DNA of 64,000 bases. Origin: Aurantiochytrium sp. KH105 (Eukaryota; Sar; Bigyra; Thraustochytrida; Thraustochytriidae). A program made the translations under genes and the position numbers. The stretch's first letter is position 1. Every line of letters starts with the position of its first letter. The stretch covers positions 248,001-312,000 of the forward strand of contig BGKB01000054.1 in the NCBI GenBank assembly GCA_003116975.1, read 5' to 3'. The notes under the pieces are model-generated. The model did no database searches. It was not told the DNA's origin and saw nothing but the letters and a program-made list of their open reading frames with translations. Below, one piece after another: positions 1-64,000 of the stretch.

Positions 1-221
1 AAACAAAATACGAGATACCTAACCATCTTCCCATATTCTTTAAGGCCCTTTTACAGAGCCGTATACAGATCAACATCTTTGCATGCAAAATCTTGACAAC
101 GAATAGCTGGTATACGGAGAAGCAGCTTGCTGCGTTGTGCAAATTCGAGATAATCCTCTTTCCCTTCCGCCCTTTTTTTAAAACCTACCTCACAGCTGCA
201 CAGAGAAAGGAAGAAATTAAC

Positions 222-1574
222 TTAGGCGGTTCGTTGCCGCTTGTTGACTTGCTCCTGCCCACTGGCGGCAAACTGGGCGTCAGTGTTGGGATAAAATAGG
301 TCGCTACCAGGCGCTGCAGCGTCGGCAATCTGAGGCACCGTTTCTTTCTCTGCTGCAGAGTCAGGTCCGGACACTATGGCGTTTGCAGCGGTCGAAGAGG
401 TGGGCTGAGCCGCGCCGCCAGCCCCCGAAGCATAGTCTGCCGGAAGCTGATATGCCGTGTCGTCAATGTGGTGCCCTGCGGCACGAATGGCAGCAACCAC
501 AGCATCGGCATTTGATCGTTTAATGGCCTCCTGCGCCACCGGATTGGGATCCTCGTGAGCCCACTTGACGTCCAGGACCTCATCTTTGTCGAGCTGCTGA
601 TTTGCCATGGCAAGCAAGGCAAACTCGGCGTGACTTCGAAAGCGATAGCGCACAAAGGCGATTGATTTTTGCCAAACCAAGTTGATGGATTCCACTTCGC
701 CCCATTCAGCAAAGTGACGCTGCAATGCCTTACGCAGCTCACTCGAAGAATCATTGTACGAGGCACGCAGCAAACGGCCTACATATAGTGTGCGACTGGG
801 TGACTTGAATGAGCCAGCGCCGCGCATGTCGTCGCGGTGCGTGGCGTGTCGTTCCCTTCCGAAACAGTCCCGCATCGCGTCCTTCTCGAGACGGCCCACG
901 TCAGCATAGGTTGGGATGCGGTGGTAGTAACGGCAAGATTTGCCCTTGGGGCACTCGCCCTGGGCAAAAAACATGCAAAAGTACGTCCCCTCGCCGCCCT
1001 CTTTGTCCGCACGCGTGTACCCTGCGTGCAAGTCGACCTTGCAGCGATGTTTGGCCGGATCGAGGCGTTGCTCTTTGGACCAATGCTCGCCAACGTACTT
1101 GCCATACCATTTATTGTACATTTCTGCGCCCTGCAAGTAGGCTGTCTCCTTTGGTTGGGCCTCGATCTGCTTCGGAGCAGGGCGTTCGAGATACTTGGCA
1201 TTGTTCCTGTCGAGTCTGGACTGCTCGCCCGCGCGGCCGCGTCCGTACCAGCCGGTGTTGCGCACGGTCTCGCCCATGGCTTTGGGTCTTTCCCACTGGA
1301 CCGCGCCTGTTTTTTCATTGAAATAATAAATTTGCTTTGAATCCGGGTCGAGGGCCTCTCTCCAGTTGTGGTCGTCGCCCGCGGCCGCCCGCGCCGCGCC
1401 CTCGTGCCACACGAGCGCCTTTTGCGCGTCCTGGGGCGCCTTCTTGCGGCACCGCACGCACGCCTTGCGCTGGGGCGGGTTCTTGGCCTTGCAGGCGCCG
1501 CATTGCCACGTCCGCTCGCGCACTGCGAACGCCGCGCCCACGGGCCCCGACGTCCCCGTCACGGAGCTCTTCAT
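222..1574 (-). CDS. CWC2: Pre-mRNA splicing factor Cwc2/RBM22-like with added WW domain
   Basis: A 450-residue single-exon protein starting at an ATG (1574). It matches the Cwc2/RBM22 family, which binds U6 snRNA and helps form the spliceosome active site as part of the Prp19-associated complex in the nucleus. In order: a RanBP2-type zinc finger (residues about 22-45, two CxxC pairs including WQCGAC and CVRC), a WW domain (71-97, from NWRE to WERP), the torus segment (about 150-195), a CCCH finger (C200, C208, C214, H218) and an RRM (262-340, core YVGRL and IAFVRY). The stretch around GYTRADK and the PNPVAQ motif after the RRM are typical of fungal Cwc2. As I recall the family, fungal Cwc2 and human RBM22 carry no WW domain, so the N-terminal pair looks like an unusual addition. 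It diverges from the gene at 2189. Family call is secure; the choice of Cwc2 over RBM22 as name is a judgement. Confidence 0.9.
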   Translation of the reverse strand: MKSSVTGTSGPVGAAFAVRERTWQCGACKAKNPPQRKACVRCRKKAPQDAQKALVWHEGAARAAAGDDHNWREALDPDSKQIYYFNEKTGAVQWERPKAMGETVRNTGWYGRGRAGEQSRLDRNNAKYLERPAPKQIEAQPKETAYLQGAEMYNKWYGKYVGEHWSKEQRLDPAKHRCKVDLHAGYTRADKEGGEGTYFCMFFAQGECPKGKSCRYYHRIPTYADVGRLEKDAMRDCFGRERHATHRDDMRGAGSFKSPSRTLYVGRLLRASYNDSSSELRKALQRHFAEWGEVESINLVWQKSIAFVRYRFRSHAEFALLAMANQQLDKDEVLDVKWAHEDPNPVAQEAIKRSNADAVVAAIRAAGHHIDDTAYQLPADYASGAGGAAQPTSSTAANAIVSGPDSAAEKETVPQIADAAAPGSDLFYPNTDAQFAASGQEQVNKRQRTA

Positions 1575-2188
1575 CCCGCTCCCGCCCCCGCCCCGTCCCC
1601 GCTCGCGCTCGCGCTCGCGCTCCCCGCGCCGCCGCTCGACTCTCCCGCGGCTGCGGCTGCGAAGCGCGACTGCTCGCTCGCCTTCGCTTCGCCTGCTTCG
1701 GCCAGTGGTTGCCGGGGCAGGAAGCTGCCTCGCCCGGGTCAGCTCCCTGCCCCGCGTCTTTCCACCGTGGATGGAGGCCGGAAAGGAGGAGTTGGGTCAG
1801 GCATCTGACTCAGCGCGCGGTAGACGAAGAAGACGCCTCGCGACGCGACGCGACGGCCGGAGCGCAGCGAGAGGAGATGAGCCCCGGCGAGACGAGACGA
1901 GCCGAGACGAGGCGAGACGGGGCGAGGCGAGACGCCCGTGCTTGCGCCGCTTGCCGAGGGCACGGCCCGACGCGAGCGCGACCGGCGAGCCGCATCTGCG
2001 CTGGGTCTGGCTGCGTAAGTTACAGTTATTCTGCGATCAAGTCCTTCGTCTCCCATAAACCTCTGTCTGTCTGTCTGTGCGTCTGTCTGTCTGTCTGTCT
2101 GTCTGTCTGTGTGTGTGGCGGCAGAGGCAATAACAGCAGGCAGAGCAGCGTCGCAGAGCAGGCAGAGCAAGGCAGAGCATGGCGGAGC
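1575..2188. promoter_or_regulatory. Divergent promoter region between CWC2 and the 2189 gene
   Basis: Shared 614-bp upstream region of two head-to-head genes. It contains GC-rich GAGAC/GAGGC pentanucleotide runs (about 1830-1945), a CTGT microsatellite (2061-2115) and, next to the plus-strand start, a GCAGA-rich purine leader (2120-2188). No TATA element was recognised. Confidence 0.4.
2061..2115. repeat. (CTGT)n microsatellite
   Basis: About thirteen CTGT units with one interruption, ending in a short GTGTGT run, in the divergent promoter between CWC2 and the next gene. Confidence 0.9.
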
Positions 2189-4432
2189 ATGCAAGAGCAC
2201 GGCAGACCGGCAGCGATGGCGGAAACCGTCGCGCGGCGCGGCGGGGCGTCGCGCGCGGCCCGGGGCGGCGGCGCGCGGGCGGCGGCGCGCGGGCGGGCGG
2301 CGCGGGCGCCCGCGGAGGTGGCGGTCTCGCTGGCGGTGAGCTTCGTGCGCAGGGGCCTGCGCGAGCGCGGGCGGCCGCCGCTCGCGGGCGAGCAGCACGC
2401 CCACCTCGAGGCCGTGTGCGCGAGCGTCCTGGAGAGCGTGGGCGCGAGGATCCCGGAGGTCGTCGAGTGCCTCGACACCTCGCGCGACGTGGAGGATAGG
2501 ACGCGCAAGCTCGAGGACCTCGTCGTCGTGCTGGCAGAGGCCGTGCTCGCGAGCGTGCTGGACACCGACGCTTTCCCGCTTGCACGCGCCGACGACGCCA
2601 ACGCGGGTGCCCGCCAGGGACCCGATTCGACGCCTGAGGCGCGGGCTGCAGCTTCGGGATCTGGCCACGAGCCGAGCTTTGCGAGGTCGGCGCGGTCTGC
2701 TGTCGGGTCTCGTCGACGACTCAAACACGATCACGATCGCAATCGCAGTCGCTCGCAGACACGGCGCGCCAGCAAATACGGCACGAAGGCGGCAACCTCG
2801 TTGAAGAAATCTCGGTCTCGAAGCGCCACGCCGTCTCGGTCTTCCTCGATGCCTCGCGCAAGGTCGCGTTCGCAAGCTCGCGCCGCGGCGCCAAAGTCCG
2901 AGTCGAACCCGGACGACCTCAGAGTCAAGAAGGCGACCAAGGCGAAGAAGAGTAAGGCTTTGCGCTCGAGCACGTCTACGTCTCGCCGTGTGAACCGATC
3001 TGCACCTCGTCGCGGGAACGGGGTGTCCTCCACCAAGGGGTCAGGGAAAGACGCCTTCTTGGAAGCCGAAGCGACGTCAGCTGCCACACCCAGTGCCCTT
3101 GTATCATCATCAACATTACCACCACCACCGCCATCATCATCATCATCATCATCATCATCACCATCATTTCCTTATCCTACCACGATCAATGGTGTTCGTG
3201 GCGCGGAAAAGGGAAAACTCGAGCTTGTCAAGAACTGCAGTGTCAAGATCGTGTTGCTGGCGCGCAAAGGCTTTGACACCATGTTCGAGAAACTGACGCT
3301 GAGCGACCAAGGCGCGCGCGAGCTGGGCGCTCTGCGCGCCGTCATGCTGCTTGCCGCCGATAGGTCCGACTCGCCAACGGTCGTAGACGAAGCCAAGGTG
3401 CTGCTCTTTGCGCTCATGTGCACGCGCGCGCTGTGCACGGTGTTTGATCGCATCGTCGAGGAGCATGATGGCCTCCAAGGCGAAAACGCTGATGTCGAGG
3501 CAAATGCGATTGCGTGCCTCCAGCTTGGCTGTGACCTTCTGAATCGCGTCATTCATCGCTCGAGCGCCCTGCGATCTGTCATGCTCGAGACCGTCGCGCT
3601 ACTCTTTGGAAGGGATGCCATCGACGAAGTTGATCGCGAAGCCGTCTGGATTGCGCTCGAGCCTTTCACACAACCTGTCATCAACATCCTCATGCGCCAT
3701 GTGGGTCTGACACTGACGGAAGAAGCACGACTCGCGTGGGAAGCTCTTGGCGCAGAAGATATGGGCGACTTTGTCTTTGAATTCTTCTTTTTCAAGGAAC
3801 TTGCTGCCTCGCACGAGGGTTCGACGTCGAGTAGCGATTTTTACCAGAAAGGCGATGGCGAAAAGAGCTCGGGCGCGTGCAGCCGTGATGAATTTGAAGA
3901 CAAGGACAATGACGAAGATTTTGTTGTTGGTGAATCGATTGACATGGAGAAAGAAGTTAGCTCGCCCCGTGGCAGTCCTCTGCATCAGCACTATGCTCCC
4001 GAGGACGCCGCGCAGGGAGGCGTTGACTTGGGAACGGGGCACGAGCGTATCTGTGTTCCGCAAGACGAGTGGCGACGACTTCTTAGCTCCAAGGTCGACA
4101 TTGCTGTGCCCGAGAGGGGTCTCGAGCACGGCTCCATTTCGGATAGTGGCCATCATGCTAGTTCTCAAGTCTCGGGGGAAAATCGTGTCCCGTTGCAGGA
4201 GTTCGATTCGGGCCAGGATGCAAACGAAATGGCGGCACCGACGATAGATGTGGCCTCTCGGCCGCGACACATTTCCTTTGCAGGGGAAAGCGAGGTGCAC
4301 CCCATCCCGGCCAATTCTCCCGAGCAGAACCGCAAGCTTTGGTATTCGACAAGAGACATTCAGTCTTTTCTTTCTGACGCTCAAGTCCTTGACGACGATG
4401 AGACTGGAGAGGACATTGAGGATCTCGACTGA
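2189..4432 (+). CDS. Uncharacterised protein with basic/Ser-rich middle and acidic tail
   Basis: I do not recognise this protein. The open frame extends upstream of 2189 but has no ATG there that is not antisense to CWC2, so the start is ATG 2189 or ATG 2216 (about 738-747 residues). Residues about 1-45 are Arg/Ala/Gly rich. A helical segment follows (about 45-125). Then comes a long Ser/Arg/Lys-rich region (about 150-320) with RSRS-like dipeptides and a poly-Ser run from a TCA/CAT repeat at 3106-3170. A compact, mostly helical domain lies at about 330-550. The C-terminal 200 residues are acidic and Ser-rich. It is a single exon and divergent from CWC2. The RS-like stretch could mean nuclear localisation, but that is only a guess. 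Codon use looks like that of its neighbours. Confidence 0.7.
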   Translation: MQEHGRPAAMAETVARRGGASRAARGGGARAAARGRAARAPAEVAVSLAVSFVRRGLRERGRPPLAGEQHAHLEAVCASVLESVGARIPEVVECLDTSRDVEDRTRKLEDLVVVLAEAVLASVLDTDAFPLARADDANAGARQGPDSTPEARAAASGSGHEPSFARSARSAVGSRRRLKHDHDRNRSRSQTRRASKYGTKAATSLKKSRSRSATPSRSSSMPRARSRSQARAAAPKSESNPDDLRVKKATKAKKSKALRSSTSTSRRVNRSAPRRGNGVSSTKGSGKDAFLEAEATSAATPSALVSSSTLPPPPPSSSSSSSSSPSFPYPTTINGVRGAEKGKLELVKNCSVKIVLLARKGFDTMFEKLTLSDQGARELGALRAVMLLAADRSDSPTVVDEAKVLLFALMCTRALCTVFDRIVEEHDGLQGENADVEANAIACLQLGCDLLNRVIHRSSALRSVMLETVALLFGRDAIDEVDREAVWIALEPFTQPVINILMRHVGLTLTEEARLAWEALGAEDMGDFVFEFFFFKELAASHEGSTSSSDFYQKGDGEKSSGACSRDEFEDKDNDEDFVVGESIDMEKEVSSPRGSPLHQHYAPEDAAQGGVDLGTGHERICVPQDEWRRLLSSKVDIAVPERGLEHGSISDSGHHASSQVSGENRVPLQEFDSGQDANEMAAPTIDVASRPRHISFAGESEVHPIPANSPEQNRKLWYSTRDIQSFLSDAQVLDDDETGEDIEDLD
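3106..3170. repeat. CAT/CCA trinucleotide tract inside a coding region
   Basis: An imperfect CAT/CAC repeat read as Pro then Ser codons in the uncharacterised protein. It lies in a low-complexity linker. Confidence 0.8.
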
Positions 4433-4808
4433 CCTGATTTTAATAACCAAAAAACATACAACACAAATTAGCAAGCTGACAGTAGACCGCAAAGACGCAG
4501 TTCCTCTTTGGAAGATTTGCGTTTGTTTCCAACCTTTCAAAGATCGAGCTTGGCTCCAAAAATGGCTCGACTCCGATTTTTACAGTTAGTTTTATATGAA
4601 AAAATTAATTTTGAAAAAGAGGTCTAATTGTGGGCCAAAAGAGGTCTAACGGCTCGCTGCCTCGTGCCGCGCAAGCGCGACCTCAACCCGACAAGTTCAA
4701 AGAAGTTGGAGCGTCCCAATTCTGCTCGACGGCAATCAGCTTGCGACGTGCCTCGCTCGTCGCACGGCTCGGTAATCGCTCGTTGGTACCCGTCTGGCGC
4801 GGGTGTCG
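4433..4808. other. Intergenic, with a 12-bp direct repeat
   Basis: No gene seen in these 376 bp. The left half is AT-rich, as expected of a 3' end. AAAGAGGTCTAA occurs twice (4616-4627 and 4638-4649), 22 bp apart, about 160 bp before the TMEM107-like start. Confidence 0.5.
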
Positions 4809-5463
4809 ATGAAGACTTCGACAGGAGTCCGGAGTCTTCTTGCAAGGTTCACTGCTGTTCTCGTCCAGCTCTTCGCTACGACTGTCTTGTACAATGAAAA
4901 GGTGAGTTGGCTTCTTTTCGCCTCCGATCTTGAGAGGAGCTACATGTCTTATCTTTTGCATCAGGCAATCGTTTGCTTACCTGTAGAATATGCCTTTTGC
5001 CTCGGAGCGCAGTACTACAATTTGGCCGCAGCGCTGCGCAACGACAGCGAAATTACAGACGACGAAAGCTTTCGAAGAGCATACTTTCAAATCGACTTCA
5101 AGTAAGTCCACGCTTCTTCGATGCTGATTCTCCTTTGCAGCAGCCTCGCTAACCACATCAATGTCATCGCACAGTTTCTCATGGCTGCTTGCCTCGTCAA
5201 TTCTCTGCAATGTGATGGAGATTGGCACGATGACGTGGGGCCACCCAAGTCAGTCCTCAATCTTTAATATGTCTGCCTTTGTCCTGCACGTGATTGGGTT
5301 GATTGCCACCGTCTTCATGCTGGTGCAGCCGTGGCCGATCTTCGCGTACAGCATTGTGTTTCTATTATGCAGCGCGCTCCCTCTGGTCATTTCTGCGCTA
5401 TTTATGGTCGATCGCGTGGTTTTACGTTCGAGTCTTCTCCGTCGTGTAGAAGTTCGAATTTGA
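4809..5463 (+). CDS. TMEM107: TMEM107-like ciliary transition-zone membrane protein
   Basis: A three-exon gene, join(4809..4901, 4965..5101, 5175..5463), giving 172 residues in an unbroken frame. Introns are 63 and 73 nt with donors GTGAGT and GTAAGT and acceptors ending CAG. The product has four hydrophobic segments, a CLP motif after the first one, a short acidic loop, then a DF segment, and CSALP in the last membrane helix. That order and the FCSALP-type signature match animal TMEM107. TMEM107 belongs to the MKS/tectonic module at the ciliary transition zone, which gates membrane proteins into the cilium. The start is the first ATG before a run of hydrophobic residues. The first intron acceptor was chosen because it restores the CLP motif. 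Family assignment rests on short motifs and topology, so moderate confidence. Confidence 0.72.
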
Positions 5464-6109
5464 GATCGTACTGGCCTACATCTCGATCATGACCTGCATA
5501 ACTTTATGTTTTTTGTCTTTACAATCACGTCACCGTCTTTTATGAAGTTGCCATGTCTTCGCGTCCTTGGCAAGGATCTTCGACTTTGAGGGCCCAAAGG
5601 TCTGTAACGGTGACACCCGTCGGCTCTTGTGGCCTTTCCCATGTTCTACTGCAAGCATGGAAAGGAGGCACACGTATCGCGTTTCGTTCAATCGAGCTTG
5701 CACAAACAAACACTTTCCACTTTCTTCAAGAGCTGTCGTCTCGTGATCTTCGGCCTTGCAACGTGATAGGTTCACTGGACCATTATTACCAGTCGTGCCT
5801 GCTCGGTAAACGAAGGCAGACTTTGAGCTACCACCTACCGCATCGTTGCGGCTGGCTTCACTGTCAAACAGCCAAAAAAAAAAAACGAAATTAAAAAGTT
5901 GGATGCCCGCAAAACTCCAAGCACAACTCCGAGTCTTCTTTATCTGTGCGCTGCCGGCTCGCGCAAGGCAAGACGGCAACGTAGAACGCGCGCTGTACGC
6001 GGAAAGGACCTGCGTGCGCAAGAGAAGCGTACGAACGAGCCCACCCGTGACCTCGCGCGGAAAAGGGACGCGTGCGTCCACGTGGCGGCGGCGACAAAGA
6101 GCCGCAGCC
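5464..6109. other. Intergenic region before VTI1
   Basis: No gene supported in these 646 bp. The left part is the 3' region of the TMEM107-like gene. A poly-A run (about 5874-5884) and a GC-rich leader follow, up to the VTI1 start. The long open frames crossing it lack any recognisable protein signature. Confidence 0.4.
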
Positions 6110-6769
6110 ATGACGAGCATGCTGGGCCTCTACGAGGGGGAGGTGACCTCGCTGCTCAAAAAGGTGCGGGACGCCCTCGACGATGTGCTCGAGGCCGGGA
6201 CCGGGGCCGACGCAGACCCAAAGGTCCTGGAGGATCTGCAAGGAGACTTTTCAAGGCTATCACAAGCCATTAAGCAGCTCGAGACGGAGGCGCGCACACA
6301 GCCAGATGCCACGAGCCGCAAGGCGCTGCAGAGCAAGGTCCGGCAATTCAAGGACGACGTCAAGGGACTCCAGAGCAGGTATAATGGAATTTTTGAGGCC
6401 AGTAAGCGAGCTTATTTGACGAGTTCCGGGGCCACAGGCGCGCGCTCTGGCAATGCGCAAGAACGCGAGCGCATGCTGAATGTGAATCAGCGCATGGAGG
6501 ACGGCACGCGCAAATTGCAAGACTCGCACCGCACGATGCTCGAGATCGAGGAGACTGCACAGAGCGTCGCCGAGCAATTGCAAGACAATCGCGCTAGTCT
6601 CGAGTCGACTCGACGAAAGCTGCAGGATACAAACTCGCTCACAGGCCAAGCAAGGGGGCTCTTGCGCAAGATGGAGCACAATGAGCGCGTCAAGAAGCTC
6701 GTAGGGTACGGCGCTTTTGGCATCGTCGTCATCTGCATGCTCTTTCTCATCTATAGCATCGTATTCTAA
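6110..6769 (+). CDS. VTI1: Vti1-type Qb-SNARE
   Basis: A 219-residue tail-anchored protein. The open frame runs further upstream, but the N-terminal Vti1 domain begins at ATG 6110 (MLGLYEGEV fits the LxxYE start of this family). Residues about 5-95 form the N-terminal three-helix domain, about 130-190 the SNARE heptad motif, and 198-219 a single C-terminal membrane anchor (VVICMLFLIY). The zero-layer position appears to be Asp, as in other Vti1 proteins, though my hand alignment is approximate. Vti1 pairs with syntaxins in Golgi, endosome and vacuole fusion. Single exon, convergent with the ankyrin gene to its right. Confidence 0.85.
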   Translation: MTSMLGLYEGEVTSLLKKVRDALDDVLEAGTGADADPKVLEDLQGDFSRLSQAIKQLETEARTQPDATSRKALQSKVRQFKDDVKGLQSRYNGIFEASKRAYLTSSGATGARSGNAQERERMLNVNQRMEDGTRKLQDSHRTMLEIEETAQSVAEQLQDNRASLESTRRKLQDTNSLTGQARGLLRKMEHNERVKKLVGYGAFGIVVICMLFLIYSIVF

Positions 6770-6861
6770 AAGACACACATTTTCCTCAATCATATTACAC
6801 GCACGATCTGGTTTGCTTGTTTGCTTGTGGTTGATGGCCCCAAAGAAATTTGAGGCGTTCA

Positions 6862-9800
6862 TCATGACCGGGCGGCGAGAGCCACCAAGGCGTCCCCGGC
6901 CGTGCTTTTGGCATCTCTGTCCTCACCAAGCCGGATCAGGTCCTCGATGAGGCGACGCGCGCGTCGAGGAATGGACGCCTCCTTGTCAAAGGCCAAAATG
7001 AGTTTGTCCGCAGAGGCAAAGAGCAAAATCTCAATAATGAGATCCTTGTGGTGCGACAGACCACGACGCTGGGGCGGTCGCCCAATCAGCGCACGGTACA
7101 CCATGCAGCTCACTTGCGCCGCTTGCAGCGCGTCGCTCTCCATCGATGCCTGAATCTTGCGAATCGTTGCGTTTTGCAAAAGTCTTCCAGACAGTCGGCG
7201 CTGCAAACGAGGGCTGCTGAGCAGCACGCGCACAGTGCGCATTCGGTGGTGACGCGCCGCCGACAAGATGGCGTCGCAGCCATGTATGGCTGGATCACTT
7301 CGACCATCTTCCAAAAGAATACGAACCACCTTGTCGTGACCACGTCCTGCAGCCTGACGCAATGCGAAGTGATTCATAACGCGCGGATCGACCTTGCTCT
7401 CGGCCAAAAGCATTGTCACGACGCGGTCGTGGCCACGGAGCGCGGCCTCCCGAAAAGCCAGACAGTCCGATGCCTCGACGTCCACGCGGCCGTCCTTGAG
7501 CAAAAGACTGACAATGTCCACACGGTTACCCGAGGCTGCCACCTGCAGCACGCGCGAGGATTGCACGGTAGGATCGACGCGCTCGTCTTGCAAAAGAAGA
7601 TCCACCATTTCCGTCCGGCCGCAGGTGACTGCAGTGACAATAAGATTTGGTCCCACGACGAATTGCGGGTGTTCGAGCAAGAGACGAAAGACGTCCAAAT
7701 GACCCATTTGCAATGTCACAACGAGAGGCGAGGCATCGAGCGGGCCTTGTTGCGCCCCAGAAGGCGCAGCGTTGGCCTGCAAAAGCGCGCGCACAACCCG
7801 TGCGCAGCCTTGATGGACGGCGGCCCGAAAGCACGAGTAATTGTGCACACTTGGATGCGCGCGACCATCTTCGAGGAGAGCTTCCACAATGTCGGCATGA
7901 CCAAGCTCGCAACACGTCCGAAGTGCCCAGTCCGAGTCAAAGTCTGGACGCGCATCACGATCACGCAGTAGGGCTTTGGCGACACCAACGTGGTTGCGCT
8001 CGCACGCCCAGCGCATGAGCTGAACCCAAATCATACGCAACTTGAAGTGGCCGCTCTCGATGAGAACACACATGACGTCTGCGTGATTGTGCTCTTTGGC
8101 AATCATGATGGACTGGTTCTTGAGCATTTGGCGGACTCGCTTGTCTGCCATGAGCAGCTTCGCAACGTCTGCTCGGCCATATTCGCACGCCAGACGCATC
8201 GAGGCATTGTTGATGGCCGAGGGATCGCAGCAAGGCTGAGCGAGCAAAACGCGCACCACGTCAGTCAAGCCGAGGCGGCAGGCATCGCGCAGGGCGACGC
8301 ACTTCACCGCAGAAACGTTGACGCGCGGATCACGAGCCATGACCTCGACAACGTCAGCATGACCCAAACGCGCAGCCTCGCGCACTGGCCAATCGTTATT
8401 CGTTGCTGGGTTCACGCGTGGGTCCTTGAGCAGCCGCTCCACCGTATCAGCTTTGTTCAAGGCGATTGCCCACATCAAGTATGCATGATTCCCGGCAGCC
8501 GGGTCAACTCGGCCAGCAGATTCCTCGACGAGGAGCCGCATGGTTGTCTCGTCGCCAGCCTCTACAGCCCAAATGAGCGCCTCGCAGTCTCGAGCGCAGG
8601 GATCCACGCGAGGATCTTGCAATAGCGCGCGTACCACATCTACGTGCCCCCCTCGCGACGCGTAGCGAATGGGGTCGTTTTCTGCGCAGGCAGGGTCCGC
8701 CCGGCCGTCGGCCAAGAGCGCCTCAACAATCTCTACATATCCCTTTTGCGCGGCGAGGCAGATTGCTGCGTTGTCGCGCGCAGCCGGGTTGACGTGTTTA
8801 CATGTTTCTTCGGCGAGAAGACTTCGCACGACGGTGACGCAATTCAGGTCCGCTGCCATGATGAAGATTTGATTATCTGCGTGCGCCACATTGACACGCG
8901 CATCGCGCATAAGTGTAAGCGCGACGTCCTCGTGGCCGTTTTCGAGCGCCATGCGAATCCCCAGATTGTTGGTGGCCGTCGGATCGGCACGGCCGTCTTG
9001 GAGGAGGATTTGAACAACCTCCCTTTTACCGCCCGCCGCAGCCGCAGTCAGCGCCTCGCTATCCTCCGCAGTCGGGTCCACGCGCGGGTGAGCGAGGAGA
9101 AGCTTGACGACATCAAGGTGACCTCCGCGCGATGCAAAGCGCAAGGCTTCATTCTGCAAAACGCTCGGGTCTACACCATTGGCTTGAAGCAAGACGGCAA
9201 CTGTCGCAGCGTGACCATTCGCGCTCGCTGCGCGAATGGCCGATTGGCCTTCGGCGCTTGGATCAACATCAGCATCGCGCAGGAGCTCCTCGACGACCTC
9301 TGTGAGACCGCTCCACGACGCAGAGGCCAGCAGCAGGCTTGACGAGGTTCCGGGCATGCGAGAATCCGCGAGGATGCGTCGAGCCGTCTTGAGATGCCCG
9401 CGCTCTAGCGCAATTCGGGCGGGCTCTCCAGACATGACGAGCTCTGCGCACGCGCTCGTCGCCAGTATCTTTTCGACAAGGTCGTCCGCGCCATAGTACG
9501 CTGCACTGTTAAGGGCTTCGGCGTCGACCTCTTCCACTTTGGTTCGAGGATCGGCCGCTAACAATCTTGCTGCATCGAGGTGACCGTTCCTGCATGCCAT
9601 GCGAAAGGGAAAGCTCCGCATGCAAGAGGGTTTAGCCTCGTGAGCAAGCAAGATCTCTACAATTTGCGTGTGCCCATTCATGGCAGCCTGGCAGAGCGCA
9701 TCTTCCTCATCCAAATGAACGTCGACCTGGGAACTTTGCACCATGAGTGTGACCACGCTGAGATGGCCAGCCCTTGCAGCATTGGACAGAGCTGAGGACC

Positions 9801-10434
9801 CGAAGCGAGGACGAAGATTAGGGTCTACCGAGGCGCAAGAGAGAAGCTTGGAGGCAACAGAGGACCACCCACGGAGACCCGCTGTGCGAATTGCAAGACC
9901 TGCGCCGAGATTGAGATCGAGTTTGAGTCCAGAAATATCAAGCAGAAGGTCCACAACGTCTCGATGTCCCAACTTGAGAGCCCTCCGTAGAATGCGCGAA
10001 GGCCAACGAACGAGACCGAGACTTTGTACATTACGTCCCAGGGCGTCGACGATGACGCGCGCTTGCGCAGCCTCACCATGGTGCATGGCCGTCCCAATGG
10101 CGGTAGCCACGACCGACGTCCACGTGCGGTGTGGCAGGTCAATAAAGGTCGCCCATGCTGTTCCTGGCAGGTTGGCGTCGAGGAGATAGTCTGCCAGACC
10201 CTCGAGCTGGCCCAAATGCTTGCCGGTCTCAATCGATGTTCCGAGAAGAGTTCGCGTTTGCCATGCGTTAGAGCCTCTGAGAGCCTCGACAAGATTCACC
10301 GCTAGGCGGTGTGGCGGTGCGATCGGATCTGGCGCTGCGTGCTCGGCGGCAGTGTCTTCGTGGTCATCTGGGTTCTTGGCTCGCTTGGCAGTCAAAGTGA
10401 AGAACTCTTGCGTCGGGTATCTTCGCTTTGGCAT
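6862..10434 (-). CDS. Giant ankyrin-repeat protein, single exon
   Basis: A 1190-residue protein with about 30 ankyrin repeats covering residues about 55-1090. Each repeat is about 33-34 residues and ends in a variant of VxxLLxDxRVDP. The open frame extends upstream to 10650 but only through a GTG, so ATG 10434 (MPKRRYP) is the start. The N-terminal 50 residues are basic then acidic. The C-terminal 110 residues leave the repeat pattern and are helical, rich in Leu and Arg, with no domain I recognise. Ankyrin stacks bind proteins; no partner can be named. The repeat is unusually regular, suggesting growth by internal duplication. No membrane segment or signal peptide was seen. Confidence 0.88.
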   Translation of the reverse strand: MPKRRYPTQEFFTLTAKRAKNPDDHEDTAAEHAAPDPIAPPHRLAVNLVEALRGSNAWQTRTLLGTSIETGKHLGQLEGLADYLLDANLPGTAWATFIDLPHRTWTSVVATAIGTAMHHGEAAQARVIVDALGRNVQSLGLVRWPSRILRRALKLGHRDVVDLLLDISGLKLDLNLGAGLAIRTAGLRGWSSVASKLLSCASVDPNLRPRFGSSALSNAARAGHLSVVTLMVQSSQVDVHLDEEDALCQAAMNGHTQIVEILLAHEAKPSCMRSFPFRMACRNGHLDAARLLAADPRTKVEEVDAEALNSAAYYGADDLVEKILATSACAELVMSGEPARIALERGHLKTARRILADSRMPGTSSSLLLASASWSGLTEVVEELLRDADVDPSAEGQSAIRAASANGHAATVAVLLQANGVDPSVLQNEALRFASRGGHLDVVKLLLAHPRVDPTAEDSEALTAAAAGGKREVVQILLQDGRADPTATNNLGIRMALENGHEDVALTLMRDARVNVAHADNQIFIMAADLNCVTVVRSLLAEETCKHVNPAARDNAAICLAAQKGYVEIVEALLADGRADPACAENDPIRYASRGGHVDVVRALLQDPRVDPCARDCEALIWAVEAGDETTMRLLVEESAGRVDPAAGNHAYLMWAIALNKADTVERLLKDPRVNPATNNDWPVREAARLGHADVVEVMARDPRVNVSAVKCVALRDACRLGLTDVVRVLLAQPCCDPSAINNASMRLACEYGRADVAKLLMADKRVRQMLKNQSIMIAKEHNHADVMCVLIESGHFKLRMIWVQLMRWACERNHVGVAKALLRDRDARPDFDSDWALRTCCELGHADIVEALLEDGRAHPSVHNYSCFRAAVHQGCARVVRALLQANAAPSGAQQGPLDASPLVVTLQMGHLDVFRLLLEHPQFVVGPNLIVTAVTCGRTEMVDLLLQDERVDPTVQSSRVLQVAASGNRVDIVSLLLKDGRVDVEASDCLAFREAALRGHDRVVTMLLAESKVDPRVMNHFALRQAAGRGHDKVVRILLEDGRSDPAIHGCDAILSAARHHRMRTVRVLLSSPRLQRRLSGRLLQNATIRKIQASMESDALQAAQVSCMVYRALIGRPPQRRGLSHHKDLIIEILLFASADKLILAFDKEASIPRRARRLIEDLIRLGEDRDAKSTAGDALVALAARS

Positions 10435-11541
10435 TTTCCCGGTTTGCCGCTCCGCGCAAGCCTTTGTTGCAGGGTCTGTGCAGCGCTCAGGCCGTTGCCA
10501 AGACCCTTGTTTTCCTCCACCGCGCGCAGAAGAAGCGTCGCTCCGCAGACAGGACTCACGCCGACGAATTGCTTCTGCTTTGCCGTCAAGTCTTGCGGCG
10601 CGCGGGGGGAAGGGGGCGCGTACAGGCGAGCGCCAAGGTAGACCGGCCACCCTAGCTAGGCCCTTTTCCTACGCGGCACACGCAGCGACTCGGGCCCGAG
10701 CGCACGCACGAGAGCGAGAGAGAAGCCCGGAGTTGGCGGTCTGTCTAAACAACTCGAAGTCTGGTCTTGGGCCGCAATACGAACAGAACGTGGAAGAGAA
10801 CACTGCACAAGAAAAAGGTCACGGTAGGTCACCGGTAAGCTGTACGTGCGTACTGCGGCCTGAGAAGGACGGAAACAAGGACAAGGCCTCGGCAAGGGCC
10901 GTGAACCAAGTGGCAAGGACATCGGGGTGTGACATGGTAAATATCGTGATGGGACATGGTGGAGATCGCCGGTCGCTCGAAATTGCGAAAAAATGTTTGT
11001 GCACCATACCATTATGATCGAGTTCATGCTCAGAAGACGTGCGAAGAGGAGGAAATTCTCTGTAGACGATGAACAACTCGACTCTGAACATGCCTTTCTG
11101 AGACCAGAGTCGCCACCGACACAGGTGGAGGGTTTTGGAAAAATCAAATGATATTAGGTGACCTTTTCAGATGTTCCCGTGATTTCGAACTGGAATCACC
11201 TAAAGGGTAAAAGCTCAAGAGCGACTACAATCTTTTCCTGCCAACGCCAGCCCTCATGCGCCGCGTGGCCGTAGCAAAGAAATTACCGCATCGAGTCATT
11301 CCTCATTGCCTACTAGTATACTAGTAGAAATGAGCCAAGCATAACCGCCAGCAATCTCATGGCAATCCCGTTTGGGCTGTCGCAAAGGAGACCTTTGCGT
11401 GCGCGCGTGCAGCGCGCAGCGTGCGTGTGGACGTGCGTGCGCGCGTGCGTGCGTGCGCGCGTCTGTGCGAGCGAAACGGAACGGCGAACTAACAGGAGCT
11501 GTTAAGACGTGACCAGCACAACGCACGGGTACGAGGCCAAC
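10435..11541. promoter_or_regulatory. Divergent intergenic region with a perfect 18-bp palindrome
   Basis: A 1.1-kb region between two head-to-head ankyrin-containing genes. It holds no gene I can support. It contains an 8-bp inverted repeat (TTAGGTGA at 11154-11161 and TCACCTAA at 11196-11203, loop 34 nt), a perfect 18-bp palindrome at 11310-11327, and a GTGCGTGC-type alternating purine-pyrimidine stretch at about 11396-11466. Confidence 0.5.
11310..11327. repeat. Perfect 18-bp palindrome
   Basis: CTACTAGTATACTAGTAG equals its own reverse complement. It lies 215 bp upstream of the PP2C start, in non-coding DNA. Confidence 0.85.
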
Positions 11542-13434
11542 ATGGAGAACGACCCTGGCATGGCTGGAGGGGAGGTGGACCCGGAAGCCATCGTGAGCTA
11601 TCTGCTGGCACGCGTAGAAATGCTCACGAATGACAACGAGGATCTGCGACAGCAGGTCGAGACTCTGCAAACCAGGGTCAATGAACTAGAGTCTACTACC
11701 GAAGCCGAGGCCACAACCAAACTGCCCGACCCAGCGACACCTCCGCGCCCAAGAGCACCATCGCAAGAGCCCCCCGTTGTTGACGCGAATGATGTAGAGA
11801 CCAAGGTCATTGAAGCATCGCGACTCATGGCATCGGCCATGCTCATGGACCCAGGAAAGCAGCCAAATCTGAACTACCGTGGACGCAAGTTTATGATGGC
11901 TCTGCGCGCCAAAGAGCCCAATTGGGAGAAAGTTCGCGAGCTACTCGAGGCTGATCCAGAACTTCGCGAGATGCGATCGCTCAACCAGGAAGGCACCCGC
12001 GGATTCACCGCCTTGCACGTCATGGCGATGGAAGGTAGAACTGCCGCGGCGGAAAGGCTGATTCGAGATTTTGGCTTTGATCCATATGCTACTGATCTCT
12101 TTGGACGCACTGCCCTTCATGTGGCCGCAGCACATGTCAAGACCGCGACGGCCGACATGCTCAGCCGCTACATGGGCCCGAGCCATGGTGAAAACGCCCC
12201 GGTCGACGCAAGTGGAACCACCCCTGCCGGCCATACGGCTCTTAGCAAGCTCGGAACACCAGCGGCTCGCACGGAGGCGCTCAAGGCTTTGCACAGGGAG
12301 GGTGATCATAGTATCTCGCCGCTTGCAAGGACAAAGAATCGGAAAAAGCATCGTTTTCGGAGTAGTCTTACCATGGCGACAGTGCGCAGGCCAGAACCTG
12401 GGGACAGCGCCGGTCAAGAACTCGCGTACGGGCACGCGAGTCTGCCAGGCTATCGAATTCAAATGGAAGATGCTGTTTGCATGGCCACGCGGCTCGGACC
12501 AAACCGTGACCTCTCTCTCTTTGCAGTTTTTGATGGTCACGGTGGCAAGGCGGCCGCCGAGTTCTGCGCCGACCTCATTACGTCCACGTTTACAGCACGA
12601 GAGGAAGTACAAAGCGGGGCCGCGGCCTTGGACGCACAGGCCGCTGCCAAGGCGGTCCAGGAGACAATACAAAATCTCGACCTTCAATTGTTGGATGATC
12701 GCCGATTCAGGGCGCCGACAGGCGCTAATGATGATAATGGACCTCAGTACGAGGTACGGAACTCGAGTGGCACCACGGCGACTGTGGCGGTAGTGACGCC
12801 GACTCATGTGATTCTCGGCAATGTCGGGGACTCGCGCACCATTGTCTTCTCCAGCAACACTGCTGCCGGACCGCTTCTGCGCACGCGGGACCATTGCAAA
12901 CCTGGTCCTGAAGCGAATGAAGACGACAATGCATTTTGGCGACAAGAAGTGGCTCGTGTCGAGGCTGCTGGTGGCATGGTTGATGAACGGGGCCGTGTGT
13001 ACTATGACACCGAGGATACCTCGACTCATCTTGCCATGACTCGCGCGCTCGGTGATGTCGAGTTCAAGCAAGGGAACCGAGGACCCGACATGAATGCCGT
13101 GGCTGCGCTACCCGAGGTCTATGTGACGCCTCGAACAATGGACCAAGACCAATACCTTTTGCTGGCGTGTGATGGCGTTTGGGATGTGCAGAGTGACGCA
13201 GCAGCCATGGACTTGGCCTCGGATGCAATGCGTCATCTTGGTACGGTCGAGGTTCCAGATCTGGACAGTGCAGCTGAACGCATCGCGCTGGCCTGTCTCG
13301 ACTCGCAAGACAATATCTCTGTTGTCCTTGTGCATTTGCAAGCCAGGAAGCCCAGCCCAAGTGCGCCAAAGGACGAACCTTCACAACGCGTGCAGTTTGA
13401 CCTTAACGACGAATTCGACAAGCTCTCCGTTTAG
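11542..13434 (+). CDS. Ankyrin-PP2C protein serine/threonine phosphatase
   Basis: A 630-residue protein starting at ATG 11542, the first ATG in the frame. Residues about 20-55 form a short coiled coil. Two ankyrin repeats lie at about 150-210 (TALHVMA and TALHVAA). A PPM/PP2C catalytic domain fills about 290-615. Its metal-binding and core motifs are present: RIQMED, VFDGHGG, GTTATVA, NVGDSR, ALGDVEF, ACDGVWD and DNISVV. PP2C enzymes are Mg/Mn-dependent phosphatases that remove phosphate from Ser/Thr. All the metal-coordinating Asp residues I can place are kept, so it should be active. Ankyrin repeats in front of PP2C are an uncommon layout and probably serve targeting. Single exon. Confidence 0.9.
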   Translation: MENDPGMAGGEVDPEAIVSYLLARVEMLTNDNEDLRQQVETLQTRVNELESTTEAEATTKLPDPATPPRPRAPSQEPPVVDANDVETKVIEASRLMASAMLMDPGKQPNLNYRGRKFMMALRAKEPNWEKVRELLEADPELREMRSLNQEGTRGFTALHVMAMEGRTAAAERLIRDFGFDPYATDLFGRTALHVAAAHVKTATADMLSRYMGPSHGENAPVDASGTTPAGHTALSKLGTPAARTEALKALHREGDHSISPLARTKNRKKHRFRSSLTMATVRRPEPGDSAGQELAYGHASLPGYRIQMEDAVCMATRLGPNRDLSLFAVFDGHGGKAAAEFCADLITSTFTAREEVQSGAAALDAQAAAKAVQETIQNLDLQLLDDRRFRAPTGANDDNGPQYEVRNSSGTTATVAVVTPTHVILGNVGDSRTIVFSSNTAAGPLLRTRDHCKPGPEANEDDNAFWRQEVARVEAAGGMVDERGRVYYDTEDTSTHLAMTRALGDVEFKQGNRGPDMNAVAALPEVYVTPRTMDQDQYLLLACDGVWDVQSDAAAMDLASDAMRHLGTVEVPDLDSAAERIALACLDSQDNISVVLVHLQARKPSPSAPKDEPSQRVQFDLNDEFDKLSV

Positions 13435-13878
13435 ATTTTAGAAATATTGTTGTTATATCATGTTGTCGTGCACTCATACAAAGAAGCTACACCCTTTTAG
13501 GGTGCGAGAATATGCCTCAATGCTGCAGCTCCACCGCAAAATGCAACAAAGTCGTCCTTCGCGCACTCCGCAAACCTCCCTCTACAAATGTCAGGGTCAG
13601 AATGCCATGTGCCTTGACTGCTTATGACGTGCTTTGGAAGTACCTACTTGCACGCAAATGCCAATGAAAAGGCTGGATACAAAAAGTCGCCTGGATCTGC
13701 AGACCAGACGCAAAATCATCATAAATATCAATCATCCATTTTGCGTTTCCAGCATGTTTTGTTCTTGGCGGCCGGTAGCGGCTTTAGAGTGCCAAGTGCT
13801 GGCGCAAGACCATGTCAATCAACTTTCGAAGATTTCTGTTTTCCGATTTTCAATACTTGTACAAAATGTCGTAATTTC
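13435..13878. other. Convergent intergenic region
   Basis: These 444 bp separate two convergent genes. Base composition is close to even and no gene or repeat was seen. Confidence 0.4.
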
Positions 13879-14541
13879 TCAAGCACGAGTTGGCTTTGTT
13901 CCTTTACCGCCAGTGTTCAGTTTCAGATTGAAGCCTCGAGTCAGTTCCTTAATCTTGTCGACAACTTCGGCGTCTAGCGGCTGTGCCGCGAATGGCGTTG
14001 GCTGACTTGCAGCAGCGCTGAGGGTGTCACTTTGCTCGTCCTTCTCCAAGGCTCCGTCCACTTGTGCAGCTTGGTCTCGGTCCTTTTCATCTGGTGGAGG
14101 GAGGTTGAGTTCGGCCTCAAGTTCCGCCATGGGTCTTGCGTTGATGGTGTATGCATACTCGGCCTCTAGCGATTGAAGTGCGACACTCGCGAGGTCGCGA
14201 TCGTCGCTGGTGATCCCAACGTTGTCGCTGCAGAAATTGTTTTCATCATCATCATCATCACCATTCTCGTCCTCGCTGTCGCTCAACGAATGTGAAAGCG
14301 CTACGTACCCTTGGTGAGGGTCATTGTCGTCGTTGTCGTCATCGTCGTCGTCGTTGTTATCGTCGTCTGAGATAGAGCTGAGCGCATCGTTGTCCGTGAT
14401 ATCGATGCCAGTCGGGGTCCACGAAGAGTCTTCAGCAGCACCTGCGCCCTGGTCTTCGTCACCCTGCGCTGTCAGGCCCAGCGGCCCTACTCGGCGGATC
14501 CCCTCGTTCGCGAGCTCGCGCGCCTCATGGTCAGCAGGCAT
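13879..14541 (-). CDS. Small acidic protein of unknown function
   Basis: A 220-residue protein from ATG 14541. The frame stays open upstream to 14757 but that stretch is Lys/Arg-rich low complexity and ATG 14541 starts the conserved-looking part. Residues about 55-115 hold two Asp-rich runs, separated by GYVALSHS. The middle has AEYAYTINARPM, and the C-terminus (about 185-220) is a helix followed by a basic tail. The GYxxL motif before an acidic run plus a short C-terminal helix recalls the MEA1 family, but the resemblance is weak and I do not assign it. Coding potential is supported by the balanced composition of the C-terminal half. Confidence 0.5.
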   Translation of the reverse strand: MPADHEARELANEGIRRVGPLGLTAQGDEDQGAGAAEDSSWTPTGIDITDNDALSSISDDDNNDDDDDDNDDNDPHQGYVALSHSLSDSEDENGDDDDDENNFCSDNVGITSDDRDLASVALQSLEAEYAYTINARPMAELEAELNLPPPDEKDRDQAAQVDGALEKDEQSDTLSAAASQPTPFAAQPLDAEVVDKIKELTRGFNLKLNTGGKGTKPTRA

Positions 14542-14981
14542 TTTCAGTCGCCTGTCTTCGGGAGATTGACAGTGAGATTGTGTTTGGCTTTGCCCCGAAA
14601 GCTGCAATCGTCTTTCTTTTTTTCCTCCCTCCTTTTCCCAAGATCTTTTTCTGTTTAATTTCTTGTGAGTGGTCTTGTCACCCGTAGGCCTATCTATGTC
14701 TCGTCTCCGTCTCGAACGCAGCTTTCCGCACTTGTACACCCAGCAAAGAAACGTCAAGTGTCACGCAAACTAATTATGTTTATCATGAGCAAATTAAACT
14801 AGCATCGTTTTGACCATGACAGAGTAAGATTTTTGGAATGGAGTCCTGCATGCATTGCTGAAACCTAAAGTGAGACAGCACAGTCGAAGAATGCGCAAAA
14901 GAGAAGCAGTTGCACAGGCAAGAAGCCATGCCACTTCTTCTGCCGCAATATCCAAGCCCTTTTCCTTTTCTTTCCTTAGCA
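14542..14981. other. Intergenic region
   Basis: No gene supported in these 440 bp between two minus-strand genes. It contains one TAGGCCTA octamer (14685-14692). Confidence 0.35.
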
Positions 14982-15875
14982 TTAGTCCGACGCGGGCTTG
15001 TCCTTGCCGTAGTTCATGCGTTTCTCGATGACGTCATCGATAATACCAAACTTGGCAGCGGCCGTGGGAGACATAAAGTAGTCGCGGTCGAGCGTTTTCA
15101 TGATGGTGGCGACGGGCTGGCCGGTATGACGCGCATAAATCTCTGCGAGACGCTGACGAAGCTTGATGATTTCCTCCGCATGAATGGCAATATCGCTGGC
15201 CATGCCTTGGGCGCCACCAGAGGGCTGGTGGATCATGATGCGGCTGTTGGGGAGACTGCGACGCTGACCCTCGGTACCAGAGGCCAAGAGTAGCGAGCCC
15301 ATGGAGGACGCCTGGCCCATGCACAGAGTGTGAATGTCACAATTGACGTACTGCATCGTGTCGTAAATGGCAAGCCCTGCAGTGACGCTGCCTCCGGGAC
15401 TGTTGATGTACATTTGGATTGGTTTCTCCGGGTGATCGGCCTCAAGAAAGAGAAGCTGTGCGCAGATTGCGGCCGACATGGTGTCGTTCACTGGTCCTTG
15501 AAGGAAAACGATGCGCTCCTTGAGCAGCCGCGAGTAGATGTCATAGGCGCGTTCCCCGCGATGCGTTTGCTCTACGACCATGGGCACGAGCGTCGACATG
15601 GTCCACGGGTCTGCGCCCGCGCCCGAGGCTCCTCCGTCGAGGCCCCCGAAGCCGCTCATCGTCGGCGCGCTGCCGCCCCACGAGGCCTCAAAGCCAATTC
15701 CGCGTCCGTTGTGCGCCTTGCGCGTCCACCTCATCATGGTTTCCGCCGCCGGCCACGGCGTTGTCGTCGTCGTCGGCGGCGTCGTCGTCGGCATCTTCGC
15801 CGTCGCCCGGCACGTGTTCATCCTGCTCAGGCTCCGCTTCGCCGCGCGGGCCGCGGCCCAGCTCTGCGCCTGCAT
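14982..15875 (-). CDS. CLPP: ATP-dependent Clp protease proteolytic subunit, mitochondrial
   Basis: A 297-residue ClpP precursor. The frame is open for another 750 nt upstream only because the CTTT microsatellite has no stop; ATG 15875 is chosen since it begins a basic, Arg/Ala/Ser-rich presequence (about 60-90 residues) typical of mitochondrial import. The mature domain starts near PMVVEQT. The catalytic triad is present: Ser in QASSMGS (near residue 188), His in MIHQPSGG (near 214) and Asp in DRDYFMSP (near 263). ClpP forms a double heptamer that degrades unfolded matrix proteins fed by ClpX. It diverges from RPN11. Single exon, and all signature motifs are intact. Confidence 0.93.
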
Positions 15876-16469
15876 CTTGCTCGCTCGCTCGCTCGCGCGC
15901 CCGCTCTCTTGCTCGCGCGCGGCCCCTCTCCTTTGCGATCTGCTGCTGCTCGTGCGCGCGTGCGAGCGTCCGTGCTTTCGCTTTCGCAGCGGGCAGGAAC
16001 AGACGCAGGAAAGAAAGATACAAGTGAGCAACTGCAGGTTCGTTCTTCGAGGCGTGCAAAGCCTGACGCTTGCTCTTATCGCTCTTGCTCGCAGAGAGGC
16101 CGCGCTACCGGATCCTCTCGACGAGCCGCCGCTCCGCTGCGCTCCGTTCTCTCCGGCCACTTTCTTCTCCTCTCCGCAGCCTGCCTTTGGTCCTCCTGCT
16201 CGCCTTTCCCCGCCAAGAACTCCAGGCAAGCCCGTCTCAAGACGGTGGTGACTTTTGACCATCGCCGCTCTTCGCGCGGCATCCCGTTCTCGAGTTCTCC
16301 GGCCCTCTCCGCCCGCTTCTCGTTCCGCGATGACTCTCTCATTTCCTGCCACTCTCCGCCGCGGGAGGACGCTCTGCGCGCGAGCTCCACTCCTCCGCGT
16401 GCCCGCGTCTCGCCTCCTCGCCGCGCGCTCGCGTCCCTCGCCGTGGGACTCGCCTTGTTCTTCCCTTCC

Positions 16470-16584
<115 letters not shown>

Positions 16585-16780
16585 GCGAGCTTGCGAGCTT
16601 GCGAGCTTGCGAGCTTGCAAGCGTCCAAACTTTCGTACTCGAGAGCTTGCTAGGCCTAGGCCTAGTTTTCGTACTCGCGAGCTCTCATTCTTGCAAGCTT
16701 TCATTCTTGCAGGAAAGTTGTCATTCTTGCATGAAAGCTCTCATTCTTGCATGAAAGCTTTCCATTCATTCTTGTGAGCT
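16585..16780. repeat. GCGAGCTT octamer array followed by 20-bp minisatellite
   Basis: Directly after the CTTT array come four to five GCGAGCTT units (16585-16620), a double TAGGCCTA (16651-16664), and then about four imperfect units of roughly 20 bp containing CATTCTTGCATGAAAGCT (about 16685-16775). Confidence 0.85.
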
Positions 16781-16863
16781 TTTCCAAGCTTGCTTCTTAC
16801 AAGCTTTCCTTCTCGCAAGCTTTCTTCATTGCATGCTTGCTGTTGCTTGCTTTTGCTTGCTGT

Positions 16864-16900
16864 TGCTTGTTTGCTTGCTTGCTTGCTTGCTTGCTTGCCT
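16864..16900. repeat. (GCTT)n microsatellite
   Basis: Seven to eight GCTT units followed by a short TTA repeat, upstream of RPN11. Confidence 0.9.
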
Positions 16901-17101
16901 GCTTTTATCATTATTATTATTACGACGTTGGACTCCGGCGCGGAAGGGCGCCGGGAGCGCGGCGAGCGAAGCTTCGCAAAAGCGAGGGAGGCGGACCCGG
17001 CAAAGCCGCAGCAACCGCCCCGCGCGAGAGTGAGCGAGGCAGGCAGCGAGCGAGCGAGCGAGTGAGCGAGCGAGCGAAGACGTGGAGGTGCGAGAGGCGC
17101 G

Positions 17102-18028
17102 ATGGAGGGCCTCATGCGACTCCTGCAGCAGGGCGGCGGCGGCATGCGGCCGTCGGGGGACATGCCGCAGCCCGACACCGCCGAGACCGTGAGCATCTCG
17201 TCGCTGGCGCTGATTAAAATGCTCAAGCATGGACGCGCAGGCGTGCCGATGGAGGTCATGGGCCTTTTGCTCGGATCCTTCGTCAGCGACTACCACATTC
17301 AGGTCGTTGACGTCTTCGCCATGCCCCAGAGCGGGTCCTCGGTCTCCGTCGAGTCCGTCGACGCCGTCTTCCAGACCAAGATGCTCGACGCCCTGAAGCA
17401 GACCGGAAGACCCGAGATGGTTGTCGGATGGTATCACTCGCATCCAGGCTTTGGCTGCTGGCTCAGTTCTACGGATTGCAACACGCAGCAGAGTTTCGAA
17501 ACGCTCAACAAGCGCGCCGTCGCCGTCGTCATCGACCCCATTCAGTCAGTCAAGGGCAAGGTCGTGATTGATGCCTTCCGGCTCATCAACCCGCAGCAGG
17601 CCATGATGCAAATTGAGCCGCGCCAGACTACCTCCAACGTGGGTCATCTCAACAAACCTTCGATCCAGGCTCTTATCCACGGCTTGAATCGGCACTACTA
17701 CTCGTTGCCCATTGCCTATCGCAAGAATGAGCTCGAAATCAAAATGCTTAGCAACGTGCACGCGAAAAAGTGGTCTACTGGCATGGTGCCGCGCGACTAC
17801 GAGGAGCACACGCGCAAGAACGAGGGCACCGTCAAGTCAATGGTCGCCTTGGCAAAGTCCTACAACGAACGCGTCATTGAGGAGGAGAAGAAGAGCGCCG
17901 AGCAGATTATGATTGAAAACGTCGGCAAGATCGATCCCAAGCGCCACCTTAAGGAGAGCGTAGAGGAGCTCATGGCCGACAACATTGACCAGAGCATGAC
18001 CACCTCACTCGATTCGATTGTCTTCTAA
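17102..18028 (+). CDS. RPN11: 26S proteasome lid deubiquitinase Rpn11 (PSMD14)
   Basis: A 308-residue protein matching Rpn11 along its whole length. The MPN+ (JAMM) domain shows Glu51 in VPMEVMG, His112 and His114 in YHSHPG, and Asp125 in SSTDC, the zinc-binding and catalytic set. Rpn11 removes ubiquitin chains from substrates as the proteasome engages them. The C-terminal helices that pack with Rpn8 in the lid are present, ending TSLDSIVF. The start is the ATG preceding the usual MEGLMRLL-type N-terminus. Single exon, next to a long purine-rich GCGA leader. Confidence 0.96.
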
Positions 18029-18256
18029 AGAGCAGTGTCCGAAAACGACTCTGATCAACCCATCAACAACAAGTATACCCACTGTGCACACATTTTTTCT
18101 TTTTTCTTTTTTCTTTTCTTTCCTTTTCTTATTCCTTTCCTGCCCTTGTCGGATGAATGAAAGGGGCCATCATCTATATCGTACAAACGGAAAATTCGAA
18201 CTCTTGCTTGCTTTGGCTGGCCAATTTGACTCGTCCCGTGCGAAATCAGCTCATTT
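18029..18256. other. Convergent 3' region
   Basis: A 228-bp gap between convergent genes. It is pyrimidine-rich (TTTTCTTTTC at about 18095-18135) and holds no gene. Confidence 0.4.
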
Positions 18257-19387
18257 TCACGCTTTGCGGGAGTGACCTTTCTTTCTCCTTGCCGCAGTCT
18301 TCTTATGGTTCCTCTCTTGTGAACCTGCGCTTCGAGTCTGAGAGGATCTCATTGCAGGGGATCCGGGCGTTTCTTCTTCGTGAATAGCGCTCTCCGAGCA
18401 AGCAGCGAGATATGCTTTAATGCCAGGATCCAAGCCATCCTCGTCCTCAAGCGTGGGTTCGTGGTGCGCGATATCGGCCTCATCAACCCGAACACAATAT
18501 GCAGGCAGTAAGGTTTTCATTTGTCTTTCCCGAAGGCGCTCGTTACGCGCAGCAATCTCCGCCACTGAAATTTCAGCATCAAAGTGTGTTTGACTGTCGT
18601 GCTCTACAATGAGCTCCTCCGTTTTCCAATTGAAATAAGTCCCCGGCAAACGCGGTATCCACGCTAAAAGCGAATCTGGATCTGTGTGAGAAAATGGGTC
18701 TGGGATTTTTTCCACCACAACACCGTGCACAGGAAGGTGAAATCGTTCGAGTTCACCGGCGTGAATGACAAGGCACAGGCGAACAGGACCCAGCCGGTTT
18801 GCCATGTACTCGATGCTGACTGTCTCGCGCATGCCAGCTGCTATTCGCGTCGCACACGCCCCAAGCTTGACGACGAGCGAAAGGTCTCGAACCGGCATAA
18901 TCTTGAAACGACAAGGACCAGTACCAGTATTCTGAATTGTAAATGTAGCTTTTGCAGTATCTCCAAGACGCACTGTGCCAAGATCGACGAGCCCGGGCAT
19001 GACCTCAAAGTGTTGACTGGCCAGCTTTAAATGATCCCGGCTCCGAATGCCCTCACCGCGTCTCAAAAAGGCAATGTCACCCTCGAGGTCCTGCAGCTCA
19101 CGGTCTTGAGCAGCATGAGTTTTGACAACTTGGGGTGTTGCAGACCTCGGTCTCCGTTTGCTAAGGGCTGGCGCGCTTTGTGCAATCGGAGCATTTTTGA
19201 GCAGTGACAGCCTTGCCGCAAACGACGCCGCGGACACAGTCTTGGAGAGCTTGCGTAGATTGGCTGGCTTGACAATGGTCCCCGCGCTTTCCCGGCGCTG
19301 CGGGCCGTCCTCTTGGCGAGCCCGTTGTCCAGCCAAGTTACGGCTGGCGGGACTGGCAGACTGCGGCCGACCGACTGAGGCTGGCAT
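18257..19387 (-). CDS. ASH/MSP-domain protein, probable cilium protein
   Basis: A 376-residue protein from ATG 19387. Residues 1-95 are basic and disordered. Residues about 126-225 form one ASH (ASPM-SPD2-Hydin) immunoglobulin-like domain: FEVMPGLVDLGTV, then FTIQNTG, then VSIEYMANRLG. The rest (about 240-376) is charged, with a basic Lys/Arg tail. ASH domains are found mainly in ciliary, centrosomal and Golgi-trafficking proteins. The gene diverges from CFAP58, and a shared upstream region fits a role in the flagellum. I cannot match it to one named family member. Single exon. Confidence 0.75.
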   Translation of the reverse strand: MPASVGRPQSASPASRNLAGQRARQEDGPQRRESAGTIVKPANLRKLSKTVSAASFAARLSLLKNAPIAQSAPALSKRRPRSATPQVVKTHAAQDRELQDLEGDIAFLRRGEGIRSRDHLKLASQHFEVMPGLVDLGTVRLGDTAKATFTIQNTGTGPCRFKIMPVRDLSLVVKLGACATRIAAGMRETVSIEYMANRLGPVRLCLVIHAGELERFHLPVHGVVVEKIPDPFSHTDPDSLLAWIPRLPGTYFNWKTEELIVEHDSQTHFDAEISVAEIAARNERLRERQMKTLLPAYCVRVDEADIAHHEPTLEDEDGLDPGIKAYLAACSESAIHEEETPGSPAMRSSQTRSAGSQERNHKKTAARRKKGHSRKA

Positions 19388-19978
19388 TGTGTGCTTCCTT
19401 CACTTTGGGAACGCTAGAGCGCGCGCACGAGCCAGCTTGCCCGCCCGCTCGCCCGCCAGCCTGCCTGCCTGCCCGCCCAAAAGTTCTGTAGCCAGCGGTC
19501 TCCCTTTTGACCTTGTAGAGCGCGCGCGCGCGCGCGATTCGCTACGCTGTCGGCTGTAGCTGACCTTGCGAAGCGTTGACTGGCAAGCTCCAACGCAAGT
19601 CAAGTAAGTAGCCAAAGTCGTATTTGTGTGATCAAGAATAGAGAAACATCACAAGAGTGAGCGAGTGACAGAGATCCGTTGAGGTGTGCACCACTCAATC
19701 TCAGCTTAGCTACATCTTTGCGGTCTCACTGAGAGCGCTCGCTTTACATGCTTCACACGCTCCATATGAGTCGCGCCTGCAGGACCGTCCAAACTTTGTG
19801 AAAGCTTGCCGGCGCGCACGCGCGCGCGAAAGGTCGCCAGTAGACCGGTGTCTGGCGGAGCGGGCAGGCGGCTCGCTCGGTCGCTCGTTCGGTCTGTCAG
19901 TCAGACACGCAGAGGCGCGTTGTGGCAAGGCGAGGCGAGACGCCAGAGAGACAAGACAGATACGAGACGACAGATACC
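19388..19978. promoter_or_regulatory. Divergent promoter of the ASH-protein and CFAP58 genes
   Basis: A 591-bp region between two head-to-head cilia-type genes. It contains a GC dinucleotide run (about 19520-19538) and, next to the CFAP58 start, GCGAGGCGAGAC-type purine repeats (19928-19975). Confidence 0.45.
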
Positions 19979-22681
19979 ATGGGCGACGAGGGAAATGGCG
20001 GCCTCAAGGAAGGCCTCGAGGACGGCATCGGCGACTTTGAGTCGTCGGCCTTTGAGGCACTGGAAAAGGACTTTCAAGAGGTTCTGGGAGAGCTCGTGGG
20101 CGACAAGAGCCTGGAGAAGTTTCGCCTCGAGTACGAAAAGCTGCACCGCGCACTGAAAAAGAGCCACGAGCAGGAAAAGCGGCTCATTAAAAAATGTCGC
20201 GAACTCAACAGCGAAATCGTCAACAACGCCGCCAAGGTGCAGACGGCGCTTAAACTCAGTCAGGAAGACCAGAGCACGATCGGGTCTCTCAAGAAAGAAA
20301 TCGAAAAGGCATGGAAGATGGTGGACGCCAGCCACGAGAAGGAGCGTACCGCCAAGGAGACGATTCAGAATCTCAAGGATGAAATCGTGAACCTGAGCCG
20401 TCTCGTTGAACAGGGCGCAGGACTCTCCATGGGACAGGAGAATACGCTCAATGAGCTGACCAAGGAGCGCGATGAGCTCTTGCGCAAGACGGATGAACAG
20501 GCATTGACAATTCGCGACCTGAATGCGCGCGCCGAGGATCTCTGCGAGACTATCGAGCTGGGGCGTCAGGAAAAGGCCAGCATGCAGGAAGCCACGAGAC
20601 AGCTGCACGAGCAACTGGAAACCAAGCTCGCAGAGCAGCAGCGCGATGCTCGTCGGCGCGAGCGCCTCGACAAGGAAATGAAGGACTTGAAGATGCGGCT
20701 CGAACGCAAGCAGCAGGAGAATGACGCCCAGACGGCCTCGCTCCGAGAAGCCGACGAAGAGACCGCCCGACTCGAAGCCAACCTCAAGGAGTCTCGCAAC
20801 GTTTCAGACAAGTATCTGCGCGACTACGAAGCCCTTTCGCAAAAGGCGCAAAAGCTCGCCGACGAGGTTGAGGCGCAGCAGGTGCGTATTCGCCAAGCCG
20901 CGACCGAAAATCACGGCCTACAGGACGACCTCAAGCGCAAGCATCTCGAGACGACCAAGGCTGTGAATGACTTGGAGCTGGCCAAGCGTCGACTTGACAA
21001 GGAAAAGAAGCATGGCTTGCAGCTGCGGCAGACCATTGAGGACGAAAAGGCGGCGCAGCAGAACCTGCACGGACAGATTGAGCAGCTGAAAAAGGAACTC
21101 GCTGACGGTCGCAAGCGCGAGGATGGCAAGGAAAAAGAGGTCGACACGCTCAAGCGCGGCCTCGAGCTGCAGGAGAAGGCGGTGAGCCGCGAGCAGCAAA
21201 AGACAAAGGTCGTTGCGGACCAGGTCAAGGTGAGCGAGCGCACGAGCAAGAACCTCGAGAACGAGATTTACGCCTTCAAACAGGAAGCCAGCAAACAGCG
21301 CAAGCTCATCTACCAGCTCGAGAAGGACCGTGAAAAGTATGGTGTCGAGGCCAGCGAGGCGGGCGCCAAGTACCACCAGGCCTTGGAGCAGATCAAGCTC
21401 AAGGAAATGCAAATGGGCGAGATGCAAAAGAAGGTGGTCGAGAGTGAGAACAAACTCAAGCAGCAGCAGCAGCTGTACGAAGCGGTGCGCTCTGATCGCA
21501 ATCTGTACAGCAAGAACCTGATCGAGAGCCAGGACGAAATCGCAGAGATGAAGCGCAAGTTCAAGATCATGAACCACCAAGTAGAGCAGCTCAAGGAAGA
21601 GATTACTGCCAAAGACCATGCGCTGGTGAAGGAGCACTTTGACCACCAAAAGGTCGAGAAACAAAAGGAGCAGCTCAAGAACGAGCTCAGCAAGATGAAG
21701 AGTTTGCTGGAAGCCAATGAACAGACCATCAACGCGCAAAATGCTGAAATCCTCAAGCTGACTCACATGATCCAAAAGATGGATGACGAGGCCTTGCGGC
21801 AGCGCAAAGAGTACGATCAGGTCATCAACGAGCGCGACATCCTCGGCACGCAGCTTATTCGCCGCAACGACGAACTTGCACTTCTCTACGAGAAGATCAA
21901 GATTCAGCAATCTACGCTGCGGAACGGCGAGACGCAGTATCGTGAACGTCTGCACGACATTCGCGTGCTCAAACTCAAGATCGGTGATATGAAGCGTCAG
22001 TTGGCCATCAACAAGAATCAGGGTGGCAGTGTGGGCGATTTAAAGCGCGAGATCTTCAATCTCCAGCGCGAGCTGCTGCAAGAAAAGACCAAGGTCAAGG
22101 CGCTCTCTGAGGAGCTCGAGAACCCGATGAACGTGCATCGCTGGCGGAAGCTCGAAGGCTCGGACCCGGCAACCTATGAAATGATTCAAAAGATTCAGAC
22201 TCTGCAGAAGCGTCTCATCGCCAAGACCGAGCAGGTGGTGGAGAAGGATCTTGTGATTCAAGAAAAGGAAAAATTGTACGCGGAACTCAAGAGCATTTTG
22301 GCGCGGCAGCCCGGACCCGAGGTTGCCGAGCAGCTTAGCGTGTACCAGCAAACGCTCAAGGACAAGACACGGCAAATGAAAGCCATGGCGTCGGAACTTA
22401 ACATGCATCAGGCGCAGGTGAATGAGTACAAGTTTGAGATCGAGCGTATCTCTCGCGAGCTGCAGGACATGAAGCGCAAGTATTACCTGCAAAAGCGTAG
22501 TCTGGCAGCTGCGGCTGCGGCGGCGGCGGCAGCAGCGCCGGGAGATCTCTCACCCAAGCGAGGTAGTAACAATCAGGACGAGGCCGCGGCTAGCGAGCAT
22601 GCCTTGTTGCAACAGGCTCCGCCGCGAGGGGCTGGAAACCGAATCGCGGGTGGCGGGTTCTCCTTTGCCGCTCAACCATAG
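19979..22681 (+). CDS. CFAP58: Cilia- and flagella-associated protein 58 (CFAP58/CCDC147)
   Basis: A 900-residue coiled-coil protein. The N-terminal block FEALEKDFQEVL, then GDKSLEKFRLEYEKLH, KKSHEQEKRL, KCRELNSEIV and KKEIEKAWKMVD matches CFAP58 closely and in order. Nearly the whole chain to about residue 835 is heptad repeat. A poly-Ala run (about 843-853) and a disordered Gly/Ala-rich end follow. CFAP58 is an axonemal or peri-axonemal protein needed for flagellar assembly in animals and algae. ATG 19979 (MGDEGNGG) is the first ATG of the frame, just after the purine-rich leader. Single exon, 2.7 kb. Confidence 0.93.
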   Translation: MGDEGNGGLKEGLEDGIGDFESSAFEALEKDFQEVLGELVGDKSLEKFRLEYEKLHRALKKSHEQEKRLIKKCRELNSEIVNNAAKVQTALKLSQEDQSTIGSLKKEIEKAWKMVDASHEKERTAKETIQNLKDEIVNLSRLVEQGAGLSMGQENTLNELTKERDELLRKTDEQALTIRDLNARAEDLCETIELGRQEKASMQEATRQLHEQLETKLAEQQRDARRRERLDKEMKDLKMRLERKQQENDAQTASLREADEETARLEANLKESRNVSDKYLRDYEALSQKAQKLADEVEAQQVRIRQAATENHGLQDDLKRKHLETTKAVNDLELAKRRLDKEKKHGLQLRQTIEDEKAAQQNLHGQIEQLKKELADGRKREDGKEKEVDTLKRGLELQEKAVSREQQKTKVVADQVKVSERTSKNLENEIYAFKQEASKQRKLIYQLEKDREKYGVEASEAGAKYHQALEQIKLKEMQMGEMQKKVVESENKLKQQQQLYEAVRSDRNLYSKNLIESQDEIAEMKRKFKIMNHQVEQLKEEITAKDHALVKEHFDHQKVEKQKEQLKNELSKMKSLLEANEQTINAQNAEILKLTHMIQKMDDEALRQRKEYDQVINERDILGTQLIRRNDELALLYEKIKIQQSTLRNGETQYRERLHDIRVLKLKIGDMKRQLAINKNQGGSVGDLKREIFNLQRELLQEKTKVKALSEELENPMNVHRWRKLEGSDPATYEMIQKIQTLQKRLIAKTEQVVEKDLVIQEKEKLYAELKSILARQPGPEVAEQLSVYQQTLKDKTRQMKAMASELNMHQAQVNEYKFEIERISRELQDMKRKYYLQKRSLAAAAAAAAAAAPGDLSPKRGSNNQDEAAASEHALLQQAPPRGAGNRIAGGGFSFAAQP

Positions 22682-23007
22682 ATGAAGAAGGAAAATTGCA
22701 ACAACGGCGAAGCGTTTACAGTCACGGTGAGCCACAGGGAGGGAGGGAGAGATACTAAGTATATGACCAAGACCATGATCTTTGTTTCTTTGTTTGTTTC
22801 TTTGATCTGCATGAACTTGGAACCAAGAATGTTAAAAGTTTCAACAAAAAGACCAAGAAAGCTGACAAGCTTTTTGGTGGTGGGCCTAGTTGACCTTGAC
22901 GGATAGTATTACTACTACGCACGTTGCTCAAGAAGGGAAAAGAAAAGAGAAGAAAGAAAGAAAGAAAGAGAGAAGAAATCCTTTTGTTGAACAAGAGAAC
23001 GTCGACT
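22682..23007. other. Convergent intergenic region
   Basis: These 326 bp between CFAP58 and RPL4 hold no gene. A GAAA-type purine tract lies at about 22935-22975. Confidence 0.4.
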
Positions 23008-24153
23008 TTACTCGAGCATCTTGGCGTAAAAGGCCTTGCGCTGCTCCTTGGTGTTGGTCTCGCGCTTGGTCTTGATCTTCTCCTTGCGCTCAGAGCGCTG
23101 CTTGGCGGCAGCGAGCTCGGCGCGGCGGTGGGCCTGCTTGTAGGGGTTGAGCTCGATCATGGCACCAAGGTTGCGGAGGGGGTTCTTCTTGCGAGCGCTG
23201 CGCTTGACGAGGTTGGTGCGGACCGGGCGGATGACCTTCTGGATTTCCTCAGAGTTGATAATACGGTCGACATCGGCGTTGCTGATGACGGCGCGGGGGA
23301 GAGCGAAGCCCTTCTTCTCGGTGCTCTTCTCAGTGAGGGTGCCGAAGATGGTGTCGAGCTTCTCAAAGGCGTCCTGGGTCCAGATGACAAAGCGACCGAC
23401 ATGGCCACCGGGGGCGAGCTGGAGGATGTTGAGGCGGTCGACGTGGCAGAGCTGCACGCCCGGGACGTTGCGGAAGGCGCGGGGCATGTCGGGGGAGTTG
23501 CAGGCGTGGACGATGAGGGGTCCGCGGCGCATGACGTAGCGGCGGTTGCGCATCTTGCCCTTGCCGGCGCGGATCTTCTTCGAGCTCTTGACGCGGTCGA
23601 CGTCAGCGCTGGCGCCAAAGAGGTCGAGGAGCTCGACGGCCTGCTTGGTCTTCTTGATCTCGTCGAGCTGGCCGCCGCCAATGACGAGGGGCATCTCGGG
23701 GACCTCCGTGATCGCGTGGCCGCGGGCCATCACGAGCGCCGGCACAGCCGAGGCGGCGAGGGCCGAGGCGGTGGCGTAGCGGCGCTGGTTCTTGTTGACG
23801 CGGCGGTGCCACTTGCGCCAGATGCGCGTGGGGTTGAACATGCGGCCGCCACGGCACATGTTGCCGAAGGCACCCTGGCCGGAGCGGTGGGTACCGCCAC
23901 CGGGGACACGCGGGATACGCGAGACGGCGCGGCCCGTACCCCAGGACTCGGCGGCGTAGTCCATGCCGGCGTCGGTCTTGACGCAGAACGCCTGGCGCTT
24001 GTTCTTGGCCACGTTCGTGTGGACGAAGTGGACCACGTCCGTGCGGATCGGCGCGGTCAGCACGGCCGGGAGGGCAACATTGCCCAGGACCTTGCCCTCG
24101 CCCTCGCCGGCGTCGAACACCGACACGGTCGGCCTCGCGGCGGCGTCCGTCAT
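23008..24153 (-). CDS. RPL4: 60S ribosomal protein L4 (uL4)
   Basis: A 381-residue cytosolic uL4. The frame is open upstream to another ATG at 24333, but family members begin at the equivalent of MTDAARPTVSVF, so ATG 24153 is used; the upstream part is a CTG repeat in the leader. Signature blocks are all present: LTAPIRTDVVHFVHT, SWGTGRAVSRIPRV, GGGTHRSGQGAFGN, MCRGGRMF, RAGKGKMRNRR, and LAPGGHVGRFVIWT. The C-terminal extension is Lys/Arg-rich as usual. uL4 sits by the peptide exit tunnel of the large subunit. Codon choice is strongly biased to C- and G-ending codons, as expected of a highly expressed gene. Confidence 0.97.
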   Translation of the reverse strand: MTDAAARPTVSVFDAGEGEGKVLGNVALPAVLTAPIRTDVVHFVHTNVAKNKRQAFCVKTDAGMDYAAESWGTGRAVSRIPRVPGGGTHRSGQGAFGNMCRGGRMFNPTRIWRKWHRRVNKNQRRYATASALAASAVPALVMARGHAITEVPEMPLVIGGGQLDEIKKTKQAVELLDLFGASADVDRVKSSKKIRAGKGKMRNRRYVMRRGPLIVHACNSPDMPRAFRNVPGVQLCHVDRLNILQLAPGGHVGRFVIWTQDAFEKLDTIFGTLTEKSTEKKGFALPRAVISNADVDRIINSEEIQKVIRPVRTNLVKRSARKKNPLRNLGAMIELNPYKQAHRRAELAAAKQRSERKEKIKTKRETNTKEQRKAFYAKMLE

Positions 24154-24341
24154 CTTCTCTGCGTCGCGCTGCTGCTGCTGCCTCACCGACTGCTGCTGCT
24201 GCTGCTGCTGCTGATGCCAAACTACTCTGCCTCCCTCCCTGCCCGCCTTTCTCTCTCTCTCTCCCGCTCGCTCTGCGCGCTTCTTCCTTCCATTGGCTCT
24301 CAGCGCCCGGCCGAGGCGGGCGAGGCCATCCATCCGCGCGC

Positions 24342-24469
24342 AAACCTAACGCCAAACCTAACCAACCCGCGCGCCGCGACCCGCGAGGGGAGAAGCCCTA
24401 ACCCTGGTTCGCCGTCGACAATAAACCTAACGCGGCGGGGCGGGGGGGGGGGTGTGCGCCGGTTAGGGT
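24342..24469. promoter_or_regulatory. Telo-box-like motif cluster upstream of RPL4
   Basis: Five telomere-repeat-like motifs in 130 bp, about 190-315 bp upstream of the L4 start codon: AAACCTAAC three times, CCCTAACCCT once, and GGTTAGGGT once. In plants the related telo box (AAACCCTA) is a known element of ribosomal-protein gene promoters; the parallel here is an inference. Confidence 0.5.
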
Positions 24470-24683
24470 GGGGGAGGTGGGGGATGGGGGGAGGGAGGGA
24501 AGGAAGAGAGGAGAGGCGTGTCTGTTTAAATGGGGCGGAGGATCCCGTGCGCATGACGCGCGTCTAGCTTGGATAGTACTCAGACGAATCGTTCGAATTC
24601 CCGATGAATCGAAGTGAAATGGAAAAGAATGAGATGAATTTTGCAAAAAATGACCTCAGACGGAAAAAGGATATCGATGAAGA

Positions 24684-24728
24684 TCTCCGAGAACCAGAAG
24701 CAAAAGAGGGTCTCCGAGAACCAGAAGC
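24684..24728. repeat. 18-bp direct repeat, 27-bp period
   Basis: TCTCCGAGAACCAGAAGC occurs twice with 9 bp between the copies, in non-coding DNA. Confidence 0.8.
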
Positions 24729-25463
24729 GAAAGAAGACAAAATCGTATGAGCGTTTCTTTCTCCATCCTTTGATCCATTCGTTCAACCATTCTTTCTTTC
24801 CTTCCTTCCTTTCTTCCTTTAATCTCTCCCTCGGAACGTATTCGAGGAAAACCAGGTTTCCACGACAAAATATCAACAGATTTTGTGCGTGCTTTTGCAG
24901 ACGAACCTCTCTCTCTCTTTCTCTCTCTCTCTCTTGTAGTAATAATAATTGAACCGAGTTCTACGGTGGATGAAACTTGCGTTTCCGTCAAATCCATAGT
25001 ATACACTGGCAGCCAGCATCTCGCAGAACGTTCTACTAGGCCTCATCCGATACATGTCATGCTTTGCCGCACGATCATCGATTCCCCCGAAATCCTCTTC
25101 TTTCCTTTATTTCCCCCTCTGCACCAGCCCCCTTTCCGGCCAGATCATCTCTCCTCGCCATTGCAAGCATAAGCATCTGCTGCTGCTGCATCCGCCCCTC
25201 CCTCCCTCCCTCCCTCCGCATTTTATTACAAGTCAACCCAGTCGGGCTCCCCTCTCTTCCTGCACTAACAATGCAAGAGGTGCCTGCCTGCCTGGCTGCG
25301 TGTAGACGATGGAGTCTACGATAGCGGCGCCTCGTCTGGCTGGGCAGCAGCAGCGCAGCGCAGAGCAGACGGACGCCGCGAGCGCGCATACGGACGCCGC
25401 CAGCGCGCACACGGACGAGGCGGGCGGCGAGCGGGCGGGCGGGCGGCGAGCAGCGGCGGCAGG

Positions 25464-26369
25464 ATGCTGGGGCGCGCGGCAGGCAGCCTCGTGCGCGCGC
25501 GGGCGCCGATGGCGCGGCCCGCGGCGGCGCTCGCGGAGGCGCGCAGCACGGCGCTGCGCGCGAGCGCGTCGAGCGGCGCAGGCGCAGGCGCCGGCGCGGG
25601 CGCAGGCGGGAACAGCAACGGCAGGAGCGGCAGCAACAACAACAACAACAACTACAACAGGAACAACAACCGTAGAAACCAGCGGAACCCGACGCAGCAG
25701 AGGCGCGACGCCCCGAGGCTGCCGCGGACCGAAGTGCCGCAGGTGACGCCATACTCGACGTGGGTGGCCGACTATGACTGGGATGCCTTCGCGGACAAGC
25801 TCGAGAAGTCCATCCCATCCTGGACCGAGGCCTTTGGCAAGATGAGCGCCAAAGACCTGGATGAGGCGGAGCAGATTGCTGCAGGCCAGACTCCCGCCAA
25901 TACCAAGGTTAAGATCGACACCTCGATCCCGCTGCCACGCGAGCCCAAGATCGACGGCAAGGGTCGCTCCTACGGCACGGGCCGCCGCAAGACGAGCACA
26001 GCCTGCGTGTGGATCAAGCCCGTCGAGGCAGAGCGCCAGGAGGGCTCTGGCACGATCACCGTGAACCGTCGCGAGCTCGTCAAGTACTTTCATCAGGACC
26101 CGGACCAGCGCTTTCACGCAATCGAGCCCCTGCTGGTGACCAAGACGATCGGAAACTTTGACGTTAACGTCGTTGTCAGCGGTGGAGGCTACACCGGCCA
26201 GGCGGGTGCCATCCGACATGGCTTGGCCCGTGCTCTGCAAAACTACAACCCTTCGCACCGCGCCGTTCTCAAGCCACTCCAGATGCTCAGGCGTGACCCG
26301 CGTATGGTGGAGCCCAAAAAGGGTGGTCAGCCCAAGGCGCGTAAGAAGTTCCAGTGGGTCAAGCGGTAG
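25464..26369 (+). CDS. MRPS9: Mitochondrial small-subunit ribosomal protein uS9m
   Basis: A 301-residue precursor. Residues 1-40 are Arg/Ala/Ser-rich, fitting a mitochondrial presequence, and are followed by a Gly/Asn low-complexity stretch (about 40-75). The conserved uS9 domain occupies about 165-301: GTGRRKTSTACVW, ITVNRREL, FDVNVVVSGGG, TGQAGAIRHGLARAL and the terminal KKFQWVKR. The basic C-terminal tail reaches the tRNA sites in bacterial-type ribosomes. The long N-terminal half before the S9 domain is typical of mitochondrial forms. The start is the ATG at the head of the presequence, right after the GC-rich purine leader. Single exon. Confidence 0.93.
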   Translation: MLGRAAGSLVRARAPMARPAAALAEARSTALRASASSGAGAGAGAGAGGNSNGRSGSNNNNNNYNRNNNRRNQRNPTQQRRDAPRLPRTEVPQVTPYSTWVADYDWDAFADKLEKSIPSWTEAFGKMSAKDLDEAEQIAAGQTPANTKVKIDTSIPLPREPKIDGKGRSYGTGRRKTSTACVWIKPVEAERQEGSGTITVNRRELVKYFHQDPDQRFHAIEPLLVTKTIGNFDVNVVVSGGGYTGQAGAIRHGLARALQNYNPSHRAVLKPLQMLRRDPRMVEPKKGGQPKARKKFQWVKR

Positions 26370-26820
26370 CCGACACAAACGTACAGTCACAATTTCTTTC
26401 TCCACAATCTCTTTTTTTCTTTTTCTTTTCCTTTTCCTTGCAATCTAGATGCTGGACGCTCTTACTACCATCTACAAGGTTTCGGCCTTTGTCGCTTTCG
26501 CCCTCCGTTGTTCATTAAAAAAAGCCACAAAGAGGATGCATGCATAGGGCGGTCGATGTTTTCACAGTCGAGGTTTTGGCGTGCCAAGTATACACAGTCT
26601 ATTGATTCTTTTGTCACTTCTATCCAAACCTTCAACGAAAAAAAAGAAAATAAGAAAAGAGAAAAGAGAACCGCTCCTCTCCAACTTTCGACTCAGACCT
26701 ACCAAAGAACGCTGTGATAGGGTCGAAACCTTACCACTTGACTTGAGAGTTTCAATAAAATGTACAGCATGCCTCAGCTCGCACACACTTCATGTCAGAC
26801 ACATTGTCTGCTTTAGGAGT
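26370..26820. other. Convergent intergenic region
   Basis: These 451 bp between MRPS9 and the pseudouridine synthase gene hold no gene. They are AT-richer than their surroundings, with poly-pyrimidine (26395-26440) and poly-purine (26637-26670) runs. Confidence 0.4.
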
Positions 26821-27832
26821 CTAGCGGTCCGATTGGAGCGAGCGAGCAAGATCTTCGCTGAGTTCCTCGACTGGGTCATCGCGTGCTAAAGCAAAGTACG
26901 AGCGATCCTTGCGAGTCATGTCGGGAATCACCAGCTGACTGATCGCGTGCCGCCACTCCTTGGGTGGCTGACAGTAAAACGTAAGAAACTTGGGTAGCGA
27001 GGCCTTGGTTGTCCGAAAGCCTCCTCCCTTGACGGGTTCCGGCCGCACGGGGTTCGGGATTGACATGCGCGACCCATGCAGCATAATCGGACTCGGCTGG
27101 TTCTTGACGCCCTTGCCGAAGCGATATGTGCTCCCATAAAGCACATCGCCTAAGATAGGGTGTCCCAAGCCCGCCAGCTGTCTGCGGATTTGGTGCTTGC
27201 GACCCGTTGCAGTGCGGATGGCAATCAAAGACATGGGTTTCGCCGATGCCTTGGACATGTCAATGGGATGATTCAGCACAGCCCATTCCTGCAAAACAGA
27301 TCACACCGACACACACACACACGCGCGTTAGCCTCTTCTATCCTGTCCTCCGAGATAGTGCACTTCTCCTTGTTGCGGCAGCATCAACACTTACCAAGTC
27401 GCCGTCAAGCTTGTCATTATCTGTATCAGCACGGTCTAGGAGGCCGCTTCCTTGTTTTTTGGCCCAATACTCGGCGTACGAGGTGCCCCCTGGAATTAGC
27501 CCCGTTGGAGCCAGGACGCCAGAGACGACTGCGAGATACTCTTTCTTGACGTGCCGTTCCCGGAAACTTTCCGATACTCTAGACGCTGCTTTGCTGGATA
27601 GGGCAAGACAGACGACACCAGAGGCCACACGGTCGAGTCTGTGCAGCGGGGCAACAAAAACGTTGCCGCCCTTGGTTTTCTGACTCTTCACCCACGATCG
27701 TGCCAATTTGGCTACGTTTGGAGTCCCGTCGCCATTATCCTGACTCAGCAAGCCTGCTGCTTTGTTCACCACGAGCAAATGCTTGCTCTCGAAGAGCACC
27801 TGATGTGGCATCAACTTCTTGAGGACCTGCAT
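26821..27832 (-). CDS. RluA-type RNA pseudouridine synthase, two exons
   Basis: Complement of join(26821..27288, 27395..27832), 301 residues. The 106-nt intron has donor GTAAGT and an acceptor ending TTTTGCAG, and both junctions are phase 0, joining GDL to EWAVLNH. The frame runs upstream of 27832 without an ATG, so ATG 27832 (MQVLKKLMPH) is used; an unseen 5' exon is possible. The catalytic motif LHRLDRVASG (Asp near residue 68) and the later TATGRKHQIRRQLA and HPILGD blocks define the RluA/RluC/RluD family, which converts uridine to pseudouridine in rRNA or tRNA. No S4 domain was seen. Location is likely mitochondrial or cytosolic and cannot be told from the sequence. Confidence 0.9.
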
Positions 27833-28466
27833 GGCTCCACCTTTTCTGATCGGCTTTTCGTCCTTTGCCAATCGAGCGAGCCACTCTACGTCCACGCTTG
27901 CCTCCACGCACGATGCACGTCTCGCCTCGCCTCGCCTCGCCTGGCTGCGCAAGACCGCGTCCCGCCTTTTTGCTTTTGGTCTCCTTCGCGACCACTCGAC
28001 CTTGCTGTGTCACTTGGTTGCTCTCCTCTCCTGGCGAGTAGGGCCAAAATAATCATGGGGGGAAGGGGCCTCAACATGTGGGACGCAAGACCAAAGCAAA
28101 GCAAACTCCCTGTCAGCGCGCAGAGGAACAAAAGGAACAAGGGCGCCTGCCTGACGGCGAAAAGGCAAAGAAAGGAAAGAGTCAAAGTCAAAATACATAA
28201 AAAAGCCCATGTCTGTGGCGGGTCGAACTCCAAAATCATGGGACGCGCGAATTTGTTTAGCAACGCAAAAAGCTGTGACGCGACAACCTTTTGGTTTTCA
28301 GAAGTTGATATTGGCCGCTTCGGAGCAGCAGGCACAAAGCTCATTCTTGCAGTGGATACAAATGAAGCTGGATACATGTCTGCTTGCCTGCCTGTACGCA
28401 TGCCTGTCTGCTTGCCAAGAAAACTTCGGCAGCAGCTTTCCAATGTCATTGCCACCTTTCTTCCCT
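27833..28466. other. Intergenic region
   Basis: No gene supported in these 634 bp. The pseudouridine synthase leader here holds a GCCTC pentanucleotide run on the plus strand (27911-27935). The rest is the 3' side of the kinase gene. Confidence 0.4.
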
Positions 28467-30893
28467 CTATTGTTGTTGCTGCTGTTGCTGCTGTCGCATC
28501 TGCTTTGCAACGCGAGAGCTGCGACGCAGCGACATTTGGTTCCCTCCGCTTGCAGCGGCGGGAGCGGATCCAGGACGCCTCGTATACGAAGATTTGCGTC
28601 GGTGCCGGCCCTGGCCTCTCGACGAAGAGAGTTGGTGGTTTCCAGAAGTCGACGTGGTGTGCTGCAATTTGCTGCCGCCATTACCACCAGCTCCAGCGCC
28701 AGAAGCCGACGCACTTGTCGAAGCAACGACAGCACCAGCGCTGCTGTGATGGTGTTGTTGCTGGCGCTGGCCCTGGCGAGCGTACTGCATGTTTGCTCCG
28801 GAGGCAGAACCGTCTGTTGTGGCCGCAAAAGAATCAATGCCATCCCCATGATTTCGCGTATCCATGGGAGCAGGGGAACCCGTCTGGTTCGAGTGCAAGT
28901 GGGCCTGTTGCGGACGCGCAGATCCCGTCACACCCTGCGTGGGACGGTCCGAGACAATAAAAGGGTGCAGGAGGGCGTCCTTGGGGGTGATACGGTAGTA
29001 CGCGTCATAGTTGAGCATCTTCACAACAAGGTCGATGAAAGTCTCGTACATGGCATTCGAGTGCCCAGGCTCATTCTTGCGACGAGCGGCAGGACCACTG
29101 CTGCTATTAATCCCAAGTATAGCATGGAGCGAACGGCGATGGCGTTCGAGGTCAACCTCGACGGGATCAGAACGACCTTTGCGCGGCTTCAGCTTCCACT
29201 TCGAGTCGCGGAAGATCGCATGCGCGGTCTCTGGATTCGTGTTGGGCTCAAAGAATTTGTGCGTTTTGGCGGAACTATCGAGAATTTCCTCCGGGGGCAT
29301 GCCACGAACCGCAACGAGACGAATCATCTGATCATGCTCGTCGGTGCCAGAAAAGAGAGGCTCGCCCGTGTGCATTTCGACGAGGATGCAACCGAGAGAC
29401 CACATGTCAATGGCGACCGAATATGGGCGGCCCAGAATGACCTCGGGCGACCGATAGAAGCGAGACTGGATATACTGATACATTTGCCGGTCCGACTTGC
29501 ACGAGGAGCCAAAGTCGATGACCTTGATGGCAGAGCGTTTGGGGTGACGCAGCAAGATGTTCTCCGGTTTGAGGTCGCAATGAATCACGTCAATGTCCTC
29601 TCGCGCAAGAAAATGCAGGGCTTTGAGAATCTGGCGCGCAAACTTGCGAATGAGGTTGAGCGAAACGCCTTCAAACTGCGTGTTGCGCAAGAGGTCGTAA
29701 AGGTTGAAGGAGAGCATCTCAAAGACCAAACACTGATGGTTGTGGTGTAGGAACTTGTCCAAAAGCCGCACAATGAACCACTTATCGTCTTGGTCCTTGG
29801 TGTTGAGCTCCTGCAAGAGTTCAATTTCTGTCTGCGCTTGGAGGAAAAAGGGTTTGCGTGATTTGATGATTTTCACAGCGACCTGCTCGTTGCGCTCCTC
29901 ATCAAAGGCGCGCACGACCTGGCCAAAGGACCCTTTGCCAATCCTTTGTTTTACAACATACCGATTGTTGATGCGTTCGCCAATGCGTATCAAGTAATCC
30001 GAGTGTTCGTCGTCGTGGCCATTGTTGTACAGGTTCCCATTGCTGGTTGCTGGCTTTGCGCCAGCGCCAGCGCCAGCGCCAGCGCTTGCCCCCGTCCCTG
30101 TTGTTGCGGGTTTCCGTTTGCTGCTGTTAGTGTTGCTTGTGTTCGTGGCAGCGTTTCCAGAGGTCGTCTCTGGTTGTGCTCCTGGCTGTTGTTGTAATTC
30201 CTTTTGCTGTTTTTGTTGCTCTTCCTGTGCCTGCGCTTGGCGTCGCCTTTTGTTCTCATAGTACACGTGATTGATGTACTTGTATGTTCGGATGAGGTTT
30301 ACGCTGAGCTTGCGTACAGGAGCTTGCATTGGGTCGCGGCGCCCTGCTACCGCACCGGTCGCGCCCGCATTGTTCACTGCGTTGTTTGCGCTCGCGCTCA
30401 CAGGTTGCGCGCCGGAAGAGTTTGCTAGTATGCTTGTGCTTGCTGCGCCAGCCAAGTCCGTTTTTGATGATGATGCCGAAGAAGAAGACGAAGACGATGA
30501 GGAGGAGGAGGAAGAAGAAGAAGATGACGAAGGCAATGCCTGCCCTGCATTCTCCGTTCCAGTGCCAGAACCAGCGCCAGCACCAGCTGAAAGCCCCTGG
30601 TCTATTGTTGCTCCTGTTTGTGCTGTTGCTGCAAGCGGCGGCGAAGAAGAAGAAGAAGAAGAAGAAGAAGACGATGTAGACGAAGAAACCGCCTTCGGCC
30701 CCGCAAGGGTCTGATCCGCAGAACCCGCTACCCCTGGCCTCGGCGCCAAAGGCTCGGCCTGGCCAAGCTCGGGCAGCGCAGTCGTTGAGCTCGTCGGAGT
30801 TGAGTTGGTCGTTTGGGCGTCCCACTTGGCGGCCAGGAGCGCGTCATCGTTTGTGGGCCGGCGCGGCGCCTCGGCGCCATGGCCCGGCCCCAT
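28467..30893 (-). CDS. DYRK1-class dual-specificity protein kinase
   Basis: An 808-residue kinase from ATG 30893, the first ATG of the frame. Residues about 60-190 are low complexity with long Ser runs. The DYRK homology box, RKLSVNLIRTYKYIN then VYYENKRRR, lies near 200-220. The kinase domain spans about 312-650: GKGSFGQVV (Gly loop), AVKIIK (Lys), HCDLKPENILL (catalytic Asp), DFGSSCK, and the activation loop YQYIQSRFYRSPEV with the self-phosphorylated Tyr pair. EMHTGEPLFSG is another DYRK1 signature. The tail is Gln/His/Ser-rich and ends in poly-Gln. DYRK1 kinases phosphorylate Ser/Thr after tyrosine self-activation and regulate cell-cycle exit and transcription. Single exon, all catalytic residues kept. 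Confidence 0.95.
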   Translation of the reverse strand: MGPGHGAEAPRRPTNDDALLAAKWDAQTTNSTPTSSTTALPELGQAEPLAPRPGVAGSADQTLAGPKAVSSSTSSSSSSSSSSSPPLAATAQTGATIDQGLSAGAGAGSGTGTENAGQALPSSSSSSSSSSSSSSSSSSASSSKTDLAGAASTSILANSSGAQPVSASANNAVNNAGATGAVAGRRDPMQAPVRKLSVNLIRTYKYINHVYYENKRRRQAQAQEEQQKQQKELQQQPGAQPETTSGNAATNTSNTNSSKRKPATTGTGASAGAGAGAGAKPATSNGNLYNNGHDDEHSDYLIRIGERINNRYVVKQRIGKGSFGQVVRAFDEERNEQVAVKIIKSRKPFFLQAQTEIELLQELNTKDQDDKWFIVRLLDKFLHHNHQCLVFEMLSFNLYDLLRNTQFEGVSLNLIRKFARQILKALHFLAREDIDVIHCDLKPENILLRHPKRSAIKVIDFGSSCKSDRQMYQYIQSRFYRSPEVILGRPYSVAIDMWSLGCILVEMHTGEPLFSGTDEHDQMIRLVAVRGMPPEEILDSSAKTHKFFEPNTNPETAHAIFRDSKWKLKPRKGRSDPVEVDLERHRRSLHAILGINSSSGPAARRKNEPGHSNAMYETFIDLVVKMLNYDAYYRITPKDALLHPFIVSDRPTQGVTGSARPQQAHLHSNQTGSPAPMDTRNHGDGIDSFAATTDGSASGANMQYARQGQRQQQHHHSSAGAVVASTSASASGAGAGGNGGSKLQHTTSTSGNHQLSSSRGQGRHRRKSSYTRRPGSAPAAASGGNQMSLRRSSRVAKQMRQQQQQQQQ

Positions 30894-32385
30894 GCCCGCC
30901 GCGACCTGGCCGAGGGCGCCTGCGCGGGCGCCTACACGGGCGGGCAACGTGGGCCCCTCTCGCGGGGCGCTTGCTTGGCGGGCGATGGAAATTTCGAGCA
31001 CGCCCTCCCGCTCTTCGCAGCAGCGCCCCGGCGGCGCTGGCGGGAGGGAGGGAGGGAGGGAAGCGGAGACTGTGGCTGCGTGGGCAGCGGGCGGGGAGGG
31101 AGAGCCGCGCGCGCAGCGTGCAACAGGCGCGCGGGCGTGCGGGCGGCGCGCGAGCTTGCGCAAGGCTTGCTTTGTTTGATTTGCCCCTTTTTTTTGCCGC
31201 CGCTCCTTCGCTCAATTTCGCTTTTGTTCCACTTGCGAGTGCGCCGCGCAAGTCGAATAACCGCGCCGCAAGTGCCCGCCGAAAGTGGACAAACCGTCGC
31301 CACTATGAAGTTTCGGTCCAGCCAGTTTTTTCCCCCCGGACCTCGAAAGGGTCCGTCCTTTGCCGTTTAGCGAGACAAAGAGAGAGTGAGGAGAGAGAGA
31401 GTCATATACATTGGAAGAAGACCATGGGACGGGCGAGGCGAGGATTTGTCAAAAGACGTGTTGTGGCCATGAAGGTCGGCGAAGTAGACCCGGTCTGCAT
31501 ATGGAGAGAATTTTCCCGTTGGCTTTGAGGTCACCACGATCCATTTCTTGGGAAACTTGCGCTCGCTCACGCGGAGTCACAGTCAATCGTTTTATTATAG
31601 GTTTCGTACGCCAATGCCACCGCACGCAAGTGTTTGGGCCTGTTTTACAAGTAGGCCTATAGCATGCAACAAGCTCTGGTTCTGCAAGAGGAAAGGCACG
31701 TTCTTCATCAATATGAGGTTGGGTCCTGCACGCGTCGTGAAATGAAATGACCAGCATGTGAGTCAATCTTTATACATCGGAAGATCGAAGCTCATTCGTG
31801 AAGACCCACTCTCTGTCTGCATATCCACCCTCGGTGCCTCACACTTGTCCCATTTCTTCTCCATCATCACTTAGAACATCACCTCAAATATCGACAACTT
31901 TGTTGGTGACTGCGAATGCAAATGCGCGTGTGCGGCGAAAAGGTTTTGATGATTGAACGAGCGAGAGAGCTTGCGCTGGACTGGGTGGCAGTTGCTCGCC
32001 AGCATCGTGCCTCTGCCTCTGCCTCGTGCATCTGCATCCCCAAGAAGACCCGCATCCACCTATCCACATGCATGCCCAGCATCCGGCCTATCCACGACGC
32101 CTTCCCCGAAAGAGACCCAACGCCGTGGCGCTCTCATCGTCTCGACGCAGAAACAATAGTACTATTACCTCCGAGGCCGCGCAGTTCTCTCTCGCNGCGG
32201 GCGGCGGCGGACGCCGGACTCGGGCCGGCGAGTCCAGAATCCTCGAGCGGCGCCGGCGCCGACGACCTCGCGCGCCCGCGTGCGTGCGGAGAAAGTCGCT
32301 CGCGTGGAGCGGCGCGTCGCGGTCCGCCGTCCTCGGCGGCGTCTTCTCTTGGGCCTCGTGGCGTGGATAGCTCGCGGCGCCGAGG
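30894..32385. promoter_or_regulatory. Divergent upstream region of the kinase and RING genes
   Basis: A 1.5-kb region with no supported gene. Next to the kinase start it is extremely GC-rich with GGGA repeats (31041-31060). A GAGA-type purine run lies at 31375-31405, one TAGGCCTA octamer at 31652-31659, and one undetermined base (N) at 32196. Confidence 0.45.
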
Positions 32386-33843
32386 ATGTCGCTCGTGCAC
32401 CTGGAGCCGAGCTTGCGGCAGAGCTCGACGTTCGCTGACCGTCTCGAGCGAGATGAGGAGCCTTTCCGCCGGGTGCAAAATGTGCGCAGCGCGCGACGGA
32501 ACCAATTGCGACGTAGAATCAAATTTCTCTGTGCCCTCATGCTGCTCACGTACTGTGCGCGGTTCGTGCTCACTGTCACGATCTGGGACGTCTCGGACTC
32601 GTCGTTCACCGTCCCTTTCTCGCTCGGAGTCGCCTATTGTGGCCTCGTAGGCGCCTCTCGCGAGAACAGAGACACGCTCTCGTGCTTTTATGTCTGCTGC
32701 GTCGCATCCATCTGCCTTTACGGGGCCAACGTCATGGTGCAAACCAAGATGATCTTTGACGTCAAGCGCGGCGAGACGATTCAGGGCAACTCGTATACGC
32801 CAGAGCAAGTGATTCCTGTCATCATCACGGCCATCGGGCTCGAAACGTTTTTGGCCATTGTTCAAGTCGTCGGCGCCATGTCTGGCCGCGAACTTGTGCG
32901 CAAACATCTCGTTGTTAACATGCAGGGATCCCGCCCACATCTTTTTGCAAACAACGCTTACAGCCTGGAATTTATTCAGCGCCAGCAAACGACCATGGAG
33001 ACGGCAAACGACCATGCTGCTTCTCTGACCGAAGGTCTCAACATTAAAATGACCATTGCAAGTATTCCTCTTCGCAAGTACGTGAAGGGCTCACAGCCGG
33101 AGGATTTTCCTATTGCGGGGAACGCACCCCCTGTTTTGAGGGCTGCGACGCCTCTCAATGTCTGTGTCGACGATTCGGGCGATTCTTGCGCGCCAGCCTC
33201 TGCCAGTTCTAATGATGAGGATAACCTTTGTGTAATTTGTCAGGACAACGTCGAGGACGGCGCTACCGTCAAGATGCTGCCTTGCAAGCACTACTTCCAC
33301 GTACACTGTATTGATGCATGGCTGGAGCGCTCATTACATTGCCCGATGTGTATGCAAGAGATCCCGCTCATTCGCTTTTACGAGGACTCCTCCCGATCTT
33401 CCACCAACCGCCGGCGTTCGGGTCGCGTCGAGAATGCTGACGCTGACGCTACTGCTGCTGATGGTGATAATGTTGCGGAAACAGACAACAGTACTGGGTC
33501 GGAGCCAAGGATAGATCATCCAAGGCTGGGCGATTCGGCCGGGGCGCCAGCCCAGGTATCTATACGAATTCCTGATACTGAAGATGATTCGCCATCCTCT
33601 ACTGACCAGGCCGCAGGTGCAGCGGAGGACCTATCACGTTCAAACGATTGGCACTCGCAGCAGTCGTCGTCAGCGACATCTTCAGTGCCACCACCATCAC
33701 CACCACCACCATTATCGCCATCGCCATCGCCATCGCCATCGCCATCGGCGTCACAACCCGCGGCAACGACCGTTCCCACCGACACGCGTGACCGTGATGG
33801 CAATCAAACCACAACTTCGCGCGTGGACCTCTCTATTGTGTAG
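32386..33843 (+). CDS. Multi-pass membrane RING-H2 E3 ubiquitin ligase
   Basis: A 485-residue protein from ATG 32386. Four hydrophobic segments (about 45-67, 76-90, 99-118 and 143-166) precede a cytosolic stretch and a RING-H2 finger at about 281-325: CVIC, then LPCKHYFHVHC, then HCPMC, giving the C3H2C3 ligand order. The C-terminal 150 residues are disordered and end in a Ser/Pro repeat encoded by CCATCG units (33715-33750). Membrane RING-H2 proteins recruit E2 enzymes and mark membrane or luminal proteins for degradation or sorting; the substrate is unknown. The layout of several membrane helices followed by RING-H2 resembles endosomal or ER ligases, but no named orthologue is clear. Single exon. 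Confidence 0.88.
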   Translation: MSLVHLEPSLRQSSTFADRLERDEEPFRRVQNVRSARRNQLRRRIKFLCALMLLTYCARFVLTVTIWDVSDSSFTVPFSLGVAYCGLVGASRENRDTLSCFYVCCVASICLYGANVMVQTKMIFDVKRGETIQGNSYTPEQVIPVIITAIGLETFLAIVQVVGAMSGRELVRKHLVVNMQGSRPHLFANNAYSLEFIQRQQTTMETANDHAASLTEGLNIKMTIASIPLRKYVKGSQPEDFPIAGNAPPVLRAATPLNVCVDDSGDSCAPASASSNDEDNLCVICQDNVEDGATVKMLPCKHYFHVHCIDAWLERSLHCPMCMQEIPLIRFYEDSSRSSTNRRRSGRVENADADATAADGDNVAETDNSTGSEPRIDHPRLGDSAGAPAQVSIRIPDTEDDSPSSTDQAAGAAEDLSRSNDWHSQQSSSATSSVPPPSPPPPLSPSPSPSPSPSASQPAATTVPTDTRDRDGNQTTTSRVDLSIV

Positions 33844-34017
33844 GCCTGGCTAGTCATTATAATTTTATTATCATTCGCAACGTGTCATTGCAGACAGACT
33901 CCAGTTGTAGCAAACGAGCGATCAACCCAGAAAACCCGTCTCAGCGAAGCATTCCTACTCTCATTATAAGGCTCGACCCTGCTTAGGCTCCAACAGTTCG
34001 GGAATAGCCCCGAGCGC

Positions 34018-34033
34018 GCGGTTTTAGCTCAGG

Positions 34034-34066
<33 letters not shown>

Positions 34067-34090
34067 TGCGTTCGATCCGCGGAAACCGCA
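34018..34090 (+). tRNA. trnF-GAA: tRNA-Phe (GAA)
   Basis: A 73-nt intronless tRNA. The acceptor stem GCGGTTT pairs with AAACCGC and is followed by discriminator A. D arm GCTC/GAGC, anticodon stem TCAGA/TCTGA with loop CTGAAGA (anticodon GAA at 34051-34053), and T arm CTGCG/CGCGG with loop TTCGATC. The A box (TAGCTCAGGTGG) and B box fit pol III promoters. A run of nine T (34096-34104) six bases downstream is the terminator. CCA is not encoded, as expected for a nuclear gene. Confidence 0.97.
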
Positions 34091-34095
34091 CTTCC

Positions 34096-34104
34096 TTTTT
34101 TTTT
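34096..34104 (+). terminator. RNA polymerase III terminator of tRNA-Phe
   Basis: Nine consecutive T on the coding strand, starting six bases after the tRNA 3' end. Confidence 0.85.
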
Positions 34105-34974
34105 CGCTAATTTTTTCCTATATTTTTTTTTTTTGGGGGTGGTGGTAGCCAAAAACCAGCTTTTTCCGTGTCGACACCCACGGTCGACCACGTACTTTTC
34201 TTTTCGTCCAGCACCTGGACTACAATGCGTTCCTTACTGTCGCGTCGCTTGCGGTACGCATTTTTCGTCCCTGCTGGATACACGCCGGTATGCCTTTGTG
34301 TTGGTCGATACCGCTGAGCTCGCGGCTACAGTACCTTCAAGTTGCGCGGCCGGCCCGTCTCCAAAGTGCACTGCTCGGCAGCGGCTGCGGCGTCCAGCCA
34401 CATTCGTGGCAGCTAGAGGTGGCAGAGGTGATCTCGGCATCCAGGCCAAGGGTTCCAGCTTCCATTCCCGTTCGCTGTCACTCGTGTCTGGAAGAATACC
34501 ATCCCTCGCTCGCTCTCTTGCACATGCTCGACAACGCAGAGCATAGAGGAGCAGACAGACACGCCACGAGCTCGACTTCTGTTTCTTGTATTGGGAATGC
34601 TGCTGCTGCAACCAGCCTAAAAACGCACTGCATGCTTGCAGAAGAATGGAAATGCTCCTTTTCGTTCGCTCCCCTTAACAGAATAGTTTTCGACGGCTCA
34701 AGTCAAGCGGCCCCGCCCAACTTCGATTCAGGACACTCGCCTCTCGCGTGCCTGGAAGACAATCTCCCTCGCTCGCGCGCGTCTAGCGTGAGCACTATAG
34801 CGTGGCTTTCTTCTGTCAAAGAGCAAGAAGGGCAGAGTTGAGCGCAGAGCCAAGCAGACCGCAATCGCGTCCGAGAGAAGAAGAAGTAGGAGATATCTCC
34901 TCTACCAAGCATCCCTTGATAAGAAAAGGGGCGTCCGTCCCTGCCTGCCAGGGGAAACAAGAAAAGTGCGAAAG
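34105..34974. other. Intergenic region before the LRR gene
   Basis: No gene supported in about 870 bp. It begins with several T runs (to 34133) and ends in an A/G-rich leader next to the LRR gene start. Confidence 0.4.
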
Positions 34975-37900
34975 ATGGGCAAGGCCATTATGACAACGGC
35001 GTGGTGGTTGATTGTCTTGACGTGCCTTTCGTCTTGGGCAAGGCCCACGGAGGCCGCGGAATGCTCGTGCTGGGGGCCTAACGCTCCGCTCTGCGATGCG
35101 AGCACGACACAAGTCTATTGCGGTGGCCAGCAAATCTCCGAGACCCACCTCGCTGCTGTTCTTGCTTCCACTCCCAATGTGACCGTGCTGTACGTTTCTT
35201 CAAAATTTACCCCAAAAATGTTTGGTTTAGACCGACTGACCCTTTTGCTCTAGAGATGCAAACGGATGCGGCCTCTCGGCGCTTCCCGAAGACATCAAGG
35301 CTCTCACGAAGCTTGAATTTGTGTAAGTCTCAGGAACGCAACTTTTTCATTTTGGAGAAAAAGAAAATATCGTTAACGCTGCCATGAACGCTGACTTGCC
35401 GTGGCAGTAACCTGAGGGGGAACGAGATCAGCACCTTCCCGGACCTTCGCTCCTCTTCTGGCAGCCTCTACCATCTGTAGGTTCAATTACCGAGACGAAC
35501 ATTGGAAATGGTCAACTTACAAAGATTCATGTAGGAACCTCAATGAGAATCAGATTTCGTCCATTCCTGACAACATTGGAGATCTCTCGATGCTGAGTGA
35601 TTTGTAAGTAGTATACGCGCAAACACGATGATGTCACGTGTCTCGAACACGATGTGCTAACGGTGATATACCTTGAGTCATGTTTCTGACTTTTCGCAGG
35701 CTTCTTGGTACCAACATGATGATCTCGTCAGTTCCCTCGAGCGTCAGTAGTCTGAGTCGGCTGAGCACACTGTACGTTTTGTTACGTCTCCCTGCGTGGG
35801 ATGGGGGCTCATTTCCAGCGTCTAACCTTCGGTCTTTCTGTGCAAACTGCAGGCGACTCGAAATCAACAATTTCACTTCTTACCCCGAGGCGGTAAACAC
35901 CATCAGCAACCTCCAGCAACTGTACGTTATCGCGACTCCTTATGCCAGGCCCAGGAGAGAAAGGCGAATCTCACGATATACTCTTCTCTTGCCAGGGTTC
36001 TACTTGACAATGAGATCACTTCTGTTCCGGACTCGATCGGATCCCTTACCCGCCTCCGGTCCTTGTACGTATTGCCTCTTCTCCCTCGTAATTTGTCCTG
36101 CCGATGCCAAATACTGACTTGGAAACATTCTTCTTCAGGTTTATGGGTACCAATCAGCTCACATCCTTGTCTGCGGAGATCAGCAAGTGCTCGGATCTCT
36201 CGTCAATGTACGTTGGCCAAGAGTGAGCAGGTACGGTGTGCGTCCCGCCTCTTACTAACGTATCCTCCCTCTCCATCTCCTCTACTCCCATCATACACTT
36301 TACATGATAGCTCTTTGGGGGGCAACAAGCTTACCTCGATTCCTGACACCATTGGAAGTCTTTGGTATTTGCGCTCACTGTGAGTTAATGAAGAATGGAC
36401 GTTTTCGAGTACAAACGATCTGCAAGAAATCTGACAATCTCGCTTTGAGAGCGTAGATATCTCGCTTACAATACCTTCACGACATTTCCTGAAGAGGCTA
36501 TTACAGATAGATTGACGACTCTGTAGGTCTTTTGCATGGATGCGAGTTGTTGATGAGAGAATGCTGACATCTTGTTTCTGATCCAAGCGCCCTTGAAGGA
36601 AATGAAATCACTGAGATCCCAGACAGCATCAGCGCTATGAGTATTCTAAGTCACTTGTACGTTTGTTGCTGGTGTTGATTTGCGAATGACCAGGTGCTGA
36701 CATAATACGCTGTCATATGTTGACCTCGCAAAAGAGATCTCTCTTCCAACGCTCTTACTTCTCTGCCGGACGCAATCTGCTCGCTTCCGAGCTTGGGTCG
36801 TCTGTACGTTGTTTCATTTCTTGACGGAACGTCACAACAAGGATTCTTTCCGTACAAGAGCAGTGACGCGATACTGACTACGCTAGTTCTGTGCAACACT
36901 CCGATCTACACTCGCTCAGAGGGCTGGCAACGAATATGCTCACATCTCTCCCGAGCGAGTTTACAAATCTTACATCTCTGACAAGACTGTACGTTGTACG
37001 ATCGTAAGGCTCTGGCGCGTCTGCATCTAACGATTTACCTGAACACAGGACGCTTGGCTCAAACAACTTTGAAGCGATTCCGCCCGCGATCGAAGGGCTC
37101 TCGAACCTTCAAACTCTGTAAGTAGGCCTTTTGACTGTATGTCCAAAGTGGTGCTATGACAGCACATCGAGTGCTCACGACTTTGTGATTGCTGAGACTG
37201 CAGGGACCTTTCGAACGGGAATTTCTCCTCTGTCTCGGAGAGTTTCTTTCGCTCAATCTACAACCTTCAAGATCTGTGAGTTGCCCTGGCCTCAACTCTT
37301 CCTTTCTAATTAAGGTGAAGCGCGAACATGACGACCTGACCGAATCTCTCGCCTGAACGCAGCTCCCTCGCCTCGAACAGCCTCACCGCGATCCCGGATA
37401 CCATTGAGTTCATGTCCCACCTCGACACCCTGTGAGTTATTATACCCATTTTGTTGGAACATCGCAAGAGAGGAAAACACTCACTAACATGACGGACTTT
37501 CTTCCCGCAGCGACTTGTCTTCGAACAAGCTCGCGTCCCTTCCCGAGTCTGTCGGCACCCTCACTAGTCTGAATGCGCTGTACGTCTCTCTTTGAACAAA
37601 GAACCTTGACGCTTGCTTCCCTCTGCAGCGGGCAGGCCAACTAACCGTTACACTTTGCACGCAAAATCTATAGCTCTTTGAACTCCAACAAGCTCAGCGC
37701 GTTTCCAGACTCGATTGTCGGCCTTGAGACCCTGAGGAACCTGTAAGTCGGGCAAAGCGATAGAAGCTTGAGTTCAAGGAAGCTAACCTTTTGCGCACGC
37801 ACGGAACATGGACTGGAAAATTAAACCCAAAATAGCAACGCGAGCTTTAACGAGCTGACTTCTCTTCCTAACGACTTCGGCGACATTAAGACGCTGGCCA

Positions 37901-38444
37901 ATCTGTAAGTTTTTTCGCAAGCATATTGAAATTAGCTCAAATGGAATAGAGGCACTCAAGAGCTCGCGACTAAATTGTAATTGCTCTTTCATTTCCGAAC
38001 CTAAATAAACCCAGGGACCTGCAAAGTAACGCGCTCAGCGAGCTTCCGGAGAGTTTTGGCAGTCTCGTAAGAATGACGCAGCTGTAAGTGCACTTTGCTT
38101 TGGAAAAGACTCCACGAAATAGCAGATTGTGGCTGACGATTTCGTGACATGCGCGCAGCGATCTTTCGAACAACCCAATCTCGGCGCTTCCTTGCTCCAT
38201 GTCCGAACTCCCCTATCTTGCGCTGTCCGATATGTACGTTTGATCAAGAGTACTTGAATTTCTTTTGGAAGCTTTCCACTAACTATCTCGTTGTTCTCGC
38301 AGTGCGGTCTCTCCAAATATGTCGCTATCCTATGGGGATGGTGAAGAAGACTGCAACTCCAGTCCGTCAGCTTCAGCTTCACTTCTAGTCAATGCCTTCG
38401 TCGCAACGGGATCAATCCTTCTCTTCTCTCGTTCCATCCTCTAA
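34975..38444 (+). CDS. Secreted, probably GPI-anchored LRR protein; one LRR per exon (22 exons)
   Basis: A 581-residue protein read across 22 exons: 34975-35189, 35254-35322, 35408-35476, 35535-35603, 35700-35771, 35853-35921, 35996-36064, 36139-36207, 36311-36379, 36457-36522, 36588-36656, 36735-36803, 36920-36988, 37049-37117, 37204-37275, 37363-37431, 37511-37579, 37674-37742, 37836-37904, 38015-38083, 38159-38233, 38303-38444. All 21 introns have GT-AG ends and phase 2. The start is ATG 34975, opening a signal peptide (WWLIVLTCL) and a Cys-rich cap. Exons 2-21 each encode one LRR of 22-25 residues, pattern LxxNxLTSLPDxI, of the plant/bacterial SDS22-like type. The C-terminus has a Ser/Ala-rich stretch and a hydrophobic tail, fitting a GPI signal. 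Surface binding or adhesion is likely; the ligand is unknown. Confidence 0.88.
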
Positions 38445-38864
38445 GAGAATTCTGTTTGTCTCTTCTTGCCGTTCCCATCAGCGCACTCGCTACGTCATTG
38501 CGTCCTTGCGAGACGGGAGCGATAGTGCGCACACGCATGAAGACTCTTCAAACGAAAAACAATTTTAAATGTCTGCAAAGTTGTCTCTTCCTCTTGATAA
38601 AGCCTGCTCCTCAATGGCCGGAGGACAGGGCGACACTCACCGCTTTCATCAAGGCGTACTCCTCCTTTATTGCTCTGTGGCGCTTGATGAATACCAGACT
38701 TGGAGAGTTGCTACTTTTGACCGTCCTTTGCCGATCCGCCAAATGTATAACTTCTACAGGAGTTGAATAAAAAGGGAGAGATGGAAAAAGTTCCGCGTTG
38801 CTCAGCTTGAAGGGAATGAGAACGGAAAAGAAAACACGTTGCACACCACTCGCGCATCCGTCCG
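38445..38864. other. Convergent intergenic region
   Basis: No gene seen in these 420 bp between the LRR gene and ARL2. Confidence 0.4.
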
Positions 38865-39425
38865 TCAGTCCATGAGGTAAATTCGCGAAGCAATATCATC
38901 GACGATCCAGTCGACGCCGTCGACAAGTCCATCCCCTGTCACTGCACTGCAAGGATGGATTTGCCAGTGGCGATTCTTGAAAATCGGCGACCCGAGCTCG
39001 AGCACCTCGGCAATCTGTTCGCTCGAGAGAGCTCCAGCAAGGTCCTGCTTGTTGGCAAAAACGAGAACCGAGGCGCCAGCGAGCTTTTCTTGCTGCAACA
39101 GCTTGTGCAGCTCGTCGCGGCATGTGGCCAACCGCTCCCGATCCGCGCAATCCACGACCCAGATGAGACCATCCGTCTCCTCAAAGTAATTCCGCCAGTA
39201 CGAGCGAATCGTGGTCTGTCCACCGACATCCCACACATTCAGCTGATAACCGCGGTGCTCGAGCGTCTTAATGTTGAATCCAAGCGTCGGGCTGATGGTA
39301 TCAATGTCCTCGCCGTTGAACTTTTTCAGAATCGTCGTCTTGCCCGCGTTGTCCAGTCCGAGCATCAGGATGCGCATTTGCTTCTCCTTGAGCTTCTGCT
39401 TCTTCAAGATCGTGAGCAGCCCCAT
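38865..39425 (-). CDS. ARL2: ADP-ribosylation factor-like GTPase Arl2
   Basis: A 186-residue small GTPase. ATG 39425 (MGLLTILKK) matches the usual Arl2 start; the frame upstream is basic low complexity. Motifs: P-loop GLDNAGKT (23-30), switch I around SPTLGF, WDVGGQ (65-70) and NKQD (125-128). The N-terminal LTILKK helix and [14 protein letters not shown] are characteristic of Arl2 rather than Arl3 or Arf. Arl2 works with tubulin cofactors in making alpha/beta-tubulin dimers and also releases lipidated cargo from PDE6D/UNC119. Gly2 is present, but Arl2 proteins are not thought to be myristoylated efficiently. Single exon, diverging from the MEKHLA gene. Confidence 0.95.
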
Positions 39426-39987
39426 CTTGCTCTCGCCTCCTGCTTCGCTTCCCCAGCGCCCTCTCCCCTCTCCTCGCCTCCCGCGCCGCACGCGCTACCC
39501 GACCCCGTATTTCTCTGCCGGCAACGGCCGGCCAGGCCGCGCTCGAGTTCGCCTCGGGCTCTCTTCCGCCGACGCGCGCCGCGCCGCGCCGAGCTGCACG
39601 CGCGCGGGGGCGCTCGCCTCCTCGCGCCCGCGACAGTCCGCGACGCGCTCGTCCGTCTGCGCGGGGAAGGGCGCGTGGACGGACGCGCGCACGGCTTTGC
39701 TGTGAAGCGGTTTTGGTCGAGCGGGAGAAGAACGTCGCAGACAGATCGAGACAGACAGACAGACAGACACACTTGCGCAGAGACAGCAGTCGCAGAAGAG
39801 AGCGAAAGAGACCAAATCGCAAAGCAAAGCAGACAGCTGGAGAGCCAAGCGAAGCAAACACTCACCGGTCGCCGGCGGAGAAGAAGTAGCCTCGGAGAAG
39901 AGGAGGGAAGAGGTTTCTGGGATTGACTTTGAGGCGCGAAGCCCTTCTTTTGCGGCTCGTGCTTGGCTTGGACGCGCGGCGCGCAAG
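39426..39987. promoter_or_regulatory. Divergent promoter of ARL2 and the MEKHLA gene
   Basis: A 562-bp shared region. The ARL2 side carries a purine-rich GGCGAGAG leader on its coding strand (39426-39485). A GACAGACA microsatellite lies near 39749-39772. No TATA element was recognised. Confidence 0.45.
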
Positions 39988-40542
39988 ATGGCCGTACGGG
40001 CGTTCAAGATCTACGGGGCCGGGTTCAAGGGCCCCTCGCCCAGCGTGGAGTCCTCGGCAGAGATGCAGGCGCACGTAGCCCGCCTCGTGCGATCTTTTGC
40101 GCGGCTCACGGGCGGCAAAAGCCTTCCGGTGCTGCAGGAGGCCAAGAACCTCGACGACGCGGAGATTTGGCGCAGGCTACACTATGATGAGTCCGTGGCG
40201 CTGCTCTCCACCGGGCCTCAGGAAGACCCGATTCTCAACTACGGAAATCTTGGCGCCCAAAAGCTCTTTGAGGTGAACTGGGAAGAGCTCACCAGCCTGC
40301 CGGGAAGACTCACCGCAGGCCCAATGGAGCGTCAGGAGCGACAGGACTTTCTCGACCGGGTCTCGAAATACGGCTTTGTCACCGACTACTCTGGAATCCG
40401 AACGAGCGCGAAGGGTCGCAAATTTCGTATCGTCAATGCCAACGTCTGGAACGTTTTGCCGGATGAGGACGACACGGACAGCTCTAAACTTGGTCAAGCT
40501 GCATTTTTTAGCACCGATGTCACCCGTGTGGACGAAGACTGA
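39988..40542 (+). CDS. MEKHLA-domain protein
   Basis: A 184-residue protein that is almost entirely one MEKHLA domain: EDPILNYGNLGAQKLFEVNWEEL, then LPGRLTAGPMERQER, then GFVTDYSGIRTSAKGRKF, then NVWNVL and QAAFFSTD (segments quoted in order, not continuous). MEKHLA is a PAS-like domain found alone in bacteria and algae and at the end of plant class III HD-ZIP proteins, where it is thought to sense a small ligand or redox state. The stand-alone form here has no DNA-binding part. Function unknown. ATG 39988 is the first in frame and precedes a well-formed domain. Single exon. Confidence 0.88.
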   Translation: MAVRAFKIYGAGFKGPSPSVESSAEMQAHVARLVRSFARLTGGKSLPVLQEAKNLDDAEIWRRLHYDESVALLSTGPQEDPILNYGNLGAQKLFEVNWEELTSLPGRLTAGPMERQERQDFLDRVSKYGFVTDYSGIRTSAKGRKFRIVNANVWNVLPDEDDTDSSKLGQAAFFSTDVTRVDED

Positions 40543-40814
40543 TAGTGAATGCATGCGAGCTACGCACTGCACGGATGCGATTTTATGAAAGAATCGCAAC
40601 AATCATCAATTGCTCTTTCTTTCTTTCTCTCCAATCTCTCATGACCTCCTTTTTTTTCTTCAAGACTATGAAATAAGATTTGCGCACGTTCAAAGTAAGC
40701 AAGGTCTAATCTCGGTGGGGAATAAAATCATCGTTGTAACTGGAAATGCTCTCAAATGTACGCTGCGAAAGAAATCTTCCGTCATTTGCTTCCCTCCAGA
40801 GATGCGGTCCATAC
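40543..40814. other. Convergent intergenic region
   Basis: A 272-bp gap between the MEKHLA and ORC4 genes, pyrimidine-rich near 40615-40660, with no gene. Confidence 0.35.
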
Positions 40815-43800
40815 TCAGGTCGTGCAGCGAGAAAGCGCCCATTGCTGCAACTGCGATTGGCACTTGATCTTGTTCTGGCGAAGACTGTCGAGGAAAAGCT
40901 CTGGGTCGATCATGAGCCGGTGAAGACGGTGTGCAGGCCCCGCAGAGCGGCCCTGGCCGGCTCCGACCTCCTGCGCTGGTCGCAGAATGCCGAGCTCCAC
41001 AAGATGCTCAAATGCCTTTCGCGCCACCGCTCGCGAAAGCGGACGTTCCCGATTCGACTCGACGCGATAGTACTTTGAAGCCTGCGCAAAGGTGAGCTCA
41101 AAATTGAAAGCGCGCCGTTCCTGAACCTTTTCCATCTGAATGACTGAAGCGAGCAGCAGAATCTCCACCGTGGAGAGACTGAAAACGACTCGCTCTCGCA
41201 CATCCGTCTGCAGGGAGCTCGCGGCATCGCGGAGGTCGGAGACAACAAGGCCCTCGAGGTGTCGGGCTCCACGTCGATGCCGCATGCGCAGACGAGACAG
41301 GGCCACATCCACAAACCGTAAGAACCAACCAATACCAAAGCCAAGCTGCGAGAGCCTGCGAAGTTCCTGCACCCCGCGCGGGACCTCTTTGTCATGGACG
41401 CCAAGCAAATCGTGCACCTTGCTATTCCACGCTGCATGGGCGGGTCCGGGCAGCAGGAGGCGCTCCAAAAGAATGTTTTGCACGGTGTCTGCACTCGGGG
41501 GGGCGATGAAGATCTGACGATTGTCGAAACGTGACTTGATGCGCTTTTCCATCTGCTCCACGACGTCAATGCGGTGCGTGCATCCGATAACCACAATACG
41601 CGCATCGCGTGACTGCGTCAGGTCCAGCAAGTTGTACAAGAGAGTCTGCTTTCGCCGCTGTGCGAAAGCCTCAAAGTGGTCAAGCACAAAAATTAACGGA
41701 ACACCGTGCTGACCACTGTGCGCGCCCTCGAAGAGCACAGAAAGGAGAAAGCGCAAGTGCTGCGAAAAGGTGCCTCGTTTCCATGTGGCGCGCGAGCCGC
41801 CGAGACACAATTGTCGAGTGATCTCTTTAAGGGCGCTTACATCGTCGACCTGAAGATCTCCATCGAGCGAGACGCGCAAGAAGCGATGTCCCTCGCTCGC
41901 AACATCGTGCAGGACTTTGTTCACCAAAAAGGATTTTCCTGCACCTTGTTCACCCACGATAATGGCTGAGCTACTTTCGCCATTCTCTACAGCGGCTTGT
42001 ACAAGTGCCCGGAGCTCTCGCTGTTCTGTTTCGAGTCCGATACCCTGTAGACCATCGGTGAAATCGACCTGGACGCGTTCCTTGACAAGCGCCATGCGAG
42101 CCCAGAAGGCCTCCTCGTTGTGATTTGCTGTCGAGGGCTTCTTCGTCTTTTCCGTTTGAATCTGCGTCCGTCCCGTCGTCTGCAGTTCTCGCAACGGGGC
42201 GCGCGGTGGCTCATGTCGTTGTTGCTGCTGCTGCTGCTGCTGCTGCTGCCGCTGCTGCTGTTGAGGAGGACGATGATGATGTTCAGGTGCCACAGGGGTA
42301 AGCGAGGACTTGACGGGAGTCAGGTCCGCAATATTTGTGTCCGCATCAGCTTGAGAACCGTCGTCCCGAATAGTCGCAGGGCTCCTCTTCTCACTGCTCG
42401 TGCTTGGGGTCTTATCCTCGTGCTCCTCGTCAACACGACTTTGAACAATGTTGTCGTCGGCAACACCGACCATAGGGTTTTCTCCTGGACCACATTTTTC
42501 GTTGCCAGTGACGCTTTCCGTATTTTTGGTGTCGATGTCCGTCTTGCCTCGATCGTCTGCTTCGTCCTCGTCCTCGTCCAACTGAGTCTCTTGCTGAACT
42601 GCACTTTCTAAATCTTTTGAGGCATCATGTGAAATCTGTTTTTCACCCTGGTTCGCTTCGGCATGCGAGTGCGCCGACTCAACTTGTTCGCTCGGCATTG
42701 CATCAGCCAAAACATCCTCACCCCGAGAAACCTCACGAGAAGATCCTTTCTCGTCCACTTCCATCGTGTCAGCTTGATCCTCTTCGCTGGCTGTCTCGAA
42801 ATCGGCACTGCCTTTGAGATCATTGACACCATGATCCGAATTGGTCGCAAGCTTATCTGGAACGTGCAAGCCCTCTGGCTGTTCTGCAAGACTGGCAGCA
42901 GCGACTTTGTCTTCAGGCGTGTCCTCCTTGCTTCTTTGCGCTACCTGTTCCGGGTCGTTCGTGGCCTGCGACTTTGCGGCTTGTGGCGCAGCGTTGTCGT
43001 CCTGACGAGAAAGTTTGTGGTCCCGATCCTTTTCAGCCTCGTCTGACACTGAAGCAGCGTGCTTGCGCTTGATTCCGCTCGAAGGTTGAGGCGCGACAAT
43101 TTGCTCTTGCTCATCAACGTCCGCGTCTTCGACCTCTTCCTCCTCTATGCTACTCTTCGAGAAATCACTCGCAGCTACTTTGACCGCATTTGGGTGAGGC
43201 GCGGAGGCATGGGCATCGCGTGCGTGGGAAGATGGCGTTGAGGCGTAGCTTTCTTGTGTCTGCGGCTGCAAGTCACCATCGCCGTCATCAAAGTCATCGT
43301 TGCGCTCGTAAGTGTCCTCATTAGCGTCTTTCTCGTTATCATCAGCAATGTCGGCAGAAGCAGTGTGCCGCGGCGATTGCCGACAACTTCCCGCATGGTT
43401 GCTCTCGATTCCCACCCCTCGAAGTTCATCTTCGTCGACGGGAATTGGCGACGGTCCGCGGCGGGAGCTTGCAGACTTGAAAGAGGACTTTGAGGCTCCA
43501 TTGACCGAGTCTGGAAAGTCGCAGGTGTTTCTCTCACCGAGATTTATGAGAAACTCACGCTGGACAGTGTCGAGATCCTGGTCCTTGGCAAAGGCGTCTT
43601 CGTCGATAGCAAGGGGTGTGTGCTTTGGACGTGAGGTGTTATCTTTTGATATGAGGGCGATGCGTCGTTTGAGATCCCGCGCGCTCTCATTGTCGGAAGA
43701 GGCATAGCTCGCCGGGCTGTCCGGAGCTTTGCTCGGTGTTGATGTTTCCTTGGAAGAAGACTTGGCGTCAAGGCGCGGCTTTCGTTTTTCCTTTTCCTTT

Positions 43801-44186
43801 TCCGCGTTCCGCATCGCTTCCGTCTGTTTCGAAGGATTCTCTTCCGTTTGCTTGCGGCGGGAGGAGTCCTTGGCTCGCGACGAACGCGAATGTTGGGACC
43901 TCGGCGACGCTGCGGCGACAGTCACTGCAGCGTCCTGTTTCGCAGACTTTGGAGTTGCAGACGGCTTTTCGCGTGCGTTCGAACGTTGCCGCGTAGACGA
44001 GCGCGTACTACCCGGTGTACCTCGGTCGGTTTTGGCCGTGTCCGTATTGACGCGCTGCGTCGCCGGGGAGCGAAGGTTGGCAAGAAGAGGTGACCCGCAC
44101 CTGCCGGCAGCGGTCTTTGCAGCCGAGGACCGACTGACGACCGAGTCGCGCGAGGTTTCCCGCCGACGAGACGGCGTGCGTTGCAT
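40815..44186 (-). CDS. ORC4: Origin recognition complex subunit 4 with a very long disordered N-terminus
   Basis: A 1123-residue protein starting at ATG 44186, the first ATG of the frame. Residues 1 to about 685 are disordered, rich in Ser, Arg, Asp and Glu, with a poly-Gln run near 640-660. The AAA+ part (about 690-900) carries Walker A GEQGAGKSF, a LKEITRQLCL helix, Walker B VLDHFEAF and the QTLLYNLLDLTQS helix, all in the order seen in Orc4. A winged-helix region follows, with VRERVVFSLSTVEILLL and KAFEHLVELGIL. Walker B has His where Glu is common. Human Orc4 is about 436 residues, the length of this C-terminal part, so the N-terminal 685 residues are an addition. ORC marks replication origins and loads MCM. 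Single exon. Confidence 0.92.
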   Translation of the reverse strand: MQRTPSRRRETSRDSVVSRSSAAKTAAGRCGSPLLANLRSPATQRVNTDTAKTDRGTPGSTRSSTRQRSNAREKPSATPKSAKQDAAVTVAAASPRSQHSRSSRAKDSSRRKQTEENPSKQTEAMRNAEKEKEKRKPRLDAKSSSKETSTPSKAPDSPASYASSDNESARDLKRRIALISKDNTSRPKHTPLAIDEDAFAKDQDLDTVQREFLINLGERNTCDFPDSVNGASKSSFKSASSRRGPSPIPVDEDELRGVGIESNHAGSCRQSPRHTASADIADDNEKDANEDTYERNDDFDDGDGDLQPQTQESYASTPSSHARDAHASAPHPNAVKVAASDFSKSSIEEEEVEDADVDEQEQIVAPQPSSGIKRKHAASVSDEAEKDRDHKLSRQDDNAAPQAAKSQATNDPEQVAQRSKEDTPEDKVAAASLAEQPEGLHVPDKLATNSDHGVNDLKGSADFETASEEDQADTMEVDEKGSSREVSRGEDVLADAMPSEQVESAHSHAEANQGEKQISHDASKDLESAVQQETQLDEDEDEADDRGKTDIDTKNTESVTGNEKCGPGENPMVGVADDNIVQSRVDEEHEDKTPSTSSEKRSPATIRDDGSQADADTNIADLTPVKSSLTPVAPEHHHRPPQQQQRQQQQQQQQQQRHEPPRAPLRELQTTGRTQIQTEKTKKPSTANHNEEAFWARMALVKERVQVDFTDGLQGIGLETEQRELRALVQAAVENGESSSAIIVGEQGAGKSFLVNKVLHDVASEGHRFLRVSLDGDLQVDDVSALKEITRQLCLGGSRATWKRGTFSQHLRFLLSVLFEGAHSGQHGVPLIFVLDHFEAFAQRRKQTLLYNLLDLTQSRDARIVVIGCTHRIDVVEQMEKRIKSRFDNRQIFIAPPSADTVQNILLERLLLPGPAHAAWNSKVHDLLGVHDKEVPRGVQELRRLSQLGFGIGWFLRFVDVALSRLRMRHRRGARHLEGLVVSDLRDAASSLQTDVRERVVFSLSTVEILLLASVIQMEKVQERRAFNFELTFAQASKYYRVESNRERPLSRAVARKAFEHLVELGILRPAQEVGAGQGRSAGPAHRLHRLMIDPELFLDSLRQNKIKCQSQLQQWALSRCTT

Positions 44187-44841
44187 CGTGCGCGCGGCGA
44201 GCGTAGTCGCCCCTGGATACGTGTAGCCTTGCGCGCTTGTCAGAGCTTGCGCACGTCCTCGTCGAGCGAAGGACAAGACACGGAGATCGGCAACCGAGAC
44301 CGCGACCAGGCAGCGAAGGGAAAGAGAGACAGGAGAACGAGCGAACGCGGAACGCAAAGTCTGCCCGGGGACGCGCGCCTTGTGCCCCTCGCACCCACCG
44401 TCGCCGTCGCCGCCGCCGCCGCCGCCGCGAGGCGGAGTCGCAGACCGAGGGTCCCGGAGATTGTGGTTATGTTGCACAGCAAAGCAAAAAAGAGAGTCGG
44501 CAGTTAGGTTGAGGACAGGAACAGAACAAAACAGTTGTACAACAAACAGAGGACGTTCTCATTTCCTGTTCTTTACACAGCTGCTGTAGACTGTGGGCGT
44601 TGCGCAGTCACCCGCACGCTACGCAACAAAGTTGCAGATCAGCAGCAGCTGCCTGCAGCTGCCAGACAGATAGACAGACCTTGAAAGCGCGACGGTCGAC
44701 CTGAGCGCGAGCACGTTCGTGCAGAAGGACAGCAGAGCAGAGCAGAGTAGAGCAGAGCAGCAGCGTAGAGGAGCGAAGAGCAGTGCGAGCAGCGAAAGTC
44801 TGGCCGCAGCCGGCGCGAGCACGGCAGTCAAGCGAGAAAGA
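44187..44841. promoter_or_regulatory. Divergent promoter of ORC4 and the SDR gene
   Basis: A 655-bp shared region. A CGC/GCC run lies at 44399-44433, and a GCAGA-repeat purine leader (44722-44765) precedes the reductase start. Confidence 0.45.
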
Positions 44842-45651
44842 ATGCTCGCCGTGGTGAGCGGCGGAGGCAGCGGCGTGGGGCGCGCCGTGGCCAGGACGCT
44901 GGCGACGCACGGAGACGTGCTCGCGGGCGTGGCTGTGCTCGGAAGACGACGGGAAAAGCTGGACGAGACCTTACAGGAAGCGGAGGCGGCAGCAGCAGAG
45001 GGCAAGAACTCTGTTCACGCGAAAGTGCTACCTGTTGCCTGTGACGTCGGCGACGCGCAGGATATTGCGCGGGCTGTCGCAGAAATCAAGGCTGGCTTTG
45101 ATAACAAGGCGCAGATTGGCGTTCTTGTAAATGCTGCAGGTACGCTTCAGGAAAGCCTGCTTTTGCGCACGAGTGCAGAGAGCATAGAAGAGACGCTTCG
45201 CGTCAATCTCTTAGGACCGATGTTGCTCAGCAAAGCTGTTCTGAAAGATTTGATGCGGTGTTCAAGCAAAAATCCGACCAATTGGGCGCCGGCAGGCGAG
45301 GGTGGCTGGCCCGGTCCGTCAATTGTGAATATTGGCAGCGTCGTGGGATCTATGGGCAACGCTGGCCAAACGGCTTACAGCGCTTCAAAAGCAGGTCTCG
45401 TCGGATTTTCCAAGTCTTTGGCACGAGAGGTTGCCGGGAAGGGGATTCGCGTCAATCTTGTCGAGCCTGGGTTCCTGGCGACGGAGATGACGGAGCACCT
45501 GGATGCTGAGTCTACCACAGCACGTATTCCTTTGGGCCGCTATGGCTTTGCTGAAGAGATTGCGTCCATGATTGATTATTTGGCCATGGACCCACGTGCG
45601 TCATACGTGACAGGCCAGGTCCTTCGGGTGGACGGCGGCCTGCTCATGTAG
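44842..45651 (+). CDS. FabG/CBR4-like short-chain dehydrogenase (3-oxoacyl-ACP reductase)
   Basis: A 269-residue classical SDR. The frame has no ATG upstream of 44842. Motifs: the glycine-rich SGGGSGVG (residues 6-13) for the dinucleotide, an Arg in GRRRE favouring NADPH, NAAG, IGS with the catalytic Ser, and YSASK with the catalytic Tyr and Lys. RVNLVEPGF and GQVLRVDGG are typical of FabG and its mitochondrial counterpart CBR4. The likely reaction is NADPH-dependent reduction of 3-oxoacyl-ACP in mitochondrial fatty-acid synthesis, but no clear presequence precedes it. A short insertion (NPTNWAPAGEGGW) sits before the catalytic Ser. Single exon. Confidence 0.88.
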   Translation: MLAVVSGGGSGVGRAVARTLATHGDVLAGVAVLGRRREKLDETLQEAEAAAAEGKNSVHAKVLPVACDVGDAQDIARAVAEIKAGFDNKAQIGVLVNAAGTLQESLLLRTSAESIEETLRVNLLGPMLLSKAVLKDLMRCSSKNPTNWAPAGEGGWPGPSIVNIGSVVGSMGNAGQTAYSASKAGLVGFSKSLAREVAGKGIRVNLVEPGFLATEMTEHLDAESTTARIPLGRYGFAEEIASMIDYLAMDPRASYVTGQVLRVDGGLLM

Positions 45652-45991
45652 CCCTGCGAATGAGGTGGTCGTACGTTTCAATTGTAAAAACAAACAAACA
45701 GAAAACATTCGATAGGTCGGAAAGTGGTGTCAAGCTTTGGTTTTATATGTGGGCTCAGGTTGATTTGTACTTTTAGGCCTAGAGCCTTCAGGTTGGCGCG
45801 GCAACGACTTGGCATCGTCGTAGCCGCAAGGTATTTGCTGGTGGGTGGATGTGTAGGGTGGGTGTACACGGGGTCATCATGTCTTGGCTTACGCGCGCGC
45901 GCGACGAGGCCTAAAGGTTGCGTTCGCGTGGTTTCGGAGCGTTCGAGACTGGTTACACATTTGTACAATGAGCAAAGCAGATCTGACTTGT
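45652..45991. other. Convergent intergenic region
   Basis: No gene seen in 340 bp. It contains one TAGGCCTA octamer (45774-45781). Confidence 0.4.
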
Positions 45992-47970
45992 TCAGGCAAA
46001 GGTCCGCGCAAGGAAAGATCCAAGCCAGGGAACGGCGCTGGCGCGAAGCTCCATCTCGCCTCGCACCTCCGCGAGGCGCACCTCGAGATCGAAGATAAGC
46101 TTTTCCTTCTTGGTGAGCATCTCGGTGCCCTTGGAGGCTTGCACGCTGCTATGCGAGCGAGGCCGCTTGCGCACAGGCGCCAGGCCGTGCTGCATCGAGA
46201 GAGCAGCCGCAAAGTCAAGCTCGATGATGGCCTGCTCGCACTCGGCAACCTGGTACCGGAGTTGAGCTAGCCTTCTGTTCAGGAGGATGGGCTTGACGTA
46301 GTTACGTTCAAGGAAACATCCGAGGCTGTGGATCGTTGTGCATGCACAAGCAGACAGGTTAGACAGAGTCCCCCTACTTTGACAATCTTTTCATGCTTTT
46401 GTTCGATTGAAAACGTACTAGAGATCCGTAAGACCCATGTTCTTTTCGAGCGCGATTTCGAGTGCGCGAATCCCGGGCAGACTGACCCGGCAGTTGTAAA
46501 TGCTGTGTAGCGAGGACGCGAGTCGTAAGTGAACATGAACATTGTTCAGTGCGCCGTGATGGCGAGCAAAAACGTACTTGAGTTCTCGAAGAACGTGGTT
46601 CTCCTGCAAGGCCCGGGCAAGTGCCTTGGCACCTTCGTCGCCAATTTGATTGCCGCCAAGACTGTGCATTTGGTTTTTGTTAACCAAAGGGGTGAGTCAC
46701 TCTGCTCAACCTGGCTGCGTGGGGATCTTTGACTTACTGCAGACACTCGAGTGTCCTGTTCTTGCGCAATGCTCTTGCGAGGATCGCGGCGCCCTCATCG
46801 CCGATGATGTTGCCGCCGATGCTGCACGAAGTTGTTCACGTAAGTGACGAATCTCGGGGATGATGCGGAGCGAGCTGGGCCTTTTATAACGTACTAGAGA
46901 TGCTTGAGCGTTGCGTTTCGTTCGAGAGCTAAGGCCATGGCGCGAGCGCCATTGACGCCGATGTCATCGCTTTCGAGGCTGTGAGATGGGATTTTAATTA
47001 CCAAATCAGGTGAGTTTCATAGGCACGGGGAAAGAGCAAGGATTCATGAAAGACGGGAAACGTACGCGAGCGTAACGAGCGTTGTATTGCGAGCGAGGGC
47101 CCCCGCGAGCGCGCTGGCGCCAACGGCGCCGATTCTGTTGCGCGAGAAGCTGCAGCGATGAAGAAAATCATGAGGTCAGTCTCTCTCTCTCAGCTTGCTT
47201 GCTTAATTTTCACAAGGTCGCGGGAGAAGGGTCTCGAGCAGAGTCCCATCCCAGTCTCAACGAACGTACTAGAGTCTTCGCAGCCTTGTATTATCATCGA
47301 GCGCCGTTGCGAGCGCTTTGGCTCCGAGGGGTCCAATGCGGAAGCTCCTGAGTCTGCGTTGGCCGGGGTAGAGAGTAAGAGGGAAAGAGAGGGTCAGTCT
47401 GTGACGCTCTGCCAATGGTGATCTCGCGAGGCGGACGAACGGGCTGCTTCGACGTACCGGAGCGTGTCTAGCGTTTTGTTGTTGGCAAGCGCATTGGCGA
47501 GCGCCTGCGCGTCCTGGTTTCCGAGGCGGTTGTTCGAGAGCCTGCGTCGACCGATCGGGTGTGCGTGCGTGCGTGCGTGCGTGCGTGCATCGACGGAGCA
47601 CGTTGGTCAGTCGGTCGGTCGGTCGGTTCGCCGTCGCCGTTTTTTCGCGGTTAGTCCTTCTGTTTACGCCTGCCTGCCTGCCTGCCTGCCTAGAGGCTCG
47701 CCCGCACCAATCGCGGCGACTTTTCCTCGCGCCGCGCGGACGCTTCCGAGGTCTGTCTCTCCTTGCCCGGCCTGCGCCGCGGGCGCCGTGGCCGCCCGCG
47801 CAGACGCCGGCCTCTCCCGCCCGCCCGCTCTCGGCCGCCCCGCGTCGCCTCGCGCCGCCCCGCGTCTGCGTCGCTGCGCTTCGCTTCCCCACGTACTCGA
47901 GTTCCCTGGCGCCGCTCTGCATGACGCGGAGCGCCTCGTCCACGGGCTCCGCGCGCGCCCTCGCGAGCAT
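45992..47970 (-). CDS. Ribonuclease-inhibitor-class LRR protein; one 84-nt exon per repeat (9 exons)
   Basis: Complement of join(45992..46325, 46419..46502, 46578..46661, 46738..46821, 46895..46978, 47066..47149, 47270..47353, 47458..47541, 47897..47970); the sum is 996 nt, 331 residues, with one open frame. The start is ATG 47970. All eight introns are phase 2 with GT-AG ends; seven of eight begin GTACGT. Each of the seven internal exons is exactly 84 nt and codes for one 28-residue repeat such as LGGNQIGDEGAKALARAL, the RI/NLR-type LRR. The last exon adds a tail with a charged helix (KKEKLIFDLEVRLAEV) that could form a coiled coil. No NACHT or kinase domain is attached. A scaffold or binding role is likely; the partner is unknown. 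Confidence 0.87.
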
Positions 47971-50404
47971 GGCTGCTGCCCACCGCGGCCTCGCGCCCGC
48001 GTCCTGGGCGCCGCGACTCGCGGCGACTCGCGGCGGCGTCTCGTCCCCTGCGTCGCGCGGGCGTCGGAGGAGTGAGTGACTGCGCGCGCGAGTTCTCCCG
48101 CGTCGCAGAGCTTGCTTTCGGGTCTGCGGCGCCCTGCTTGCTTGCTTGCTTGCTTGCTTGCGAGGCTCCGGGATTTCTCGGCCAGGTTCTGTCTTGTCTG
48201 CCAGCAGCCGCTTGCAGGCTTGCTTGCTTGCTTGCGCTGCGAGCTCGCTCGCTCGCTATGGTGAGCTGGTTGGGTTCTTGATTGGTTGCTGCCCTGCTTG
48301 CGCTGCGAGCTCGACGTCGCGCTCGCGCGCAGTCAGTCGCCTGCTTGGCGGTTCGCTGGTCCGGGCCCGGGTTGGATGTAACGTAAACAGGGCCTGGAAT
48401 GGCTCCAGCCCCCGGAGATGCGAGGGAGGTGATGCGAGGCGATGACGCCGCGCCTCGTCCGTCGCTGGATGCGGCGCGCGCCGCGCTGACTGCCTGGCAA
48501 GGGCGGGAATAAAGGAGGAGGAGGAGGAGGAGGAGGAGGTCTCGAGGAAAGGAATGTCCCGCGTGAGAGAAGATCGCAGGGACTTACCTGCTTGCTTGCT
48601 TGCTTGCTTGCTTGCTCACTGAGGATCGATCGATCGAGCATTGACGTGAGCATGCCCTGATGATGGCTTGCGAACCTGGAGAAGTTTGATTGTTTAGCTT
48701 GCTGGATGCGCAGCTGCAGCGAGCCTAGGTCGAGCTCGGAGCTCGAGATCCTGCGTTTCGTTTCGTTTCGTTTGGGCGCTCGTCATCGCCGCGAGAAAGC
48801 AACAGGGCAAGCAGCCGTTGGTCCGTGGGTGTCGAGACCTCCTCCTCCTCGGTCCCTCCCTCCCTCCGCGTTTGAGCTCGCGGTCTCGCAGCCCGCCACA
48901 ACCAGCTTAGCTCAGCTCCGCAAGCGCGCGCGGGGTGCAGCAGCAGCAGGTGCAGCAGCAGGTGCAGTGGCGGCAGCGGCACGGGTCGACGCGCCAAGAG
49001 CGGCGGCGGAGGAAGCGAGATTCCCGCGCCTCGAGCTGGGACTCTTGGTCCGCGCCCGGGGATCCCAGGCGCCCGCGCGGGGAAGCCGGCTTAGTTGAAG
49101 CAATCCAGCCAGCTGCCACTGGCTGGCTGAAGCAAGCGAAAGAAGCAGGCGCGGGGATTTTGATCCGAACGTTGTCACGGGTGACGCGCCCAAGTCCCCG
49201 CTGACCCGAGCGCCACTGAAACGGCGCATCACCGGCCAAGCAAGGAGGCAGCGTGCGTGCTTGCAGCGGGTACTACAATGGTCTGCGCCCGGCGAGGCGA
49301 GGCGGCTGCGACCCGCTGCCGACTCGAGCACGCGGCACCGCGGCTGCGACGGCGGAGCGACGCGACGCGACGTGACGCGACGCAGTGCTGCAGCTGCAAA
49401 TGGTGCAGACTCGGGCGTCCGGAGCCAAGGTGACTGACTGACTTCGACGAGCGCGTGCATTTATTTGCATGCACGCCAGCACGGAAGAAGGGCGGGCAGG
49501 GAATGCTGCTGCTGGTGTAGCATACGCAGACGCGGGACGAGGACGCGATACGAAAGGGAAGAAGAGCACGTTCTTGATGCACGCGGGGGAGGGCATGACA
49601 CGACGGTGACGCGCTCTAAAGTTCGAGGTCGCATCACTTCGCAGCATTCACTTCACCGCATCGCGTCACATAACGCACGTTTCTCCTCACGAGGCCTGTT
49701 CATACCTTCTTCTGCGCCCGCCCGATTGCGAGACCGCGGCGGCGATGCAGGCGGCGGCCGCGCCGCGTCATGGCAGGGCAGGGGTGGGAACATTGCAGGA
49801 ACATGGCAGCTGGCTTCCGACTGACGCCCCGGCGCGTCATCAGAGAACTAACTGCCCAGCTTGCGGCAGGCTGTGAGGGACTTTGCGAAGGAGAGACAGC
49901 GTGGCTGTGGCCCGCACCTCCACTGCCGCCGCCCGGGTGAGGCGGGACGGAGAGATTTTGTCTTGGCCCAGGTCGGCGTTCACAGGCGCACTCGGAACTT
50001 TGGGTTCGTGACGAAATGGGGCATGCGAAGTGGGGCTCCAAGACCTGTGTTGCTTGCATTGGCCTAGCCTAGGTCTAGAATAAAGTTGCCGCGCTATGAA
50101 GCATAACTTCATGGTTCGTTCGCGCGTTCTATCGGTCGTTTGGTTGTTGGTAGCTTGGCTTGTTTGCTTCAATAGCACAAGGGGAAACTGTAAAATCATT
50201 CCTTTTGCATTTCATCCTGCATCCCTGCGATACATGCATTCGTTTACTCTGCACTGTAGCAACCAATGGTGGAGGGCGATGAACCACGATTTTTTTTCCC
50301 TTGCTCTATCCTCTTTCATGATATATGTTCTTGAGCACGAACTTTTGGCCGCAAGTATGTGTCGCGTCGCTTCGCGGCTGTCGGCATTTTGGGTTCCCTT
50401 CCAT
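47971..50404. other. 2.4-kb gene-free region with simple repeats
   Basis: No gene supported. Contents: GCTT microsatellites (48137-48162, 48218-48237, 48590-48616), a GAG run (48516-48541), a GTTTC run (48753-48770), CAG/CAGGTG repeats (48937-48970), and a CGACG-type pentanucleotide run (49356-49384). The strip nearest the fossil (50090-50400) is AT-richer. Confidence 0.5.
48137..48616. repeat. Three (GCTT)n microsatellites and a (GAG)n run
   Basis: GCTT units at 48137-48162, 48218-48237 and 48590-48616, and GAG units at 48516-48541, in non-coding DNA upstream of the RI-type LRR gene. Confidence 0.85.
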
Positions 50405-53400
50405 TATGGTCCAAGATGAGTACCAGATCAGAACAATGCGTGAGCATGTCATTTTGCGCCCTCACATGTATGTGGGGGCGGTCGAGAACCAGGCGGAGGA
50501 CACGTTCCTTTATGATGACAAAACCTGCTCGATTCGTAAAGTGAAGGGTGTTTCCGTCAATCACGGCTTCCTAAGAATCATTTTCGAAGCCATCGACAAT
50601 GCCATCGACAACACTTACCGCACTCTCCCGGCCGAGACAAATCCGCGTGACGCTTGACTTGGTCCGCAACGAGGTGAGCGTATCAAATGACGGTCGCCAC
50701 ATCCCCGCCAAGCGCCATGACTTTGGCAAAGGTGTCGCGGACTGAGTGCCTTCCGTCATTTTCGGGAAATTATTGTCAGGCTCCAACTACTCTGGAGTCC
50801 GCAAAAGCACAGGCATGAACGGGCTCGGTGTGAAGCTCGTCAACATCCTATCGGATAGCTTCACTGTAGCCTGCTTCGACCCGGAAGAAGGCAAGCTTTT
50901 AAAGCAGGACTGGTCAAACAACATGGCCAACAGTGGGGTGGCTATCGTGAAGGGCCGAAAGAATGCGCCCCCTTGGAATGCTGTTACAATGGTCCGGTTC
51001 GTCCCGAGCCCCGAGCGTTTCAATGGCAGGACCCTGGACGCGGATGTCCTTGCGCAGGTTCGCACGCGTCTAGTCACGGTTGCCGCTACCCTGGAGCAGC
51101 GTGACGTTAAGATCTACCTCAACGGGAAGCGTCTCAAGGTGCCCACCTTCAAGGCATTCATCGGTCTCTTCAACCCGGGCCGTTTTCTCAATGATGAGGT
51201 CGTGGGCGATGGCTTCACTTTGCAGTATGGCGAGGGCATGTCTAGGACTGACAGCTTCGAGTGCACCTCTTTCGTGAACTCGCTGGAGACCACGAGTCCC
51301 AAGAGCGCGCATACCGCGCAAATCTTGCGCGCTGTGGTGGATATTATCGGCAAGCACCTCAAGAAGCCCAAAGCACACGCGAACGTCCGCTTGGTTAGGT
51401 CCACCATCACAAGCAGGCTGCACATTTGGGCAAACCTCCACATGTCGGACCCAACGTTCACGACACAGTCCAAGAAGGAACTCTGCTCCAAAGTGCCCCT
51501 TCACCATCGACGCAGACAAGGTACTGCGCATGGTGAAATAGCTGGGATTTTAAAGGATCTTGAGCAGGCACTGGAGGCCAAAGCAATGACCGCGCTAGGC
51601 CGAGAACTGAACTCCAAGGGGAGACGTCCGAACTTGCATGTGGAAAAGTTGCCTGACGCGCACGTCGCTGGGACTGCAAGGGGTCATCTCGCGACACTTT
51701 TCCTTGTCGAAGGCGACTCCGCCAAAACTTCTGTGAGCACTGGCCTCTTGGTGATAGGCCGCAAGCTTTACGGCGTATTCCCCATGCGCGGGAAGCCCCC
51801 TGAACGTGCGTGGTGCAAGTAGTGCGCAGATGGCCGGCAATAAGGAGGAGTTCCGCGATATCACGAAAATCATTGGTCTTCAACTTGGAAAGAAGTATGA
51901 CACTGACGATGCGAAGCGGTCTCTGCGATACGGCAAGGTCTGCATCCTTGCGGACGCGGATGTCGATGGACCTGGACACATTCCGGGTCTCATCGTGAGT
52001 ATCCCGCTCTGGCCAGAACTTGTCACACAGACAGGCTTCCTCTATCGCTTTCTCACCCCGGTTGTGATTGCAACGCGGAAATCGGGGGCGCCGCGGGGCG
52101 AGCGCTTGCAGTTCTATAGCAACGATGCGTTTGACGTGTGGGTCCAGTACCAAGATACCGCCCATTTTGAGTTCCAACACATTATAAGGGTCTCGGCACA
52201 TCAACGCGAGAAGATACGCTTTCCTACTTCCGAAACATGGAGGAAGTTCATCTGAAAAGATTTACCAATACACACGAATCCCCGTCTGCCCTTCGCGGCT
52301 TGCTCGACAACCTCTTCGGGCCTGGGAATTCAGGCTGGCGGAAGAAATGGACGGCCGAGGATGCGGTGAGCATGAACGTCGACGGGGACGAGAGCGCGGT
52401 GCCCCCGGCGCCCCGATACGGACGCGAAGGGAAGGACACGGACCTGGTCACGTATCTCATGACGTCCATGAAGCTCTACTCACTGTACAGCCTGGACCGC
52501 AGTCTCCCCTCTTCGGTCGATGGCTTCAAGTCTTCGTAGCGGAAGATCTTTTTCGGTTCTGTGCGAAATTTTGGTTCCAACCCGCGGGGAAAGCTCAAGG
52601 TTGCCAACCGCGGCCTATGTCGCGGAGAAAACGAACAATGCTCACGGTGAGGAATCCTTGCAAAAGGCGATCACCAAGATAGCGCAGGATTTCCCGGGCT
52701 CCAACAACGTGAATCTACTGGCGCCGATCGGCTCTTTTGGCTCACGCCTTGACCTCGGCGGTGATGCTGCGTCTGCGTGGTACACCTTTACAAACTTGAC
52801 GCGTGCTGCATGGAAGCTCTTTTCTCGTGAGATGGAACATGTTCTCGACTATGTCGAGGAAGAGGGCGTTCGCGGGGAACCAAGGTTCTTACGCGCCGGC
52901 ACTGCCAATGGGGGTCCTGCTGAATGGTGGTCGTGGTATCGTCACTGGCTTCAGCACGGTCGTCGCGTGCTTCAATCCGGTCGATATTAGGGAGTGCATC
53001 CTTGCCATGCTCCCTCCGTGGCAACCACGAAGTGTTGGCCAGGCCACTGATGCCTTGGTATAGAGGCTACAGGGCGAACCACTTAACGGAAGAGACGGCG
53101 ACATCGTGGGTCTTCGAGGGCATTGTGGTGCGAGGGGAGAAGGAAGGCACCTTCGTCACCGAGGAGCTTCCAGCAAACGTGGCAATTGATCGATACAAGG
53201 ATAAGCCGCTCGCATCGTTGCAGGAGGCCAAGGTCATCAAACAGGGCATGGTGGACCACTGCACTGAGAACAACCCCCGCTTCATCATCCTCATCCAAGT
53301 GGGTGAGGCCTGGGAACTTGACCGGAACCTGCCCGAGGACGCAGGTCTCCGTAAGCTCCCCGGTCTCAAAAGCTACATGTCAAATATGCGCATGCGCGTG

Positions 53401-53409
53401 CCCGCTTGA
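50405..53409 (+). pseudogene. Broken type IIA DNA topoisomerase fossil, possibly virus-derived
   Basis: About 3 kb in one orientation carries recognisable topoisomerase II parts in correct order: the GHKL ATPase start (MREHVILRPHMYVG), the ATPase Gly region (NGLGVKL), the TOPRIM part (LFLVEGDSAKT and later LADADVDG), and much of the breakage-reunion domain (SSVDGFKSS, GSNNVNLLAPIGSFGSRL, GVLLNGGRGIVTGFS). The C-terminal part of the family is not seen. The reading frame is clearly broken, on the order of eight places, so no enzyme is made. Large parts still read well, so the decay looks recent to moderate. It may be a captured giant-virus or mirusvirus-type gene or a decayed host paralogue; sequence alone does not decide. 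No virus structural gene lies beside it. Confidence 0.8.
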
Positions 53410-53537
53410 CCGAACGGGAAAATGAGGTGCAACGGTAGTCTGCCAGCGGTGGGATGTCATCAGCCGCGAGAGGAATGCAGTGCAACCGCCAGCAGGCAAA
53501 CCGCGGCGAGACGCGAGGCGGGACGCGAGCGCGCGCG

Positions 53538-56500
53538 ATGGTGGCGAGCGGCGCGGAGACGACGGTGGAGGTGGGCGCCTCGGGCGCGAGCGGACTGCTG
53601 TTCTCGTCGAGGCCTACGGGGTTCCGCGATGGCGGGCGGTTCGCGACGGTGAGCGCAGGCCCACGCGCGCGATTCGAGACCGCCGCCGCGACGCGACGCG
53701 GCGCCGAGGCCGTCGCCGTGACAGAGCGCGGCGACGTGTACGTGCTGCAGACGCTGAGCGGGAGCTACAGGCGCGTGAAACGTCTAGGCGCCAGACCCAC
53801 AAGTCTGGCCGTGGCCCCCTCGGGAACTCCGCGCGAGGCCCTCGTGGGACTTGACGGCGCGCGGGGCGCCGTCTGCCTTGCGCTCGAGGACACCGAGGAG
53901 GAGCCCAAGCGCCTTGGGGGCCATGCCAGCACGGTGACAAGCGTAGCGTACCATCCAACGCGCGCAGTGGCCGCTACGGCCTCTGCTGAACGCGTCATCC
54001 TCTGGGACACGGCGAGCTGGAAGCGTGTCAAGAGCCTGGGTGGCGGCGGCCTTGGAATTGCAGAAGTTGCTTTTACTCCTCGCGGCGATATGGTGCTCGT
54101 GGCCTTTCGCGACGGTTCCGTCATGGGCTGGGGAGCCCACGACTTTGAGCTTTTGGTGCGTCTGCAAACGCAAGATGGTCTCGCGCTTTCTTCCTTGGCT
54201 GTCTCACCAGACTCGCGATACGTCGTGGGCGCTGCTTCCGGACGGCTTTTTGTCTGGGAGCTCCGTGCACAAGCACTCATCCGGGTCGTAGAGCTCCCGA
54301 CGCAGGTCACCTCCGTGGCGCAGGTCCGTTTCGCCGAGGATGACTTTAAAGTCTTGGTTCTCGGAGACGATGGCGTCGTTCGCATCTTGCAGGTTCTTGG
54401 TCGCGGAGAAGCTCGCGCAACCTTGCACATTGCCACCGACGTCGCTCTGAGCTTTGCGGTGAGTGGCAACACCCTTGCCATCTGCACGAGCACAGGACAC
54501 CTGACACTTCATGACCTTGATGCGGCAGCTCGCTTCGCCGCCGCCCGCGACACCCGTCGACCCTTTGTCATGGACACGCGCGGTGTCGTTCCTGCCCTCC
54601 AAGCAACGAGCCGACGCCGCCACATCGAGAAACTTGCTGGGGCCGCGTCGGAACGCAAAGAGGACGCCTCGGCCGGTGGCGGCGTGGGTGCGATGGATGC
54701 ACCCGGTAGCCCGCCACTTGTGCGCCTCGCTCGGAATCTCAACAAACAGGATAAGAGTTTCAACGCTGCGCAGCTTGCCCGGACACTGCGACAATTTGGC
54801 GAGTTCCCGGAGAAATACCGCACTCTCGTATGGCGCTTTCTTCTGAGACTCCCGGAAAATGCCGCGGCGTACGCCACCCTCACACAAAAGGGCCCGCAAC
54901 CCGTTTGGGCAGACACGCTGTACGAACGATTTCCAGTACGGAGTCGCAAGGTGTTTGGGCGTTTTGAGCGCGTTCTCTTTGCCCTGTCGAATTGGTGCCC
55001 AGTCTTTGAAGAAGTCTCATACCTTCCAGCCCTCGTCTACCCGTTCGTGCGAGTGTACGGCTTTGACGAGCTCGCGGCCTTTGAGACCATCATGCTTGTG
55101 ATCTTTCGCTGCTGCGGGCACTGGTTTGAGAGTTTCCCCCACATGCCAATTTTTGTGCTGGCCCGCGTCGAGAAACTTCTCGAGACAGTCGATCCGAGCT
55201 TGCTGGCGCACCTTGTCGAGCGCGAGGTAACGAGCGAGGCCTACGCGTGGCCTATGCTGCGCAGCGCTCTGACAGAGGTTCTTGACAAGAAGAACTGGCT
55301 TTGTTTCTGGGACCATGTCGTCATGCAAATGCATCACGACATGATGCTGCACCCGAGAGGAATCCAGCGCCACGGTCCCGACGGGGCCGCGTCCGGCTCG
55401 TGGTCGCCGGCCTGGCTACTCGAAGCAGCGGTGGTCGCGTACCTGCGTTACTTTCGCAACAGCATCATGTCGCTGCGACGACGAGAAGATCTCGAGGCTT
55501 TCTTCCGACGACCCAGTCCACTCGACGTCAAGCGTTGGGTCAAATCTGCGCTGGCGCTGTGCCAAAGCCCGAAGTACCAATCCTTTTGGGCCTCTTTTAT
55601 CGAAAGCGGCGCGTCCGGACCGGGGGCCGGCGTGTCTGCCTCGGAGGCCGAAACATGGTCCAGCACGCCGCGCGTGCTGCCCAGCGGAAACAGCTACCCA
55701 GCATTCACCAAATATCCGCGCTTCGTCGTCGATTACGAGACCCAAGAGCGTAAGCGTATCGCAGCCGAGGAAGCACGGCTGGCGGAACGCACCAACTACA
55801 TCGAAGAGCTGCGCAAGAAAACGGCAGACCTCGAGCACCAAGAACAGAGTTACATGCGTCTTCAACAGCAACTGCTCAAGCAGGAAGAGGAACGACGCGC
55901 CAAACACACGGCGGCACAGACGCAGCGACTAGAGGAGAAGGAAAAACTAGAGCGCGCAGCACGGTTGCGCAGGTTGGAGCGCATTGAGAAAATGGAAGAC
56001 CTTACGAAGGAAAACCTCTCTTTGCAACAGCAACTCCGCCAAGCCGAAGCAGCCCGTACACAGGCCGAGCTCGACCACGAGAACCAGCTGCGAGAGCTCG
56101 AACTAGAGGCGCACCGCGAGGAGGAGCGCATCCAGGCACTTGAAAGCGAGGCAGCCCTCAAGTTGCAAAAGATCCATGCGGAACGCAAGATGGAGCAAGA
56201 AATGCAAGACGTGCGGCTCTCGAGCGCGCGCATGGCGAAACAAGGCGAGCTGGACTGGCGGCTCAAGGAGCAGGCGTGGCAGGTGGAGGATGAGAAGTTG
56301 CGCATCGAGCGTGAGCTCAAGACCGAGCAGGCAGCTCGCGATTCGCGTCTGCAGGAGATCTCGCTGGCGCGGCGGCAGCTCGAAAGCAAGTTTGCAACGC
56401 AGCAAATGGAGACGCAAATGAAGATTGCGGCCCTCGAGCGCGAGCGTCAGGTTCGCACTTTCAAGCAGGACGTCTCACAGACGTTTTATCAAGATCTCGA

Positions 56501-57005
56501 CAAGAAGCTTGAAGCGGAGCGTTTGTTGGCAGAAGAAGAGCAACGCGCCAAGGCGAAGATCACCGGGCAATACGAGGCCTGGACAGAGGGCGTCAAGGCC
56601 GAGCGGGCCCGGATCCTGGCTCAGGAGCGGCGACGCGCTCTGGATGATGCCCAGCAGCGCGATGCGAGGCTCGCGCGGCTGCAGGAAGAGCAAACCATGC
56701 GGGACTTTGAGCTCCAAGCTGAGCGCAAAATGCGCGAAACTCGCGCGCAACTCGACAAGGAGGAGCAAGACCTCCAAGACCAACTCTTGGCTCTCGATGA
56801 GCAGCGTCGCTCCGATCAGGCCGTCGAAGACGAGCTCGTGCGCAAGCAGCGCGAGATTGATCTGCGTCAAGCCTACGTTCGCACTTCGACTGACCGCGAG
56901 GGGCGGAGACTGCAGGCGGAACGCGAGAATATGGCTGCTCTTCGCGCCGAGCTGGACCGTAGCAATGACAGCGGCGCCGCCGCGCATGAAACAGAGTCGC
57001 AGTAA
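53538..57005 (+). CDS. TBC1D31: TBC1D31-like protein (WD40, TBC, coiled coil)
   Basis: A 1155-residue protein if ATG 53538 is the start; ATG 53454 is in the same frame and would add 28 residues, but the stretch between looks like the purine-rich GCGAG leaders seen before other genes. Residues about 40-370 hold WD40 blades (HASTVTSVAYHP, VILWDTAS, LFVWELR). A TBC domain follows at about 420-640 (FPEKYRTLVWRFLL, FESFPHMPIF, CFWDHVVMQ). The rest, about 720-1150, is a long coiled coil. This order matches TBC1D31/WDR67, a centriolar-satellite protein involved in ciliogenesis. The IxxDxxR and YxQ catalytic motifs of Rab GAPs are not apparent, so GAP activity is doubtful. The gene begins just after a broken topoisomerase fossil. 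Confidence 0.9.
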   Translation: MVASGAETTVEVGASGASGLLFSSRPTGFRDGGRFATVSAGPRARFETAAATRRGAEAVAVTERGDVYVLQTLSGSYRRVKRLGARPTSLAVAPSGTPREALVGLDGARGAVCLALEDTEEEPKRLGGHASTVTSVAYHPTRAVAATASAERVILWDTASWKRVKSLGGGGLGIAEVAFTPRGDMVLVAFRDGSVMGWGAHDFELLVRLQTQDGLALSSLAVSPDSRYVVGAASGRLFVWELRAQALIRVVELPTQVTSVAQVRFAEDDFKVLVLGDDGVVRILQVLGRGEARATLHIATDVALSFAVSGNTLAICTSTGHLTLHDLDAAARFAAARDTRRPFVMDTRGVVPALQATSRRRHIEKLAGAASERKEDASAGGGVGAMDAPGSPPLVRLARNLNKQDKSFNAAQLARTLRQFGEFPEKYRTLVWRFLLRLPENAAAYATLTQKGPQPVWADTLYERFPVRSRKVFGRFERVLFALSNWCPVFEEVSYLPALVYPFVRVYGFDELAAFETIMLVIFRCCGHWFESFPHMPIFVLARVEKLLETVDPSLLAHLVEREVTSEAYAWPMLRSALTEVLDKKNWLCFWDHVVMQMHHDMMLHPRGIQRHGPDGAASGSWSPAWLLEAAVVAYLRYFRNSIMSLRRREDLEAFFRRPSPLDVKRWVKSALALCQSPKYQSFWASFIESGASGPGAGVSASEAETWSSTPRVLPSGNSYPAFTKYPRFVVDYETQERKRIAAEEARLAERTNYIEELRKKTADLEHQEQSYMRLQQQLLKQEEERRAKHTAAQTQRLEEKEKLERAARLRRLERIEKMEDLTKENLSLQQQLRQAEAARTQAELDHENQLRELELEAHREEERIQALESEAALKLQKIHAERKMEQEMQDVRLSSARMAKQGELDWRLKEQAWQVEDEKLRIERELKTEQAARDSRLQEISLARRQLESKFATQQMETQMKIAALERERQVRTFKQDVSQTFYQDLDKKLEAERLLAEEEQRAKAKITGQYEAWTEGVKAERARILAQERRRALDDAQQRDARLARLQEEQTMRDFELQAERKMRETRAQLDKEEQDLQDQLLALDEQRRSDQAVEDELVRKQREIDLRQAYVRTSTDREGRRLQAERENMAALRAELDRSNDSGAAAHETESQ

Positions 57006-57308
57006 AAGCCTGGATACTGATGTGTAGGTGTTGGTGTTTGTGTATGTGTGTTATTAGGATCATAAGAACGAACCTCCGGATGCTGCCGATCATGCGATAT
57101 CTTTCGTCCACGCTGGGGAAGAGGAGGCTTGAATGAATGGATCCACAGTCTCCATTCTCTCTCTGCTCATGAGGTGCGCTCGTATTTTTGCACAGAAGTG
57201 ACACCGTTGTGCGATTGAGGAGCCCCGCTCGTCGGCGCAACCCAACCCATACGGCTCGGATGAGAATTGACAAGAAGTGAAGACCATCGAGATCAAACCT
57301 GCGTGAAT
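57006..57308. other. Convergent intergenic region
   Basis: A 303-bp gap between convergent genes with no gene; a GT-rich run lies near 57020-57052. Confidence 0.35.
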
Positions 57309-57373
57309 TTACATGCCGGCTGCAGAGGCGCCTGCACCGGGTCGAGGGCCCTGTTGGTGTGGATGTTGTTGCT

Positions 57374-57405
<32 letters not shown>

Positions 57406-57944
57406 TGCTGTGGAGAGGCCTGGGGCTGCGCGGTGGGGGGAATGAGACCGGCGAGCGTGGCAATGTTTTCTACAGGCATGGTGGTGATTTCCGGATCGGG
57501 TTCACCTGTGCGGCGAAAGTAGCGGCGCGTGCGCACTGTGTTTGGAGGCTGACGAATGGTAAGAGTCATGGTGGTGCACATAAGCGTGTCGCCTGTGGCG
57601 CGGTCCTTTTCTAGAACGCGGGTGTCGAGCAGACGTCCGTTTTTAAACTTGGTGTCCACGGTGAGCTCCTTGGCGCCGACGGTGACCCATACCTTGCGGT
57701 CGCCCTGCGATGAAGTCTCGTGGGTATCCTGACCGATGTGCAGCGACCTGTGCACGACACCGAGCTGGGACTGCTGCCAGACGGAGATCATTTCCTCTGT
57801 CTGGAGCACGTGCATCTTGAGGTTGAGTTTTTCCGAGGCGAGCGCCGCGATCTCGTCGCACCCGAGCGCCTTCATGTGCGGGTACATGCTTTCGCTGCGC
57901 TCCTTGTCGAGCTCCCATAGGCCCGTCAGGTCGAGGCCGGGCAT
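57309..57944 (-). CDS. Fatty-acid-binding-protein-like (calycin fold) protein with poly-Gln tail
   Basis: A 211-residue protein from ATG 57944, the first ATG of the frame. Residues 4-145 look like a cytosolic fatty-acid-binding protein: LTGLWELDKERSE at the first strand, HMKALGC in the helix-turn-helix, and later alternating strands ending VRTRRYFRR. In this family a ten-stranded barrel carries one fatty acid or retinoid in the cytosol, and the Arg-x-Tyr pair near the end binds the carboxylate. The tail is Pro/Gln-rich, with a run of about 16 Gln from a CAG/CAA repeat. The match is by motif pattern only, with low identity, so moderate confidence. Single exon, convergent with TBC1D31. Confidence 0.65.
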
Positions 57945-58007
57945 GGTGGCAGTCTCGCTTGCTGGCTGCTTGGCTCGCTGGCTGGTCTGGCCGGCAGGGA
58001 AACGTCC

Positions 58008-58037
58008 GCGCCACGCCGGGTTGCGCCACGCCGGGTT
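58008..58037. repeat. 15-bp tandem repeat
   Basis: GCGCCACGCCGGGTT occurs twice in tandem with a partial third unit, about 65 bp upstream of the FABP-like gene start. Confidence 0.85.
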
Positions 58038-59945
58038 GCGCCCCGCGAAAGAGAGAGAGTCCCTGCAGCCGCGCGTGCCCGTGCGCTGGGTGTTTGCGCA
58101 CGCTCTCTCGCTGCGTCCTTTCGCCAATCAACGGAGTGCGCTGCGACTGGATTTTCCATCGCGCCACACGATTGGGTCTCTTTATACCGCATGGTCAGGG
58201 TTCGAAAGCGGTCTATCGACCCATGCGCGGCGAGATTGACTTGGGTCGGAATCGGAGAACTCGTGCCCGTCACGGCCGCGACGCTAGAGGCCTATTTGCC
58301 CAGGAGTGATCATCGGATCAGCTGCAGGTTGATGGCAATGACGGTCTAGGCCGATGCAGGATGTGCGACCAACGCGAAGGATTCGATGAAAAATCGATGA
58401 ACTCGATCGATGGATCGATCGCGTTTGCGACCGCCCGCCTCTACTCGGCTCGCTCGGTTCGGTTCGACGGGTGTCCGGCAGCGGCTGCGGCCAGAAGCAA
58501 CTGGCTCGCCGCAACTCTCCTTCCGTGGCCTGGAGTTCGCGTTCGCGACTGCCTGCGTTCATGTTGTCATCAGGGCCCTCGACTCCGAGTTGGACCTCGA
58601 ATTTCCTTGCCTGCTCGCCAAAGTCTTGGTGCTTGGCCGGCAGTGGAAGCTGCAATGGCATGGCATGTCTGCTGGGGAGTTCGCCTTTTTACACCAGGCA
58701 GCTGCAGCTTGACTTCGCAAACAAGCAAACAAAGAATCAAATAATAAACAAATTCGTTCAACCAAGGAACCATGCGGTCGATCGATCGACCGACCGACCA
58801 ACGAAGAAAGGCAAGAGGAACCAACACATCCACGACGCTCACCGCCGGCAGGCGTGACGCCAGCTCGCGGTGGCTAGCGGGCTAGTCCCGGGGCGGGATT
58901 CGAAGGCCGACTCAAGGTCCACGAAGGCACGCGGCGGCGGCAGGTGCGCGGTGTGGATGCCGCCGGGGAGACATGATCCGCGCCTTGATCCTGCTCGAGC
59001 GGCGCTCGTCTTCGTGACCCGCTTCCGGTCCCGCCACAGCCGTCCGCACTCCTTTGCATCATCACGCCCCACACCTCCGCACCTTCATTCCCCCTTCACT
59101 TCCCTGCAGGGGGCGGCCTAGCTATGGCGCTATAGCTAGCTCCCCAAACGACCCACCAAGCACGGGCAAGGGCAAGCCCAGAAACCCGAGACGAGGCCAG
59201 GCAGGCAAGACGAGGCAAGCCCTGGTTCTCTGTCAGCTGCAGCTGCAGGCCGCGGCGATCGATCGCGCGGCGGCGACGCAACTGCGGCGCGGCCTGTGCT
59301 GCCGACCGCGGGTGCTGCGCTGCAGATGGGCGGGCCTGGAAGGAACGAAGCGGACGATGCGCGCGCGAGGTCGCAGTGACTCTCACGAAAAGGCTCCTTG
59401 CCGCTGCCTGGAAGCAGACTACCAGGAAAAGTATACCGTAATCGCCTGCCACTACAACCTTGGCGAGATGCTGCCAGCTGCCGGTTGTAGCGCCAACTTC
59501 GAATTGCTCATGGCCGATCAAATGGTTGCTATCGATTGCATGGCCGATCGATGGACAGACAATTCAATTCGATCCATCGACCGTTCGATCGACTCGATCT
59601 TGCGAGTGGCCTCTCCAGGTGTGCTCGCGCAGCCCGTACCCACCGCCGTCGCTGCGTGCAAACCCAATGGCGCAAATGACGAAGTAAATAAATGTCTGCA
59701 GCCCGCTGCCGCGCCAGGAAGGGGGAATGGAAACGCCAGCAGCGACGCCACCAACACGCGCGCTCGGCCCGCCCACCCTGGACGCCTGCAGGCTCCCTCG
59801 CCGCGCGGCCGACCGACCCAACCAATCCAACCAGGTCGCGCCCGATCACGACGCGCCAGCCCGCCCGCCATCACGCGCGGCCCGGGCGGCCGGCCGACCG
59901 AGAAAGAGACGCAGCGCCACGTCCGCAGGCTCGAGTGCGCTGCCC

Positions 59946-59976
59946 GCGTCGCGTCGCGTCGCGTCGCGTCGCGAGC
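59946..59976. repeat. (CGTCG)n pentanucleotide repeat
   Basis: Five to six CGTCG units in gene-free DNA. Confidence 0.85.
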
Positions 59977-62876
59977 CGACTTGAGTTGGTCACGCCGTGC
60001 GGACTTGCGAGCCGAGGGGGAAGAGAGAAAAGGAGGCGTCGTTTGAGCCGAGGCGCAGCGCGGCCTGGCTGGCATGGCATGGCTCAGCAGAGCGCGCGGG
60101 AGACGAGGCGGGCGCTCCAGGCTCCGCGGCGCGGCGCGCGGGCGGGCGGCGAGGGCGTCACGCCGGGAGGCAGGCTTGGAGCGGGAAGGCCCGCGCGATG
60201 AGGCGGCATGTGGAACGAATGGAACGGAAGAGGATAGCAACGGAATGGGCTGGACTGCGAGCGCCATCTTGGGGGACCGGGGCGGCCCCACGGCACGGCG
60301 CTGGAGAGTAAATGAGAGAAGCTCGGCGGGGCAAAGTGAAGTTCTGCAGTGGCTCGCTCGGGCTGGCCGAGCGAGCGGGAGCGAAGGCTTGAATTCGGAC
60401 TTGGGCTTGGGGACGCCGTCGCCGACTCGAAACCGGGGTGCAGAGAAGAGGAGCACTCGATCGCAGAGCCCAGTTCATCGCCCGCTCCTACAATCTCGTT
60501 GCCCGCTCCGGATAGATGAGCTGTCCAAACGTCGACCGCGCCCATCTCGCCGTGCGTGCTGCTCTGCAGCTGCTTTGCTCGGCGAACTCGAAGCTCGCGT
60601 CGTCATCGCCTGACCTGCTTCGGCGTTGTTTTGGAGAGAGCTTCGCCGTGAGCACGTTGGTTCTTGGTTGCCAGGTTCGAGAGGCTGGTCGTCCGTTCAT
60701 ATTCTTGGTTGCTCGCTCGGTTGCTTGCAGTTGTTGGCTTGCTTACTAGTACAGTCAACTGGTCGCTGTCGCTATCGCTTGCAGCGGGTGAATGAATTGA
60801 ACGGACGTTGCTGTCGGTCGATTGATCGAAGCCGCGAACCGCCGCGATGATAGGAAGAAGGAAGGGCCCCACGGACCATCGATGGCACGAGGGGCGCCTC
60901 AAGCAAGCTGGGCTCCAGGACGAGGGACGCGCTGGACGGCAAGGCTCTTGGAAACGAAGGGGCTGAAAGGAAGATATAGCGAGAGCGCCTCTCACGTCAG
61001 GACGCATCTGCGGTGCAGGGCGGCGGCTTTCAGTCGGCCAAGAAACGATGCACGGAACGTGACGGCCCACAGTGGCTGTGGCTCCTCGCAGTGGGCCCAC
61101 AGTCATATGTATTCTGGTGCTTCCGCCGATCGCGTATCAGGCACGCTCGCACGCACGCACGCACAGGTAGGCAGGTGCAACTGCGCCAGAATCTGGCCTC
61201 ATAAACCACGGCAGCTTGAAGCCAAGGGAAGGCCAAGGGCAGAGCTACGAGCGAACGTCAAACCGCTCTGGGCGCGCGGCCCTGGCCATGGGTGGCTGGC
61301 GGCAACTGCAGGGCTGTTGCATGACTTTTGCAAGATGCACGCTTGCGAGAAAAAGAAGAAACGAACGGACGGCCGGAGCGCTTCAGCCGAGCCGGCGCCA
61401 CCCTTGGCGGCGGCGGTTGATAGGTAATATGGAGGCGGGGGGCGGAAAGGGGGAGGAGGAGAAAAAAAGGGGCGACTTCTTTTCTGGTCCGGGAGGCGTG
61501 CAAAACTTCGTTCTAGGCCGATCGTTTTCGCACAAGCCGCGCACGTACGAGAGGCGGAGAGGCGTCCGAGCGTCTCGCACACGATGCCGCCAGGAACCCT
61601 TGCGGTCTCGTGCCTTCGAAGCTTTTCGTCCCTGCCAAGAGCAAGGCCATGAGCCTTGCCAGGTGTGGCAATGGGACAAGTGGGCCGGGCCAAGGTAGGT
61701 AGCCAGTGGATTTTTCCGAAGGACTCGCTCGTCTCGCGTGGCATACCTCGCGAGCAGCCTTCTCGCCCATTTCTGACGAGTCTCGAAGCGCTTCGAAATC
61801 AAACGCTTAGCTCGTGGTCCGGCAGAACGCATCCAGCGAGTCTTAGCAGGTAGCAACGATTGATCCGTATTACAGTTGCGGCCAAGAATTCGGTCACCGG
61901 CTTCACTTCCGCGTATGATCGCGCCTGCTAAAACAAGGACTAGCAGGAAGACTTGTTTGCGTGGGAGCAAGAGAGCACTCGGTTTTTCTCTTGGGACGTT
62001 GCAATCGTCGAAGGCGCTTGAGTAGATAGATACAATGGCTGGAGATTGGGTTGTTGCGCGGCTGCAGCTGCAATAAGCGGCAGCGGAACGCGTCATGTCA
62101 TGCCATGCCAAGTCATGCCGTGCTGCTACCGCTGCCGTTGGCAGTCGCGGGCCATCGTTGGCGGTACGCGACGAAGCGCACCTTCGTGGTGAGCTTCTGG
62201 CGATTCTCGCTCCAGAGAGAAGTGTGACGAAGCACACTGGTAGTGCAGGCGATGTTTCTGGGCTCGCCGTTTGTAGAGTGACTGCCGCAAGAGTCGTTCC
62301 AGAAAGTACATGACCATGCCTTACCTTTTTAGAGTAGACCAGAGAATGCATGCCCATTTGTTTGTGTGCTTGCAATTTGGAAGAACAAGATTGCTTTGAG
62401 CAAGCGGGAGAGCAAGGTATCTAGCTATTGCTAGCTGTGACTAAGGATATGAGGTAAGAAAAGATGAGAGCGTCAGTGAGTTTTCCACCTCTCCCCAAGC
62501 AAGCACGCGCGTGACGCTGGGCAAGATGGAGACACTAGCCATGAGACCCAGAGTTCTCCAAATCAAGGTTGGACCCAGAGTTCCCCTCTCGTCTTCCACT
62601 GTGCAGAGCAGACGAGCAAAAAAGCAAGCAAGCAGAGGCACACAAATATGGCTCGCAAGCTAGGCAGGGTGGCGGTTGTAGCTCGCATGATTAAGTATGC
62701 GCCGCCGCGGCGGCTCGGGGCGAACTGGATTGTGCCGGCAGCAAATCCGAATCGAGAGATCTTGCGGGGGGCAATTCGCAACCACAAGGATTGACCGAGA
62801 AGACATCATTCAAGAACAAGAAACGAAAAAGAAAAAGTGACCCAAGAGTGCACGCGGCTCCGAGTCGAGTGACGGT

Positions 62877-62877
<1 letters not shown>

Positions 62878-62914
<37 letters not shown>
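62878..62914. repeat. (GCAA)n microsatellite
   Basis: About nine GCAA units, the complement-strand form of the (TTGC)n/(GCTT)n-like tracts elsewhere, 85 bp before the catalase-fold gene. Confidence 0.9.
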
Positions 62915-62998
62915 GAATACACCCTTTCGCATAAAAGCGTTTTTACCGAGCCAAAGAACGAGAGGCCCGGAACTGGACGCCAAGCGCCACTGACCACG

Positions 62999-64000
62999 AT
63001 GCAGACCCGCAACGTGCTGACTTCCCTCGTGCTCTTTCTCGCAGCATGCACACACGCGCAGGGCGCAGGATGTCCATTCATGGGCACGCTCAAGTCCATC
63101 ACAGCAGGGCCAAACCGGGTTGAGCGCGAGCTGGAGCCCCCAGTTTGCTACCAGAACAGGCTCTCCGCAACCTACGACGCAAATTTTCCGGACACCACGA
63201 CCAACCTCGACGGAAAGGAGTTCCCCAACAAGAAATGCAGCCTCCAGCTCGGACGCGAGTATGGCTTCGACAGCGCCGAGGAGCAAGAGATCATCACAGA
63301 GACCGCCAAGGTCATGGCGGAGCGTATGCTCAGCGTCGGCGACTACAATGGCGAAGCCGCCTGCCTCGGCGCCGGCGTCACCAACTGCTGCACCTTTACC
63401 AAAACGAGTGGAGTTCGCGGTGCCGACCCGACCTTTACATTCTCCAACGCAAGCTGCCCTCTCGGCGTCTCGTCAGAGTACACGTATCAGTCACCCGCGG
63501 CGTCGGCTGTCATTTCCGAGGAAGACCGACCCGACCTTGTGAGCAAGAGCATGAACCAGCGCATCCGCAAGCAAATGCACGGCGAGAGCTATGGCTGCGT
63601 CGACGCCGTCCTCAAGATCAACGACGACCTCGACACGGCTCCGCACGGCGAGGGCGGGCTCGACGAGCGCTTCCGCGTCGGACTCCTTGCCGAGGCTGGC
63701 CGCAAGTTCAACGTTCAGGCTCGCTTCAGCGGCAACCGCAATCTTACCATGCATGACGCGCATGACGTGCTCATTCGCGGTCTCAGTCTCAAGATCAAAG
63801 ACGCTGTCAACAAGAACCAACGCATCAAGCTCTCCAGCGTTGCGTCTGTGGCGCAGCCAGAGAACGCCCAGGTCGCCTTCCAGAACCAGTCGATTGATGC
63901 TTTTCAAGAGGACGGTACCGTGGACCTTTTGTTCATCGCCGTGCGCAGCGCCGAAGAGCCCGGCGGTGTGCCCTTCAACATGTTCGTGGACGGCAACCTT
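62999..64000 (+). CDS. Secreted catalase-fold haem protein (N-terminal part, cut by window end)
   Basis: Open from ATG 62999 to the last base, 334 codons, with no stop. Residues 1-21 are a signal peptide (VLTSLVLFLAAC then THAQG). After a Cys-containing segment (about 25-175) comes a catalase-like core: KQMHGESYGCV, where the His aligns with the distal catalytic His, then DERFRVGLLAEAGRKF, VQARFSGN and LIRGLSLKIKD. This order matches the small catalase-related (SrpA-like) family, in which haem proteins act as peroxidases or on fatty-acid hydroperoxides. The proximal Tyr ligand would lie beyond the window. The N-terminal Cys-rich extension is not usual for the family. Secretion is inferred from the signal peptide. 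Confidence 0.75.
   Translation, partial: MQTRNVLTSLVLFLAACTHAQGAGCPFMGTLKSITAGPNRVERELEPPVCYQNRLSATYDANFPDTTTNLDGKEFPNKKCSLQLGREYGFDSAEEQEIITETAKVMAERMLSVGDYNGEAACLGAGVTNCCTFTKTSGVRGADPTFTFSNASCPLGVSSEYTYQSPAASAVISEEDRPDLVSKSMNQRIRKQMHGESYGCVDAVLKINDDLDTAPHGEGGLDERFRVGLLAEAGRKFNVQARFSGNRNLTMHDAHDVLIRGLSLKIKDAVNKNQRIKLSSVASVAQPENAQVAFQNQSIDAFQEDGTVDLLFIAVRSAEEPGGVPFNMFVDGNL

Follow-up and report, generated by a model that had tools for sequence, protein, structure and literature searches.

A family of leucine-rich repeat genes built from one-repeat, phase-2-flanked exons in a thraustochytrid genome

We describe a leucine-rich repeat (LRR) gene, located in a 64-kb stretch of DNA (hereafter the window), in which each of 20 consecutive internal exons encodes a single LRR. 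The reading that we favour, and hold to be moderately probable, is that its product is a secreted LRR protein of the cell surface, probably with a GPI anchor, and that the gene belongs to a family whose members are arrays of 69-nt exons, each carrying one repeat and flanked by phase-2 introns. Exon structure, the shared intron position, membership of the family and, in some other members, tandem duplication of exon-plus-intron units can all be read from the DNA itself. The inferred display and function of the proteins are treated below as predictions.

Structure of the window gene

GT-AG splicing of the window sequence gave a gene on the + strand, at positions 34975–38444, with 22 exons and a 1746-nt coding sequence for 581 amino acids; the stop codon ends at 38444. 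The automatic first model differed from this one in five places (the N-terminal end, exons 7–8, exon 16, exon 18 and the C-terminal end), which were settled by LRR register and splice motif. The exons, all taken from the splice model and, for exons 1 and 22, also from hydropathy, are as follows.

34975..35189, + strand: exon 1, signal peptide plus Cys-containing N-cap, 71 aa, phase 2 at its end
35254..35322, + strand: exon 2, LRR 1, 69 nt
35408..35476, + strand: exon 3, LRR 2, 69 nt
35535..35603, + strand: exon 4, LRR 3, 69 nt
35700..35771, + strand: exon 5, LRR 4, 72 nt
35853..35921, + strand: exon 6, LRR 5, 69 nt
35996..36064, + strand: exon 7, LRR 6, 69 nt
36139..36207, + strand: exon 8, LRR 7, 69 nt
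36311..36379, + strand: exon 9, LRR 8, 69 nt
36457..36522, + strand: exon 10, LRR 9, 66 nt
36588..36656, + strand: exon 11, LRR 10, 69 nt
36735..36803, + strand: exon 12, LRR 11, 69 nt
36920..36988, + strand: exon 13, LRR 12, 69 nt
37049..37117, + strand: exon 14, LRR 13, 69 nt
37204..37275, + strand: exon 15, LRR 14, 72 nt
37363..37431, + strand: exon 16, LRR 15, 69 nt
37511..37579, + strand: exon 17, LRR 16, 69 nt
37674..37742, + strand: exon 18, LRR 17, 69 nt
37836..37904, + strand: exon 19, LRR 18, 69 nt
38015..38083, + strand: exon 20, LRR 19, 69 nt
38159..38233, + strand: exon 21, LRR 20 and start of C-cap, 75 nt
38303..38444, + strand: exon 22, C-cap, Ser-rich stretch, hydrophobic GPI-like C-terminal end, stop

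The initial annotation had claimed 20 internal exons of one LRR apiece, 16 of them of 69 nt, one of 66, two of 72 and one of 75, and both the GT-AG reading and a separate chain finder, which presupposes phase 2 and exon lengths of 63–78, recovered exactly these. Elsewhere in the 64-kb window the finder gave no chain of three or more exons; run on 100 shuffles and on 14 LRR loci whose frames are long and unbroken, it did not return even a chain of two. All 21 introns, which range from 58 to 116 nt, are in phase 2, as had also been claimed. A junction scan in which all three phases were allowed agrees, since its 18 LRR junctions in the window were all phase 2 and all within this gene, compared with a mean of 0.0 junctions over 50 shuffles of the gene region.

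The introns split the first Leu position of the xxLxLxx motif. The claim that they cut the same Leu codon is correct for the position in the repeat, which is constant, but not for the codon itself, which is Leu in 18 cases, Ile in two and Val in one. Donor sites were GTACGT (10), GTAAGT (6), GTGAGT (3) and GTAGGT (2), so that GTRNGT describes 21 of 21. In simulated retention, 17 of the 21 introns introduced a stop and three more a frame shift; intron 5 alone introduced neither.

The genome is weakly indicated to be that of a thraustochytrid by long matches to the PUFA-synthase model TIGR02813 (the best scoring 930 bits, under the cut-off of 1010; in a control, 11 of 14 genomes also gave matches) and by about 38 Mb for each haplotype and a GC content of 57% in the window, values close to the 38.7 Mb and 57% of strain CCAP_4062/3 (PMC5854782); the GC contents tabulated for other labyrinthulomycetes are 43–47% (PMC10101102). 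The assembly, of 76 Mb in 367 contigs, seems to contain two haplotypes, with the window on contig C54 and the partner gene on C201; the two contigs are 92.6 and 94.0% identical in two pieces over 26 kb. The C201 copy has all 22 exons, no exon indel and GT-AG at every intron, while intron length differs in 5 of 21. Differences between the two copies affect 39 of 1746 exon sites and 65 of 1721 intron sites, and for the whole gene allele dN is 0.013, dS 0.052 and dN/dS 0.26. Retention of exon lengths and splice sites in the second haplotype, together with this ratio, indicates that the gene model is supported by selection, and we consider it well supported at the sequence level. A pseudogene was rejected on the same ratio and because both haplotypes are stop-free with GT-AG intact.

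The predicted protein

From its hydrophobic N-terminal end the predicted protein runs through a Cys-bearing cap and 20 LRRs to a C-cap, which is followed by a Ser-rich stretch and then by a hydrophobic C-terminal end. Residues 4–18 are hydrophobic and are followed by Cys at 30, 32, 40 and 49; residues 562–576 form the most hydrophobic 15-residue stretch of the protein. Anchors, whether GPI-like or membrane-spanning, were judged here and below by hydropathy rather than with a trained predictor. The 16 repeats encoded by 69-nt exons have the consensus LxLxxNxLTSxPDxIxxLxxLxx.

A Pfam scan matched LRR families only, both for this protein and for that of a relative (L062, below), and neither scan detected ROC-COR, NB-ARC or kinase domains. 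Among solved structures, 410 distinct sequences match the window protein, the best of the 60 listed being LRR proteins, with LRRD1, SHOC-2 and plant receptor kinases among them. When exon 1 was searched by itself, three weak matches (E 0.07–0.1) were obtained beyond the two haplotypes, to residues 7–42.

A family of split LRR genes

Whole-protein searches favour long unbroken LRR arrays and returned mostly such frames. The view that the window gene is a lone oddity among intronless LRR genes was rejected when a single-exon query found split relatives. This query gave 16 matches: two in the haplotypes of this gene, three in long frames and 11 in short frames. Seven of the 11 short-frame loci were examined, including L062 and L063, which are likely alleles, and in all seven, 69-nt exons follow one another in chains and are joined at the same junction. 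The phase-free junction scan, which is an unbiased test of phase where the chain finder fixes it, placed 53 of 53 candidates in the first six relatives in phase 2; three of these candidates use a donor a second time. Taking one haplotype each of the window gene, L058–L062 and L064, a length of exactly 69 nt is shared by 90 of 96 exons, and the 88 introns of these seven loci measure 58–120 nt, with a median of 80. The one-repeat-exon design is thus a family trait and is not unique to the window gene. Many other LRR genes in this genome are unbroken frames, so LRRs here need not have this design.

Of 159 candidates from an exon query composed from the family, 150 were scored as matches, 135 of these in short frames; the matches form at least 41 clusters, both haplotypes counted. 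Queries with the N-cap and the C-cap found 27 and 30 copies, respectively, in both haplotypes and on 23 contigs together. Because the window gene and certain other members escape these end-domain queries, the family must exceed 27–30 copies.

Three members had an N-cap exon that could be read (the window gene, L061 and L062), and others, including those at C59, C356, C98 and C367, were matched by search. The Cys-containing C-cap is followed by a GPI-like end in the window gene, L058, L059 and L061 and by a membrane span with a short tail in L060, L062 and L063; the last exons of the relatives were chosen by eye among candidate acceptors. Members are clustered locally in both orientations, at C17:376–394 kb and C17/C58:203–214 kb, and six N-cap copies lie on C17 in two clusters. 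Another copy lies at C54:161 kb, on the same contig as the window gene but outside the window, about 120 kb before it.

One open frame (L066, C17:202300–203300) has no Pfam match and lies near a family C-cap at C17:204.2 kb; the frame that holds this C-cap is 869 aa long. If that frame and L066 are one, there may be members with a long additional region.

Changes in array length

The initial annotation had pointed out that symmetric exons can be duplicated or lost in frame. Duplication is indeed seen in relatives. L058, L062 and L063 consist of two alternating exon types, and their best intron pairs are 82, 89 and 91% identical. L064, on C98, has 18 exons of 69 nt and contains 304-nt two-exon units, overlapping pairs of which are 96% and 94% identical. 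Array length has changed recently in some members.

The window gene itself showed no recent gain or loss. Its exons have a mean identity of about 45%, with 33% at third positions, and all 20 LRR exons are common to both haplotypes. Its introns are no more alike than shuffled sequences, apart from one borderline pair (score 18, shuffle maximum 17). The same comparison of exon and intron identity gave no sign of recent duplication in L059, L060 or L061. By these measures the window gene ranks among the old and stable members of the family. Exon count is also equal within all three likely allele pairs (the window gene, L062/L063 and L064/L065).

Variation at the putative concave positions

Repeat positions 2, 4, 5 and 7 and the last two are, as we take it from LRR structure, the solvent-exposed positions of the concave sheet. 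Between the window-gene alleles, 10 of 14 nonsynonymous but 1 of 15 synonymous changes in LRR codons fall at these positions. The set was chosen after the window-gene changes were known, and the other two pairs are fresh tests. Their allele status rests on 94.4% (L062/L063) and 96.2% (L064/L065) identity over 3.3 and 4.7 kb, and 2 of 11 and 2 of 18 exon pairs, respectively, were omitted because in the second copy the finder had not linked the exons into its chain. Concave pN and pS were 0.111 and 0.048 in L062/L063 and 0.052 and 0.017 in L064/L065; in the window gene pair they were 0.037 and 0.032, a ratio barely above one.

When the three likely allele pairs were pooled (45 exon pairs), concave codons carried 37 nonsynonymous and five synonymous changes, and other codons 11 and 32, giving pN/pS of 1.91 at concave positions against 0.12 elsewhere in the repeat (Fisher 4e-9). 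When all 74,613 six-position sets were compared on 69-nt exons, 17 performed as well as the concave set. A similar bias was seen between duplicated exons at three loci (16 per type), in which concave pN/pS was 1.81 and 1.39 for the two types and that of the rest 0.34 and 0.26, the latter values being lowered by construction since the types were sorted by framework motif. Amino-acid differences in these genes are therefore concentrated at the putative concave positions.

Overall, concave pN is only 1.14-fold the overall synonymous rate, and concave synonymous changes number just five, so that the data are compatible with relaxed constraint. This bears on a simpler account, in which the window gene encodes an ordinary adhesion or wall LRR protein with an ancient intron pattern and the concave changes reflect relaxed constraint only. 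Such an account fits the whole-gene allele dN/dS, the constant exon number in all three pairs and an intron position and phase like those of plant LRR kinases (PMC3050792), as well as the small excess of concave pN. It accommodates less readily a concave pN/pS above one in every pair (barely so in the window gene) and between duplicated exons, or the recent unit duplication in some relatives, and we regard it as rather unlikely.

Possible exon skipping

Another account is that the gene is a splicing device, in which different exon sets are skipped to give many LRR arrays from one gene. All its internal exons are symmetric; brown-algal genes of this build yield several splice forms (PMC11378527), and in human NLRP3, for which exon skipping has been demonstrated, there is a form without one LRR exon (PMC6642158). 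However, any one-repeat exon is symmetric, with no need for regulated skipping, and the donors of the window gene are uniform. Two alleles of relatives are suggestive, as skipping would preserve their frame. In L063 (C356), the acceptor AG of the second LRR exon, kept in L062, is missing at the aligned place; this exon is predicted to be skipped in frame unless another AG nearby is used. In L065 (C367), the seventeenth LRR exon has a one-base deletion as compared with L064, which may be a sequencing error, a broken allele or a skipped exon. On balance, a splicing device of this kind seems improbable for the window gene.

Origin of the introns

The introns might instead have been inserted singly, at the same target, into an already repeated intronless array. 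Many LRR genes in this genome lack introns, every repeat is cut at the same motif and the introns of the window gene are unlike one another, all of which such insertion would explain. In L058, L062, L063 and L064, however, the best-matching introns within a gene are 82–97% identical alongside similar exons, indicating duplication of exon-plus-intron units. One-by-one insertion is rejected for these relatives; the sequences of the window gene, L059, L060 and L061 do not decide. Also against it is a secreted LRR gene on C22 (L045, 1989 to about 3609) with exons of 69, 69 and 345 nt (5 x 69) and a long last exon. Its introns lie at the same phase-2 Leu junction, and three of the junctions recur on C12 (L055). 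This gene is in what looks like a half-way state, in keeping with an array that was once more finely split and has lost introns. As a general origin for the family's introns, serial insertion seems very unlikely.

A possible role in recognition

Taken as a predicted surface LRR family, these genes look like a system for diversifying recognition. The proteins would be displayed at the surface, where the concave face might bind a variable partner, such as a microbe, a prey surface or another cell. Selection would then favour change at the concave face, and unequal exchange in introns would lengthen or shorten the LRR arrays. For the window gene, an old member of equal length in both haplotypes, variety would come from point changes on the concave face. 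We tentatively suggest, as a possibility and not as our leading expectation, that the family constitutes a germline repertoire of surface LRR receptors for self/non-self or microbe recognition in a single-celled stramenopile, diversified by positively selected point changes on the binding face, by copy number of two-exon units and by allele-specific or regulated exon skipping.

Lamprey variable lymphocyte receptors are likewise LRR proteins of the cell surface in which the concave face varies, and are built by somatic DNA rearrangement. The predicted surface proteins described here share the variable face but are encoded by intact germline genes with introns, the window gene being complete in the assembly.

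The one-LRR-per-exon design is already known; what is found here is its occurrence with 69-nt exons and in proteins that look surface-anchored. The closest parallel is in brown algae, in which the LRRs of most ROCO genes are encoded by 72-bp exons, with shuffling, selected sites on the concave face and splice variants, and in which the genes with LRR exons comprise ROCO GTPases, NB-ARC-TPR genes and LRR-only sequences (PMC11378527). These are also stramenopile genes with one LRR per exon, phase-2 introns and exon duplication, and their variable sites are also on the concave face, positive selection being putative in our case. They differ from the present family in exon length, 72 bp as against predominantly 69 nt, and the ROCO and NB-ARC-TPR proteins differ from the window and L062 proteins, which scored no ROC-COR or NB-ARC domain and are likely secreted or membrane-anchored.

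In rice LRR kinases, phase-2 introns split the first Leu of xxLxLxx and 72-nt exons are common (PMC3050792). Plant LRR receptor kinases thus have the same cut and one-repeat exons, but they carry a kinase, which was absent from the window and L062 scans, and the window gene and L058–L063 terminate in GPI-like or short tails. Tetrahymena LRR genes contain arrays of 90-bp exons; they resemble the present family in exact exon length, phase 2 and recent expansions, and differ in the length itself (PMC6564038). Human modular LRR exons, such as those of NLRP3, also preserve the frame, although genes of that type have other exon lengths and domains and encode intracellular proteins (PMC6642158).

In searches of an open-licence literature library, we found no report of a one-repeat-exon LRR family in thraustochytrids. 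Brown-algal arsenals of exon-per-repeat LRR genes were described as candidate immune receptors, and a thraustochytrid family whose proteins appear to be displayed outside the cell would widen the range of this design in stramenopiles. The host organism is easily grown and sequenced, which makes it a setting in which to ask whether one-repeat exons and their introns are kept because recognition arrays can change length in frame.

Genomic surroundings

The initial annotation had remarked that the gene stands out among mostly intronless genes. Intronless neighbours are indeed common, but the design is family-wide. Of 10 long frames scanned in the window, nine had a Pfam domain above the cut-off in a single unbroken frame, including Rpn11, ribosomal L4 and ORC4; as these frames were picked for length, they establish that genes without introns are common here but give no estimate of their proportion. 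A tRNA-Phe (GAA) lies shortly before the LRR gene, at 34018–34091. The frame at 50815–51822 is similar to a portion of a type II topoisomerase (DNA_gyraseB, below the Pfam cut-off); because it ends early, it may represent either a gene fragment or a split gene. At 16470–16584 there is a perfect CTTT array of 28.8 copies.
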